Source: Caldisphaera sp.
GTDB taxonomy: Archaea; Thermoproteota; Thermoprotei_A; Sulfolobales; Acidilobaceae
Assembly: GCF_023256325.1 (NCBI RefSeq)
Contig: NZ_JAGDXI010000006.1
Location: 1-47,090 of the forward strand
Reading direction: 5' to 3'
DNA: 47,090 nt
In this document: positions 1 to 47,090 of the stretch, piece after piece
Position numbering within the stretch: the stretch's first letter is position 1
Layout: every line of letters begins with the position of its first letter
Made by a program: the position numbers and the translations under genes
Notes under the pieces: generated by a model
Databases searched by the model: none
The model's input: only the letters and a program-made list of their open reading frames with translations
What the model was told of the DNA's origin: nothing

Positions 1-46
1 AGATTTATTATGAATATTTATTATAAAAATTTTTGTAATAAAAGTA

Positions 47-54
47 TTTATATT
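47..54 (+). promoter_or_regulatory. TATA box for the first ligase gene
   Basis: TTTATATT lies 22 nt before the GGTGAT Shine-Dalgarno at 76-81. With the usual archaeal TATA-to-start distance of about 25 nt, the transcript would begin almost at the SD. This minimal 5' leader recurs at most promoters in the window. No experimental start site is known to me. Confidence 0.55.
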
Positions 55-85
55 AGGAATCTTAATTGTTTAGAAGGTGATAAAA

Positions 86-1597
86 TTGTTGACATTCCCC
101 TATGTATTAAGGCGTGCCTCTACATTATTTCCAAAGCAAGAAGTTGTTGATGTTAATGAAAAGAAGAATTATAAGGAGATTTACAATGATTCTTTAAGAC
201 TAATAACTTACTTAAAAAATAATGGAGTTAAAAAAGGAGATGTAGTATCAATTATAGGATTAAATAGTATAAAATTTTTAACATTAATTTATTCCATTAC
301 TTCTATGGGAGCGATTGCATACCCTATAAACATGAGACTCCCGCCAGATCAATTGTTATATACATTAAATAAAGCTAATTCAAAGTATTTTATATATGAA
401 AGATTATTCAAGGATTATGCTGATCTCGTTAAATCAAAAAGGAATGAGCAAGTAATTTCTTTCGATGAATTAAAGTTTAATATGGAAGAAGGAAAACCTG
501 AATCTGAAAAGCATGATAATGCAGTCATACTTTTTACAAGCGGAACTACTGGCTTGCCAAAAGCGGTTATGTACAATCATGAAAAAATGATAAGCGGAGC
601 ATTATCAATTTTAAATCAGTTGTCATATTATAATGCTCCAGCTAAATTAACTCAAAATGATGTAATGTTTCCTCAAATACCAATATATCATATATTATCA
701 TGGGGATCTCTTATAATAGCACCTCTTATCGGGGCGAAACTTGTTTATGGAGGAAAGTTTGATCCAAAAATTGCTGTAGAAACAATTGAAAGAGAAAAAG
801 TTACATGGATTAGCGTTGTTCCTACCATGATGCAAATGCTCTTTGATGCAGGTCTAAGTAAAAAAGGATTAAAAGTACTAATTGGAGGAAGCGCAATACC
901 TGATGGCTTAGTAAAAAAGATGAAAGATAACAACATGCGTTTTTCGGCAATTTATGGTGGTACAGATATGCTTGCTGCTTCAATAACCATAGAAACAGAA
1001 TATACATCTAATGGGTTATTAGAATATCATAAAGTAACTCATCCAGTTCCTATGGCAGAATTTAAAATTGAATCCAAATCAGAAAAAGAACCAGGAGAAA
1101 TTTTGTTTAGAGCACCATGGATGCCAAGTGGTTATTATAATGACAAAGAAAAAACAGCTGAATCTTTCACACAAGATGGCTGGTTCAAAACCGGTGATAT
1201 TGGGTATATTGCTGACGATGGCGGATTAGTTGTTCTAGATAGAATGAAGGATGTTATAAAGAGTGGAGGTGAATGGATACCTTCTAGTATATTAGAGGCC
1301 GCTATATCAGAACTACCATTTGTATCATTGGTTGCTGTAATAGCTAAAAAAGATGAAAAGTGGGGAGAAAGGCCTATTGCAATAGTAAAACTCTCTAAGG
1401 AAACTCAAGATGCTAAAGAAAAAATACTTAGTCATTTAAACAAATATGTTAACGATGGAAAGATTAGCAAATTCTGGGTTCCTGACGATATAATATTTGT
1501 CAACGATATTCCATTAACTGGCACTGGAAAAATAGATAAAAAAGTTTTAAAAGATGTTATAGCGAAAAGTAATGAAAGTGGTAATTATAAAACATAA
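86..1597 (+). CDS. AMP-dependent acyl-CoA ligase
   Basis: A ligase that activates a carboxylic acid (probably a fatty acid) to an acyl-adenylate and then to the CoA thioester in the cytoplasm. Visible motifs are the P-loop FTSGTTGLPK at about residue 148, YGGTD in the middle, KTGDIGY, DRMKDVIKSGGEWI, and the C-terminal catalytic lysine region TGTGKIDKK. At about 503 residues it has the usual length. The start is placed at TTG 86 because GGTGAT at 76-81 is followed by 4 nt and then TTG; the upstream GTG at 77 is part of the SD itself. The next gene, an acyl-CoA dehydrogenase, follows after 35 nt, so the two probably form an operon for fatty-acid degradation. The substrate chain length cannot be read from the sequence. 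Confidence 0.85.
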   Translation: MLTFPYVLRRASTLFPKQEVVDVNEKKNYKEIYNDSLRLITYLKNNGVKKGDVVSIIGLNSIKFLTLIYSITSMGAIAYPINMRLPPDQLLYTLNKANSKYFIYERLFKDYADLVKSKRNEQVISFDELKFNMEEGKPESEKHDNAVILFTSGTTGLPKAVMYNHEKMISGALSILNQLSYYNAPAKLTQNDVMFPQIPIYHILSWGSLIIAPLIGAKLVYGGKFDPKIAVETIEREKVTWISVVPTMMQMLFDAGLSKKGLKVLIGGSAIPDGLVKKMKDNNMRFSAIYGGTDMLAASITIETEYTSNGLLEYHKVTHPVPMAEFKIESKSEKEPGEILFRAPWMPSGYYNDKEKTAESFTQDGWFKTGDIGYIADDGGLVVLDRMKDVIKSGGEWIPSSILEAAISELPFVSLVAVIAKKDEKWGERPIAIVKLSKETQDAKEKILSHLNKYVNDGKISKFWVPDDIIFVNDIPLTGTGKIDKKVLKDVIAKSNESGNYKT

Positions 1598-1632
1598 AAA
1601 ATTTATAATTAATAATTAGAAAGGTGATAAAA

Positions 1633-3261
1633 GTGCCACTGAACGGTTTAGAAGGTATATCCTACGCTTATGGGTTAAATCATTATGCTTTGGATAAACC
1701 CTTGAAAGATCTTCTTAAAATATATACAAAGTCAAAAAATGACTTCACAGAATTAGGAAAATTTGCTGGAAAAGAAGTTTATGAATCGACATATAGAGTT
1801 GATTTAGAAAGCTTGCCTAGATTAATTTATTGGGGAGCAAAGGGAGAAAGAGTTGATTATACATGGCTAGATCCGTATGAAAGGTATATAGTAAATGAGC
1901 TCATAATGAATTATGGTGTCAATAAATATCCCTTTGATAACGGAACATGGCATGATCATTATGCTGGAATATATTTGATAGGGGATCCTGGTTTATCTTG
2001 TATATTAACAATAACAATACAAACTGCATATGCTTTAAATAAATATGCAGAAGGTGACTTGAAAAACGAATACAAAAACCTAGTAGGTTTAAGTAATAAA
2101 TTAAAGTTGGGCGCAACATGGTTTACTGAAACCCAAGGAGGAAGCGATTTAGGTGCTAATACAACAACAGCTAAGAAGGTTGATAAAAAATATTTGCTTA
2201 ATGGCTACAAATATTTTTCAAGCGGAGCTGGTATTGCAGACATTTCATTAGTTTCAGCAAGACCAGAGAAGGGAAGAGAAGGAGCTAAAGGTTTAGCCCT
2301 GTATTTATTGCCTAGGTACAATTCTAAAGGGGAATTAAATTACTATATCAGAAGGCTTAAATACAAGAGCGGAACAAACTCTGTTCCAACAGGAGAAGTT
2401 GAGTTAATAAATTCCGAAGCAGACTTAATAGGGAAAGAAGATGAAGGGATATATTATATTATGGAAGATTTAACAGTTTCAAGATTAGCCAACGCTGTGG
2501 GAGCGATGGGTGTAGCTAGGAAAGCTTATCTAGAGGCATTAGGTTTTGCAAGAGAAAGAAACGCATTCGGTAAAAGAATTATTGAACATCCATTAATGAT
2601 TAGAGATTTACTTGATATGGAAATAAGCATTGAAGGAGGATTGGCATTAACTTATAAGGCAATTGGCGAATTTCAAAACTCGATTAATGCAAGACCTCCA
2701 TATACTAAGGAATATCATTACGCTAGGTTCTTAACACACATTGCAAAAAATGTTACTGCTGAATTATCATCAAAGGTAACACAGCTAGCCATGGAAACAT
2801 TTGGAGGAATAGGTTTCTTAAATGAATATCCAATAGAAAGATGGCACAGAGAAGCTCTAATTACGCCCATTTGGGAAGGAACAAGCAATATCCAAGCATT
2901 AGACATGCTTGAGAGCATGGTAAAGAAAAGGGCTCATGAAGTTTATTTAGAAGATTTAAAGAGTTTAGTAAACGATTCTTATGATAAAGAATTCACAACA
3001 AATTTATTGCATAAAGCAAATGATATTTTGAGGTCTTTCTCCTCTTTGTCACCAAAAGAGGCGGAATTTAATTCAAAGGATTTCTTAAGACAACAGGGTC
3101 ACATTCTTTCATCTATATTATTAAATAATTTAGCCCAACAAACTGGAGATGTTCTTTACGATTTAATATCAAAACAATATTATAAGGTGTATGTTGAAAA
3201 GAAAGAATTAGACATGATAGATAAGTATGACGAAATTATATCCATACACGGAAGTATTTGA
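1633..3261 (+). CDS. AidB-like acyl-CoA dehydrogenase
   Basis: A flavin-dependent acyl-CoA dehydrogenase of the AidB/isovaleryl-type branch. The AidB-family signature TETQGGSDLGANTT is at about residue 170, and the FAD-binding C-terminal half carries ETFGGIGFLNEYPIERWHRE and IWEGTSNIQALD. At about 542 residues it is longer than ordinary acyl-CoA dehydrogenases (about 380) and matches AidB, which has an extra C-terminal helical domain. The start is GTG 1633, with GGTGAT at 1623-1628 and a 4-nt spacer; the GTG at 1624 lies inside the SD. It is probably co-transcribed with the ligase upstream. E. coli AidB is linked to alkylation stress, but here the ligase neighbour argues for acyl-CoA oxidation. 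Confidence 0.82.
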   Translation: MPLNGLEGISYAYGLNHYALDKPLKDLLKIYTKSKNDFTELGKFAGKEVYESTYRVDLESLPRLIYWGAKGERVDYTWLDPYERYIVNELIMNYGVNKYPFDNGTWHDHYAGIYLIGDPGLSCILTITIQTAYALNKYAEGDLKNEYKNLVGLSNKLKLGATWFTETQGGSDLGANTTTAKKVDKKYLLNGYKYFSSGAGIADISLVSARPEKGREGAKGLALYLLPRYNSKGELNYYIRRLKYKSGTNSVPTGEVELINSEADLIGKEDEGIYYIMEDLTVSRLANAVGAMGVARKAYLEALGFARERNAFGKRIIEHPLMIRDLLDMEISIEGGLALTYKAIGEFQNSINARPPYTKEYHYARFLTHIAKNVTAELSSKVTQLAMETFGGIGFLNEYPIERWHREALITPIWEGTSNIQALDMLESMVKKRAHEVYLEDLKSLVNDSYDKEFTTNLLHKANDILRSFSSLSPKEAEFNSKDFLRQQGHILSSILLNNLAQQTGDVLYDLISKQYYKVYVEKKELDMIDKYDEIISIHGSI

Positions 3262-3307
3262 TTTTCATATGATATTATAGACAAATTAACAATGCAAATT
3301 TAATTCA

Positions 3308-3355
3308 AAATTTTTCTTATTTGGTTTTTATATAGCTAATAAATTTTTCTTATTT
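3308..3355. terminator. T-rich terminator region with a 15-bp direct repeat
   Basis: The convergent gap after the acyl-CoA dehydrogenase and trpC holds AAATTTTTCTTATTT twice, at 3308-3322 and 3341-3355. Runs of T on the coding strand are the usual archaeal termination signal, so this most likely ends the plus-strand transcript. A 12-bp palindrome TTATCATGATAA occurs nearby, just before the end of trpC. No other gene is seen in 3262-3420. Confidence 0.45.
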
Positions 3356-3420
3356 AAATTTTAATTTCTCATCATTTGTAATGTATCTTATCATGATAAT
3401 AGTATTTTGTTAATAATTAA

Positions 3421-4164
3421 TTAAATTAAAGAAATTATTAAATGCGGATCTTTCATTAAAGAGCTTCCAATTAAAAATGCATCAGCTCCATGAGATTTAA
3501 AAATATCTATATCGTTTCTATTTTTTAATCCGCTTTCTGCAATTTTTATGAAGTTCTTTGGAATTTTTTCAATTAACTTAACTGCATTATTTAAATCAAT
3601 ACTCAAATTGAAAAGATTTCTAGAATTAACTCCTACAAAGCTTGGATTATAATTTATGACAACTTCTAGTTCGTTTTGATCATGTATTTCAACTAAGGAT
3701 TCCATACCATAATTTTTTATTTCATTTATTAAATTTTCCAATTCTTTTTCGGAAATAATTGAGGCTATTAACAATACAACATCTGCTCCTAGATTATATG
3801 CGCTTTCTATTTGATCAAATGTAACTACAAAATCTTTCATTAAAATGGGTTTTGATGTTAATTTGGCTATATTATTTAAAACTTCGTAAGAACCATTGAA
3901 ATATTTTTCTTCTGTTAATACACTAAATCCTGCAACATAATTTTCTAAAAATTTTACGTATTCTTTATAGTCTCTATCAGAAATAAATCCAGAAGGGGAT
4001 CTAGTCTTATATTCTGCAATTATTGGATTTAATTTTTTATATTTACTTTCTATTATTGAATTTCTTAAAGAATAAATTTTCCTATCTCTTTTACCATTAA
4101 ACTTATTTCTTTTTAATGAATGTTGTATAACATCATTTAACCAATTGTTAAAGTTTTTTGGCAC
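3421..4164 (-). CDS. trpC: Indole-3-glycerol phosphate synthase
   Basis: Converts carboxyphenylaminodeoxyribulose phosphate to indole-3-glycerol phosphate, the last step before tryptophan synthase. Its 247 residues match the thermophilic archaeal enzymes. Visible (beta/alpha)8 motifs are PIIAEYKTRSPSG (catalytic Lys and Glu region), ILMKDFVV, VGVNSRNL, IAESGLKN and FLIGSSLM. GTG at 4164 is the likely start: GGTGTT precedes it by 5 nt. It is the last gene of the trp operon, 2 nt after trpG. Expression probably depends on the promoter upstream of trpB. Confidence 0.95.
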   Translation of the reverse strand: MPKNFNNWLNDVIQHSLKRNKFNGKRDRKIYSLRNSIIESKYKKLNPIIAEYKTRSPSGFISDRDYKEYVKFLENYVAGFSVLTEEKYFNGSYEVLNNIAKLTSKPILMKDFVVTFDQIESAYNLGADVVLLIASIISEKELENLINEIKNYGMESLVEIHDQNELEVVINYNPSFVGVNSRNLFNLSIDLNNAVKLIEKIPKNFIKIAESGLKNRNDIDIFKSHGADAFLIGSSLMKDPHLIISLI

Positions 4165-4166
4165 GT

Positions 4167-4751
4167 TTAAACACCATTGACAAAATTATTTAAAATTAAT
4201 TTACCAACATCAGTCTTTATGCTTTCTGGATGAAACTGTAACCCAAAAACCGGAAACTCTTCATGATGTACTGCCATTATTTCGTTATCATCATAGGAAA
4301 TTGCATCAATTTTTAGGGGATCTTTTACATCGTCTATTACTAAACTATGATACCTTGTTGCATAGAATTCTTTTGGAACCCCTCTAAAAATCTTTGAGTC
4401 AGTATTTTTTAAAACAATTTTACTTGTTTTCCCATGATATATTTTCTTTGCCTTTCTAATTTTTGCCCCATATGTATAACCAATAATTTGGTGCCCTAAG
4501 CATATTCCAAGAATTGGTATTTTGCTACCAAATTTTTTAATTAGTTCTTTAGAAATACCTATATCCTCACTTTTTTCCGGTGTACCAGGGCCTGGAGAAA
4601 TTATAATTCTATCAGGGTTTATTCTTTCTATTATATTTAGTGAAATTTCATCATTTCTTACAACTATCGGTCTTGAGCCAAGCTCTCCAACGATCTGGAA
4701 AATGTTATAAACAAAACTATCATAATTATCTATAATAAGTGTTAAATCCAT
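4167..4751 (-). CDS. trpG: Anthranilate synthase glutaminase subunit
   Basis: Class I glutamine amidotransferase that supplies ammonia to TrpE for anthranilate synthesis. Visible are [10 protein letters not shown] at the N-terminus, ISPGPGTP, the nucleophile in GICLGHQ, and the His-Glu pair in FHPES. About 194 residues, a normal stand-alone subunit. Two adjacent ATGs exist at 4754 and 4751; the second keeps 3 nt after GGTGAT and is preferred. The start overlaps the trpE stop (TGATG), a sign of translational coupling that matches the 1:1 stoichiometry of the subunits. Confidence 0.95.
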
Positions 4752-5938
4752 CATATCACCCCTAAAGAAATTTTTAGCGCTTTTAATTTTTGTTCTGTCT
4801 CAATATACTCCAGTTCTGGCATAGAATCGTAGACGATGCCAGCACCGGCTTGAATTCTCATTATTTCATTATTTATATAGATTGACCTTATTGATAATGC
4901 CATCCTAGTATCTTTGTTGGAAACATAACCGACGACTCCAGCATATGGACCCCTTTTATATATTTCAAGTTCGTCTATTAAATTCATAGCAAAAGGCTTT
5001 GGGGCTCCAGAGACAGTACCTGCAGGAAAAAGAGATTTTATTATATATGATAGGTCTCTATTCTTGTCTATTTTACCTGTAACTTTTGAGACTATATGTT
5101 GAACATGACTAAATTTTTGTATATAAAAAGACTTAGGTACATTAACTGTGCCTGGAATACTAACTTTACCTATATCATTCCTTGCCAAATCTAAAAGCAT
5201 TAAGTGCTCTGCATTATCTTTTTCTGAATTTAATAGTTCATTTTCAAGTTTTTTATCGCTTTCTTCGTCTATACCTCTTTCTCTTGTTCCAGCTATTGGA
5301 TATGTTACGATGTTATTATTATATAGCTCAAATAGTAGTTCAGGACTTGCACCTATCAAAATCCTATTATAAAATTTTAAGTAATATAAATAGGGCGATG
5401 GACTAATCTTTCTTAGTTTTAGGTAAATATTTATTGGGTCTCCATTATAACTATATCTATAAAATCTTGATAATACAACCTGGAATGCATACCCTCTGTG
5501 AATGTAATCTAAAATTGTTTTTACTTTTTCTTTATATTCCTCTTTGCCCAGAGAAGAATCATAATAATCTACTTTAACCTCGTCAGTTTCGCACTTATTT
5601 ATTTTCTGCTCAATAACATTATCTTTTATATATATTGTTTCCTCTGGTATAAAAAACTCCGCATAAGGCCAATTCTCTATTGGTTTACTTATGTCCTTTA
5701 GTTTTTCCCAGAACTTTACAGAGTCATACGAAATATAACCAAAAGCTTTCTGTTTATATTTTTCTGTCAAATAATTCAATTGATCGAGAAACGATTCATC
5801 ATAACCTTTTATATAATCCTTTGGACTATACGCTATTATTATTTCATTTTTATTATAATTATTTTCTAAAATAGCTAATATCTTATTTTCTCTATCTAGA
5901 CATTTTACTAAATTCTCAATTTTGATATTGTTATCCAT
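4751..5938 (-). CDS. trpE: Anthranilate synthase component I
   Basis: Chorismate-using subunit of anthranilate synthase; with TrpG it makes anthranilate from chorismate and glutamine. The C-terminal catalytic half is clear: [56 protein letters not shown] and [11 protein letters not shown]. At 395 residues it is shorter than bacterial TrpE, mainly in the N-terminal regulatory half, so feedback sensitivity to tryptophan cannot be judged by eye. GGTGAT with a 5-nt spacer supports the ATG at 5938. It overlaps trpF by 8 nt and trpG by 1 nt. The adjoining trpG and trpD argue for trpE rather than the related pabB. Confidence 0.94.
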
Positions 5939-6521
5939 TATTTATCACCTCAATAATTTTCTTAACTAAATCGATATCTTTCTTACCGATTTCTTTTTCC
6001 ACACCACTAGATATATCAAACCAGCCTGGGTTTAGCTCAACAAATTCTTTTATATTATTTAAATTAATTCCTCCTCCAATACCTGCATTTGGAAGATAAT
6101 CAAGCATTTCCTTAACAATTTCTTTATTAATTCTTTGTCCTTTTATTGGAGAATCTAACAGTATCATATCTGTATAATTGACAGCCTTTTTGAGATAATT
6201 TATATATGAAAAATCTGCCGGAACGTATAAAATAACTTTCTTGTTATAAGATCTTATTTGATTTAGCTCATAGTCACTAAGTAACCTATGTATTTGCACA
6301 TAATTAGTTGGGGAATTCATTATTTCTTCTATGTTATCGTTAACCTTTACAGTAACAATAGGCTTGTTGGAAAACTTTACTGCATTAATTATAGTCTCCT
6401 TATCAACATATCTGGGACTAACTTTATCATTTATCATACCAATAAAATCAACCCCTACTTTATTTAATGATACGATATCTTCAATGTATTTAACACCGCA
6501 AATCTTTAATTTATTGCCCAT
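5931..6521 (-). CDS. trpF: Phosphoribosylanthranilate isomerase
   Basis: Isomerises phosphoribosylanthranilate to the carboxyphenylaminodeoxyribulose phosphate used by TrpC. Motifs are LKICGV at the N-terminus (catalytic Cys), VDFIGMI, a mid-protein LLDSPIKG (family LLD motif) and the phosphate-binding end GIGGGINLNN / FDISSGVE. About 196 residues, typical. The usual Thr after KICG[IL] is replaced by Lys, a mild divergence. The start ATG 6521 has GGTGAT 5 nt upstream and lies inside the end of trpD (11-nt overlap). Confidence 0.93.
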   Translation of the reverse strand: MGNKLKICGVKYIEDIVSLNKVGVDFIGMINDKVSPRYVDKETIINAVKFSNKPIVTVKVNDNIEEIMNSPTNYVQIHRLLSDYELNQIRSYNKKVILYVPADFSYINYLKKAVNYTDMILLDSPIKGQRINKEIVKEMLDYLPNAGIGGGINLNNIKEFVELNPGWFDISSGVEKEIGKKDIDLVKKIIEVINNG

Positions 6522-7548
6522 TTATCATCACCATTAATTTATTTAACTTGTTTATGTCTCCGTTTGATGAAACAATTTCTTTTAACCTTTCTTTTAAGTT
6601 TCTTAGTAGTTCAATAGATAACTCATAACCATCTTTGATATCTTTAATTCCTAATAAATAGAGTCCAAGAGCAGCATTGATTGCAATAAATGTTTCGGAA
6701 CTTTTATCTAATCCCATAGATGCTCTTAAAACTTTAATAGCTGATTCTTCTGGGTTATTAACAACTATATCTGAAATTTTAACTGGTTTTAAATTAAAAT
6801 CTTCTGGTGAAATTTCATATTTTTCTTCTTTTTCTTGTTTTATTTCTATAATCTTTGTTTTTCCTATAGGAGAAACTTCATCAATACCGGGATATCCTGT
6901 AACTAATATTATTTTGTCATATTTTAATTCTTTAACGGCATTTGCAATTATATCCAAATAGCTTTCTGGATAAACACCTATTATTTGCCTTTTAACATTA
7001 GCAGGGTTTGTTAAAGGGCCTATTATATTAAATATGGTTCTTATGCCTAGCTTTTTTCTTATAGGGGCTATGTTTTTCATGCTTTTATGATAAAGTTGAG
7101 CAAATAAAAATACGTAGTTATATTTTTCTATTAGTTCTTTTGCTCTCTCTGGATTTATGTTTATGTTATATCCTATTGTTTCTAAAAAATCTGCACTACC
7201 AGACTTACTTGAAAATGCCTTATTTCCATGTTTCGCTACAGGATTGTATTTACTTAACAATATCGAAACAACAGTGCTAACATTTAATGTATTTAATCCA
7301 TCTCCACCCGTTCCAACAATATCAATTGCGTTATCATAATTTATTTTTAATGAGTGTTTTCTTAAAGATCTAGCAAATCCAACAATTTCGTCTGAAGTTT
7401 CTCCCTTCATTTTTAATGCTGTCAATACGGCTGATGCAATAGTTTCATCAATATTTTCCTCTAATAAAATATCAGCAAGACCTTCAGCTTCTTCTTGCCT
7501 TAAATTCCTTTTATCTATTAAAATCTTAAGATAATCATTTAAATTCAT
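6511..7548 (-). CDS. trpD: Anthranilate phosphoribosyltransferase
   Basis: Transfers phosphoribose from PRPP to anthranilate. The glycine-rich PRPP loop VGTGGDGLNTLNVST, KHGNKAFSSKSGSAD and the anthranilate region IAPIRKKLGIRTIFNIIGPLTNPA are all present. The length of 345 residues equals the well-studied Sulfolobus enzyme. ATG 7548 overlaps the end of trpA by 14 nt, so translation is probably coupled. It is a separate gene, not fused to trpG as in some bacteria. Confidence 0.95.
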   Translation of the reverse strand: MNLNDYLKILIDKRNLRQEEAEGLADILLEENIDETIASAVLTALKMKGETSDEIVGFARSLRKHSLKINYDNAIDIVGTGGDGLNTLNVSTVVSILLSKYNPVAKHGNKAFSSKSGSADFLETIGYNININPERAKELIEKYNYVFLFAQLYHKSMKNIAPIRKKLGIRTIFNIIGPLTNPANVKRQIIGVYPESYLDIIANAVKELKYDKIILVTGYPGIDEVSPIGKTKIIEIKQEKEEKYEISPEDFNLKPVKISDIVVNNPEESAIKVLRASMGLDKSSETFIAINAALGLYLLGIKDIKDGYELSIELLRNLKERLKEIVSSNGDINKLNKLMVMINGQ

Positions 7549-8263
7549 CCAAAATCCCCCTTAGTTCTCTAACTAAATCAATGGCATAATCTATCCCATT
7601 AGTTTCAATTCTCTGTATGAAAGCGCTTCCAATAGCTATGCCATCTGCCCCTGCTTTCAATACGTTTTTTATATCGTTTAATGAGAGGCCAAAGCCAACA
7701 ATTAATTTATTATTAACAATTCCTCTTACTCTACTTACTAAAGCATCTGGTGATATTGGTAATTCAATTCCAGTAGTAGGTCTTAATCCATAATAAAGAA
7801 ATTCTCCAGACATTTCGCTTACTTTTGATATAAGTTTATCAGGAAATGTTGGTGTAGTAAATATTACATTCTTCAAGCCGAATTCGTTAATTTTTTTATG
7901 ATAATAATCTAAATAATCTAAATAATCTATAAGCAGATCTGGTAATAATACACCATTAAATTTATCTCTTATAATATTTAGAAATGAATCAAAATCATTT
8001 ATTTGGTCTTCTAAATATGTTAATGCAATTAATTTTTTGATGTTAGGTAATTTTTTAAGTAAATCAATAAAATCAATTTTTTCATCAAAAACCTTTTTAT
8101 AACTTCTTCTAATAATTGGCCCATCATATTTTGCATATTTTGTTGGTATACCAATTTCATAGATATCACAACCTTCTTTTTGGGATTTGTTGATGAATTC
8201 TATGAATTCTTCATCGTTTGGGTATCCTAAAGTCATATAACAAACTAAGCATCTATAACTCAT
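7535..8263 (-). CDS. trpA: Tryptophan synthase alpha subunit
   Basis: Cleaves indole-3-glycerol phosphate to indole and glyceraldehyde-3-phosphate. The catalytic Glu is in YEIGIP and the Asp in KYDGPIIRRS; phosphate-binding segments YYGLRPTTGIE, VGFGLS and GIAIGSAF are visible. 242 residues, slightly short for the family. The start is ATG 8263, 4 nt after GGTGGT; a GTG three codons earlier belongs to the SD. The ATG shares one base with the trpB stop (TAATG), so the two subunits are likely made in coupled amounts. Confidence 0.93.
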   Translation of the reverse strand: MSYRCLVCYMTLGYPNDEEFIEFINKSQKEGCDIYEIGIPTKYAKYDGPIIRRSYKKVFDEKIDFIDLLKKLPNIKKLIALTYLEDQINDFDSFLNIIRDKFNGVLLPDLLIDYLDYLDYYHKKINEFGLKNVIFTTPTFPDKLISKVSEMSGEFLYYGLRPTTGIELPISPDALVSRVRGIVNNKLIVGFGLSLNDIKNVLKAGADGIAIGSAFIQRIETNGIDYAIDLVRELRGILDEFK

Positions 8264-9531
8264 TAGGACCACCTCTCCATCATGGATTCATAGTTAGTTA
8301 AATCCAATAAGCCATGACCACTTAAATTGAACACTATTGTTTTCTTTTCATTGTTTTTCTTTAATTCCAAAGATTTCTCAATAACAGCCTTAATCGCGTG
8401 AGCCGATTCAGGTGCTGGAACTATACCCTGAGTTTTAGCAAATATTTTTGCTGCCTCATAAATTTCTTTTTCACTATATTCTTTCCACTTTACTATGCCT
8501 TCTCTAATTAACATGCTTAAAGACGGCGCTACTCCATGATATCTAAGCCCACCTGAATATATGGGAGGTGGAACATAGTTGTTCCCTAAAGTTATCATTT
8601 TTATCAATGGTAAAAGACCTGCAGTATCAGCAAAATCATATTTATATTCTCCTTTACTGAACTTAGGAATTTCCTTTGATCCAACAGCTATGAATTCTTC
8701 CCCAATTTTGTTCCCTATAAACGGGAATGCGAATCCTCCAAAATTACTTCCTCCACCTACACAGCCTATTAATATATCAGGGCTTTCTCCTATTAGATTC
8801 AATTGATTTATTGCTTCTAGACCAATAATACTTTGGTGCAGTATAGCAACATCTAATACACTACCCACAAGGTATTTGAACTTATTTTTTAAAGCAAATT
8901 CTATTGCCTCACTCATAGCAATACCTAAGGATCCTGGATGATCAGGATTTTCTTTGATTGTCTTTTTACCCACCTCTGTTAGGTCAGAAGGACTCGGATA
9001 TACGTGTGCCCCGTAAAGTTTCATAATTGTTTTTCTCATTGGTTTTTGATTATAGCTAACTTTTACCATAAATATGCTTGATTCAATATTGAAAAGTGAA
9101 GAAGAAAATGCAACCGCTGTTCCCCATTGTCCAGCGCCAGTTTCTGTCACTACATGAGTAATGCCTTCCTCTAGTGAAAAATAAGATTGTGCCAACGCAG
9201 TGTTTATTTTATGAGATCCTGTTGGTGTTGCCCCTTCATATTTGAAATATATTTTAGCTGGAGTGTTAAGATATTTTTCTAACCCTTTAGCTCTCATCAG
9301 AGGTGTAGGCCTGCCTAATATTTCGTATTTCTCTTTTAGTTCGTCAGGTATTTTAACAAATCTTTCTACAGTAAATTGCTGTCTTAATACTTCTTTTGGC
9401 ATTATTTCCCTTAACAGCTCAATCCTCGAGAAATCAGAACTAGGGGGATCACGAGGAGGTGATAAAGGCTTAGGAAGGTCCGGTATTATATTATACCAAA
9501 CCTTAGGAACTATCTCCTCATTATCTACCAT
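8263..9531 (-). CDS. trpB: Tryptophan synthase beta subunit, TrpB2 type
   Basis: PLP enzyme condensing indole with serine. The lysine that binds PLP is in GSHKINTA, and [10 protein letters not shown] holds the PLP phosphate. The long N-terminus ([11 protein letters not shown]) and [16 protein letters not shown] mark it as TrpB2 rather than TrpB1; Sulfolobus also carries TrpB2 in its trp operon. About 422 residues. First structural gene of the operon. ATG 9531 is oddly placed: the only SD (AGGTGGT, 9544-9550) is 12 nt away, with a better spaced GTG at 9539 that opens a four-residue leader ending in Trp. The ATG overlaps the leader Trp codon. Expression may therefore depend on leader translation (see the trp leader entry). 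Confidence 0.94.
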
Positions 9532-9539
9532 TGGCGCAC
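9525..9539 (-). CDS. Putative trp leader peptide MRQW
   Basis: GTG-CGC-CAA-TGG-TAG reads M-R-Q-W-stop. The GTG at 9539 stands 9 nt after the GTG of the SD AGGTGGT (9544-9550), the commonest spacing in this window; the trpB ATG stands at 17. The last sense codon is Trp, and the trpB ATG (9531-9529) overlaps the CAA and TGG codons in the -1 frame. The stop codon lies 4 nt downstream of the A of that ATG, suitable for termination-reinitiation. Seen: positions, spacing and overlap. Inferred: that the ribosome translates this ORF and that Trp-tRNA level tunes trpB initiation. Four codons could arise by chance. Confidence 0.55.
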
Positions 9540-9572
9540 TATAACCACCTAAGATTTACCTAAGTATACTTA

Positions 9573-9580
9573 TATATAAA
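9573..9580 (-). promoter_or_regulatory. trp operon TATA box
   Basis: TTTATATA on the minus strand, preceded by an A-rich BRE-like stretch. It lies 22 nt before the SD AGGTGGT, placing the predicted transcript start near 9550-9555, so the mRNA leader before trpB is only about 20 nt. That leaves no room for a transcription terminator hairpin, and any leader-based control must be translational. Confidence 0.65.
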
Positions 9581-9591
9581 TTTTTCACTAT

Positions 9592-9622
9592 ATTTAATTT
9601 AATAAATAACATTAAATTAAAT
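9592..9622. promoter_or_regulatory. Inverted repeat centred between trp and aro promoters
   Basis: ATTTAATTTAA (9592-9602) and TTAAATTAAAT (9612-9622) form a perfect 11-bp inverted repeat with a 9-nt spacer. Its centre (9607) is about 30 bp from the middle of each divergent TATA box, so it is symmetric to both promoters. It could bind a dimeric regulator acting on both operons (Lrp-like or other). All bases are A or T, so chance similarity in an AT-rich spacer is a real alternative. Confidence 0.4.
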
Positions 9623-9633
9623 CAAGATAAAAG

Positions 9634-9641
9634 TTTAAATA
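9634..9641 (+). promoter_or_regulatory. aro operon TATA box
   Basis: TTTAAATA, preceded by AAAG (BRE-like), lies 24 nt before GAGGTG at 9666. The predicted transcript start is near 9660-9664, directly in front of the SD that serves the aro leader ORF. Confidence 0.6.
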
Positions 9642-9677
9642 GTGGGATATATTATATTTAGTTTTGAGGTGGAGTTG

Positions 9678-9722
9678 ATGGAATTCCAATGGGGCGAGGG
9701 TATGATGCCCAGCCAATATTAA
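9678..9722 (+). CDS. Putative aro leader peptide MEFQWGEGMMPSQY
   Basis: A 14-residue ORF with an excellent SD: GAGGTGGA, then GTTG, then ATG, 9 nt after the GTG of the SD. It contains one Phe, one Trp and one Tyr, exactly the three end products of the pathway encoded downstream. The presumed transketolase ATG (9689) lies within it, overlapping the Gln-Trp codons (CCAATGG) in the -1 frame, just as at trpB. That ATG is 20 nt from the GTG of the SD, too far for normal initiation here. The ORF ends 31 nt beyond the transketolase ATG. Translation is inferred from SD geometry only. Confidence 0.6.
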   Translation: MEFQWGEGMMPSQY

Positions 9723-10471
9723 ACAGTGGGGATAAACCTCGTTCTTCTCCTAGCTTGGAAAATGTTTATGAATTGTTAATAAAGAAAAAAATTAATGCCA
9801 GCAATAATTTAAACGAATTCCTTAAAAAAATAAATAATTATCATGCCGAATCGTCTAGATCTGTTTTAAACATATTGATAACTCTTTATAATTACTGGGT
9901 TCCAAAAGGAATCGATCTCGGCATAAAAAGGTCCATAATACTTAGTAAAGGACACGCTTCTCCAGCTCTTTATGTTTTACTTTCACAAAATAATGAAATT
10001 GAAGAGGAAGAACTAGAAAGCTTTGCAATGCCGAATTCACGCTTACAGTCTCATCCAGAAGGAGGTAAAATTCCTGGTATATTGTTTTCAACAGGCTCAT
10101 TAGGGCAAGGTCTCTCAGTTGCAAATGGTATAGCATTTGCTGCTAAACTGAATAGGGAAAGAAAAGAAATAGCAGTTATCTTAGGTGATGGAGAACTCGA
10201 TGAAGGACAAATATGGGAATCCATATCTACTTCATTTTCATTAAAAATAGATAATGTTTTAGCTATAATAGATAGAAACGGCTTTCAGTTATCTGGGCCA
10301 ACGGAAGAAATAAAAATAAAAGAATCTATAAAGAAGAAATTTGAAGCATTTGGCTGGTACGCACTAGAAGTAAGGAATGATATAAAGGAATTAATCATTG
10401 CTTTAGATATGTTATCAGAAATAAACGGAATTCCTAAGGCTTTAATAGTTAAAGGTGATATACAAAGTTGA
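9689..10471 (+). CDS. Transketolase, N-terminal (ThDP-binding) subunit
   Basis: First half of a split transketolase; with the next gene it interconverts pentose, triose and erythrose phosphates and supplies erythrose-4-phosphate to the aro pathway. Visible are SKGHASPALY, GSLGQGLSVANGIAFA and the ThDP/Mg site GDGELDEGQIWES followed by DRNGFQLSG. The usual SGHPGGS segment is altered to YHAESSRS: the His remains but the glycines are lost. The start is uncertain. ATG 9689 has no properly spaced SD and overlaps the leader ORF, and the first 22 residues look unlike the family; TTG 9755 is an alternative without an SD. About 260 residues. It overlaps the next gene by 4 nt. Confidence 0.85.
   Translation: MGRGYDAQPILNSGDKPRSSPSLENVYELLIKKKINASNNLNEFLKKINNYHAESSRSVLNILITLYNYWVPKGIDLGIKRSIILSKGHASPALYVLLSQNNEIEEEELESFAMPNSRLQSHPEGGKIPGILFSTGSLGQGLSVANGIAFAAKLNRERKEIAVILGDGELDEGQIWESISTSFSLKIDNVLAIIDRNGFQLSGPTEEIKIKESIKKKFEAFGWYALEVRNDIKELIIALDMLSEINGIPKALIVKGDIQS
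9693..9714 (+). promoter_or_regulatory. Possible RNA hairpin at the aro start region
   Basis: GGC (9693-9695) can pair with GCC (9712-9714), and GGG (9698-9700) with CCC (9708-9710), leaving a 7-nt loop; this is unusually GC-rich for the region. It begins 1 nt after the leader Trp codon. CGAGG at 9695-9699 could alternatively pair with CCTCG at 9737-9741, and ACCTC at 9736-9740 could pair with the SD GAGGT at 9666-9670. These pairings exclude each other in part and could form a switch. No folding energy was calculated. Confidence 0.35.
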
Positions 10472-11406
10472 ACCTAAATTATAGCTATAGAGACTCATTT
10501 GGTAAAGCATTAGTTAAAGTAGGAGAAAAAAAGAAAGAGGTAATTGTTGTTGATTCTGACGTATCTAAGTCTACATATACAAAATATTTTGCTGAAAAAT
10601 TCCCAAATAGGTTCGTATCTGTTGGGATTAGCGAGCAAGATCTTATAGGTTTTTCTTCAGGACTCGCTTTAGGCGGGAAAATACCTATTGCTGTTGCATT
10701 TTCAATGTTTTTAATGAGAGCATGGGAACAAATAAGAAACACCATTGCAAGGGATAATTTAAACGTAAAAATAGTTGGAACTCATTCGGGTTTATCTGAT
10801 TTTTTAGATGGATCTTCACATCAAGCAATAGAAGATATATCCTTAATTAGAATATTGCCCAATTTTACTGTTTTATCACCTTCAGATATAATTGCAACTG
10901 AGAAACTTGTTTATGAGATGGTAGACCATTATGGACCAGTATATATGAGAATCGGTAGAGACAATTCACCGAAAATTTATGATGAAAGTGAGGAGTTCAG
11001 AATAGGTAAATCTAAAGTACTAATGGAAGGAGAAGATATTTTAATAGTTTCATATGGACCTATGGTTGCTATTTCACAAGAAGTAGCTAATTCATTAAAT
11101 AAAAAAGGTTTTAGCATATCATTAATAGATCTTTATTCTATAAAACCATTTGATGAACAAACTGTTATAAAGTATTCGAAAAAAGCAAATCATGTTGTTG
11201 TTATAGAAGAGCACAACGTTAACGGAGGAGTAGGCGATATGATATCTTCTTTTTTGTCTTCCAGAATACCTAGAAAGGTTACTAAAATAGGAATAGAAGA
11301 TTCTTTTGGAACTTCCGGTAGAAGCTATTTTGAATTAATTGAATTTTTTAAATTAACTCCTAAATTTATTGAAGATAAATTAAAGGTGATGCGTGATGAA
11401 TTATAA
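10468..11406 (+). CDS. Transketolase, C-terminal subunit
   Basis: Second half of the split transketolase (pyrimidine-binding and C-terminal domains). The catalytic Glu lies in VSVGISEQDLIGFSSGLAL; HSGLSDFLDGSSHQAIEDI, GPVYMRIGRD and the C-terminal VVIEEHNVNGGVGD are typical. 312 residues. The start is TTG 10468, with GGTGAT upstream at 10454-10459; it overlaps the TGA of the preceding gene, so the two subunits are probably translated in coupled fashion. Sulfolobus also encodes transketolase as two genes beside aro genes, which supports a dedicated role in aromatic synthesis. Confidence 0.9.
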   Translation: MNLNYSYRDSFGKALVKVGEKKKEVIVVDSDVSKSTYTKYFAEKFPNRFVSVGISEQDLIGFSSGLALGGKIPIAVAFSMFLMRAWEQIRNTIARDNLNVKIVGTHSGLSDFLDGSSHQAIEDISLIRILPNFTVLSPSDIIATEKLVYEMVDHYGPVYMRIGRDNSPKIYDESEEFRIGKSKVLMEGEDILIVSYGPMVAISQEVANSLNKKGFSISLIDLYSIKPFDEQTVIKYSKKANHVVVIEEHNVNGGVGDMISSFLSSRIPRKVTKIGIEDSFGTSGRSYFELIEFFKLTPKFIEDKLKVMRDEL

Positions 11407-12190
11407 GTTAGTTAGCAAAGAATATAAGGAAAAAACTTTAGTTAAAGTAGGTAATGTAGTTGTTGGAGAGAAACCTGTTATAATAGCAGGTCCATGTGCT
11501 GTAGAAAACAGAGAGCAAATTATTAAAACAGCTTTTTTTGTTAAGGAAAATGGAGCAAAAATTTTGAGAGGGGGAGCATATAAACCCAGAACATCGCCGT
11601 ATAGCTTTCAAGGTTTAGGTGAACAAGGTTTAAAGCTTTTAAGAGAAGCATCGGATGAGGCAAAAATACCTTTTGTAACAGAAATAATGGATATAGAGCA
11701 TATAAAGATTGTTTCTGAGTATGCTGATGCTCTTCAAGTGGGAGCAAGAAATATGCAAAACTATTCATTATTGAAAGAGTTGGGGAAAATTGATAAGCCG
11801 ATTTTCTTAAAGAGAGGATTTGGCAACACTGTTGAGGAGCTCTTACAATCTGCAGAATACATATTAAATGGAGGAAACGAACAGGTAGTATTAGTTGAGA
11901 GGGGTATAAGAACATTCGAATCATCAACTAGGTTTACTTTAGATATAGCAGCCGTACCTGTATTAAAGGGCCTAACGCATTTACCAGTTATAGTAGATCC
12001 AAGTCATGCAGCTGGTAAAAGGGTTTTAGTTCCTCCATTAGCAAAAGCTGGCATAGCAGTAGGTTCTGATGGATTAATGATAGAGGTTCATCCAGAACCA
12101 GATAAAGCTTTATCAGATGGCCCTCAGCAGCTTACTTTTGATATGTTTAAGCAATTAATGGACGACATAAAGAAAATAGCGGTGATTTAA
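11396..12190 (+). CDS. DAHP synthase, type I-beta without regulatory domain
   Basis: Condenses phosphoenolpyruvate and erythrose-4-phosphate to DAHP, the first committed aromatic step. Motifs are IIAGPCAVE (metal Cys), LRGGAYKPRTSPYSFQG, LQVGARNMQN, FLKRGFG, ERGIRTFE and the metal-binding VDPSHAAGKR. The 264 residues cover only the barrel; there is no N-terminal ACT domain (as in Thermotoga) and no chorismate mutase domain, so no built-in feedback site is visible. ATG 11396 is preferred, 10 nt after the GTG of the SD GGTGAT (11385-11390); a GTG one codon earlier is possible. It overlaps the transketolase gene by 11 nt. Confidence 0.93.
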   Translation: MNYKLVSKEYKEKTLVKVGNVVVGEKPVIIAGPCAVENREQIIKTAFFVKENGAKILRGGAYKPRTSPYSFQGLGEQGLKLLREASDEAKIPFVTEIMDIEHIKIVSEYADALQVGARNMQNYSLLKELGKIDKPIFLKRGFGNTVEELLQSAEYILNGGNEQVVLVERGIRTFESSTRFTLDIAAVPVLKGLTHLPVIVDPSHAAGKRVLVPPLAKAGIAVGSDGLMIEVHPEPDKALSDGPQQLTFDMFKQLMDDIKKIAVI

Positions 12191-13230
12191 TGATATTTAA
12201 TATAAACGGAAATGAAGTAAATATTTTGATAGGAGATAATATATTAAATAAATTTGATCAAGAGAAAAAGTATTTTATAATATATCAGGATTCATTATCA
12301 AACGAACTAAATAAAATTGTATCTAATTTGAAATATTATGATATTTATAAAGCACCTGATGGAGAAAGGGCCAAAGATATTAATGTTGTATTAGATATAA
12401 TAAAGAAAATGGTAAAAAAAGGGTATACAAGAAAAGATGCTATAATATCATTGGGAGGAGGAACTATTTCTGATTTAGCTGGTTTTGTTGCATCTATTTA
12501 TATGAGGGGAATTGACCTTATTAATATACCGACAACACTCTTATCAATGGTAGACGCATCTATAGGAGGAAAAAATGGTGTAAATTTTGAAGGAATTAAA
12601 AATGTTATTGGTACATTTTATCAGCCCAAAATAATAATAAACGATATATCGTTTTTGAGAACTTTACCTAAAGAAGAAATATTGAATGGCATGGGAGAAG
12701 TGATAAAATATTCTGTTACTATGGATAAAAATCTTTATAATTATTTAATAGACAATAAAGATAATATACTAAACTTAAATAAAGAGCCATTAATTTTTAT
12801 TATAGAATCGTCTATAAAAGATAAAATGAAAATAGTTATTAATGATGAAAAGGAAACAAATGGGTTGAGGACTGTTCTAAACTTTGGACATACTATAGGT
12901 CATGCAATAGAATCTGGGAGCGAGTTTAAAATTAAACACGGTTTTGCAGTATCTTATGGTATGATTTGTGAAACTCAAATAGGAATTAATGAAAGAATTA
13001 TTAACGAAGATGTTTATTACGCTATAAAGAATGCTGTTGATTTGTATAATATAAAAATAGATTTAAATAATATAAATATAAATAAAGCTTTGGAATCTTT
13101 AGGAAAAGATAAGAAGAGATTGAATAATAGAAAAATTATGATTCCGTTACCTGTTAGAATTGGAGAATTTAAGATATTTACGTTGGATTTAGATATAATT
13201 GAGAAGGGATTTATAAGATGTCTAAATTAA
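12190..13230 (+). CDS. aroB: 3-Dehydroquinate synthase
   Basis: NAD- and metal-dependent cyclisation of DAHP to 3-dehydroquinate. The NAD-binding stretch SLGGGTISDLAGFVAS, NIPTTLLSMVDASIGGKNGV, MGEVIKY and the metal ligands in NFGHTIGHAIE and KHGFAVSYGM are present. 346 residues, the normal classical type; it is not the alternative archaeal DHQ synthase II of methanogens. ATG 12190 shares a base with the preceding stop (TAATG) and has GGTGAT 3 nt upstream. Confidence 0.95.
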   Translation: MIFNINGNEVNILIGDNILNKFDQEKKYFIIYQDSLSNELNKIVSNLKYYDIYKAPDGERAKDINVVLDIIKKMVKKGYTRKDAIISLGGGTISDLAGFVASIYMRGIDLINIPTTLLSMVDASIGGKNGVNFEGIKNVIGTFYQPKIIINDISFLRTLPKEEILNGMGEVIKYSVTMDKNLYNYLIDNKDNILNLNKEPLIFIIESSIKDKMKIVINDEKETNGLRTVLNFGHTIGHAIESGSEFKIKHGFAVSYGMICETQIGINERIINEDVYYAIKNAVDLYNIKIDLNNININKALESLGKDKKRLNNRKIMIPLPVRIGEFKIFTLDLDIIEKGFIRCLN

Positions 13231-13967
13231 GCCTCGGCTTATTGGGAGAAAATATTAGTAAAAGTCCTTCTCCAATCCTTCACAATTTCATTTATAATTA
13301 TTTTAATATAGAAGCTGAATATAAATTATATGAAATAAAAAGGGAAAGTTTTCATGAAAAAATTAATTACATAATTAAAAATAACTATGGACTAAATGTT
13401 ACGATGCCATATAAAGAATTAATAATAAAATATACAAAAGAAGTTTCAGATGATGCCAAAAAAATTGGAGCAATAAACACTATTAAAGGTGATATTGGAT
13501 ATAACACAGATTATCTCGCTTTCAAAAAAATGCTATCGCAATATGATATAAAAACTTGTTTAATTATGGGTGCAGGAGGATCCGCAAGGGCAGCATCTTT
13601 TGCAGTTTCTGAATTAGATCCTGACATTATTTTAATATATAATAGAAGTGTAGAAAGGGCTATGAATTTGATAAATGATCTCAAAAAAATTGGTACTAAT
13701 GCAACATATATACAAAGTTTAAATGGAATAGAAGTAGATGCATTAATAAATACAATTCCTGTTGATCTAGACTTTAATATTAAATCGAAAACTATTTATG
13801 TTGATCTAGTTTATACGAGAAAAGCCAAAAAAATTTCACAAAATATAATTGATGGCATTGATTTCTTAATAGAACAGGGTTTGTTATCTGATGAAATATG
13901 GTTTAATATTAAAGCAGATGAAGAGGTTAAGAAATATGTCAGGAAACTCGTTAGGAAATCTTTTTAG
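13218..13967 (+). CDS. aroE: Shikimate dehydrogenase
   Basis: NADP-dependent reduction of 3-dehydroshikimate to shikimate. Visible are [11 protein letters not shown] (shikimate-binding serines), NVTMPYKE (catalytic Lys), GAINTI, NTDYLAF and the nucleotide loop [10 protein letters not shown]. 249 residues, compact for the family. ATG 13218 overlaps aroB by 13 nt; the upstream AAGGGATT is a weak SD. Its 3' end contains the aroC start. Confidence 0.93.
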
Positions 13968-15087
13968 AATAACTACATTTGGTGAAAGCCACGGTAAAGC
14001 AATAGGTGTAGTCATAGATGGTGTTCCAGCAGGTTTAAAATTAAGTGAAGAAGATATTTATTTTGAACTAAAATATAGAAAACCTGGAAATAAATATGTT
14101 TCAACAAGAAAAGAGGAAGATAAACCACAGATTTTAAGCGGGATATTTAACGGTAAAACGACAGGAATGCCTATAGCAATACTTATAGAAAATAAAGATG
14201 CAATGCCGATACACTATGAAGAAATCAAACATAAGCCAAGACCCGGGCATGCAGATCTACCATTTATTGAAAAATATGGATATGAAAACTGGGACTATAG
14301 AGGCGGCGGTAGGAGCTCTGCTAGAGAAACCGTAGCAAGGGTTGCAGCGGGTGCCATTGCTAAGAAACTTCTATTGCTTTATAATACAATGGTTGCAGGT
14401 TATATTAAAGCGTCTGCAGATTTATTTATAGAAGAAACACCAAATTTTGATGATATTCTTTGTTCAAGAGAAAGTGAAGTTAGAACTATAAAAAGAGAAG
14501 AAAATAAGTTTAAGGAAATAATTGAAAAAGTAAGAAGAGAAGGAGATAGTATAGGAGGGCTTGTAGAAATAATTGTAAAAAATCCGCCTAAAACATTGGG
14601 TGAACCTGTTTTCAATAAACTTAAAGCCGATCTTGCAAAAGCATTATTGTCTATACCAGGAGTTGTTGGGTTTGAATATGGAATAGGATTCAATTCTTAT
14701 AAACTTAAAGGTAGTGAAGTAATGGATGAAATATATTACGATGGAGAATTTAGGTTTAGAAAAAACGTTTCTGGAGGCATCTTAGGAGGTATATCCACAG
14801 GTGAAGACATAATATTGAGAATAGCGTTTAAGCCAACTAGCTCTATAAATAAAGAACAGAAAACAGTAGACTTACTGGATAATCTAAAACCAACTACGTT
14901 ATCAATAATTGGAAGACATGATCCATGCATAGCTATTAGAGGTGTTTCAGTAGCAGAATCGATGGTGGCCTTAACTTTAGTTGATCATTCTATGCTATCT
15001 GGTATAATACCTAGGGTTAGATTAACCGATCAGCAAAGTGAAATTATAGAAAAGAGGTGGTCAGAATTCAAGAAGAAATGCATATAG
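13936..15087 (+). CDS. aroC: Chorismate synthase
   Basis: FMN-dependent conversion of EPSP to chorismate. The N-terminal signature [32 protein letters not shown] and the C-terminal [17 protein letters not shown] are clear. The start chosen is ATG 13936, which gives [11 protein letters not shown], has AGAGGTT 8 nt upstream and leaves 383 residues; an ATG at 13891 would add an unrelated 15-residue extension. It overlaps aroE by 32 nt. Confidence 0.94.
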
Positions 15088-15830
15088 CTTATGCAGGTGT
15101 TTCTATAGTTAATGCTATTCCTTGCGGAAGAGGAGCTGTAATACCTATTAATTTGAAAGCATATGCTAAAGAAGGAAGTAAAAATAGGGATTCTCCTTTA
15201 ATAAGTGCCATTGAAGATTATTTATATAAAAAATATAATTTGAAAACAACCTTTCAAATTTTCTCTGAAATACCTGAAGGTGTAGGTTTAAAGAGCAGTA
15301 GTGCTGTTTCTGTTGCTATATTATCATCTATTGAAGAAAAAACGAAAGTATATCCTCCACTCTTGTCTGCAATTATAACAAAAGAATATGGCCTTTCAAT
15401 CACAGGGGCATTTGATGACGCAGTCTCTAGCTATGAAGGAAAAATTAGTTTTACAGATAACTTGAATTTAAAAATATTAAAATTAATCGAAAACCCTTAC
15501 GATTTAAATGTAATAATTGTAATAAAGGGAAGGAGGAATGAGTTAAATGTAAACTTAATGAGAGAAAATTGCAAATTCTTTGATGAGGCATTTAAAAGAG
15601 GTATTAATGGAGATATATTTGGGGCAATTAAAATTAATGGTTACCTTATGGCGAAAATAAACAATTATGAAACAGAAATTTTAGATTATATGATTAAAAA
15701 AGGTGCAATTGCTGCAGGTATTTCAGGTAATGGGCCATCATATTTTGGCTTAGTTAAGAAAGGAGAGGAAGGGCCTTTGCTCGATCACTTTGAAGGATTT
15801 AAAATAGTATTAACCCAGGTGGTAAAATGA
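15078..15830 (+). CDS. Shikimate kinase, archaeal GHMP type
   Basis: Phosphorylates shikimate. It belongs to the GHMP kinase superfamily used by archaea instead of bacterial Aro[17 protein letters not shown] is the ATP loop and [13 protein letters not shown] the C-terminal glycine-rich motif. About 250 residues from ATG 15078. The start is not settled. The strong SD GAGGTGG (15054-15060) stands 21 nt from this ATG but exactly 9 nt from an in-frame ATT at 15066, so a rare AUU start (four residues longer) is possible; GTG 15057 is inside the SD. It overlaps aroC by 10 nt. Confidence 0.9.
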
Positions 15831-17053
15831 AGGTTACGATATTACCTTCTATAATTAAAGGAGAATTGGAAGCTCCTAAATCAAAAAGCATAGCTATAAG
15901 AATATTATTTGGATCTTTGATAAATGACGTTTTATTGAAAGAAGAAATTCCTAAGTCTGATGATGTTATTTATGCATATCGATCTATTTTAAAAATGGGA
16001 GTTTTGCATGAAGAAAATAAGCTAAAAAAGCCTAATTCGATAAGCCTAAATAATTTTTTTTATGTTGGGGGATCAGGAACTGTTGCGAGAATTTTATCAG
16101 GGTTAGCAATTATATTGGGTGGAGAAACTGTAATAGATGGAGATCAAAGTTTAAGAAATAGACCTTTTGATGGGTTATTAAAAATTTCTAAGTTAACTGA
16201 TTCTGAGGTTTCTAGTAATAGATTGCCAATCAAGGTAAAAAGTAAGGGAAAGGTTAATTATATTGAATTGCCTGAGCTTGAAAGCTCTCAGTATGTTTCT
16301 GGTATAATCTATGGCATGGCTTTAAATGATGGAGGTATCATAAAAATGAAGGAAAAAATTCCGTCGTTATATTATATAATGTTAACTATTGATTTATTGA
16401 ATAAAATGGGATGCGATATAAAGTTAGAAGAAAATGAAATACATATAGGCAAATGTACAAAAAATGCTTATGAAACATCATTTCCTGGAGATTATTTATT
16501 ATCGTCATTTTATGCTGTTTCATCATTGTTAACCGGGGGGTTAACAATTATAAAAGGGCTTTATGAGCTTCCAAAATACAATGGCGATCATGACATAGTA
16601 AAAATTTTAAATTATGCTAATATTAAATCGGAGGTTAAAGGTGATAAATGGATTGTTTATGGTAATGAGATTAATGGAGAAATAAATGTAGACGTTGAGA
16701 ACACACCTGATATGGCTATGTCGTTAGCTCCCTTAGGGACTAAATTAAAAATTGAAATCAATGGGATAAGAAGATTAAGGATTAAAGAAAGCGACAGAAT
16801 ATTATCTATTAAAGATACCTTGGAAAAATTTGGCAATAATGTAAAAATTTATGATAATAAAATTATAATAAATCCAGGTAAATTAAAAATGGCTGAGATT
16901 AATTGTAACAATGATCATAGGGTAGCTATGATGGCAGCTTCAATTTCATTTATTAAGGGAGGAATAATTAATAATGCTGAATGCATAAACAAAAGCGATC
17001 CGATGCATTGGGAAAGATATAAAAAATTAGGAGGAGAAATGAAAATTGAATAA
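15827..17053 (+). CDS. aroA: EPSP synthase
   Basis: 3-Phosphoshikimate 1-carboxyvinyltransferase, the glyphosate-target step. PKSKSIAIRILFGSL, GGSGTVARILSGLA, RNRPFDGLL, ELPKYNGDHDIVKIL, RIKESDRI and NNDHRVAMMAAS are all recognisable. 408 residues, slightly shorter than bacterial enzymes. The start ATG overlaps the shikimate kinase stop as ATGA. It lies between the kinase and dehydratase genes of the same pathway. Confidence 0.94.
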   Translation: MKVTILPSIIKGELEAPKSKSIAIRILFGSLINDVLLKEEIPKSDDVIYAYRSILKMGVLHEENKLKKPNSISLNNFFYVGGSGTVARILSGLAIILGGETVIDGDQSLRNRPFDGLLKISKLTDSEVSSNRLPIKVKSKGKVNYIELPELESSQYVSGIIYGMALNDGGIIKMKEKIPSLYYIMLTIDLLNKMGCDIKLEENEIHIGKCTKNAYETSFPGDYLLSSFYAVSSLLTGGLTIIKGLYELPKYNGDHDIVKILNYANIKSEVKGDKWIVYGNEINGEINVDVENTPDMAMSLAPLGTKLKIEINGIRRLRIKESDRILSIKDTLEKFGNNVKIYDNKIIINPGKLKMAEINCNNDHRVAMMAASISFIKGGIINNAECINKSDPMHWERYKKLGGEMKIE

Positions 17054-17666
17054 ACCATTGATAGTACTGTCTATACCATATGGTGATGTTAGTGAGTATA
17101 TTAATTCTGAAGCCGATTATATTGAAGTAAGGTTAGACTATAAGAAAAATTTAACAATATATGACATAGATGAGTTTTTAAAATATAAAGAAAAAGTAAT
17201 TTTAACTATTAGGGATTTAAGTGAAGGAGGAATTTTTCCAATAAGAGATGATGCTAAACTAAACATATATAAAAAAATTTTTGATTATGGAATTAAGTAT
17301 GACGTCGAAATGAGATTTTTGGAAAAGTATAAGATACCATACGAAGGCCAGATAGTTTCATCTCATTATTTAAATTCTTTGCCAGGTATAAATGAACTTA
17401 TAGAAAAATATAAGAAACTTGACAATTTGTTTACAGCAAAGGTTGCAATTAAAAACATAAATGGATATAAGTCTATATTAGCAAAGTTCTTAGAAATAAT
17501 AAACAATCCCACAGTAATTCCTATAGGAGCTCCCTGGTATGAGAGAATTTCATATTCATTGCTTGGTTCCAAACTTTTATATGTTTATGACAAAGTACAA
17601 ACAGGGGAAGGCCAACCAAAATTAAGTATAGCTGCTAAAATATTAAAAGAAATATTTAATGGCTAA
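17046..17666 (+). CDS. aroD: 3-Dehydroquinate dehydratase, type I
   Basis: Schiff-base enzyme converting 3-dehydroquinate to 3-dehydroshikimate. EVRLDY (substrate Glu), VILTIRDLSEGG, the active His in IVSSHY, the Schiff-base Lys in FTAKVA and the closing GQPKLSI are visible. 206 residues, short but typical for archaea. The start is TTG 17046 with AGGAGGAG just upstream, overlapping aroA by 8 nt. Last biosynthetic gene of the aro operon. Confidence 0.93.
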   Translation: MNKPLIVLSIPYGDVSEYINSEADYIEVRLDYKKNLTIYDIDEFLKYKEKVILTIRDLSEGGIFPIRDDAKLNIYKKIFDYGIKYDVEMRFLEKYKIPYEGQIVSSHYLNSLPGINELIEKYKKLDNLFTAKVAIKNINGYKSILAKFLEIINNPTVIPIGAPWYERISYSLLGSKLLYVYDKVQTGEGQPKLSIAAKILKEIFNG

Positions 17667-17713
17667 TCATTTATGTTTTTATTTTCATTAGTAATAAGTT
17701 AGATGGGATTAAA

Positions 17714-18838
17714 ATGAAATCAAATAAAAAACTAGTTTCATATTTGCTCATATTATTAATATCACTAACAGCTCAAATTCCTTTAACTACGTTAAGATTT
17801 GTTATACCTATATTTGCCCATAATGCAGGTGCATCAATTTTTATAATAGGCCTATTAGGAACAGTTTATGGCTCCATATATTTTGTTTTAGCATCAATAT
17901 TTGGTAGGTATTCAGAAAAAATTGGGATTAAAAGAATGGCTTCTTTAGGCATGATATTATATTTAGTAATATCTCTTATTTATACGCAATTTAGGACTCC
18001 TTATGAATACTTATTAGGAAAAAGTCTTGAGGCGGTATCAATGGCTATGGTTTGGCCAGCCGTTGAGGGACTATCATCTAAACTAGGTAACAAAAATAAA
18101 GAAAGCGCTTTACTTATGTATACATTTGGATGGAGTATTGGAGCTTCAATAGCTCCTTACATAGCTTCATTTCTGCTTATTTACAATGATTTGTATCCAT
18201 TGTTCTTTTCATCTATTATTAGTCTCTTATCTTTTATTTTCATTATAATATCAAAGCCAGGCGAAGAAGGAGAAATCATAGAAGGTTTTGAGGGATTTTC
18301 AATTGCTTTTAATATAGTTTTTCCTATGTTGATATATGGGTTCGATTCATCAATATTTTATAGTTTTTATAGTGTTTATGGGACAATATATAATTTTGGA
18401 AAGTATAGTACAGGTTTGATTGGAACTTTTTATGGTATTTTTCAAACAATAGCATTCGTTATAAGCTGGTTAATTTCAAGAAGAATCAAGTCAGGTAAAT
18501 TAATTGTTATTGGAACAATAATGAGCCTATTTGTTTTTCTTGTCTATTTATATCATACAGTTTTGATAAGTATTGTTTCATTTTCTATATTGGGATTTGG
18601 TATGGGGCTTGTTTATTATTCAGCATTAATAAACATATTTAGAACATTTCATAAGGATGTTACATCTAAAACAGGTATATTTGAATCATCTATAGGGGTT
18701 GGTTATGTAATTGGTCCATTAGTTGCTGGCATACCTACAAAATTAGGTTATATTTTGCCATGGCTTGTTCTAGTGATATTTTCATTTTTATTATTATTAA
18801 TAGAAATTATTGGTCATTTCAAGGGCAAACTTATGTAA
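17714..18838 (+). CDS. MFS transporter
   Basis: A membrane protein of 374 residues with about 11-12 hydrophobic segments spread over the whole length. The loop between helices 2 and 3, GRYSEKIGIKRMASLG, fits the major facilitator signature (G-x3-D/E-x2-G-x-R/K). It follows aroD by 47 nt on the same strand and may be read from the aro transcript, which would suit export or import of an aromatic compound, but nothing in the sequence fixes the substrate. The SD is weak (GATGGGATT). Confidence 0.75.
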   Translation: MKSNKKLVSYLLILLISLTAQIPLTTLRFVIPIFAHNAGASIFIIGLLGTVYGSIYFVLASIFGRYSEKIGIKRMASLGMILYLVISLIYTQFRTPYEYLLGKSLEAVSMAMVWPAVEGLSSKLGNKNKESALLMYTFGWSIGASIAPYIASFLLIYNDLYPLFFSSIISLLSFIFIIISKPGEEGEIIEGFEGFSIAFNIVFPMLIYGFDSSIFYSFYSVYGTIYNFGKYSTGLIGTFYGIFQTIAFVISWLISRRIKSGKLIVIGTIMSLFVFLVYLYHTVLISIVSFSILGFGMGLVYYSALINIFRTFHKDVTSKTGIFESSIGVGYVIGPLVAGIPTKLGYILPWLVLVIFSFLLLLIEIIGHFKGKLM

Positions 18839-18850
18839 AAATAACATCGA

Positions 18851-19990
18851 CTAAATTTTAATTAAAGGCACGTAAATTTCTTCATATGTTAAACCGCTGT
18901 GATTTCCTCTTAAATTTAATCCTGGATCATTTTCCCTATATGTATACAGATATTTTGTCTCGTTATCCTTTGCTATACCTAAATAATCTCCCATATTATT
19001 ATTTAATACATATTCATCTACTTTGCCTAATAATTTTTTATCTATTATCTCATTTTTATCTAGGACCATTAGATTGTATTTTTCTTCTAAATAATTCTTT
19101 ATATTGTTTCTTGTTTTAAACCATATAGCCCTTGAATCACCATATGGAGGTATTTCTAGCATATCTATTAATTCTTTATCTTGATTCCAGACAATAGTTT
19201 TCTTAACAGTAATTTGTCCATGATCTGCAAATATTATAAACGTATAGTTTTTAAATTTATAAGCTACTTTTAATATGTTTTCTAAAACATATTTAGTATC
19301 ATAGATTATGAATTCTTGGTACTCATTATTATAGCCATAAGAATGACCCAAATGATCAGGACTATCATAATAAACGAAAATACCATCGTATTGATTAGAG
19401 TTAAGAGCTTTAACTAAATTAATTATCATATCTGTTGAATTGTGATAACCGTTTAAAGAAATTAAATCAGGTCTCTTTAAATCTTTATGAAAAGTATTTG
19501 TAAACTCAGTATTTGAAATGCTATTGTGAACTATAGATAATATTTTTTTATCAGTTTCATAAAGCCAAGGTCTTACCGGAAAGGCTTGATTATACGGTAT
19601 ATATTGTTTCAGGCTATCGCTAATAGATTCTCCCACATAATTATATCTCAAAGTGTTTATTATACCTCCCAGTTTTTTGTTAAACATAGTATAACCTAAT
19701 ATTCCGTGTTCTCCTGGAGATTGTGCAGTAAATATAGTTGATGTAACTGAGGATGTAGTTGAAGGAAAAATCGTTTTTATTTGTTCAACTTCTCCATTAA
19801 TTTCTATATTTATTTTTTTGAAGAGATCCCATCCTAATCCATCTAAAAATATAAAAACTAGCTTGTTCCCTTGGAATTCCATTGGATTAACTAGACAACT
19901 CCTTCTTACATTAAAAAATTTCGCTAATCCACATGCTAATCCATATATTGTTTTGTTTGTTTCATAGTCAGGGTAAACTAGTCCTTCCAT
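18851..19990 (-). CDS. Phosphodiesterase/nucleotide pyrophosphatase-like protein
   Basis: Alkaline phosphatase superfamily member of the type I phosphodiesterase kind. Metal and nucleophile motifs are FLDGLGWDLF, the Thr/Ser cluster in PSTTSSVTSTIFTAQSPGEHGILGY, YYDSPDHLGHSYG, FADHGQ and a final NHSG. 379 residues with no signal peptide, so it is probably cytoplasmic. GGGGAT precedes the ATG at 19990. It is convergent with the MFS gene (12-nt gap). The natural substrate is unknown. Confidence 0.78.
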   Translation of the reverse strand: MEGLVYPDYETNKTIYGLACGLAKFFNVRRSCLVNPMEFQGNKLVFIFLDGLGWDLFKKINIEINGEVEQIKTIFPSTTSSVTSTIFTAQSPGEHGILGYTMFNKKLGGIINTLRYNYVGESISDSLKQYIPYNQAFPVRPWLYETDKKILSIVHNSISNTEFTNTFHKDLKRPDLISLNGYHNSTDMIINLVKALNSNQYDGIFVYYDSPDHLGHSYGYNNEYQEFIIYDTKYVLENILKVAYKFKNYTFIIFADHGQITVKKTIVWNQDKELIDMLEIPPYGDSRAIWFKTRNNIKNYLEEKYNLMVLDKNEIIDKKLLGKVDEYVLNNNMGDYLGIAKDNETKYLYTYRENDPGLNLRGNHSGLTYEEIYVPLIKI

Positions 19991-20072
19991 AATATCCCCA
20001 GTATTAAGAATTTATGGGAAATTTAAACTGTTATATTTAAATTAAGTACCTATTAACATTTATTAATAAAAA

Positions 20073-20080
20073 TTTATATA
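20073..20080 (+). promoter_or_regulatory. TATA box of the aspartokinase operon
   Basis: TTTATATA followed 24 nt later by the SD GAGGTGGGG (20105-20113), so transcription should start near 20100-20104. The aspartokinase ATG is 20246, which implies a 5' untranslated leader of about 145 nt, far longer than the roughly 5-25 nt inferred for other promoters in the window. Confidence 0.6.
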
Positions 20081-20116
20081 CTTGTATAAGAACGTGGGAA
20101 TTAAGAGGTGGGGATG

Positions 20117-20149
20117 ATGAAACACCAAACAAAAATGTTAGATGTATAG
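20117..20149 (+). CDS. Putative aspartokinase-operon leader peptide MKHQTKMLDV
   Basis: A 10-residue ORF starting 9 nt after the GTG of GAGGTGGGG, the same geometry as the aro leader (GAGGTGG, 4-5 nt, ATG). An ATG one codon earlier (20114) would add one Met. It contains Met, Lys and Thr, end products of the aspartate pathway that begins with the next gene. It ends 96 nt before aspartokinase, which has its own well spaced SD. Translation and regulatory meaning are inferred; K and T are common residues, so composition alone is weak evidence. Confidence 0.55.
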   Translation: MKHQTKMLDV

Positions 20150-20235
20150 TATATTGTATTCTAAGTATTTTAGACGTTTTTGTTAATCTGTTAAAACAAG
20201 TAGTTCTGATTAATATAAAGTTAATTTGTAGTAAA
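20150..20235 (+). promoter_or_regulatory. Spacer between the leader ORF and aspartokinase
   Basis: No gene is visible. It holds a T5 run at 20177-20181 and a weak stem of TTTTA-G-AC (20168-20175) with GTTAAAA (20190-20196) around a 14-nt loop. TTAATATAAAG near 20210-20220 could be a second TATA-like element, but it lies only 16 nt before the SD. The segment could carry a pausing or termination signal, but the stem is AT-only and not convincing. Confidence 0.3.
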
Positions 20236-20245
20236 GGTGGTTTAT

Positions 20246-21346
20246 ATGAAAATAAGTATTTTTAAAATAGGAGGATCTATTTTAAGCTCAAAGAATTCTT
20301 ATATAAATATATCAAGTTATATTAAAGATTACTTAGAAGAAAACGATGAAAATCTGTTTATAGTTGTATCAGCTATAAAAGGAGCAACTGACCTGCTCAT
20401 AGATTATTGCGATAAAGGTAATGAAGATTCTTTAAAAAAATTCGTTAATTTATATGAACAAATATCTACTTCTTTTGATAATAAAAATTTAATTAATGAG
20501 ATAAAAGAGAGGATAGACAAGCTTATGAAGATTACCAATGAAGCGAACGTAAATATTGCTTTAAAGGATTACATAGTTTCTTATGGAGAAAAATTAAGTA
20601 AAATAATAATGAAATACGCCTTAAACTATAATGACATAGATGTAGAAACTCTTGATGCAGATAAAATTATTATAACTAATAATAATTATGGAGATGCTTC
20701 AATTGATTTAATTGAAACAAAAAAAGCTTTAAATAAAATTAAAATTAACAAAAAAGTGTTTTTAATTGAAGGTTTTATAGGAAGATCTTATGATAATAAT
20801 GTAACAACATTGGGTAGAGGCGGATCTGATTATACTGCATCTTCGTTAGCATATTTGTTAAATGCTGAAAAGCTTTATTTAGTTACAGATGTGCCTGGAA
20901 TTTTTTCTAGTGATCCAAAAATTGTAAAAAATCCAAAAATTGTAAAGAGATTAAGTTTTGAGGAAGCTATCGAGGCTTCAAAATACAAAGTAAAGGGTAT
21001 AAACTACAAGACTTTTTATCCTTTACTAAAAACAAATGTCAATGTATATGTAGGTATGCCAAATAATTATAATACGTTAATAAATAATAATACTTATTAT
21101 AACGGATATGCTAAGCTCATAGGCTATAAAGAAAATGGAATCGATAAGCTAGTTGGTTTAATTGGAGAGGGCATGAATAAGGAAGACATTATAAATGAAG
21201 TTAATGAAATGCTTAAAAATAAATATGATGAATTAATTATAGAAAAAAATGATACCAGACCATCTCTTTCAATTTATATTAAAAATTATAACTTTTATGA
21301 ACTGTTAAATTCTATTCATGATAAGTTTATAGGTGATTACAAATGA
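20246..21346 (+). CDS. Aspartokinase with a single ACT region
   Basis: Phosphorylates aspartate, the first step to Thr, Met and Ile (and Lys in organisms using the DAP route; Thermoproteota usually make Lys through the LysW route). Motifs are FKIGGS at the N-terminus, FIGRS, TTLGRGGSDYTASSLAY and LVTDVPGIFSSDP. 366 residues. After the kinase core (about residue 275) only one ACT-like segment beginning near LVGLIGEGM is seen, whereas most aspartokinases have two; the first, usually effector-binding, ACT seems missing. The start is ATG 20246 with GGTGGT and a 4-nt spacer; GTG 20237 is inside the SD. It overlaps asd by 4 nt. Confidence 0.9.
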   Translation: MKISIFKIGGSILSSKNSYINISSYIKDYLEENDENLFIVVSAIKGATDLLIDYCDKGNEDSLKKFVNLYEQISTSFDNKNLINEIKERIDKLMKITNEANVNIALKDYIVSYGEKLSKIIMKYALNYNDIDVETLDADKIIITNNNYGDASIDLIETKKALNKIKINKKVFLIEGFIGRSYDNNVTTLGRGGSDYTASSLAYLLNAEKLYLVTDVPGIFSSDPKIVKNPKIVKRLSFEEAIEASKYKVKGINYKTFYPLLKTNVNVYVGMPNNYNTLINNNTYYNGYAKLIGYKENGIDKLVGLIGEGMNKEDIINEVNEMLKNKYDELIIEKNDTRPSLSIYIKNYNFYELLNSIHDKFIGDYK

Positions 21347-22407
21347 AACTAAATGCAATAGTTGTTGGCTCAACCGGTTTAGTTGGACAAAGATTAGTAT
21401 ATTATCTAACAAACCATCCATGGTTTAAATTAATTGGTTTAACTGCATCAAAAGAAAAATCCGGCAAAAAGTATATGGATGCTGTAAAATGGAGTTTAGA
21501 AAATGAAATGCCAAAAGAAGTCAAAGATATGATAGTCTATGATACCGATATTGATTTAATAACTTCTCTTAAACCTGACATAGTTTTCACTGCATTACCT
21601 TCTAATATGTCTCAGTTTTATGATATAGAGTTAGTAAAAAGAGGTTTTTTGGTTATTTCTCACGCTAGCAACAATAGGATGGAACCAGATATACCATTGC
21701 TTAATCCCGAAGTAAATGCAGATCATATATTTGTATCAAAACTTCAAAAAGAGAGATGGAAAGGTAGATTGTTCAAAGTACCTAATTGTGTTACGTCTAT
21801 ATTAACTCTGGCTTTAAAGCCAATTTATGATGATTTTGGAATTCAACAAGTTTTTGTTTCAACTATGCAGGCTTTATCAGGCGCTGGACTTAATGGTGTT
21901 CCCTCTATGGCAATACTTGACAACATAATACCATATATTGAGCATGAAGAAGAAAAGATAGAAAACGAGAGTTTAAAGATATTGGGTTATATAACTCCAA
22001 AAGGTATAAAATTAAATGATAAATTTTATGTATCTCCATCAGTTCATAGAGTAAATGTTTTAGAGGGTCATTTAGAAAGCGTGTTTATAAAAACAGAAAA
22101 AGAGGTCGATATCGATGATATAAAAAAGGCCCTAACGGAATTTAAAGAAAACAAAATAAAGAATTTTGATTTGCCATCAAAACCAAAAAACCCAATTATT
22201 GTTAGAGAGGAAGTTGATAGACCTCAACCAAGATTAGATAGAAACGAAGGTAATGGAATGAGTGTAGTTGTTGGAAGAATTAGAAAAGATAAGAAAAATT
22301 GGATTAAGTTTAATGTCTTAGGTCATAATACTATAAGAGGCGCAGCAGGAAATGGGGTTTTGATTGCAGAGACTTTATTAAAGAACATTGATTCATTAGA
22401 TATTTAA
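21343..22407 (+). CDS. asd: Aspartate-semialdehyde dehydrogenase
   Basis: NADP-dependent reduction of aspartyl phosphate. The Rossmann motif VGSTGLVGQRL, the nucleophile in PNCVTSILTLALKP, the STMQALSGAG loop and the HRVNVLEGHLES segment are visible. 354 residues, archaeal/fungal type. It overlaps aspartokinase (ATGA) and has GGTGAT 5 nt upstream of the ATG. Sulfolobales malonyl-CoA reductase derives from this family, so a reductase role is conceivable, but the aspartokinase partner strongly favours asd. Confidence 0.9.
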   Translation: MKLNAIVVGSTGLVGQRLVYYLTNHPWFKLIGLTASKEKSGKKYMDAVKWSLENEMPKEVKDMIVYDTDIDLITSLKPDIVFTALPSNMSQFYDIELVKRGFLVISHASNNRMEPDIPLLNPEVNADHIFVSKLQKERWKGRLFKVPNCVTSILTLALKPIYDDFGIQQVFVSTMQALSGAGLNGVPSMAILDNIIPYIEHEEEKIENESLKILGYITPKGIKLNDKFYVSPSVHRVNVLEGHLESVFIKTEKEVDIDDIKKALTEFKENKIKNFDLPSKPKNPIIVREEVDRPQPRLDRNEGNGMSVVVGRIRKDKKNWIKFNVLGHNTIRGAAGNGVLIAETLLKNIDSLDI

Positions 22408-22413
22408 ATGTAT

Positions 22414-23151
22414 TTATTCTACAATTATATATACTGGAGCATGATCTGAGCCCATGATTTTGTCCATTATATCGCAATCTTTAACCCTCTCTACTATATC
22501 ACTTGATACTACACAGTAGTCTATCCTCCAACCTATATTCTTCTCTCTTGCGTGGAATCTATAAGTCCACCATGAATATCTATTGGGTTCTTTATGGAAT
22601 ATTCTGAAAGCATCAACATATCCTAAGTCAAGAAAATGTGTCATCCAATCCCTTTCTTGTTGAGTAAATCCTGGATTGTTGATATTGTCTTTTGGTCTCG
22701 CTATGTCTATTTCCTTATGTGCAACGTTAAAGTCACCGCATATTATTTTTGGTTTCTTTAATTTACTTAAGTATTTTTCGAATAGGCTGTTAAAACTTAG
22801 CTTATAATCGAGCCTTGTTAACCCATGTTGGGCGTTTGGAAAATAGGCATTAATTACATAATAATCCTTAAACTCTAGTGAAATAACTCTGCCTTCAGAA
22901 TCGAAGTCTTCATTGCCAATTCCAAAAGTAACATTGATTGGTTTTAATTTGCTCATAGTAAGAGTTCCTGAATAACCTTTTCTCTTAGCCGGATTAATAT
23001 ATATCTCGTATCCTAGTCCATTTAGCTCTTCTGGTATTGAGTCTGTTTTAATTTCCTGGAACATTATTATATCAAATTCTAATATTTCTTTTGGAATGCC
23101 CTTATTTAAAAGACTCCTTAATCCATTTACATTCCAAGTCAAAATTTTCAT
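22414..23151 (-). CDS. Exonuclease III-type AP endonuclease
   Basis: DNA repair nuclease acting at abasic sites. LTWNVNGLRS, MFQEIKTD (metal Glu), CGDFNVAHKEIDIARP, GWRIDYCVVS and the final GSDHAPV (catalytic Asp-His) are complete. 245 residues, the usual size. ATG 23151 has GGTGAT 3 nt upstream. It is convergent with asd, with only a 6-nt gap. Confidence 0.93.
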   Translation of the reverse strand: MKILTWNVNGLRSLLNKGIPKEILEFDIIMFQEIKTDSIPEELNGLGYEIYINPAKRKGYSGTLTMSKLKPINVTFGIGNEDFDSEGRVISLEFKDYYVINAYFPNAQHGLTRLDYKLSFNSLFEKYLSKLKKPKIICGDFNVAHKEIDIARPKDNINNPGFTQQERDWMTHFLDLGYVDAFRIFHKEPNRYSWWTYRFHAREKNIGWRIDYCVVSSDIVERVKDCDIMDKIMGSDHAPVYIIVE

Positions 23152-23498
23152 TAAATCACCAATTGTTAAATTTAAAACTAAATATTTAAATATTAATAAA
23201 GATTGATTTTAAAAATAAATCAGAATAGAAATCTATAAATAATAAATAAATTTCATATACGATTACTAATTTTATTTTGCTCTTTATCAAAAACTTAGAA
23301 ATTGAAACCCATCTTCTATCTATAAATGATTTCTTATTGCTATACTAAGCCATTAGATTTTGAAAATTTTGACTTTGCAATAGATGCTATTGTGATATTT
23401 TAAATATTTTATATGCATAACCTTGCAATAAAAATTTTTATTGAACGTTCAGCAAAGTAAATTTTTATTATTTAATTATTGTAAACTAGGTGTTAAAA
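23152..23498. other. AT-rich intergenic region
   Basis: About 340 nt between two divergent genes, holding the promoter of the exonuclease at its left end and, near 23462-23478, TATA-like T/A tracts in front of the permease SD (AGGTGTT, 23488-23494). I see no ORF with an SD, no RNA gene and no extended repeat. GAAATTGAAAC at about 23298 resembles the end of some CRISPR repeats but occurs once. Confidence 0.4.
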
Positions 23499-24887
23499 AT
23501 GGAAAACAAAAATAGTCTATCAAAAAATTCAGTAACATTTTTAGGAGATTTCTTTAACTCGCTCGCAGGCCAAGCACCAACCTATAGTATAGCGGGTGGA
23601 ACTGCATATATTTTGAGTACATCTTATGTTTCCTCGCCTTTAGCTATGCTAATAACATTGATCGGTGTGATAACTATTGTATATTCAGTTATAATATTAT
23701 CGAAAAGATATGCTCATTCAGCTAGTTTTTATTATTATGTTTCAAAAATTTTAGGCAAATCATCAGGTTATTTTAATGGATTAATATATACAATTTTTTA
23801 TAGCGTTGTTGGTATAGGATCAATAGCAATTGCATTTGCCTATTTGGGATATGAAGGTATTTACGCACTAACAGGCATAGAAATTAACCCTCTCTTTCTA
23901 ATTATTATACCTGTTATAGTCGCCTACATAATAGCTTATTTAGGAATTAAACCAAGTATTAAGTCGGAATATTTAGTTTCACTAATAGAAATAAGCATTT
24001 TAATAATATTTATAGTTTTTTCTTTTGTATATAATTCAAAAAATATTTCATTAATGCCATTTACCCTAAAAGGTACTTTTACAAATTCATTAATGGGAGA
24101 ATTAGTTGCGATTTCAGGAGGATTAATATTTTCTATAACTTATTTTATGGGATTTGAAGTTTCAACTCAATTAGGGGAAGAATCTAAAGAACCTAATAAA
24201 AACATACCAAATAGCACATTAATATCAACGCTTATCATGGGTATATTGTACATTTTAGCAACTTATGCTATATTATTAAACATAGGATACAGCTATAATT
24301 CGGTAAACAATTTTATTTCAGAAGCTCAGGGAGAAGGTGTAAATCCTGTTTTCCTTTTAATGAGAAGATATTTGGGCATATTAGGCTTAACAGTTTTTTC
24401 CATTATAACTTTAATTAGTGTTTTTGGATGTTATTTAGCTACATTAAATGCTACATCTAGAATGTTATATGGTATGAGCAAAGAAGGAATTTTACCTAAC
24501 AAATTAAGTGTAACCCATAAAAAATTTAAAAGTCCCATAAATGCTTTAAATGCCAGCACATTAATGAGTTTAATTGCAATTATTATATTTTATTTAATAT
24601 CTTTAAATTATGGTAATTTGATAAACATAACATATAATGCTATGGAAAAAGCGTATGCGATAGATTCTCTTTATTATGTCATTTCTCTTGCATTATTATC
24701 AATTTCTGCTTTCTTAATTTCTGAAATAAAAGGTAAAATTATAAGTATTATAGGATTAGTTATTTTGGGGATAACTTTTTATTATTCGATAGTAAATGTT
24801 TATTATTTGATTACAATAATAATATCATCTCTATTAACAATTTTAACATATTTTTTATTTAAGAATAAATTTCAAATAAATATATAA
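23499..24887 (+). CDS. Amino-acid permease, APC superfamily
   Basis: Integral membrane transporter of 462 residues with about 12 hydrophobic helices. The N-terminal helix-1 region DFFNSLAGQAPTYSIAGG and the mid-protein GFEVSTQLGEESKEPNKNIP are typical of amino acid/polyamine permeases. The start is ATG 23499, 4 nt after GGTGTT; the in-frame GTG at 23490 belongs to the SD. The next gene, an amidohydrolase that may be a peptidase, follows after 35 nt, so the pair may serve amino-acid or peptide use. Substrate unknown. Confidence 0.83.
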   Translation: MENKNSLSKNSVTFLGDFFNSLAGQAPTYSIAGGTAYILSTSYVSSPLAMLITLIGVITIVYSVIILSKRYAHSASFYYYVSKILGKSSGYFNGLIYTIFYSVVGIGSIAIAFAYLGYEGIYALTGIEINPLFLIIIPVIVAYIIAYLGIKPSIKSEYLVSLIEISILIIFIVFSFVYNSKNISLMPFTLKGTFTNSLMGELVAISGGLIFSITYFMGFEVSTQLGEESKEPNKNIPNSTLISTLIMGILYILATYAILLNIGYSYNSVNNFISEAQGEGVNPVFLLMRRYLGILGLTVFSIITLISVFGCYLATLNATSRMLYGMSKEGILPNKLSVTHKKFKSPINALNASTLMSLIAIIIFYLISLNYGNLINITYNAMEKAYAIDSLYYVISLALLSISAFLISEIKGKIISIIGLVILGITFYYSIVNVYYLITIIISSLLTILTYFLFKNKFQINI

Positions 24888-24922
24888 ACATAACTATAAA
24901 CTTTTTGTGAAAGGGGAAATAA

Positions 24923-26179
24923 ATGGGTAAGATTGCCTTAGTTAATGGACTTGTTTTTGATTCAACAGGAAAACCTGTTTTTAAGGGAAATATTTTAATT
25001 AATGAAGGAAAAATAGAGAAGGTTGGAAAAGCAAACGAAATGAACATACCTGATGAATACGAAATAATTGATTTAAAAAATAAATTTGTTATGCCGGGCA
25101 TGATAGACGCGCATCTTCACTTAACAGGAAGCAGGAGCGGAAAGGTGGAAGAAGATTTAATAACTCCTATAGGTGTATTTTTTGCAAGAGCTATTAAAGA
25201 CTTAGAATCTATTATAAATGCCGGCTTTACAACTGTTGTAGATGCAGGAAGTATAATCGCTGTCCAGTTAAAAGAAGCTATTAACGAAAAAACTATAACA
25301 GGACCTAGAATTATAGCAGCAGGCCCAGTATTATCTCAAACTTTTGGTCATGGAGATACCCATTATTTACCAATAGAATATGTAGATTATAGGACTACAA
25401 GAAAATTAACACCCTTCATGTCATTGATTTGCGATGGTACAGATGAATGTAGAAAAGCAACAAGATATGCATTTAGAGAAGGTGCTGATTTTATAAAGGT
25501 GATGGCATCTGGAGGAGTATTATCTCAAAGGGATAGGCCTGAATATAGACAGTTTACTTTAGAGGAACTTAAAGCTATAGTTGATGAAGCTAATGCTGTT
25601 GGTAAATGGGTACATTCTCATGCTGAAGGGAAAATAGGCATAATAAATTCAGCAAAAGCTGGAATAAAAGTAATAGCTCATGGGGATATGATGGACGAAG
25701 AAGCTGCTAATGAAGTATTAAAAGCTGGAAGTGTAGTGATTCCAACATTTGCTATTGATTATGCTCTATTAGAAAAGGGAAGCGAATTAGGTGTGCCAGA
25801 ATGGGGAATGAAAAAAATAAAAGAATTATATGAAATACATGTAGAAAATGCTAAACTTGCGTATAAAATGGGAATTAAATTAGCAACTGGAACAGATTAT
25901 TCTGGAGGAGTAGGGAAACATGGAGACAACGCAATGGAATTAAAACTTTTTGTAGAAAAAATTGGTATGAAAAACGAAGAAGCTTTAATTTCTTCAACTA
26001 AGATTGCTTCTGAAGCAACAGGACTTGAAAAATTAATCGGAACAATTGAAAAAGGAAAGCTAGCAGATTTAATTGTTATTAATGGGAATCCGTTAGATGA
26101 CATAAATGTATTATTAAATAAAGAAAATATACAACTTGTTATGAAAGAAGGAGAAATATATAAAAATAAATTAACATAA
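24923..26179 (+). CDS. Metal-dependent amidohydrolase
   Basis: Amidohydrolase superfamily (imidazolonepropionase/Xaa-Pro dipeptidase-like cluster). Metal ligands are seen in order: HLH in MIDAHLHL, Lys in DFIKVMASGG, His in WVHSHAEG, His in VIAHGDMMD and Asp in GTDYSGG. The C-terminal TIEKGKLADLIVINGNPL completes the small beta domain. 418 residues. Related enzymes cleave dipeptides with C-terminal Arg/Lys or act on other amides; the substrate cannot be assigned. GGGGAA precedes ATG 24923. Probably co-transcribed with the permease. Confidence 0.8.
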   Translation: MGKIALVNGLVFDSTGKPVFKGNILINEGKIEKVGKANEMNIPDEYEIIDLKNKFVMPGMIDAHLHLTGSRSGKVEEDLITPIGVFFARAIKDLESIINAGFTTVVDAGSIIAVQLKEAINEKTITGPRIIAAGPVLSQTFGHGDTHYLPIEYVDYRTTRKLTPFMSLICDGTDECRKATRYAFREGADFIKVMASGGVLSQRDRPEYRQFTLEELKAIVDEANAVGKWVHSHAEGKIGIINSAKAGIKVIAHGDMMDEEAANEVLKAGSVVIPTFAIDYALLEKGSELGVPEWGMKKIKELYEIHVENAKLAYKMGIKLATGTDYSGGVGKHGDNAMELKLFVEKIGMKNEEALISSTKIASEATGLEKLIGTIEKGKLADLIVINGNPLDDINVLLNKENIQLVMKEGEIYKNKLT

Positions 26180-26438
26180 ATATGTAAAAATTCTTACTAT
26201 TAAATTTAACTATTAATCTTTTAATTTTAACTTTGCATAGATTAAGAAAAAAGCTTTCTTTCCATGATAGAGAAATTAACAATTTGTTACAAAGATATTT
26301 TCATAATTACAAAAATATACAGGTATATTCATAAATTTTATAATAACCTTGTATATACTACATAAGTAAAATATTAGTTAAATACATACATTTAAAAAAT
26401 AATTTTAGATAATTAATAAAATTTAGGTGAACCTAAAA

Positions 26439-27446
26439 TTGGTAAATTATAAATTATTCTGTATATTAGGATTGTGTGTTTTGATATTGTTATCCATACC
26501 TTTTGCTTATTCTGCAACGGGAACTTCTAAACTAATTATTAATCAAACTGTATTCAATCTAACTCCTGGTCAAAAAACAAATGAAAAATTCCAATTAATT
26601 TTAAGTAGTGGAAGTACATGGGGTACAAGCATTGATGTTTCGCCATCCGTAACTGGTATATCAATAATTTTTAATCCAAGCACTGGCGATCCCACTTTTT
26701 CCGGTACTTTAACAATATCAGTAGGAAGCGATGTTAAACCAGGAGAATATAAATTTAATGTAAGCGCAACGGGAGATGATCCTACCACGTCTCCTATAAC
26801 GATTATTGTCTATGTTACATCTCCAGAAGTTACTACAACTTCTCTGCCTTATCAAACAACTTCAAACCATACTTCTACTACAACATCTCCAGAAGTTACT
26901 ACAATGCCTAAAACACAAAATAATTATTTCTCATACGTAATAATAGTAATGATACTATTAGCTATAATAATAGGAGGTTCATTATATTTCACTAAAGGAT
27001 CTTCAGCCAGCAAATTTACTATAACAGGGTTGTCTATAGTTAGCGTTATATTATCACTTTATCTGATCGTTGCTGATTCGACATTAAGAAATTTTGCAAG
27101 TATTCATTATTATTTGCTTATTTTATACACTATATTATTAATAGTGTTAAATCCTACAATGTATGTAGTAAAATCAAAGACTAGCTATACCATTTTGGGC
27201 ATCATATCTGGCTTATTTTTTATAGGTATGCTAATAGATTCACTTATGGGTATGCCTCTTTCATCACTAAATAATGTTGGTAGTAGCTTTAGTTTAAATT
27301 ATTTTTATGGTTTTGGTAAAAATAATTTATCCAATTTTTCAATTTCGTTTACATTTTCAGCTCTTTTAATATTAACATTTCTCATATTTATTATTAGTAT
27401 AATAAACATAACAAAACAAAGTTCTATTAATTCCGTAACCAAGTAA
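26439..27446 (+). CDS. Secreted-domain membrane protein with Thr/Ser stalk
   Basis: I do not recognise the family. It has an N-terminal signal segment (LFCILGLCVLILLSIPFAYS), an Ig-like beta-rich extracellular domain of about 100 residues, a Thr/Ser/Pro-rich stalk with a repeated SPEVTT, and then about five hydrophobic helices (residues about 165-325). Sequons such as NQT, NVS and NHT suggest N-glycosylation, normal for archaeal surface proteins. Start TTG 26439 is preferred because GGTGAA lies 7 nt upstream. A TATA-like TTTAAAAAA is at 26391-26399. It could be a surface sensor or adhesin-like protein. Confidence 0.6.
   Translation: MVNYKLFCILGLCVLILLSIPFAYSATGTSKLIINQTVFNLTPGQKTNEKFQLILSSGSTWGTSIDVSPSVTGISIIFNPSTGDPTFSGTLTISVGSDVKPGEYKFNVSATGDDPTTSPITIIVYVTSPEVTTTSLPYQTTSNHTSTTTSPEVTTMPKTQNNYFSYVIIVMILLAIIIGGSLYFTKGSSASKFTITGLSIVSVILSLYLIVADSTLRNFASIHYYLLILYTILLIVLNPTMYVVKSKTSYTILGIISGLFFIGMLIDSLMGMPLSSLNNVGSSFSLNYFYGFGKNNLSNFSISFTFSALLILTFLIFIISIINITKQSSINSVTK
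26817..26904 (+). repeat. 22-bp direct repeat in the stalk-coding segment
   Basis: The same 22 bases beginning ACATCTCCAGAAG occur at 26817-26838 and 26883-26904, 66 nt apart, so the repeat keeps the reading frame (22 codons) and encodes TSPEVTT twice. It suggests growth or shrinkage of the glycosylated stalk by slippage or recombination. Confidence 0.75.
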
Positions 27447-27516
27447 CAAAGTTAAGAAAATTTTCAATTGTTTTTAATAAAATACAATTAAATTTGATTT
27501 TAAAATTAAAAATTTT

Positions 27517-27897
27517 TCAATTTGGGCATTTACTTACATCTATTTTTTTGTATAGATTATTTACGATCCTTTCATTTACTTTTTTTCCATGCGGCCTTAA
27601 ACCACCTGTAAAATTCGAAGGAATGTGCAACAATTCGTGTATTATAACTTTTATTTTATCTTCTTTCGATAATAAATCAAATTTTTCACTAATTACCTCT
27701 ATTACATAGACAGGTTCTGATCTTAGTGCAAACCTTATAGCCGAAGGCATAGAATAAATTCTTGCATATGCCTTTGTTTTTGCATTATGGCTTCTAATAA
27801 CATAAACGTTTTCAAGCCTAATATAATCTAGTCTTAAATCATTTGCTATACATTTAACTAAATTTTCTAAGAATTTGTCATTTTCAAATTTTATCAT
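27517..27897 (-). CDS. Small predicted metallopeptidase
   Basis: 126 residues with a zinc HExxH-type motif, IIHELLHIPSNFTGGLRPHG, where the second His pair and the extra RPHG are typical of a small archaeal predicted metallopeptidase family (COG4900-like, from memory). No signal peptide. The ATG at 27897 follows the M20 peptidase stop after 4 nt, with AGATGAGA as SD, so the two hydrolases are co-transcribed. Function unproven; protein or peptide turnover is likely. Confidence 0.7.
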   Translation of the reverse strand: MIKFENDKFLENLVKCIANDLRLDYIRLENVYVIRSHNAKTKAYARIYSMPSAIRFALRSEPVYVIEVISEKFDLLSKEDKIKVIIHELLHIPSNFTGGLRPHGKKVNERIVNNLYKKIDVSKCPN

Positions 27898-27901
27898 TAT
27901 C

Positions 27902-29161
27902 TCATCTTAGCCTTAGCATTAGTGTAGCGAAAACTTTTGAATCGTTAATTAAATTTTCTATAATAGCGTATTCATTAGGTTGATGTGCGACATCATCATT
28001 AGTTGACCAAACAACCGCTTCATAATTATATGCTCTCAAAAATGTTGCGAAAGTTATTCCGCCAATACCTCCTACAACCGCTTCTCTTTTTCTTAGCTCT
28101 TTTATTGTTTTCTTAATTTCCATAACTAGTTTATTCTCAGGATTTGTTGGTCTAGGAGAATCGTTTTTATCAATTATTTCAAGATCTATCTCTGGAAATT
28201 CTTTGTTTTCAATGATTTTTTTATTCTTTTCTTTTAATTTTACAATTACCCTATTTATTTCTTTTAATACATCATCTAATTTATAGTCTGGAATAACCCT
28301 GCAATCAAAAGTAACTTCATGAAGTCCAGGTATTATATTTGGTGAAGAGGAACTTCCTTTTACCATTGTAGGCTCGAAGGTAGATTCTGGAGGATCAAAT
28401 AAGTTGTTTTTGCTATTGAATTTTTTATGAAGATTATCATATATTTTTTTGGCCAGTTCAAGAGAAACTCTATGCGCATTTAAGCCTAGATCCGGTGTAG
28501 AAGCATGAACTTGTTTTCCTTTGACTATAAGCTTAAATTGTAATATAGATTTTTCAGCTATTTCAATAAAGGTACCATCTTTATTCCCAGCATCAGGTAT
28601 TAAATAATAATCATTTTTATTGAAAAGGTAGTTGTGATTTTCCAATAGATATTTCATTCCATATTTAGATCCTGCTTCTTCATCACTTACAAAGGCAAGC
28701 TTTATAGTTAATTCTGGATTAATCTTTTTGTTCATTAAAGCTTTTGCTGCATATAAAGATGATATTATTGATTGCCCGTTATCTTCTGCTCCTCTAGCAT
28801 ATATTTTATTATCTATAATTTTAGGCTCAAAAGGTTTTGTTATGGTCCAATCAAGCATGTTTCCAGGCGGTACTACATCTATATGAGTGATAATCCATAA
28901 AGCTCTATTATCTTCCCCTTTATAAGTTGCAATAATATTTGGCCTAACCTTATCTTTAGCTCTATCATCAACAGAATAGAACTTCTCTATTTTATCGAAA
29001 TTAAAGCTATTATTTAAAATTTCTATAAGCTTGTTAGCCTTATCTATTTCTCCTTCGCCACCAAAATCAGGGCTAATTGCAGGTATTTTTAAAAGCTCAA
29101 GAAAAGATCTAATTGCTTCATCTTTTATTTTTTCAACTTCCTCTAAAACAGATTTTTCCAT
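27902..29161 (-). CDS. M20 family metallopeptidase
   Basis: Zinc-dependent peptidase/deacylase of the ArgE/DapE/carnosinase group. Metal ligands are in ITHIDVVPPG, ARGAEDNGQS, FVSDEEAGS (catalytic Glu and ligand), LIPDAG and, near the C-terminus, DDVAHQPNEY; the dimerisation domain carries VKGKQVHASTPDLGLNAH. 419 residues. The gene context (small metallopeptidase, permease and amidohydrolase nearby) suggests peptide degradation rather than DAP synthesis. Confidence 0.83.
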   Translation of the reverse strand: MEKSVLEEVEKIKDEAIRSFLELLKIPAISPDFGGEGEIDKANKLIEILNNSFNFDKIEKFYSVDDRAKDKVRPNIIATYKGEDNRALWIITHIDVVPPGNMLDWTITKPFEPKIIDNKIYARGAEDNGQSIISSLYAAKALMNKKINPELTIKLAFVSDEEAGSKYGMKYLLENHNYLFNKNDYYLIPDAGNKDGTFIEIAEKSILQFKLIVKGKQVHASTPDLGLNAHRVSLELAKKIYDNLHKKFNSKNNLFDPPESTFEPTMVKGSSSSPNIIPGLHEVTFDCRVIPDYKLDDVLKEINRVIVKLKEKNKKIIENKEFPEIDLEIIDKNDSPRPTNPENKLVMEIKKTIKELRKREAVVGGIGGITFATFLRAYNYEAVVWSTNDDVAHQPNEYAIIENLINDSKVFATLMLRLR

Positions 29162-29255
29162 TTTTATCCCTCTTAATTTAAAACATTAAATAATTTAAAA
29201 GTCTATACAATAAAAACATATTAAGTTGAGTTATTATTAGTTAATTGTGACAAAA

Positions 29256-29678
29256 ATGAGTTTTAAAGAAAAAATTACTTCTGATGAAGTTGATATAGAA
29301 TATGAGAAAGGAAATATTAATTTAAAAAAGGTAACAAGAAAAGCTGAAAAGTTAAGTTTTATTAATATAGATACTCCTGACATGAAGGATCCTGTAGCAA
29401 TACCACCACTTAGACTGGTTTTTTCTGATAACCTATCTATAGAATTTTCTAGGAGAAGATTTTCTTTACCATTTTATCACAGAAATATGGATTATGATGA
29501 ACTAATAATTTGCTTAAAAGGAAAAGCTTTATGGGAAACAGAAACTGGTAATTTTGAGTTAAATGAAGGAGAAATGTTAATTATACCTAGAGGTATAGCT
29601 CATAGACCTGTCAATCCAAGCCAAGATTATACTGCATTAGAAATAAAATATAAAAATAAATTAACTTTTTCAAAGTGA
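29256..29678 (+). CDS. Cupin-domain protein
   Basis: About 140 residues with a single C-terminal cupin: FYHRNMDYDELIICLKGKALWETETG and GEMLIIPRGIAHRPVNP match the two cupin motifs with their metal-type His/Glu residues. It resembles the cupin fold of homogentisate dioxygenase-like proteins, but an enzymatic role cannot be claimed. ATG 29256 is preferred over GTG 29247, which sits in the SD position (TGTGAC). Its 3' end overlaps the convergent ligase-like gene by 9 nt. Confidence 0.65.
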   Translation: MSFKEKITSDEVDIEYEKGNINLKKVTRKAEKLSFINIDTPDMKDPVAIPPLRLVFSDNLSIEFSRRRFSLPFYHRNMDYDELIICLKGKALWETETGNFELNEGEMLIIPRGIAHRPVNPSQDYTALEIKYKNKLTFSK

Positions 29679-31178
29679 ATCTACAAAATAAACTTTCCTT
29701 ATTTTTTTGTAAAACGCAACTTTAGAGTTCACATAATTTATTAAGTCTTCCTCTTTAATTTTGTTTTTATATTCTTCTTTTAAGATAACTTTTGCAACTG
29801 GTAAATCGCCAACATCTGGATCTTTCTCACCATATACGTAAGCTGATTTAACTGCTTCATGCCTCAACAAAACATTTTCAATATCCTTTGGAAATATAGG
29901 ATATGCTTTGTATTTTAGCATCCTTTTTTTAACACCTTTAAAATATAGAAATCCTTTATCATCTTCTGAAACTAAGTCTCCAGTCTTTAAATAATCATTA
30001 TGAAAAGCCTTTTTTGTTTCCTCATTATCTTCATAACCTTTCATTAGCCATGGTGCCTTAACCAAGAGTTCTCCAGTTTCTCCCTTATTAACTACTTTTT
30101 CTGGATCTGTTGGATCTACAATTTTTACTTCAGCTCCATATATTGGCAAGCCGAGCGTGTTCTTAACATATGAAAATTCCTTAGGTTGATATGTAACTAC
30201 CCATGATTCTGTCATACCATATGATTGAACCAATGGTGCATCAAATATTTTAACAAATTTTTCTTGAGTTTCTGGCTTTAATGGAGCCCCTGCAGAAATT
30301 CCTAGTTTAATTGTATTTTTAAAGCTTTCATTTGATTGAGTGATCTCATCTATAAGCGAATCGAACGACATGGGTGCAGCAGACATAAAATTAATATTCA
30401 AATTTTTTATTGAATTCTTTACAATTTTAGGATCCCATCTCTGAAGCATTATAGCAGTTCCTTCATTAAATAAGGGAACTAAAAGACTTACCTGAAGACC
30501 CAATACATGAGTGATAGGAGCTATTACTAATGAATTTGGTTTGAAATCGAACGAAACAGTCTTGGATAGTGCTTGGACAGCATATGATAAACCCTTGTAG
30601 GAGTGATAAGTTTGCAACGTTCTTCCTGCAATCCCAGCATAATACATTATTACAGATGTATTTTCTAAATTATCAATTGTTTTTTCATGAGTAGTAAAAT
30701 TTTTACTTAATATATCTTTAAAATAAATAACTTTTGGTGTTCCTTCGCTTTCCTTAACTTGGCCATCCAAAACAAATGATTGTTCAATACCTAATTCCTT
30801 AAGAGTTTTTGCCTCTCTTTCATAAAATTGCCATGAGACAAAAGAAAATTTTATATTCTTATCTTCAACTTCCATTTTTAGGTCTTCAGATATTGTTAAA
30901 GGATCAACTAAAACTGCTATATTATTGCTTTTCATTATCCCAAGCAATCCTATAACGGCATCTATTGTATTATGAGCAGAAAATAGGATTTGAGATTCCA
31001 TAATTTTATTTTCTAATAAGAAATCAGCTATCTTATCAGATAATATTTTCATTTTATGCCATGTTATACAATGGTAATTTTCTAATTGAATCAAACTGCA
31101 TTGATTAGGATTCTTTTCTGAAATTTCATCAAAGAATTTAAAAATAGGTTTATCAATAAATGAGATATCCTTTATCAT
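29670..31178 (-). CDS. Acyl-CoA ligase-like protein lacking key motifs
   Basis: Fold and order of an AMP-forming ligase are clear (YGMTESWV, YLKTGDLV, KRMLKYKAYPIFP), but two catalytic parts are gone. Where others have TSGTTGxPKG it reads YYAGIAGRTLQTYHS, and the protein stops at KVYFVDSL, just before the C-terminal motif with the adenylation lysine (GK). 502 residues. It is probably inactive or altered in chemistry. It follows an intact ligase gene by 19 nt on the same strand and may be a partner or regulator of it. GGTGAT stands 9 nt before the ATG at 31178. Confidence 0.75.
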   Translation of the reverse strand: MIKDISFIDKPIFKFFDEISEKNPNQCSLIQLENYHCITWHKMKILSDKIADFLLENKIMESQILFSAHNTIDAVIGLLGIMKSNNIAVLVDPLTISEDLKMEVEDKNIKFSFVSWQFYEREAKTLKELGIEQSFVLDGQVKESEGTPKVIYFKDILSKNFTTHEKTIDNLENTSVIMYYAGIAGRTLQTYHSYKGLSYAVQALSKTVSFDFKPNSLVIAPITHVLGLQVSLLVPLFNEGTAIMLQRWDPKIVKNSIKNLNINFMSAAPMSFDSLIDEITQSNESFKNTIKLGISAGAPLKPETQEKFVKIFDAPLVQSYGMTESWVVTYQPKEFSYVKNTLGLPIYGAEVKIVDPTDPEKVVNKGETGELLVKAPWLMKGYEDNEETKKAFHNDYLKTGDLVSEDDKGFLYFKGVKKRMLKYKAYPIFPKDIENVLLRHEAVKSAYVYGEKDPDVGDLPVAKVILKEEYKNKIKEEDLINYVNSKVAFYKKIRKVYFVDSL

Positions 31179-31197
31179 ATATAAAAAATCACCATTA

Positions 31198-33096
31198 TTA
31201 GCTTTCTGTCATAGCTTTTTTAAACTCTTCGTATCTCTTCCTTAGGTCTTCAAACGCAACAGGATCATCTAAAGTCGATAAATCGCCAAGGGGTTCGTTT
31301 CTAACAGTTGCTCTTAACAATCTTCTCATTATTTTACCGCTCTTGGTTTTGGGAAGTTTATTAACATAAATTATGTAATCAATTATGAAACCAGAATTCT
31401 TTGCATATTCTTTGAGCTGATTTGTTAGGTTTTGATCTGGAGTATATCCTTTTCTAGGAACAACAAATAGCAACAATTTTTCTCCTTTTCCTTCAAAAGA
31501 CGGCATACTGGTTGCAGCAACTTCTGCAACTGCTTGATGAGAACCTATGAGGCTTTCAACTTCCATAGTTCCAACTCTCTCTCCTCCAGGCCTTAATACA
31601 TCATCAGCTCTACCTAATACAAATAGATAACCATCAGAATCCATATATCCATAATCCCCGAAGAATACATAACCTGGGAATCTTGATGTATATACTTTGC
31701 TATATCTTTCCAGATTTGGATCATTCCACATCTTTCCTAAAGCTGGAGAATATGGTTTTAACACTATGTAACCTTTTTTGCCTGGTGGCAATGGATTCCC
31801 ATCATCATCTACTATAACAACCTTGCTTAATGGAAATTCAATGCCTGCTGAACCTGGCTTGAATGGTATTTCTCCTATGCCATATGGAGTTGCAGCAGCT
31901 GGTGAAAGGTGTTCCGTAAACCAATATGCATCTGCTATATATACATCTGGCAGCATTTCCCTAAACCATTTGAAGAAACCTACATTTAATGTTTCACCAG
32001 TGTTTAGAACAATTCTTAGCGAAGAAGTATCTCCAGCTTTAACTGATTCATCTCCTATTGATTTTAGTGTATATAACGAAGTAGTGGAAGACCATATCAA
32101 CGATACATTAAATCTCTCTATAATTCTTGACCATAAATCTGGCCTTGCTCCTATGAAACCTTCAAAAAGAACAGATGTTATACTAGAAACTGGTGCTGTA
32201 TAGAGATTAGCCATGGGCCAAACAGGCCATCCTAGAGCAGATACGGTCCACCATACATCGTTAGGTCTTAAATCATATAATCCTCTAAAGGTCCAATTTA
32301 AAGAGAGAGGATATCCTATTTGGGTTTGCGTTATTCCTTTAGGTTTCCCTGTTGTTCCACTTGTATAATAAATCGTACCTACTTCATTCGCTTCTACTGG
32401 TTCTGGCGGTACATAGACCTTTCCTTTAGGAGCAATATCCTCGTAAACCAAATCCCTATTTTGTTTTAAAGAGAAATTTGAAAAACCTCTACTAACAACA
32501 AGGACTTTTTCTACGGGTAAATTAAATTTATTGGCTACATTATCAAAATAGTTCTTTATATTAATTTCACTTCCAGCATTAATTGTGTTTGCAAATACTA
32601 CAGCATATTTTGATCCAGTATCAATAAACCTTGTTGCAATAATTTCATCTGTTAATCCAACATAATGTATCACAGCAATTGCTCCCAGTCTATGAACAGC
32701 TAATCCAAATGCAACTGCTTCTGGGGAACTTGCCATTAACATAGATACAGTATCTCCATGTTTTACTCCCATTTCTTTCAAAACATAAGCTGCTCTGTTT
32801 ACTTCATAATATAAATCCTGGTATGTAACAGATTTACTGTTTCCTCTTTCATCCATCCAATAAAATATTACTTTATTCGCTTCATTTGGTAAATGCCTAT
32901 CAACAGCATTATATGCTAAATTTGAAATTCCTCCAACAAACCATTTCTCATAAGGTGGATTACCTTCTAATATTTTTACTGGCTCCTTAAACCATGTAAT
33001 TAAATTTAGTCTATCACGCCAAAACTTTTCGGGGTTTTGGAGACCTTCCTCATTCATCTTCCTTATCTTTTTATAAGAAAATAGCTCACCCTCCAT
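31198..33096 (-). CDS. Acetyl-CoA synthetase-like acyl-CoA ligase
   Basis: Long-form AMP-forming ligase with an N-terminal acetyl-CoA-synthetase domain (WFKEPVKILEGNPPYEKWFVGG). TIYYTSGTTGKPKG, NTGE, FFGDYGYMDSDGYLFVLGRADDVLRPGGERV and the final LPKTKSGKIMRRLLR with the catalytic Lys are intact. The usual DTWWQTETG region is changed to DAYWFTEHLSP, which suggests an acyl substrate other than acetate (short- or branched-chain, unknown). 632 residues from ATG 33096, 4 nt after GGTGAA. A TATA-like ATTTAAATA upstream gives it its own promoter. Confidence 0.83.
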   Translation of the reverse strand: MEGELFSYKKIRKMNEEGLQNPEKFWRDRLNLITWFKEPVKILEGNPPYEKWFVGGISNLAYNAVDRHLPNEANKVIFYWMDERGNSKSVTYQDLYYEVNRAAYVLKEMGVKHGDTVSMLMASSPEAVAFGLAVHRLGAIAVIHYVGLTDEIIATRFIDTGSKYAVVFANTINAGSEINIKNYFDNVANKFNLPVEKVLVVSRGFSNFSLKQNRDLVYEDIAPKGKVYVPPEPVEANEVGTIYYTSGTTGKPKGITQTQIGYPLSLNWTFRGLYDLRPNDVWWTVSALGWPVWPMANLYTAPVSSITSVLFEGFIGARPDLWSRIIERFNVSLIWSSTTSLYTLKSIGDESVKAGDTSSLRIVLNTGETLNVGFFKWFREMLPDVYIADAYWFTEHLSPAAATPYGIGEIPFKPGSAGIEFPLSKVVIVDDDGNPLPPGKKGYIVLKPYSPALGKMWNDPNLERYSKVYTSRFPGYVFFGDYGYMDSDGYLFVLGRADDVLRPGGERVGTMEVESLIGSHQAVAEVAATSMPSFEGKGEKLLLFVVPRKGYTPDQNLTNQLKEYAKNSGFIIDYIIYVNKLPKTKSGKIMRRLLRATVRNEPLGDLSTLDDPVAFEDLRKRYEEFKKAMTES

Positions 33097-33246
33097 ATTA
33101 TTCACCTGTACACATTATAGTATTTAATTTTGAATATTTAAATTTTCCCACATAGTTCCTACTATACGAATTGTTTATATGCTAATAATTTGAAATTTAT
33201 ATAAATTTAGGAAAAAATTATTTATGAAATATTTAGAAAAATAAAT

Positions 33247-33702
33247 TTAGCTTAATTCAAAATACTTTATATCGTTTATGGTACCATTTCTTTCATTTTC
33301 TGGCTTAAATACGGGCTTAAGTTTTATGCCTATTTCCAGTTTATCTAAAGGCACATTTAATAGATGTATTAATCCTGTTTCAGCATTTTTAGGCTTAATT
33401 ACGCCTATAATTTTTGGATTCGGTAAGTTATTTTTGTACATATCTTGATATACTATTGTATATGAAACTAAAATCCATTCATCATTAATTTCTATCAATT
33501 CACCTTGAGTAAAATCAGGACAGAATGTTTTTGGTGGGACGTATATTTTATCTTTGCATTTCATGCCAAGTATTTTTCCTTCTTTTAATCCTTTAGCAAA
33601 CTCCAAACCGTGAATGCCCGGCGTATACACGTATTTTTCAACTTCTTGCTCTCCTGGAAATATAACTAAATCTTCCATTCTATTTCTTTTATCATAACTC
33701 AT
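33247..33702 (-). CDS. DUF35 OB-fold protein with degenerate zinc ribbon
   Basis: Acyl-CoA-associated OB-fold protein of 151 residues, partner type of thiolase-fold enzymes. The family zinc ribbon normally has two CxxC pairs; here only LGMKCKDKIYVPPKTFCPDF remains, with one Cys of each pair, so metal binding is probably lost. The OB part keeps GVIKPKNAETGLIHLLNVPLD and IGIKLKPVF. The start is ATG 33702, 4 nt after GGTGAT, leaving a 10-nt gap to its paralogue upstream. Confidence 0.72.
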   Translation of the reverse strand: MSYDKRNRMEDLVIFPGEQEVEKYVYTPGIHGLEFAKGLKEGKILGMKCKDKIYVPPKTFCPDFTQGELIEINDEWILVSYTIVYQDMYKNNLPNPKIIGVIKPKNAETGLIHLLNVPLDKLEIGIKLKPVFKPENERNGTINDIKYFELS

Positions 33703-33712
33703 ACATATCACC

Positions 33713-34243
33713 TCATAATGGTTCAAAACATTCTATATCTAATATATTTCCTTTTCTTTCTTCTTTCGGCTTCCACCTTACTTTAACTTTCATTCCTATA
33801 GCTTTTCCGCTTATTACATCTTGGGGATCAACACATATCTTGTGGAACAAACCAGCAAATTCGTATTCTCCATCTCTGTATCCAGGCACATCAAGTTTTA
33901 TTGTTCCTACAACTTCTGGCCTCTCTATTTTCTCTCTTTTTGTTGATATATATGTAATAACTGCTGTATGTATTTCTCCTGTTTGGGGAACCTCTATCCA
34001 TTCATTTGTTGCAACATGGCACCATTCACAATAAGATCTTGGAGGAACAAATATTCTTCCGCACTTTGGACATTTTCTTCCTAATATCTTGCCTTCTTTT
34101 AGTCCTTCTAAAAACTTTGATATTGTTGTTCCAGCTGCAAAGTCGTACTTCGCTTGGGGCATATCTTCAACAAGTCCTATTAAGGAATACATTTCCTTTT
34201 CCTTCAGTTTTATTCCTGGTAACTTATTTATCTTTGAGCTCAT
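33713..34243 (-). CDS. DUF35 Zn-ribbon OB-fold protein
   Basis: 176 residues. Intact zinc ribbon CPKCGRIFVPPRSYCEWC (about residues 60-77) followed by an OB fold with VVGTIKLDVPG and the GMKVKVRWKP end. In archaea DUF35 proteins bridge thiolase and HMG-CoA synthase, and in actinobacteria ChsH2 pairs with the Cys-less thiolase-fold aldolase Ltp2. The genes directly upstream are two thiolase-fold proteins, so it is likely part of a complex with them. GGTGTA lies 5 nt before the ATG. Confidence 0.8.
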   Translation of the reverse strand: MSSKINKLPGIKLKEKEMYSLIGLVEDMPQAKYDFAAGTTISKFLEGLKEGKILGRKCPKCGRIFVPPRSYCEWCHVATNEWIEVPQTGEIHTAVITYISTKREKIERPEVVGTIKLDVPGYRDGEYEFAGLFHKICVDPQDVISGKAIGMKVKVRWKPKEERKGNILDIECFEPL

Positions 34244-34257
34244 AACATTACACCCCC

Positions 34258-35436
34258 CTAATTACTTAAAACTATAACTGTACCAGCTTGCATGAGGTCT
34301 CCCCATGCATTAGCAACTGCTTTATGAACAGGTTTCTTGACTTGTCTTTTTCCAGCCTCGTATCTAAGTTGCCAGAAAAGCTCTGCAACCTTCATTAGTC
34401 CTGCAGCAGCTATTGGATTTCCTACGCCTAATAAGCCTCCGCTTGGGCTTGTTGGTAATTCTCCATTTCTATCAAAGTATCCTTCTCTAACTAATTTCCA
34501 CGCTTCACATGGTCTAGCGAGCATTAAACCTTCTATATGATGTAACTCTTTATAATCGAATGGATCATAAGGTTCTGCAACGTCTATTTCTTTCCATGGT
34601 CTTTCAATTCCTGCCATCTTATAGGCCATTCTTGCTGCATAATTTAAATACCTTGGAAATGCCAGTTCCCTATTATACCAATGTTGATTTTCTAAAGTAA
34701 ATCCTATACCATCTACCCAAACTGGACTATCAGTAATTTCTCTAGCAACATTTTCAGATGTCATTATTAAAGCAGCCGCTCCATCAGTTACAGGAGAAAC
34801 ATCTAGCAAGTTAACAGGCCAGACAAGAGTTTCACTCTTTAAAACATCATCTACAGTTATATTAGCAGCAGTCAATGCAGCGGGATGATCTAAAGCATTT
34901 CTCTTATTTTTAACGCTAACAAGAGCAATATCTTCTTTCTTAGCACCGCATTTAGCCATGTACCTTCTCATTTCCATTGCAAATATCCATAGCAAATTAG
35001 GTCCTAATGGTCTTTCAATTATTGGATCCCATATATACTTGAAAACATATTGCGGATGTGGATGAGCAGGACTCATTTTTTCTTCAGCAACAACTAAAAC
35101 TTTCTTACATACACCGCTAGCAACATGCCAATATGCTGATTCAGGAACGAAAACTCCTGTTCCTCCTCCAACATATACTCTTGTCATAGGTTTATTTATT
35201 GCACCCGAACCATCTCCCAAATATTCCCCTTTGAGGTGCATTCCATCAAAAGTATCAGGAGCAGAACCTATAACAACACAATCTATATCGCTTAGAGTTA
35301 GCCCAGCAGAGTCCAAAGCCATCTTAGCTGCTTCCCATGCTAATTCTCTAGGAGTTTCTAATGCTCTTCTCATGAATGTTGTTATACCTGCACCAACTAT
35401 AGCTACCCTATCCTTCATAAATATATTAGATCTCAT
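34258..35436 (-). CDS. Thiolase-fold protein without catalytic Cys
   Basis: Thiolase/SCP-x-like protein of 392 residues. The N-terminal VAIVGAGITTFMRRALETPRE is typical. Where thiolases carry the nucleophile (CASG) this one reads VGGGTG (about residues 89-94), the HDxF motif is replaced by EPYDPF, and the C-terminal CxxGG is replaced by NAWGDLM. It therefore cannot use the usual thiolase mechanism. This pattern is known for Ltp2-type steroid-chain aldolases that work with DUF35 partners. The start is ATG 35436, 4 nt after GGTGAA. It sits between its paralogue and the two DUF35 genes. Confidence 0.8.
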   Translation of the reverse strand: MRSNIFMKDRVAIVGAGITTFMRRALETPRELAWEAAKMALDSAGLTLSDIDCVVIGSAPDTFDGMHLKGEYLGDGSGAINKPMTRVYVGGGTGVFVPESAYWHVASGVCKKVLVVAEEKMSPAHPHPQYVFKYIWDPIIERPLGPNLLWIFAMEMRRYMAKCGAKKEDIALVSVKNKRNALDHPAALTAANITVDDVLKSETLVWPVNLLDVSPVTDGAAALIMTSENVAREITDSPVWVDGIGFTLENQHWYNRELAFPRYLNYAARMAYKMAGIERPWKEIDVAEPYDPFDYKELHHIEGLMLARPCEAWKLVREGYFDRNGELPTSPSGGLLGVGNPIAAAGLMKVAELFWQLRYEAGKRQVKKPVHKAVANAWGDLMQAGTVIVLSN

Positions 35437-35446
35437 ATTTTTCACC

Positions 35447-36601
35447 TCATACAGAAAGAAGGGCTACCATACTTGTATATGTAGGAACCCCCCTCCATGA
35501 TGCAACCAAGCCCCTTCTAACATTTTTTAACTGGTGATTTCCTGCTTTACCAGTCAATTGGAGATATGCTTCTAAGAGTCTAGAAAGTCCTGTTGCCTCC
35601 AATTGAACTCCCATGGATAAACTCCCTCCACTCGGGTTAACTGGTAAAAATCCATCGCGATTCAAATCGCCTTTTTCCAACATTTTATGAGCTTCCCCTT
35701 CTTTTACTAACATAGTCTCTTCTAATGCCAATAATTCCATAAAACTAAACCTATCTTCTATTTCTGCAAAATCTACTTGTGGGTTTCCATTCAAATTTGC
35801 CATTTTATATGCCATAAGAGCCGCACTTCTAAATGATTTCATCTTTCCCCATTCATGCCATTCAGTTGCTCCAGTTCCAGTTTCTGTAGAATATCCTATT
35901 CCTTCTATCCATACAGGATTTTCTGTTAACTTCTTTGCATAATCTTCATTGGCTAAAACAAATGTTATGCTTGCATCGCTAAACGGGGCTATCTCATAGT
36001 TTGTCATAGGATATATACTATAGCTAGACGATAATACATAATCTAAATCTATTCTTGTTGAAAAAGATGCTCTTTCATTACTTAACCCATTGTTTTTGTT
36101 TTTTACTGCAACCATAGCTAAATGCTCTCTTTTAGCACCTGTTCTTTTCATATAGGCAACAGCATCTAAGCCTGCATAAAATAAAGGATTAACATAATCC
36201 AATGGCCTAACATGTAAGGGATCCAATGCAAATCTATAAATATCTTGTAGAGTTTTAATTTCGCTTGGCTTTCCATGAGATTCTACAGATACTACATTAA
36301 AATGACCTGTTTTTATAAGCATGTATGCGTGAGCAATCCCTTCTAATCCATCTCCAGCAACTGTAAAAGTTGGCCTTAAAGCTCCACCTATCGGTTCAGG
36401 AGCAAATTCATCAGAAATTGCTATACCTTCCCACATATCTTCTTGACAATCAACAAATGCATCTACATCGTATCTTGGATCAATTTTTGCATTGGCATAG
36501 GCCCTTGCTGATGATTCGAACATCATATCTTGAAATGAAACATCAATTGTCGTTGGCTTAAAACCATACCATCCTACTCCAACTATAGCCACACGGGACA
36601 T
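35447..36601 (-). CDS. Second thiolase-fold protein without catalytic Cys
   Basis: Paralogue of the next gene, 384 residues from ATG 36601 (GGTGTG 3 nt upstream; longer reading frames would only add upstream untranslated sequence). The nucleophile position reads VAGDG (about residue 83), the His motif is EIEDRF, and the C-terminus reads ASWRGVPTY, so all three thiolase catalytic sites are altered. Two different inactive-looking thiolase folds beside two different DUF35 genes suggest a heteromeric 2+2 enzyme. First gene of a four-gene minus-strand unit; its promoter faces that of the ligase at 36695. Confidence 0.78.
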   Translation of the reverse strand: MSRVAIVGVGWYGFKPTTIDVSFQDMMFESSARAYANAKIDPRYDVDAFVDCQEDMWEGIAISDEFAPEPIGGALRPTFTVAGDGLEGIAHAYMLIKTGHFNVVSVESHGKPSEIKTLQDIYRFALDPLHVRPLDYVNPLFYAGLDAVAYMKRTGAKREHLAMVAVKNKNNGLSNERASFSTRIDLDYVLSSSYSIYPMTNYEIAPFSDASITFVLANEDYAKKLTENPVWIEGIGYSTETGTGATEWHEWGKMKSFRSAALMAYKMANLNGNPQVDFAEIEDRFSFMELLALEETMLVKEGEAHKMLEKGDLNRDGFLPVNPSGGSLSMGVQLEATGLSRLLEAYLQLTGKAGNHQLKNVRRGLVASWRGVPTYTSMVALLSV

Positions 36602-36640
36602 TAGCACACCCATATGTATTTTGAAGGAAACTTGTATAAA

Positions 36641-36676
36641 TACTCTGAGTATATTAATATACATAACGGTGTACAC
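36641..36676. promoter_or_regulatory. Cluster of palindromes between divergent promoters
   Basis: Three perfect palindromes lie in 36 bp between the thiolase-like and ligase genes: TACTCTGAGTA (36641-36651, one-base centre), GTATATTAATATAC (36649-36662) and GTGTACAC (36669-36676). The middle one overlaps the probable TATA element of the plus-strand ligase. This is where a TetR/FadR-type repressor of fatty-acid genes would be expected to bind, but no regulator gene lies in the window and the assignment is inference. Confidence 0.4.
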
Positions 36677-36694
36677 AGACTAAGTGGTGGGAGA

Positions 36695-38674
36695 ATGGTA
36701 TATATCTGGACCCCTCCAAAGGAATTAAAAGAGACATCTAACGTAGCTCAATTTATGCAAAAATTTAATTTTGATAACTATAGCAGTTTAGTTAAAAAAA
36801 GTCAAGATGACTTGAAGTGGTTCTGGGGAAATTTACCAGATTGGTTAGATCTAGAATGGTTTAGCAAATTTAAAGAGGTATATGATACATCTCAAGGAAT
36901 AGAATGGACTAAATGGTATGTAGGAGGAAAAATTAATATATCATATAATGCTCTTGATAGAATAATAAAAAATGGACTCGGAAGCAAAACGGCAATGATA
37001 TGGTATGGAGAAGATGGTAAAATAGTTAACTTAAGCTATATAGAAATGCTTGATAAAGTAAATAGGTTATCCAATTATCTAAGCGAAATAGGTGTAAAAA
37101 AAGGTGATGTTGTATCAATTTATGCTCCTTTAATGCCAGAAACTGTAATAGCAATGTACTCATCCTTTAGGATAGGAGCTATAGCTAATCCAATTTTCAG
37201 CGGATTTGCTCCAGACGCAGTTGCAGAGAGAATAAAAGCTGCAAACTCAAAGGTATTAGTAACAGCAGATGGATATTATAGAAAAGGAAAAATAATAGAG
37301 CTTAAGAAAAGCGCTGATGAGGCTGTAAAGAAATCAGGTGTTGATTTAAAAGTAATTGTTGCAAAAAGATTCAACAAAATAGATATGCCATGGGATGATA
37401 AAAGAGATATATGGTTTGATTCTGCAATAAATGGTAAAAGGCCAAATTTTGATGCTGTAGATACAGAATCTGAGGATCCAGCACTGCTTATGTTTACAAG
37501 TGGTACAACAGGTAATCCAAAAGGGGCAGTAATTAGTCAAATAGGATCTATTTTACAGCCATCGAAAGAGCATTATTTTAACCTAGATATTAAGCCAGGA
37601 TCGATAAAAGATTATAATGATATATTATGGTGGATTACTGATATCGGATGGATGATGGGCCCGTGGCAAGTTATAGGAACACAAATTTTAGGAGCAACTC
37701 ACTTTTCATTAGAGGGAGCATTAGATTATCCAAGTAAAGATAAGGTATGGGCGCTTATTGAGAAATTTAAAATAACACATCTCGGATTTGCTGCAACTGC
37801 AGCAAGGCTTTTAAAGTCTTTCGGTAATGAAGCATTAGAAAATCACGATCTAAAGAGTTTAAGAGCATTTGGAAATACTGGAGAGCCAATAGATGAGGAT
37901 ACATGGTTTTGGGTAATGAAAGATGTAGGCAAGGAAAAGAGACCTTTAATTAATTTGAGTGGAGGAACAGAAATATTAGGATGTTTCCTTTTGCCAAGCC
38001 CTGTAGTTAATTTAAAGCCTTCAACTCTTTGGGGACCTGGATTAGGAATGAGCGTTGATGTATTTGATGATTATGGTAATTCGGTAAGAAATAGGCCTGG
38101 ATATCTTGTTGCTACAAAGCCAGCACCAAGCATGACTAGAGGGCTTTGGAAGGATCCGAAAAGATATCTAGAAACTTATTGGAGCACGTTTAAAGGAGTA
38201 TGGTTCCATGGAGATTATGCATTAATTGATGAAGATGGTCTTTGGTATATATTGGGTAGAGCTGATGATGTTATAAAAGTAGCAGGCAAAAGAATTGGAC
38301 CGGCAGAAGTTGAAACAATAATAAACTCTCATCAAAGTGTTGCTGAAAGTGCATGCATTGGTTACCCTGATCCAGTAAAAGGTGAGGTTATAGTTTGCTT
38401 TGCAATACCTAGACCAAATAAGGACATTACTGATAAAGAGGTAAAAGAAATAAAAAGTTTAGTTTCAGAAAAGCTAGGCAAACCTTTCGAGCCAGAGAAA
38501 ATAGTGAAAGTAAAGGATTTACCAAGAACCAGAAGCGGAAAAATTATGAGAAGAATTATAAGAGATGTAGCAAAAGAAGGAAAAGCCAATATATCTCCAG
38601 TAATTGAAAATCCTGATTCTATTGAGGAGGTTAAAAGAGCAGTTAATGAATTAAAGAAAATGATGGAAACATGA
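36695..38674 (+). CDS. Acetyl-CoA synthetase-like acyl-CoA ligase
   Basis: Long-form ligase of about 659 residues with N-terminal domain, LLMFTSGTTGNPKG, GNTGEPID, NLSGGTEILGC, WFHGDYALIDEDGLWYILGRADDVIKVAGKRI and the catalytic Lys in LPRTRSGKIMRRIIR, all intact. The start ATG 36695 follows GTGGTGGG by 3 nt; an in-frame ATG at 36614 would lie upstream of the predicted promoter. It is divergent from the thiolase-like operon and convergent with the next ligase. The substrate is probably a short- or medium-chain acid, not definable here. Confidence 0.85.
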   Translation: MVYIWTPPKELKETSNVAQFMQKFNFDNYSSLVKKSQDDLKWFWGNLPDWLDLEWFSKFKEVYDTSQGIEWTKWYVGGKINISYNALDRIIKNGLGSKTAMIWYGEDGKIVNLSYIEMLDKVNRLSNYLSEIGVKKGDVVSIYAPLMPETVIAMYSSFRIGAIANPIFSGFAPDAVAERIKAANSKVLVTADGYYRKGKIIELKKSADEAVKKSGVDLKVIVAKRFNKIDMPWDDKRDIWFDSAINGKRPNFDAVDTESEDPALLMFTSGTTGNPKGAVISQIGSILQPSKEHYFNLDIKPGSIKDYNDILWWITDIGWMMGPWQVIGTQILGATHFSLEGALDYPSKDKVWALIEKFKITHLGFAATAARLLKSFGNEALENHDLKSLRAFGNTGEPIDEDTWFWVMKDVGKEKRPLINLSGGTEILGCFLLPSPVVNLKPSTLWGPGLGMSVDVFDDYGNSVRNRPGYLVATKPAPSMTRGLWKDPKRYLETYWSTFKGVWFHGDYALIDEDGLWYILGRADDVIKVAGKRIGPAEVETIINSHQSVAESACIGYPDPVKGEVIVCFAIPRPNKDITDKEVKEIKSLVSEKLGKPFEPEKIVKVKDLPRTRSGKIMRRIIRDVAKEGKANISPVIENPDSIEEVKRAVNELKKMMET

Positions 38675-38695
38675 GGTTAAAAATTATAATTTATT

Positions 38696-40342
38696 TTAAA
38701 CATTGTATATATTTTTATACTGAGCTCTAATAGTTTTTTTATCAAATTTTCCTGTACTTGACTTTGGTATTTCATTTACAAAGAATATTTTATCCGGAAT
38801 CTGCCATTTAGCAAATCTTTTTGACAAATGTTCCTTTAATTCTTTTTCAAGCTCATTAAAATCTTTATTTTTATACTGTTCTCTTAACACAACTAGAGCA
38901 ATGGGTCTTTCTTCCCATTTAGGATGAGGAACACCAACTACTGATGCTTCTAAAACTGCAGGATGAGCCATTAGGTAATTTTCTAGATCTATACTTGAAA
39001 TCCATTCGCCTCCACTTTTTATTAGATCTTTTATTCTGTCTACAATTTTTACATACCCATTCTCATCAATAGTTGCAGCGTCTCCAGACTTCCACCAATT
39101 ATCAATGAAGGATTCTTTACTTCTTTCATCATTATAATATTGATTTGCTATCCATAGACCCTTTATCAACAGTTCTCCAACGCTTTTTCCATCCCATGGA
39201 AGCTCTTTTCCAGCAGGGTCTACAATCTTTACTTCAACTCCAAATACTGGTAACCCTTGCTTTCTGGCATTTTCTATTTGGTCCTGTTCGCTCATTTGTT
39301 TTATCTTCTTCTTTGGTAAGTTAGCTGTAACTAGTGGAGTTGTTTCTGTTGCACCGTATGCGTGCATTATGTTCATCCCAAATTCTTTTAACTGCATCAT
39401 TAAGGCTAAAGGTGGTTCTGTTGCTCCTGAAATGAACCTTAAATTATTTAGCTTTGGCTTGGGTTCCATCTTTCTGAAAACTTCTAATAAAGGAATTAAT
39501 ATCGCAGGCGCTCCTGCTGAAGCAGTGACTCCTTCATTTATTAAGATATTTGCTAAACTTTCAGGCGTATATCTTCCTGGCAAAACAATTTTTGATCCCA
39601 TCATGGTTGCAGCAATATGAGCTCCCCAACCGTTTGCATGGAATAATGGAACTATTGCTGCGAAAGTATCTTCTGGCTTAAAGTTTAACACACCATTTAT
39701 TGCCCAGGCATGCAATATTAAACTTCTATGTGAATAATAAACTCCTTTTGGCTTACCTGTTGTTCCTGAAGTATAACATGCTGTCGCAGCTGACTTTTCG
39801 TTTATTTCCTCATAATTCTTCGGAGGATTATTTTTAACTAAGTCCTCGTAATTATATATGTTGTTTTTAAAATTAAGGTTTAATTTTGATGGGTCATCAG
39901 TCATTATTACAGCAAAGTCCAGATTATTGTTCTTAATTAGTGCATTTCCAATTTCAATAAGACTTTCATCAACAAAAATTCCTTTTGCTTTAGAATGCTT
40001 TATTATATAGTCCAAGTCATTTATAGCAAGCCTTTGGTTAAGCTGTAGCATGACAGCGCCTAAACCAGTTATTGAGAAATAAGATTCATAATATCTATGA
40101 TCGTTCCACCCTAAAACAGCAACTCTGTCTCCTGGTTTTATCCCTAAGCTTTCTAATCCACTTGAAATTCTCCTAACTCTTTCATAAACTTCTTTATAAG
40201 TCATTCTGTGAATTTTTCCGCCTTGCAAGTTTCTATATGAGATAACCTCAGTATCGTAATGTATTTTTGCTGCATAATCTATTACCCTCCAGAGATTTAA
40301 TTGATATGAATCATTTATAGTAGATGGAAAACCTTCAATCAT
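38696..40342 (-). CDS. Fatty-acyl-CoA synthetase
   Basis: Medium/long-chain type AMP-forming ligase of 548 residues. CYTSGTTGKPKGVYYSHRS, HAYGATETTP, WWKSGDAATIDENGYVKIVDRIKDLIKSGGEWIS and the lysine motif PKSSTGKFDKK are intact. The start ATG 40342 has GGTGAT and a 4-nt spacer. It is monocistronic or first in a short unit, with 3' ends convergent 21 nt from the previous ligase. It resembles the first ligase of the window in its C-terminal signature. Confidence 0.87.
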   Translation of the reverse strand: MIEGFPSTINDSYQLNLWRVIDYAAKIHYDTEVISYRNLQGGKIHRMTYKEVYERVRRISSGLESLGIKPGDRVAVLGWNDHRYYESYFSITGLGAVMLQLNQRLAINDLDYIIKHSKAKGIFVDESLIEIGNALIKNNNLDFAVIMTDDPSKLNLNFKNNIYNYEDLVKNNPPKNYEEINEKSAATACYTSGTTGKPKGVYYSHRSLILHAWAINGVLNFKPEDTFAAIVPLFHANGWGAHIAATMMGSKIVLPGRYTPESLANILINEGVTASAGAPAILIPLLEVFRKMEPKPKLNNLRFISGATEPPLALMMQLKEFGMNIMHAYGATETTPLVTANLPKKKIKQMSEQDQIENARKQGLPVFGVEVKIVDPAGKELPWDGKSVGELLIKGLWIANQYYNDERSKESFIDNWWKSGDAATIDENGYVKIVDRIKDLIKSGGEWISSIDLENYLMAHPAVLEASVVGVPHPKWEERPIALVVLREQYKNKDFNELEKELKEHLSKRFAKWQIPDKIFFVNEIPKSSTGKFDKKTIRAQYKNIYNV

Positions 40343-40467
40343 AGCTATCACCACAGATTTATCATTAATTTAATGTATCCAATTAAGTATATAAAGGTTC
40401 ATTTCTAATACTTAATGAAGAAAAACAAGATAATAATATAAAAATAGAAACATATATGCAATAAAAT

Positions 40468-42423
40468 TTATTCACCTTTGTAAACTGGCTTTCTTTTTTC
40501 TAGAAAAGCTCTCATTCCTTCAGCAAAATCTTTTGAATCAGCTAATATTACTAATTCATTCAAAGAGTTCTTAAGAGAACTTACAAAAATTGATTTAGAG
40601 TTATTAATAGCATTTTTAACTGATTTTAGCGATAGAGGAGGCATTTTCGCTAATTTATTCGTGATTTCAAATATAGCTATATCTAGCTGATCTTCTGGAA
40701 CTATTATATCAACTAATCCAAGATTTTCTGCCTCTTTTGCATCAAGCCAGTCCCCTGTTAAGGCATATCTAGCAATTTTTTTGTTTGTAAAGTATGTACC
40801 CAAAGGAGATGCTATTGGTGGAAATGCTCCTATAACAGCTTCTGGTATGGAAAATATTGCATTTTCTGTAGAAATAACTATATCTGCAAGCATTGTTAAT
40901 TCCATACCGCCTCCAAACGCATAACCTTTTACAGCTGCTATAATAGGTTTTGTATAATTTAGCATTGTGTTTACTAAAGGCCAGGCTAAATCATCTAGCC
41001 ACTTCTTCGCTATAGCAGAATTAGTCCAATTTTTCATCATTTCTATATCATCTCCAGAACAGAAAGAACTTCCTTCGCCAGTTAATACTACAGAACTTAT
41101 CCTTTTATCATTTTCAGCCTTTTCTAGGAATATTCTAATATTTCTCCATACTTCTTCGTTTAGAGCATTTAATTTATTAGGTCTTCTTATAGTTATTATA
41201 GCATAATTTTCTACTAATTCATATGATACAGGACCCATATTTTCGATTGAATAAAAATATTCAAAGAATCCCTTACCTGATCTAATACCTAAACCATTTT
41301 TTGAAATTGTAACTAAATAAGGCTCAGTTTTGTATAAATCATAATTAGTCTCTTTGTATCTTTTTTCTAATAAATTTATTATATTATTTAATCCATAATA
41401 ATCAGCAAAATGCAAAGGTCCATAAGGCCAATTCATTCCTAATGTCATAGATTTCTCTATGTCTTCTTTTGTTGCTACCTCATTGCTTATTAACCATGCA
41501 GCTTCATTAGCTGCGACTGAAATTATTCTCGCAGGATTTATCTTATACATTGATTCCTTTGGTACCAATAATTGCTTTTTGAAGATCTTATTTGGATAGT
41601 TATAAAATCCTACTCCTACTTTTGAACCTATTTTTCCTTCTTTAACCATTATTTCTAAAGTTTTTGGTATAAAAAGCTTCTCTCCTCTTTTTATCATTTC
41701 ACTTAAAGCATTGTAAACAACATCTATTCCTACGTAATCCAATAATTCTATAAATCCCATAGGAAATCCAAGTCTAAACCTTGTCATAGTATCTATATCT
41801 TCCTTACTAAATCCTTCTTCAAGCATTATCATGGCTTCTAAAAATGTTTTAGTATTAATCCTATTAACCAAGAACCCAGGCACATCCTTTTTAACAATTA
41901 CATAATCCTTTTTTATTTTCTTTACAAATTCTATTGCTTTATCAAGGGTTTCATTAGAGGTGTCTTTTCCTAAAATTAATTCAACTAGAGGCATTAGTAT
42001 AGGGGGGTTCATAAAATGAATTCCTATAAATTTGTCTTTCCTATCTGTTTCTTTTGCAAGGTCATTAATTGGTATTGTAGAAGTATTAGTAGCTAAAATT
42101 GTATCATTTTTTAAGTAATTAGTTATTTCCTTAAATAATTTAACTTTTATATCATAATTCTCTGGAACAGCTTCTATTACAAGATCACAGTCTCTTAAAT
42201 CTTTATAATCTGTTGAGGTTTTAATTTTTTTTAAAACTTCATTAACTTTTTCCTTTTCAATAAGTTTTGATAGGCTTGAGCTTATCTTATTGATAGCGTT
42301 ATCTAAGATCTCTTGAGAAATGTCTATCAAAACCACATCATATGAATTTAAAGCAGATACCTCAGCAATACCGTGTCCCATTGTTCCAGAACCTATAATA
42401 CCAATTTTTTTAATATCACCCAA
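40468..42423 (-). CDS. 3-Hydroxyacyl-CoA dehydrogenase/enoyl-CoA hydratase fusion
   Basis: Bifunctional beta-oxidation enzyme in the archaeal domain order: NAD-dependent dehydrogenase first (residues about 1-380: IIGSGTMGHGIAE, NTSTIPI, GIHFMNPPILMPLVELI with the catalytic His) and crotonase second (about 395-651: GEGSSFCSGDD, GYAFGGGMELTM and IPEAVIGAFPP, keeping both catalytic Glu). 651 residues. The start is TTG 42423: GGTGAG, 4 nt, TTG; GTG 42432 is within the SD. An AT-rich TATA element lies at 42451-42463. It catalyses hydration and oxidation between the acyl-CoA dehydrogenase step and thiolysis. Confidence 0.9.
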   Translation of the reverse strand: MGDIKKIGIIGSGTMGHGIAEVSALNSYDVVLIDISQEILDNAINKISSSLSKLIEKEKVNEVLKKIKTSTDYKDLRDCDLVIEAVPENYDIKVKLFKEITNYLKNDTILATNTSTIPINDLAKETDRKDKFIGIHFMNPPILMPLVELILGKDTSNETLDKAIEFVKKIKKDYVIVKKDVPGFLVNRINTKTFLEAMIMLEEGFSKEDIDTMTRFRLGFPMGFIELLDYVGIDVVYNALSEMIKRGEKLFIPKTLEIMVKEGKIGSKVGVGFYNYPNKIFKKQLLVPKESMYKINPARIISVAANEAAWLISNEVATKEDIEKSMTLGMNWPYGPLHFADYYGLNNIINLLEKRYKETNYDLYKTEPYLVTISKNGLGIRSGKGFFEYFYSIENMGPVSYELVENYAIITIRRPNKLNALNEEVWRNIRIFLEKAENDKRISSVVLTGEGSSFCSGDDIEMMKNWTNSAIAKKWLDDLAWPLVNTMLNYTKPIIAAVKGYAFGGGMELTMLADIVISTENAIFSIPEAVIGAFPPIASPLGTYFTNKKIARYALTGDWLDAKEAENLGLVDIIVPEDQLDIAIFEITNKLAKMPPLSLKSVKNAINNSKSIFVSSLKNSLNELVILADSKDFAEGMRAFLEKRKPVYKGE

Positions 42424-42512
42424 ATTCCTCACCTAATACATAGTTGTATTATATTTTATTTAAAAACTGTTTAAACGAAAACATTTATATTTTATGATTG
42501 ACATATTTATTA

Positions 42513-43664
42513 TCACTTTTTTATAGCCGTAATTTTCCCCATTAAAGATTTTGCTATAACTAGTTTTTGTATTTCGTTTGTTCCATCACCTATTTCAATC
42601 ATCTTTATGTCTCTATAATATCTTTCTATATTGCTTTCCTTGCTATAACCAAAACCTCCTTCAACTTGCATAGCAAGTCTAACCAAATCAACACCCCATT
42701 TAGCAGTTGCGTATTTAGCTATTGATGACCACATAGGATAATCTATATCATTGTTATCAATCTTTTGTGCAGCATTATAAATTAATAATCTAGATGCTTC
42801 CAGTTTAACCTTCATATCTGCAATCATGCTTTGAACCATTTCATGTTCTATTATTGGCTTTCCCATAGTTTCTCTCATCTTTGCATAATTTAATGACTCG
42901 TCAAATGCAGCTTGCATAATACCTAAGCCAGTTGATGCAGTAATTATTCTTCCTTCATTTAACCCATCCATTACTATTTTAAAACCATTATTTAATTCAC
43001 CAACTAGATTTTCTTTAGGCACTCTGCAATCCTTAAACAACAATTCACTAGTGCCACTTCCTCTATATCCCATCATATCTAATTTGCTTATCTCAATGCA
43101 ATCCTTCTTATCTAAAACAAAAATTGATATACCTCTATGCCTATCTTCCTGTTTACCAGTCCTCGCTGCAACTAAGAAGAAGTCTGCATATGTTGAATTA
43201 GTAATCCAAGTCTTCCTACCGTTTATAATGAAATCATTACCATCTTTTTCTGCTCTAGTTATTATATTAGCTGCATCTGAACCGCAACAGGGTTCACTTA
43301 ATGCAAAAGCACCTATCTTACCTTTTGCTAACCTTGTTAAATATTCTTCTTTTATTTCTTCACTAGCATAGTGAACTAATGGATATGCAACCATTGTACC
43401 TGAAACTGTGGCCATTATTGCTACAGCTCCAGATGCTCTAGCAAGCTCTTCAACAACAATAACTGATTCCATTGTTGATAAATTAGGCCCACCATATTTA
43501 TCTGGGACTCTTAATGCAAAGTAACCCATGTTTGATACTTGATCTAAAATATCTTGACTGATATAGTTTTCACTATCAATCTTTTTAGCAACTGGAGACA
43601 AAACCTTTTCAGAAAATTCTCTTACAGAACTTCTCAACAAATCTATATCAGATTTTGCACTCAA
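42513..43664 (-). CDS. Acyl-CoA dehydrogenase with Glu-to-Asp change
   Basis: Standard-size (383 residues) acyl-CoA dehydrogenase. FALSEPCCGSDAA, ITNSTYADFFLVAART, GYRGSGTSELLFKDCRVP and GGFGYSKESNIERYYRDIKMIEI are typical. The base motif usually YEGTSEIQ reads GDGTNEIQ, so the common catalytic Glu is replaced by Asp. Asp at this place is known for some alicyclic acyl-CoA dehydrogenases, and the family has other base positions too. The start is TTG 43664 with GGTGTA 5 nt upstream; a TATA element is at 43698-43705. Confidence 0.87.
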   Translation of the reverse strand: MSAKSDIDLLRSSVREFSEKVLSPVAKKIDSENYISQDILDQVSNMGYFALRVPDKYGGPNLSTMESVIVVEELARASGAVAIMATVSGTMVAYPLVHYASEEIKEEYLTRLAKGKIGAFALSEPCCGSDAANIITRAEKDGNDFIINGRKTWITNSTYADFFLVAARTGKQEDRHRGISIFVLDKKDCIEISKLDMMGYRGSGTSELLFKDCRVPKENLVGELNNGFKIVMDGLNEGRIITASTGLGIMQAAFDESLNYAKMRETMGKPIIEHEMVQSMIADMKVKLEASRLLIYNAAQKIDNNDIDYPMWSSIAKYATAKWGVDLVRLAMQVEGGFGYSKESNIERYYRDIKMIEIGDGTNEIQKLVIAKSLMGKITAIKK

Positions 43665-43796
43665 TTTTATACACCAATTAGTACAACCATAGTGAAAAAT
43701 AAATACTTTACATTATGACCAATATTGTATAGAAAAACTAGTTCTTGTAATAAAAATATATTACTTAGAATATTTCATTAAACAGGTGTGATAACT

Positions 43797-45284
43797 ATGT
43801 TTGAAAACGAAGTTGTTAAGGAAATTTTAAATAAATACAGAAGAATATGGTCAATAGGTCATGCTATGGGATTAATGGGTTGGGATAATGAAACATATAT
43901 GCCTCCTAAAGGTAGCGAAGAAAGGGGATATGCCTTTGCTGAACTAAGCACGTTATTACAAGAACTTTTGTTGAGTGATAGCTTTGTTCAGCTAGTTGAA
44001 AAGGCAAAAAATCAAGATAATTTAAATGATTACGAAAAGGGAGTTGTTAGAGTTTTAGATAGGGAAATATCAATATTCAAAAAACTTCCTCCATCATTAA
44101 TATATGAGATATCAAAGACTTCTGAAGAGGCTTTTCATGCTTGGAAAGTAGCTAGAGAAAAGAATGATTTCTCAATATTTGCACCTTATTTGGAAAAAAT
44201 AATTAAACTTAACATAGAAAAAGCTGAAAAACTTGGATACGAAGAAGAGCCATACGATGCCTTATTAGATTTATTTGAAGAAGGATTAAGAGCAAGAGAC
44301 GTTGTTAGCATATTTAGTTATTTGAGACCTAATCTAAAGAGATTATTAGATAAGGTAATATCACAGAAATATTTCTATTTTGAGCCAGAATTAGAAAAAA
44401 TTAAATATGAGAAAGAAAAAATGGAGAAAGTTAATATAGAAATTTTAAATTTACTTCAATATCCATGGGATAGGGCCAGATTAGATGTAAGCCCTCATCC
44501 ATTTACTCAAGGATTAGGTATAAATGATGTTAGGATTACAACAAGATACGAAGGTTATGATTTTAAAAGATCACTATTCAGCGTTATCCATGAATTTGGT
44601 CATGCTACTTATGAACTTCAAATAGATGAAAATCTAAAAATGACGCCAATAGGTGGAGGAGTAAGCTTAGGTATTCATGAGAGTCAAAGTAGGTTCTGGG
44701 AAAATATAATAGGCAGAAGCTATCAATTCACTAGCATAGTAAAATCCATATTAGATAAAAATTTAGAATTTACTAAAAAATATACAGATGAGGATCTTTT
44801 CAGATACTTTGCAAGCGTCAAACCAAGTTTAATAAGAACAGAAGCTGATGAATTAACGTATAATTTCCATATATTGTTAAGATTTGAGTTAGAAAGGCTT
44901 ATGCTAAAAGGTGAAACAAAAGTCGATGAACTACCAGAAATTTGGAATCAGAATATGGAAGAGCTTTTAGGAATTAGACCTAAAACATTTAGTGAAGGAA
45001 TTCTTCAAGATGTTCATTGGAGCCATGGAGATCTAGGTTATTTCCCAACATATACATTAGGAAACATCGTTGCAGCTCAGATAAGAGAATATTTGATGAA
45101 AAATACACCTTTATATGACCTTATAAATGAAAAAAGATTTAATGATATTAAAGATAGGTTAAGGGATTTAATTCATAAGTATGGATCTACATATAAACCT
45201 AAAGAATTATTACTTATGAAAATAGGCGAAGTATATAACCCAGAATATCTAATAAAATATTTAACAGAAAAATATTTAAAGTAA
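43797..45284 (+). CDS. M32 (Taq-type) metallocarboxypeptidase
   Basis: Zinc carboxypeptidase removing C-terminal residues from peptides. The active site HEFGH is in SVIHEFGHATYELQ (about residue 265) with the M32 motifs HPFTQG, DVRITTRY, GIHESQSRFWE and IRTEADELTYNFHILLRFELE following in the usual order. 495 residues, normal. The start is ATG 43797, with the SD GGTGTGAT; GTG 43788 lies within it. A TATA-like AAAATATATT at 43753-43762 gives a short leader. Intracellular, no signal peptide. Confidence 0.93.
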   Translation: MFENEVVKEILNKYRRIWSIGHAMGLMGWDNETYMPPKGSEERGYAFAELSTLLQELLLSDSFVQLVEKAKNQDNLNDYEKGVVRVLDREISIFKKLPPSLIYEISKTSEEAFHAWKVAREKNDFSIFAPYLEKIIKLNIEKAEKLGYEEEPYDALLDLFEEGLRARDVVSIFSYLRPNLKRLLDKVISQKYFYFEPELEKIKYEKEKMEKVNIEILNLLQYPWDRARLDVSPHPFTQGLGINDVRITTRYEGYDFKRSLFSVIHEFGHATYELQIDENLKMTPIGGGVSLGIHESQSRFWENIIGRSYQFTSIVKSILDKNLEFTKKYTDEDLFRYFASVKPSLIRTEADELTYNFHILLRFELERLMLKGETKVDELPEIWNQNMEELLGIRPKTFSEGILQDVHWSHGDLGYFPTYTLGNIVAAQIREYLMKNTPLYDLINEKRFNDIKDRLRDLIHKYGSTYKPKELLLMKIGEVYNPEYLIKYLTEKYLK

Positions 45285-45306
45285 AAAACATGTAATCATA
45301 AAAATA

Positions 45307-45360
45307 TTAGCAACCTTTTTTCTTTGCCTTTGTTGTTTTCTTTTCTTCTTTCTCCGACAA
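45307..45360 (-). CDS. Putative 17-residue lysine-rich microprotein
   Basis: TTG-initiated ORF reading MSEKEEKKTTKAKKKGC. The SD GGTGAA (45365-45370) is followed by 4 nt and TTG, the exact modal spacing of this window, and a TATA box stands 22 nt before the SD. So the full promoter-SD-start arrangement of normal genes is present in front of only 17 codons. Seven Lys, three Glu and a C-terminal Cys; it is probably cytoplasmic, perhaps binding nucleic acid or another protein. I know no homologue. It may instead be a leader of an RNA, but no gene follows on this strand before the M32 gene 3' end. Confidence 0.5.
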   Translation of the reverse strand: MSEKEEKKTTKAKKKGC

Positions 45361-45392
45361 TTTCTTCACCGTAAAATAATAAACAAATAACT

Positions 45393-45401
45393 ATTTATAA
45401 G
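45393..45401 (-). promoter_or_regulatory. TATA box of the microprotein gene
   Basis: On the minus strand TTATAAAT, 22 nt upstream of GGTGAA, the same distance as the trp and aro promoters. Predicted transcript start about 45370-45375. Downstream of the ORF the minus strand has T-runs (near 45290-45303) that could end a transcript of roughly 80 nt. Confidence 0.5.
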
Positions 45402-45505
45402 CAATAATACATATTTTTTAGATTATAGCATTTTAAAGCTTCTTTATCTAGCATAAAAATGGAAAAATATTCATACATTAAAAAACTTTTATTTAATGAG
45501 AAGAG

Positions 45506-45864
45506 ATGGAAAAGAATTGTATAAATCAGGAAGAAATAATCGAAGAGATTTTGGAGAAAAGGAAGAAATTAGAAGTTCTGAGAATGGAATTAGAAGAGAT
45601 CTTAAAGGATATAAACCAAATGGAAGCAGTGAGGAATATAATAATAGAGTATATAATGACTCATGCAAAGAATTATTACGCAGGTTAGCAGAAGTATCAT
45701 CCGAAGAGGCATCACTAGTTTTTCGTATTTATAAGTTAAGAGAAGATGCAAAATATATGACATTGGAACTTTCAGGACTTTTATCGCAATATAGATTGCT
45801 AGGTGGAGATTACAATGAGTTTAAAAAATTTTTTGAAGACATGTTTGAGAAATATGTTGAATAA
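45506..45864 (+). CDS. Small coiled-coil gene read in two frames
   Basis: Frame one from ATG 45506 to TAG 45688 encodes 60 residues with a strong heptad-like pattern (EEIIEEILEKRKKLEVLRME). A second frame at -1 carries a protein-like segment, LLRRLAEVSSEEASLVFRIY and on to TAA 45864, but has no ATG/GTG/TTG start before an internal ATG at about 45757. The frames join naturally near GCA-AAG (45665-45670), where Lys-tRNA could slip from AAG to AAA, giving about 119 residues. Alternatives are a recent frameshift mutation, a sequencing error or two genes. A 21-codon ORF from ATG 45459 overlaps the start. No family recognised. Confidence 0.5.
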
Positions 45865-45872
45865 GATTTAAG

Positions 45873-46739
45873 TTATTTTAATGTTAGTTTTCTATACATC
45901 TCGAAAATAGAAGAGAAATCGAGACTCGAATAACCCAAGCTTTCAGTAATTTTATAAAGGTTTTCTGTCAAGCTTGCTAAAGGAACTAAGGAATTATAAT
46001 GCTGAGAGATATTAATAATTATATCTAAATCTTTTCTGATATTTTTAACTGAAAATTGTGTTGAATAATCTCCGTTTATAATCTTGGGTATTTTAATTTC
46101 ACTAGTTGGGGACCTGGCACTGCTTAGCTTTGATAATATATCGCCTATTTGTTCTTTTGTTAATCCCAAATCAAGGCCAAAATTAAATGCTTCAGAAAGA
46201 GCTGCCATATAAACCCCTATTAATAGGTTATTAACAAGCTTTCCTTTAAGGCCAAACCCATTTCCACCCATATAGACTATATTGTTTGAAGTATGTGTTA
46301 AAATCTCTTTAACTGTTTCAAATTTTTCATAGGGTCCGCCAACTAGTATAACTATTGATTTATTTTCTACAGCTATTGAAGTTCCTATAATTGGTGCATC
46401 GTAAAAATATCCTTTGGAGTTTATTTCTTTAGCTAGTTCATAACTAGTTATTGGGGATATGGTCGACATATCTATAATTATTTTATTAGATGCAATTGGT
46501 ATCAGAGGTTTGATTATTGATGTTACGGCATTATCGTCAGAAAGTATTGTTATAACTACATCAGAGTTTTTTGCAAGATCTGTCGGATTATTAAAATATT
46601 CAACATTTTCAAATTCTTTTTTAAACTCCATGGCCTTCGCTGGAGTTCTATCATACACATAATTTAATATATCATCTTTGGCAAGATTTTTGGCTATTCT
46701 ATATCCCATTATTCCTAATCCAATAATACCAACTTTCAT
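45873..46739 (-). CDS. NAD(P)-dependent beta-hydroxyacid dehydrogenase
   Basis: 3-Hydroxyisobutyrate dehydrogenase/glyoxylate reductase family. Rossmann motif VGIIGLGIMGYRIAKNL, substrate motif YDAPIIGTS, LKGKLVNNLLIG with the catalytic Lys, and C-terminal KDLDIIINIS. The usual FLDAPVSGG is modified to FYDAPIIGT. 288 residues. The start is ATG 46739, 9 nt after the GTG of TGTGAT. Close to the fatty-acid island it could act on a branched-chain hydroxy acid, but the substrate is unknown. Confidence 0.82.
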   Translation of the reverse strand: MKVGIIGLGIMGYRIAKNLAKDDILNYVYDRTPAKAMEFKKEFENVEYFNNPTDLAKNSDVVITILSDDNAVTSIIKPLIPIASNKIIIDMSTISPITSYELAKEINSKGYFYDAPIIGTSIAVENKSIVILVGGPYEKFETVKEILTHTSNNIVYMGGNGFGLKGKLVNNLLIGVYMAALSEAFNFGLDLGLTKEQIGDILSKLSSARSPTSEIKIPKIINGDYSTQFSVKNIRKDLDIIINISQHYNSLVPLASLTENLYKITESLGYSSLDFSSIFEMYRKLTLK

Positions 46740-46813
46740 TTGTATCACAATTTTATATTTATGCTAAAAAATTAAAAGTTTTGTACATAAAATAGAAATT
46801 GTGGTGAATTAAT

Positions 46814-47090
46814 ATGAAACATAGAATTGATAGAAATTTTATTATTGCAAAGTTAGATAAAGATGAAGATTTAATGTTTCAATTAGAAAATCTTGCAGTA
46901 TTATATAATATAAATGCTGGTATCATTTTAACAGGTATAGGCATGTTGAAAAACTTTGAAGTGGGCTATTTTAATGGATCTAATTATGATTCAATAAATA
47001 TAAATGAAAGGTATGAACTTGTTTCTATGCACGGTAGTATAACCAAAAATGAGCCAAGGCTTCATATACACGTTGGATTAGCATCACCTA
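46814..47090 (+). CDS. PPC/DUF296-domain protein, truncated by window end
   Basis: The first 92 residues are visible: MKHRIDRNFIIAKLDKDEDL, then TGIGMLKNFEVGYF, HGSITKNEPRLHIHVGLASP. The GxGxL and HxH features are those of the PPC/DUF296 fold, found in plant AT-hook proteins and in stand-alone archaeal and bacterial proteins of unknown role, where the His residues may bind a metal. GGTGAA lies 5 nt before the ATG. The 3' end is outside the window. Confidence 0.75.
   Translation, partial: MKHRIDRNFIIAKLDKDEDLMFQLENLAVLYNINAGIILTGIGMLKNFEVGYFNGSNYDSININERYELVSMHGSITKNEPRLHIHVGLASP

Follow-up and report, generated by a model that had tools for sequence, protein, structure and literature searches.

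How ribosomes enter the first enzyme genes of two divergent operons is the question raised by a 47,090-nt stretch of Caldisphaera sp. DNA (contig NZ_JAGDXI010000006.1; hereafter the window), in which the trp and aro operons each have an SD spaced for the start of a mini-ORF and not for that of the enzyme gene. On the trp side (minus strand), the leader mini-ORF at 9525..9539 reads GTG CGC CAA TGG TAG (MRQW and a stop), and its SD, AGGTGG at 9545..9550, lies 5 nt from the mini-ORF GTG versus 13 nt from the trpB ATG. On the aro side (plus strand), inspection of the sequence places the SD GAGGTGG at 9666..9672, ahead of a mini-ORF at 9678..9722 (ATG GAA TTC CAA TGG GGC GAG GGT ATG ATG CCC AGC CAA TAT TAA) encoding MEFQWGEGMMPSQY and a stop; here AGGTGG is 5 nt from the mini-ORF ATG versus 16 nt from the ATG at 9689 of tktN, the first gene of the aro operon. 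A preliminary description had located the mini-ORFs, SDs and ATGs of both leaders, and all of these coordinates were verified, as was its observation that both structural ATGs sit inside CCAATGG, one base out of the CAA TGG register. Its view that these ATGs are far from the SD also holds at 13 and 16 nt, the 17 and 20 nt quoted having been counted from inside the SD.

The trp leader contains a candidate slip site, C-CAA (9531..9534, minus strand), at which the P-site CAA would become CCA upon the proposed -1 slip, followed by the Trp sensor TGG (9528..9530), which overlaps the trpB ATG (9531-9529). The trpB frame (PALP enzyme family; 8263..9531, minus strand) would be entered by this shift with the predicted N-terminus M-R-Q-M-V-D-N, and since the following trpA, trpD, trpF, trpE, trpG and trpC (3421..8272, minus strand) overlap or abut one another, their translational coupling to trpB is possible. 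In the plus-strand aro leader, the Phe sensor G-GAA-TTC (9680..9686), whose -1 frame runs open into tktN, is followed by the Trp sensor C-CAA-TGG (9686..9692), which includes the tktN ATG (9689-9691), and, by inspection of the sequence, by the Tyr sensor C-CAA-TAT (9713..9719), so that MEFQWGEGMMPSQY holds all three aromatic codons in a common register. The earlier reading of a Gln-Trp pair in this element was right about the Trp codon but incomplete, as Phe (GAA-TTC) and Tyr (CAA-TAT) codons are present too. In two congeners the mini-ORF reads MGFQWGEGMMPSQY and MEYQWGEGMMPSQY. An internal SD-like GAGG (9696..9699, plus strand) precedes a second start, ATG 9705 (MPSQY, stop 9722), forming a second SD and ATG module at 9696-9722, and similar tandem modules occur in f3 genomes. 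The frame of tktN (transketolase N-terminal subunit; 9668..10471, plus strand) is open from 9668 and may be entered in -1 at any of the three sensors; behind it, tktC, DAHP synthase and further aro genes (10468..17666, plus strand; tktC and DAHP synthase by Pfam, the other aro names from reading the translations) are closely packed, which makes translational coupling to tktN possible. Predicted TATA-like boxes lie at 9575..9580 on the minus strand (TTTATA, trp operon, in the position common among relatives) and at 9634..9641 on the plus strand (TTTAAATA, aro operon).

This architecture is conserved well beyond the window. Among 78 trpB loci from 75 genomes in 12 families (one best trpB match for each genome and three second copies, after exclusion of 11 duplicate loci and also of most trpB copies that are operon-internal or second), 74 carry a mini-ORF that has an SD of its own and a Trp codon over the trpB ATG and in most cases ends early, bearing out the expectation that the mini-ORF would recur in relatives. 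Within the 78 trpB loci, the leader was not found in family f6 nor in genome G257 and is degenerate in G243. It moves with the first gene of the transcription unit: six loci have it ahead of trpA and one has it ahead of trpD. Of the 80 named loci, 45 were read. The TrpB of one locus (L148) is identical across 418 residues to PDB 6hul, presumably the S. solfataricus protein, and we take families f11 and f9 to be Sulfolobaceae and Desulfurococcaceae, respectively. In 51 of 69 leaders a TATA-like box lies about 42 nt 5' of the start of the mini-ORF, which would make the mRNA leader about 13 nt long. By itself the pattern DTGNNCCAATGG occurs often, and a reversed control was no poorer in it. Mini-ORF, SD, Trp codon over the gene start and a stop within three codons come together at 59 of 83 trpB ORFs versus 3 of 316 control ORFs (Fisher p 6e-47, related genomes being taken as independent and shared ancestry ignored). 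Chance was rejected on these counts, the 74 of 78 loci, and the matched-base, early-stop and 400-kb counts given below. One of the 59 ORFs, L050, is a start-Trp-stop case of another kind.

Comparison of the sites indicates what is held constant. In every sensor an aromatic codon comes directly after X-XAA (C-CAA or G-GAA), and slipping back one base at this point leads into the enzyme frame. The proposal of a conserved mini-ORF with Gln-Trp over the start ATG stands for the leader as such, but its constant part is the aromatic codon after X-XAA and not the AUG; Gln is dispensable, being replaced by Glu in one clade and by Arg in one genome. Of 130 catalogued sites, 126 have the first base of the slip codon repeated immediately 5' of it, as do 74 of 75 trpB sites with the slip codon unrestricted. 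The catalogue covered the slip codons CAA, GAA and CGA; seven of its 130 rows were judged coincidental and excluded, four lacking the matched base and three having it. The codon preceding CAA in trp leaders is of six kinds (CGC, CAC, AGC, TAC, TTC and TCC). Because CAA-UGG necessarily contains AUG, the trpB "start" may be a by-product of the sensor; in the Tyr and Phe sensors no AUG occurs. Sensor codons fit the pathway, with Trp in trp leaders, Phe in pheA leaders and Phe, Trp and/or Tyr across tktN loci, and the leaders of L234 and L231 combine QY, QF and QW within one ORF. In 400 kb of one congener, 14 combinations of site and start were found, none of them aromatic, and these non-aromatic ones look chance-like. 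A DNA operator of sequence CCAATGG was rejected, as the variants GGAATGG, CCGATGG, CCAATAY and GGAATTT keep start codon, register and aromatic codon. The distance from SD to slip site falls at 11-12 nt for most trpB leaders (57 of 69) and at 9 nt for most pheA leaders (6 of 8); because it ranges from 3 to 22 nt in tktN, we rejected it as a conserved quantity and treat it as suggestive. Family f16 has an ambiguous candidate +1 variant.

The pheA and tktN loci bear most directly on how the enzyme frame is entered. In the genome of the window, and at 7 of 8 f11 loci, pheA is preceded by a Phe-codon leader; none was seen in f3, f6, f7 and one f11 locus, and 11 of 30 pheA loci fall outside the leader pattern. 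In four of the eight leaders (L272, L273, L274 and L278) no ATG, GTG or TTG occurs in the enzyme frame between the preceding stop and a point 12 codons into the YYLGP motif, near which solved dehydratases start. The other four have in-frame starts: ATG at -14 (L267, L268), TTG at -7 with an SD-like stretch (L270) and GTG at -5 (L276). For tktN, where 4 of 24 loci are without a candidate leader, seven loci (L222, L223, L229, L289, L290, L284 and L287) have no start codon from the slip site to at least codon 35. Start codons 5' of the slip site occur in L229 and L289 (inside the SD), L290 and L284, and GTG or TTG 3' of it in L224, L226, L227, L228 and L232. The 60 loci read from a pattern scan gave 28 hits, and each of the 20 hits whose open stretch upstream was no longer than 35 codons belonged to tktN. 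The clearest tktN pairs bear the mark of coding constraint past the candidate slip site: L229 and L286 differ 2, 1 and 17 times at codon positions 1, 2 and 3 over the 41 codons after it. This bias is weak or absent elsewhere (6, 5, 6 for L232/L233; 20, 15, 25 for L229/L287; 11, 12, 18 for L224/L226).

These loci weigh heavily against termination-reinitiation, in which the mini-ORF would be finished at a stop beside the enzyme start and reinitiation on the overlapped AUG would be tuned by the Trp codon, with no frameshift. Part of the arrangement is as such a process would have it: 57 of 69 trpB leaders, versus 14 of 83 controls, stop within one codon after Trp, which puts the stop near the AUG; in G243 the leader reads ATG CGG TAA TGG, its stop overlapping the trpB start; and TTGA or GTGA overlaps end some tktN leaders (L224, L226, L227 and L228). 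Reinitiation nevertheless needs a start codon, which is there for trpB (AUG) but lacking in the four pheA loci named above and, past the slip site, in several tktN loci (L222, L223, L229, L289 and L290); it predicts neither the X-XAA rule nor Tyr or Phe codons after CAA or GAA. Simple reinitiation, unable to serve loci without a start codon, was rejected, and we consider the reading as a whole very unlikely. The preliminary description had left open a -1 shift at a hungry codon, reinitiation or occlusion, and we favour the shift because homologous Phe- and Tyr-codon leaders feed enzyme frames without a start codon and because the base before the slip codon so consistently equals its first base.

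The mini-ORFs could also be by-products of start context, with trpB, tktN and pheA initiated directly at AUG, AUA or AUU. At CAA/GAA-U sites the first gene-frame codon past the sensor is indeed AUN without exception, and rare starts at AUU are known. Direct initiation is nonetheless extremely unlikely, as the SD spacing suits the start of the mini-ORF, with the AUN 13-16 nt off in the window, and the conserved mini-ORF start, early stop, X-X match and fit of codon to pathway would be left unexplained.

We propose that each leader is an amino-acid-gated frameshift switch and that the enzymes are -1 frameshift products made when an aromatic aminoacyl-tRNA is scarce, which the sequence comparisons make very probable. 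A ribosome would initiate at the SD-spaced mini-ORF and, a few codons on, meet X-XAA and the aromatic codon. With the matching aminoacyl-tRNA plentiful, the codon would be read, usually followed by an early stop, and little enzyme would be made. When it is scarce, the A site would stay empty and the P-site tRNA would move back one base (CAA to CCA, GAA to GGA); by the pairing rule, the first pair would be kept in 126 of 130 sites and the third for CAA and GAA, with the middle pair a mismatch for CAA and G-U for GAA. Translation would then continue in the enzyme frame to give TrpB, TktN or PheA, and the overlapping genes downstream would be expressed by coupling to the first enzyme. The trp operon would thus sense Trp, pheA Phe, and the aro operon Phe, Trp and/or Tyr. 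The conserved architecture, codon-pathway match, -1 register, missing starts in several loci and coding constraint in the clearest pairs can be read from the genomes; we infer the slip itself, its starvation dependence, the sign of that dependence and the downstream coupling. The idea that translation of the Trp codon decides whether the overlapped AUG is used is supported in this form, in which starvation would set the outcome.

A real shift at a fixed level, with no response to amino-acid supply, would account equally for all the structural evidence for -1 shifting. Two ORFs overlap in the -1 register at the leaders, as in classical programmed -1 frameshifting, and among 69 trpB leaders 12 are followed by a fold whose z lies below -2. 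However, the X-XXY-YYZ slippery heptamer is absent, the sites being C-CAA-UGG, C-CAA-UAY, G-GAA-UUY and similar, and C-CAA and G-GAA are poor as classical slippery sites. Mean folding z (37 C parameters) was -0.94 for trpB, -0.14 for tktN and -0.15 for pheA, so that apart from a slight lean in trpB no general stimulatory structure was found 3' of the slip sites. The match of the post-slip codon to the pathway product, and the occurrence of QY, QF and QW together in the L234 and L231 leaders, would also go unexplained, and there is little chance that the shift is constitutive.

The proposed amino-acid-gated switch resembles several known systems in part. As in the leader-peptide attenuation of amino-acid operons by E. 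coli trpL and pheL, a short leader ORF carries end-product codons (Trp, Phe and Tyr, matching the operon) that would sense charged tRNA. Transcription attenuation was rejected here, as the mini-ORF overlaps the enzyme gene and a probable mRNA leader of about 13 nt leaves no room for a terminator or antiterminator; the ribosome, not RNA polymerase, would be redirected. In the B. subtilis rtpLP/AT leader, Trp codons regulate how the following gene is translated and transcription termination plays no part, but rtpLP uncovers or blocks an SD, whereas here the stalled ribosome itself would cover the AUG. The bacterial RF2 gene (prfB) is likewise controlled by an SD-stimulated frameshift early in the gene that senses an A-site decoding factor, in that case an autoregulatory +1 shift at a stop codon responding to release factor and here a proposed -1 shift at an aromatic codon.

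Closest in mechanism is hungry-codon frameshifting, described in the relevant parts of two reviews as a -1 slip of a single P-site tRNA while the A-site codon awaits a scarce aminoacyl-tRNA (PMC5009743, PMC8211752). The same one-tRNA slip, there an accident of starvation, is proposed here as a built-in operon gate, and the A-site codon in the trp, aro and phe leaders is that of the presumed limiting amino acid. The section of the 2016 recoding review on this phenomenon states that "no examples are known" of a natural product made through it (PMC5009743). Section 28 of that review treats pheL attenuation and also the ermC leader, where a macrolide-induced regulatory frameshift raises expression of the gene behind (PMC5009743); as described there, a drug triggers the shift and the shifted ribosome merely unfolds the mRNA, its product unfused to the enzyme, whereas a fusion is proposed here. 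Among archaea, the part of a 2021 review dealing with them gives fucA1 of Saccharolobus solfataricus as the sole case (PMC8211752), a -1 frameshift joining two frames in a related archaeon, but at an A-rich slippery sequence inside a gene with full-length homologues and with no known sensing codon. A literature search that left out most subscription journals and bioRxiv preprints outside PMC found no description of such a system.

These comparisons suggest that many heat-loving archaea may make the enzymes only when a ribosome stalls for a lacking aromatic amino acid. Aromatic biosynthesis in much of the window's order probably depends on obligate starvation-induced -1 frameshifting, with trp, aro and phe lacking a true enzyme-frame start (the trpB AUG being a CAA-UGG by-product) and with the multi-sensor aro leader acting as an OR gate opened by a hungry Phe, Trp or Tyr codon; hungry-codon frameshifting would here have its first natural regulatory role, and the leaders would form a separate class of translational amino-acid sensor. 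If so, a phenomenon known from starved laboratory bacteria would have a natural purpose, and archaeal -1 frameshifting would grow from the single case in the reviewed section (PMC8211752) to a regulon in dozens of genomes. The usually assumed start sites of TrpB, TktN and PheA in these genomes would be wrong. It would also become clear how aromatic synthesis can be controlled in these archaea in the absence of attenuators, and a minimal sensor of SD, start codon, slip codon, amino-acid codon and stop would be at hand.

The window's two operons diverge from an intergenic region at 9540-9677, with trpB-A-D-F-E-G-C on the minus strand and, on the plus strand, the aro operon, in which tktN (transketolase N-terminal subunit) is followed by tktC, DAHP synthase and further aro genes. 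Pfam supports trpB (PALP), trpA, trpD, trpF, trpE, trpG, trpC, both transketolase subunits and DAHP synthase; the other aro names are our reading of translations. Each operon has one Shine–Dalgarno (SD) sequence, well spaced for the start codon of a mini-ORF from which a -1 shift would lead into the enzyme frame: GTG CGC CAA TGG TAG over the trpB ATG (minus strand) and ATG GAA TTC CAA TGG GGC GAG GGT ATG ATG CCC AGC CAA TAT TAA over the tktN ATG (plus strand). The latter carries three sensors, aromatic codons following an X-XAA slip site (G-GAA-TTC, C-CAA-TGG and C-CAA-TAT). Both mini-ORFs, their SDs and the overlapped starts lie where the preliminary description placed them on re-reading the sequence.

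The same description, proposing that Trp codon translation decides use of the overlapped AUG, looked to relatives for conserved mini-ORFs, which were found. A mini-ORF precedes trpB in 28/30 loci from 60 relatives. A phylum-wide search with fetched regions enlarged the set to 78 trpB loci (75 genomes, 12 families, f12 being another order of the same class), 74 of which have a leader with a matched slip base: every locus of f1 (15), f2 (2), f3 (9), f4 (2), f5 (3), f8 (1), f9 (13), f10 (2), f11 (25) and f12 (1), one of three in f7 and neither of two in f6. Within f7, G257 (L134) lacks a leader and has a plain GTG in frame with trpB, and G243 (L133) has a degenerate ATG CGG TAA TGG. Other classes of the phylum yielded leaders in 3/31 loci (f47, f51, f53), and the 45 examined of 80 named loci yielded four (a Pyrodictiaceae, a Thermogladius, an Acidilobaceae and a Centralia soil Crenarchaeota genome). 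Peptides include MRQW, MSQW, MYQW, MHQW, MFQW, MRQWT, MQRQWI, MLEWS and MRRWG, and the nearest start codon in 69 deduplicated leaders is ATG (39), TTG (26) or GTG (4). An SD-led mini-ORF with Trp over the gene start and a stop within three codons occurs in 59/83 trpB ORFs (operon-internal copies included, and counting L050, a start-Trp-stop case) vs 3/316 control ORFs. A stop within one codon of Trp occurs in 57/69 trpB leaders vs 14/83 SD-led ATGG gene starts (p about 1e-16), all leader tests counting related genomes as independent despite shared ancestry.

Three f3 genomes (G037, G047, G057) carry two trpB genes, and every copy has a Trp leader of its own (L007/L153, L008/L163, L006/L150). 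In the window's own genome (L050, contig C27) and a congener (L366), TTG TGG TAA (start, Trp, stop) lies over the second trpB's GTG start. The trpB match of G024 (L028) contains an in-frame TAA and may be a pseudogene, an assembly error or recoding. The f16 trpB loci (L347-L352, L196, L197 and L115, a named Candidatus Methanomethyliaceae) share a conserved SD and an ATG that lead into mini-ORFs of the MGDRFW type, read in the other register; these hold UUU-UGG or CUU-UGG, where a +1 slip into trpB is possible. Because the sites that vary are silent in the trpB frame, an ordinary GTG start accounts for the pattern equally well.

The leader is tied to the head of the operon and is carried by a different trp gene where trpB is not first. 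Six trpA loci have it (L033, L034, L036-L039; for example MRQWI, MKSQWL, MESQWS), as does one trpD (L037, MSQW), divergent from a leader-bearing trpA. Under the fixed definition (SD, Trp over start, stop within three codons), 5/39 trpA and 2/39 trpD ORFs are positive; one trpA (L179) and one trpD (L177) seem to match by coincidence. At L038 (3454, plus) and L039 (3754, plus) an MSQWA mini-ORF overlaps a 32-codon ORF that ends on the trpD start codon and whose residues are not conserved, possibly a relay.

Upstream of tktN, present in 52/98 genomes of the order, the leader likewise recurs with varied aromatic codons in most of 30 loci and most further loci of the family. Its peptides include MEFQW, MEFRW, MERQYLG, MSRQYVLI, MRRQY, MEFQYRN, MEYQYR and MAGRQWRQY; Tyr is often the sole sensor, and MVAERQYQFQW, MEFQWGVRSRQFPEAGELPRQYRA and LHQWKEGDVMEFQYQ each hold Phe, Trp and Tyr. 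In f3 two mini-ORFs stand in tandem (for example MEFQW then MQLQY). No convincing leader was seen at five f6 and f7 loci (L237, L238, L240, L246, L249), and three other f7 loci (L239, L242, L243) are ambiguous. In G446 (L235), MRNQFQYQIL, with Phe and Tyr codons, precedes a 394-codon ORF bearing an extra N-terminal region before the transketolase N-subunit at its end. Two pattern searches of 78 genomes, with 60 loci read, gave 28 matches, 22 of them tktN, including every one of the 20 preceded by no more than 35 open codons; six lie inside other long ORFs. Across 400 kb of a congener, none of 14 site-start combinations was followed by an aromatic codon.

Prephenate dehydratase (pheA) is present in 34/78 genomes, and its leader starts ATG GAA TTT in 7/8 fetched f11 loci (MEFTI, MEFII) and the window's own genome (MEFIIWDH), being absent at L265 (f11) and in other families' loci. 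In four pheA genes (L272, L273, L274, L278) the enzyme frame is free of ATG, GTG and TTG from the upstream stop to a point 12 codons into the YYLGP motif; an in-frame start exists in the remaining four, as ATG at -14 (L267, L268), TTG at -7 (L270) or GTG at -5 (L276). Alignments to solved dehydratases begin at the Ile that follows the slip, near the N-termini of those proteins (4lub residue 5, 2qmw 6, 2qmx 9), so a product M-E-I-Y-Y-L-G-P would fit the family. The dehydratase of G055 (L278) has a ~35-residue stretch (SKSSISEIFDG...NETL) in direct tandem, a real duplication or an assembly artefact. In G414, a PF02153 (tyrA-type) match (contig C7, 1152669-1153934) contains TAG, and the match to prephenate dehydratase falls into two pieces; either may be a pseudogene, an assembly error or recoding.

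Slip sites follow a common rule. Six codons precede CAA in trp leaders (CGC, CAC, AGC, TAC, TTC and TCC; 66 sites), which encode different residues and always end in C; GAA is preceded by TTG or CTG (8 sites). At 126/130 catalogued sites (seven of the 130, including all four mismatches, were set aside as coincidental) the slip codon begins with the same base that precedes it, as it does in 74/75 trpB leaders when the slip codon is unrestricted; a P-site tRNA slipping by -1 would thus keep its first pair. Neither reinitiation at the enzyme gene nor a non-AUG start for it would account for this X-XAA rule or for sensor codons that match the pathway.

Any CAA-UGG contains AUG, so the ATG of trpB does not have to serve as a start. 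CAA-UAY and GAA-UUY sensors contain none, and the enzyme frame after the slip often lacks a start. At tktN of L222 and L223, the sole start after the slip is an ATG two codons ahead of the thiamine-enzyme domain; L287 has none between slip and codon 36, and L229, L289, L290 and L284 have none from slip to domain. Upstream of the slip lie a GTG inside the SD (L229, L289), a GTG (L290) and, 36-39 codons away, a GTG and an ATG (L284). Judged by differences at codon positions 1, 2 and 3, the clearest pairs show the post-slip stretch to be coding in the enzyme frame: 2, 1, 17 over 41 codons (L229/L286), 3, 1, 16 (L286/L289) and 11, 14, 30 over 46 codons (L285/L290). Bias is weaker in L224/L226 (11, 12, 18) and L229/L287 (20, 15, 25) and absent in L232/L233 (6, 5, 6).

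Given a TATA-like box ~42 nt before the nominal mini-ORF start (at -48 to -28 in 51/69 leaders, against 2 that have one in a control window), the mRNA leader would be ~13 nt long. SD and slip codon are 11-12 nt apart in 57/69 trpB and 9 nt in 6/8 pheA leaders, near the 8-11 nt at which an internal SD promotes -1 shifting in E. coli (PMC6321510); tktN distances vary. In folding predictions (37 °C parameters), structure downstream does not look like a general feature, with 12/69 trpB leaders having a z below -2 and mean z of -0.94 for trpB, -0.14 for tktN and -0.15 for pheA. Hungry -1 frameshifting, as outlined in PMC8211752, is the slip of one tRNA while the A site stands empty and needs no stimulatory element, and the leaders would work in this way; by the usual end-product logic, amino-acid scarcity would open the operon, and downstream genes would follow the first enzyme by coupling.

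The leaders are nearest to attenuation leaders in what is sensed and to hungry-codon frameshifting in their proposed action. On frameshift products specific to starvation, PMC5009743 says that 'no examples are known', and it regards pheL frameshifting as incidental; PMC8211752 reports one archaeal -1 case, fucA1. Our literature search found no description of such a system. Potential in-frame starts at several loci, and some pairs without codon-position bias, slightly lower our confidence in both conclusions. The leaders are very probably amino-acid-gated -1 frameshift switches, with slip, starvation dependence, sign and coupling inferred. It is also likely, if somewhat less firmly so, that aromatic biosynthesis in much of the order would be gated by obligate starvation-induced -1 frameshifting, without true enzyme-frame start codons.

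Follow-up and report, generated by a model that had tools for sequence, protein, structure and literature searches.

The 211-nt gap between the stop of an M32 carboxypeptidase gene (45284) and an ATG at 45496 carries, on the strand opposite the carboxypeptidase, an ORF of only 17 codons. Is this ORF a free-standing gene for a microprotein, or could a terminator, a small RNA or chance account for it? The locus lies in a stretch of 47,090 nucleotides from Caldisphaera sp. (the window), within a 1.52-Mb assembly of an Acidilobaceae archaeon. The following features are referred to below, G003 and G002 being two other, Caldisphaera-like genomes of the genus.

43788-45284 (+): M32 carboxypeptidase, convergent neighbour (Pfam PF02074, E 2.5e-149)
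45285-45306 (-): T-rich stretch 3' of the microprotein stop (TATTTTTATG...TTTTTTAC), T-rich after the stop in G002 and G003 too
45307-45360 (-): microprotein ORF of 17 codons, TTG start, TAA stop, MSEKEEKKTTKAKKKGC; from the sequence and the orthologues in G003 and G002
45307-45360 (+): pyrimidine-rich tract, about 80% C/T, 22 nt beyond the M32 stop; might act as M32 terminator, judged from the sequence
45365-45370 (-): Shine-Dalgarno-like GGTGAA with a 4-nt spacer to the start; the corresponding motif is GGTGAG in G003 and GGTGAA in G002
45392-45400 (-): TATA element TTATAAATA; from the sequence and the alignment with G003 and G002
45506-45688 (+): ORF1 of the divergent dual-frame gene, overlapping ORF2 by about 170 nt
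45517-45864 (+): ORF2 of the same gene, TTG start, overlapping ORF1 by about 170 nt

Re-reading the sequence confirmed the ORF, GGTGAA, 4-nt spacer, 22-nt gap, TTG, TAA and 211-nt gap given in a preliminary description of this DNA. The TATA element is also present, but had been placed at 45393-45401, one base off from where TTATAAATA reads (45400-45392). The ORF is 54 bases long, begins with TTG at 45360-45358 (-), and its GGTGAA is separated from the TATA element by 22 nt. The encoded peptide has an acidic N-terminal part (SEKEE) and a basic remainder (KKTTKxKKKGC); towards the C-terminus it carries a strong positive charge.

The claim that every spacing matches that of real genes in the window proved overstated. 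The same TATA/Shine-Dalgarno layout is seen for some window genes, for example the gene starting at 23151 (-), but many others are leaderless or differently spaced. A motif scan (TATA-like hexamer, 18-32 nt, Shine-Dalgarno motif, 3-9 nt, start codon, 10-40 codons) gave five matches in the window, against an average of 7.6 over 30 first-order shuffles. Since shuffled windows give as many such arrangements, the layout alone is not beyond chance. The evidence that goes beyond chance is cross-species conservation, not anatomy.

Orthologues were found in G003 (MSEKEEKKTTKTKKRGC) and G002 (MSEKEEKKTTKTKKKGC; a single contig of 1,546,846 bases), whose peptides are 88% and 94% identical to that of the window, respectively. 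Both have an ATG start, GGTGA and a TATA element, and both occupy the same place, between the 3' end of the M32 gene and the divergent dual-frame gene. The frame, which had been considered doubtful should it be broken in close relatives, is thus unbroken in each of the two relatives in which the locus occurs, start, stop and ribosome-binding site included, and its changes fall mainly in third positions. A DNA search matched exactly the ORF plus Shine-Dalgarno motif in G003 (83% over 65 nt), and a profile of the three peptides gave one match per genome (E 8e-9 to 5e-8). The Gly-Cys at the C-terminus is invariant in the three species. In the promoters of the two relatives (TTATAAACT) the spacing is as in the window but one base shorter: TTATAA stays 20-21 nt away from GGTGA although the spacer varies in sequence, and TATA, GGTGA and start hold their register across diverged intervening bases. 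The three-species alignment has no indels within the ORF and many in both flanks.

Beyond these three genomes, the peptide profile gave no further match in the 48 genomes of the family (E <= 10) or in the remaining 211 of the 214 genomes of the order (E <= 5). The gene was not found in two further genomes of the genus, G004 (92% complete) and G001 (75% complete); in G004 the M32 gene is followed immediately by a different gene, and G001 yielded no M32 gene. Searches of IMG/VR, of plasmids (with four Gly appended to the peptide to reach the 20-aa minimum) and of the other collections beyond the genus gave no matches, and no PDB chain matched the profile at E <= 10. Matches to a KK[KR]GC-stop pattern in G009 and G027 were rejected, their reading frames being full of stops. 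The microprotein gene therefore appears to be restricted to the genus in the genomes covered.

As a yardstick for neutral change we used the four-fold sites of the M32 gene. Between the window and either relative 55-56% of these sites differ, and neutral sites are therefore heavily changed. ORF codons 2-17 contain ten variable sites among the three sequences, eight of them at the 16 third positions and two at the 32 first and second positions (Fisher p = 0.001). Only two amino-acid changes result; when the same base changes were put at random on the consensus, two or fewer were obtained in 0.097% of 200,000 trials. Purine-rich DNA yields K/E-rich readings from composition alone. With the codon test limited to purine sites, which mimics a pyrimidine-tract terminator on the opposite strand, p was 0.004 when all changes were counted and 0.04 when only transitions were. 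The codon-position pattern, in three sequences only, is that of purifying selection on the peptide reading frame. A micro-ORF at 20114, intended as a negative control, turned out to lie in an intergenic element (20075-20152) that is conserved itself; conservation between genes is thus no sufficient proof of coding, and we therefore placed the weight on the codon-phase test.

The control locus deserves a description of its own. It belongs to a 100-nt leader (20053-20152, +) that is 81-82% conserved in G002 and G003 and contains a TATA element, a strong Shine-Dalgarno motif and an 11-codon ORF at 20114, whose versions read MMKHQTKMLDV, MMKRQTKIIGV and MMKRQTKMLSV. Downstream follow an amino-acid kinase (20246-21346), probably an aspartokinase, and aspartate-semialdehyde dehydrogenase (21343-22407); the short ORF is rich in Met, Lys and Thr, the end products of the pathway. 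The core pattern of the leader occurs in the same three genomes only, of 48 in the family. It may be a leader-peptide attenuator or an unknown RNA element.

How do the other explanations fare? The conserved stretch could be the terminator of the M32 gene, its purine-rich complement merely resembling a K/E-rich ORF. The plus strand is about 80% C/T just after M32, and archaeal termination is promoted by U-tracts (PMC8716108, PMC2253867). A terminator should, however, tolerate C/T swaps and indels anywhere, whereas the observed changes fall mainly in third codon positions of the opposite strand, without indels, and features outside any such tract are kept (ACAACA, GGTTGY, stop, start, GGTGA and TATA). 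We regard a terminator on its own as improbable. A combination of the two is a different matter: the M32 transcript may end in the complement of the ORF, because U-tracts promote archaeal termination and the tract lies just past the stop. The 54-base stretch might then be under selection twice, for microprotein codons on one strand and for a U-rich M32 terminator on the other, which we consider unlikely but conceivable.

The preliminary description had also offered a small RNA with a coding start. An antisense or guide RNA with an incidental ORF would fit a promoter that faces M32 from the other strand; sRNAs are common in archaea, and dual function has been proposed for some (PMC11456600). 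On the other hand, there was no Rfam match to a known structured RNA family at gathering score, the folding energies in the three species were no better than those of shuffles (z 1.68, 0.30 and -0.20), and of the C/D box features (RUGAUGA, CUGA) no D box CUGA is common to the three aligned loci. Given the codon-phase signal as well, a purely non-coding RNA is less favoured and seems quite improbable to us; a transcript that is both sRNA and coding, and hence of dual function, would be compatible with these data. Least credible is a functionless chance ORF in a shared intergenic region. Similar TATA-Shine-Dalgarno-ORF arrangements do arise by chance, but passive conservation is hard to reconcile with 55% of four-fold M32 sites differing and with the indels in the flanking intergenic DNA, so that we give this explanation almost no credence. 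In contrast, the earlier proposal of an unannotated, lysine-rich microprotein ending in Cys gains support from the intact ORF in both relatives and the third-position changes. Very probably, 45307-45360 (-) is a free-standing protein-coding gene for a predicted basic microprotein.

We infer the expression of this microprotein gene from its sequence as follows. TBP/TFB would bind the TATA box at 45400-45392, and RNA polymerase, judging from the TATA spacing, would start near GGTGAA, so that the short mRNA would have a leader of about 10 nt. With GGTGAA paired to the 16S rRNA tail, translation would begin at TTG (ATG in the relatives) and yield the 17-residue peptide. The T-rich stretch by the end of the M32 gene (45285-45306, -), likely a U-tract terminator, would stop transcription. 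A role as leader peptide is ruled out by position: downstream, the minus strand is antisense to M32, and there is no minus-strand gene before 43664. If made, the peptide might be a small cytosolic accessory that docks through its lysines on a partner of negative charge, be it RNA, the ribosome, DNA or an acidic protein, with the terminal Cys as a disulfide or metal anchor. This role is rather doubtful; the most sober guess is an accessory that docks on nucleic acid or protein and carries a reactive thiol at its end.

The divergent gene beyond the promoter is unusual in its own right. In the Caldisphaera-like and Sulfolobaceae-like genomes read, the ORF1 and ORF2 frames are both open and the overlap can be aligned without a gap. 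The ORF1 frame is open, gap-free and coiled coil (e.g. IEELKRRIEETRRDLEKIY) where ORF2 homologues occur, namely within the genus and in a second family of the order, probably Sulfolobaceae. In that family ORF1 has no ATG, GTG or TTG, and an ATT 4 nt after the Shine-Dalgarno motif is its only evident start. Within the overlap, variable sites are concentrated at third positions of ORF1 (27/55 vs 17 and 15), and beyond it at those of ORF2 (32/57 vs 13 and 8), with the phase switching near ORF2 codon 48; therefore, coding selection is seen in each frame over its own part of the gene. The arrangement may represent either conserved dual coding of two proteins or a programmed frameshift giving one product. 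Residues 53-97 of ORF2 (122-aa reading from 45496; about 45652-45786) weakly match INO80F (E 3e-5; 24.4 bits vs the Pfam cut-off of 25.1), probably as a generic coiled coil.

Among known systems, ribosomal protein L41e has about 25 residues and is rich in Arg/Lys throughout. Like the microprotein described here it is tiny, basic and encoded by a stand-alone gene, but it lacks the acidic N-terminus and the terminal Gly-Cys. The one-domain zinc-finger micro-proteins of Haloferax volcanii (PMC6562870) are likewise archaeal microproteins; zinc fingers, however, need several cysteines (at least two pairs of zinc-binding Cys/His), and our peptide has a single Cys, at position 17, and no His. Small ORFs of Methanosarcina mazei detected by Ribo-seq, including the 20-residue sORF_154 (PMC11456600), are also very short and unannotated, several being genus-restricted and some stand-alone. 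Translation was measured there and is inferred here, sORF_154 sits in a known regulatory sRNA, unlike our gene, and we claim no sequence relation.

With 17 codons, the gene falls under the usual length limit of gene finders, which is why such genes are systematically missing from archaeal proteomes. A comparison of three species separates coding from chance even at this length, and provides a concrete case in a thermoacidophile lineage with few known microproteins. If the stretch is indeed under selection on both strands, the Lys/Glu codons would themselves be the terminator of the convergent M32 gene.
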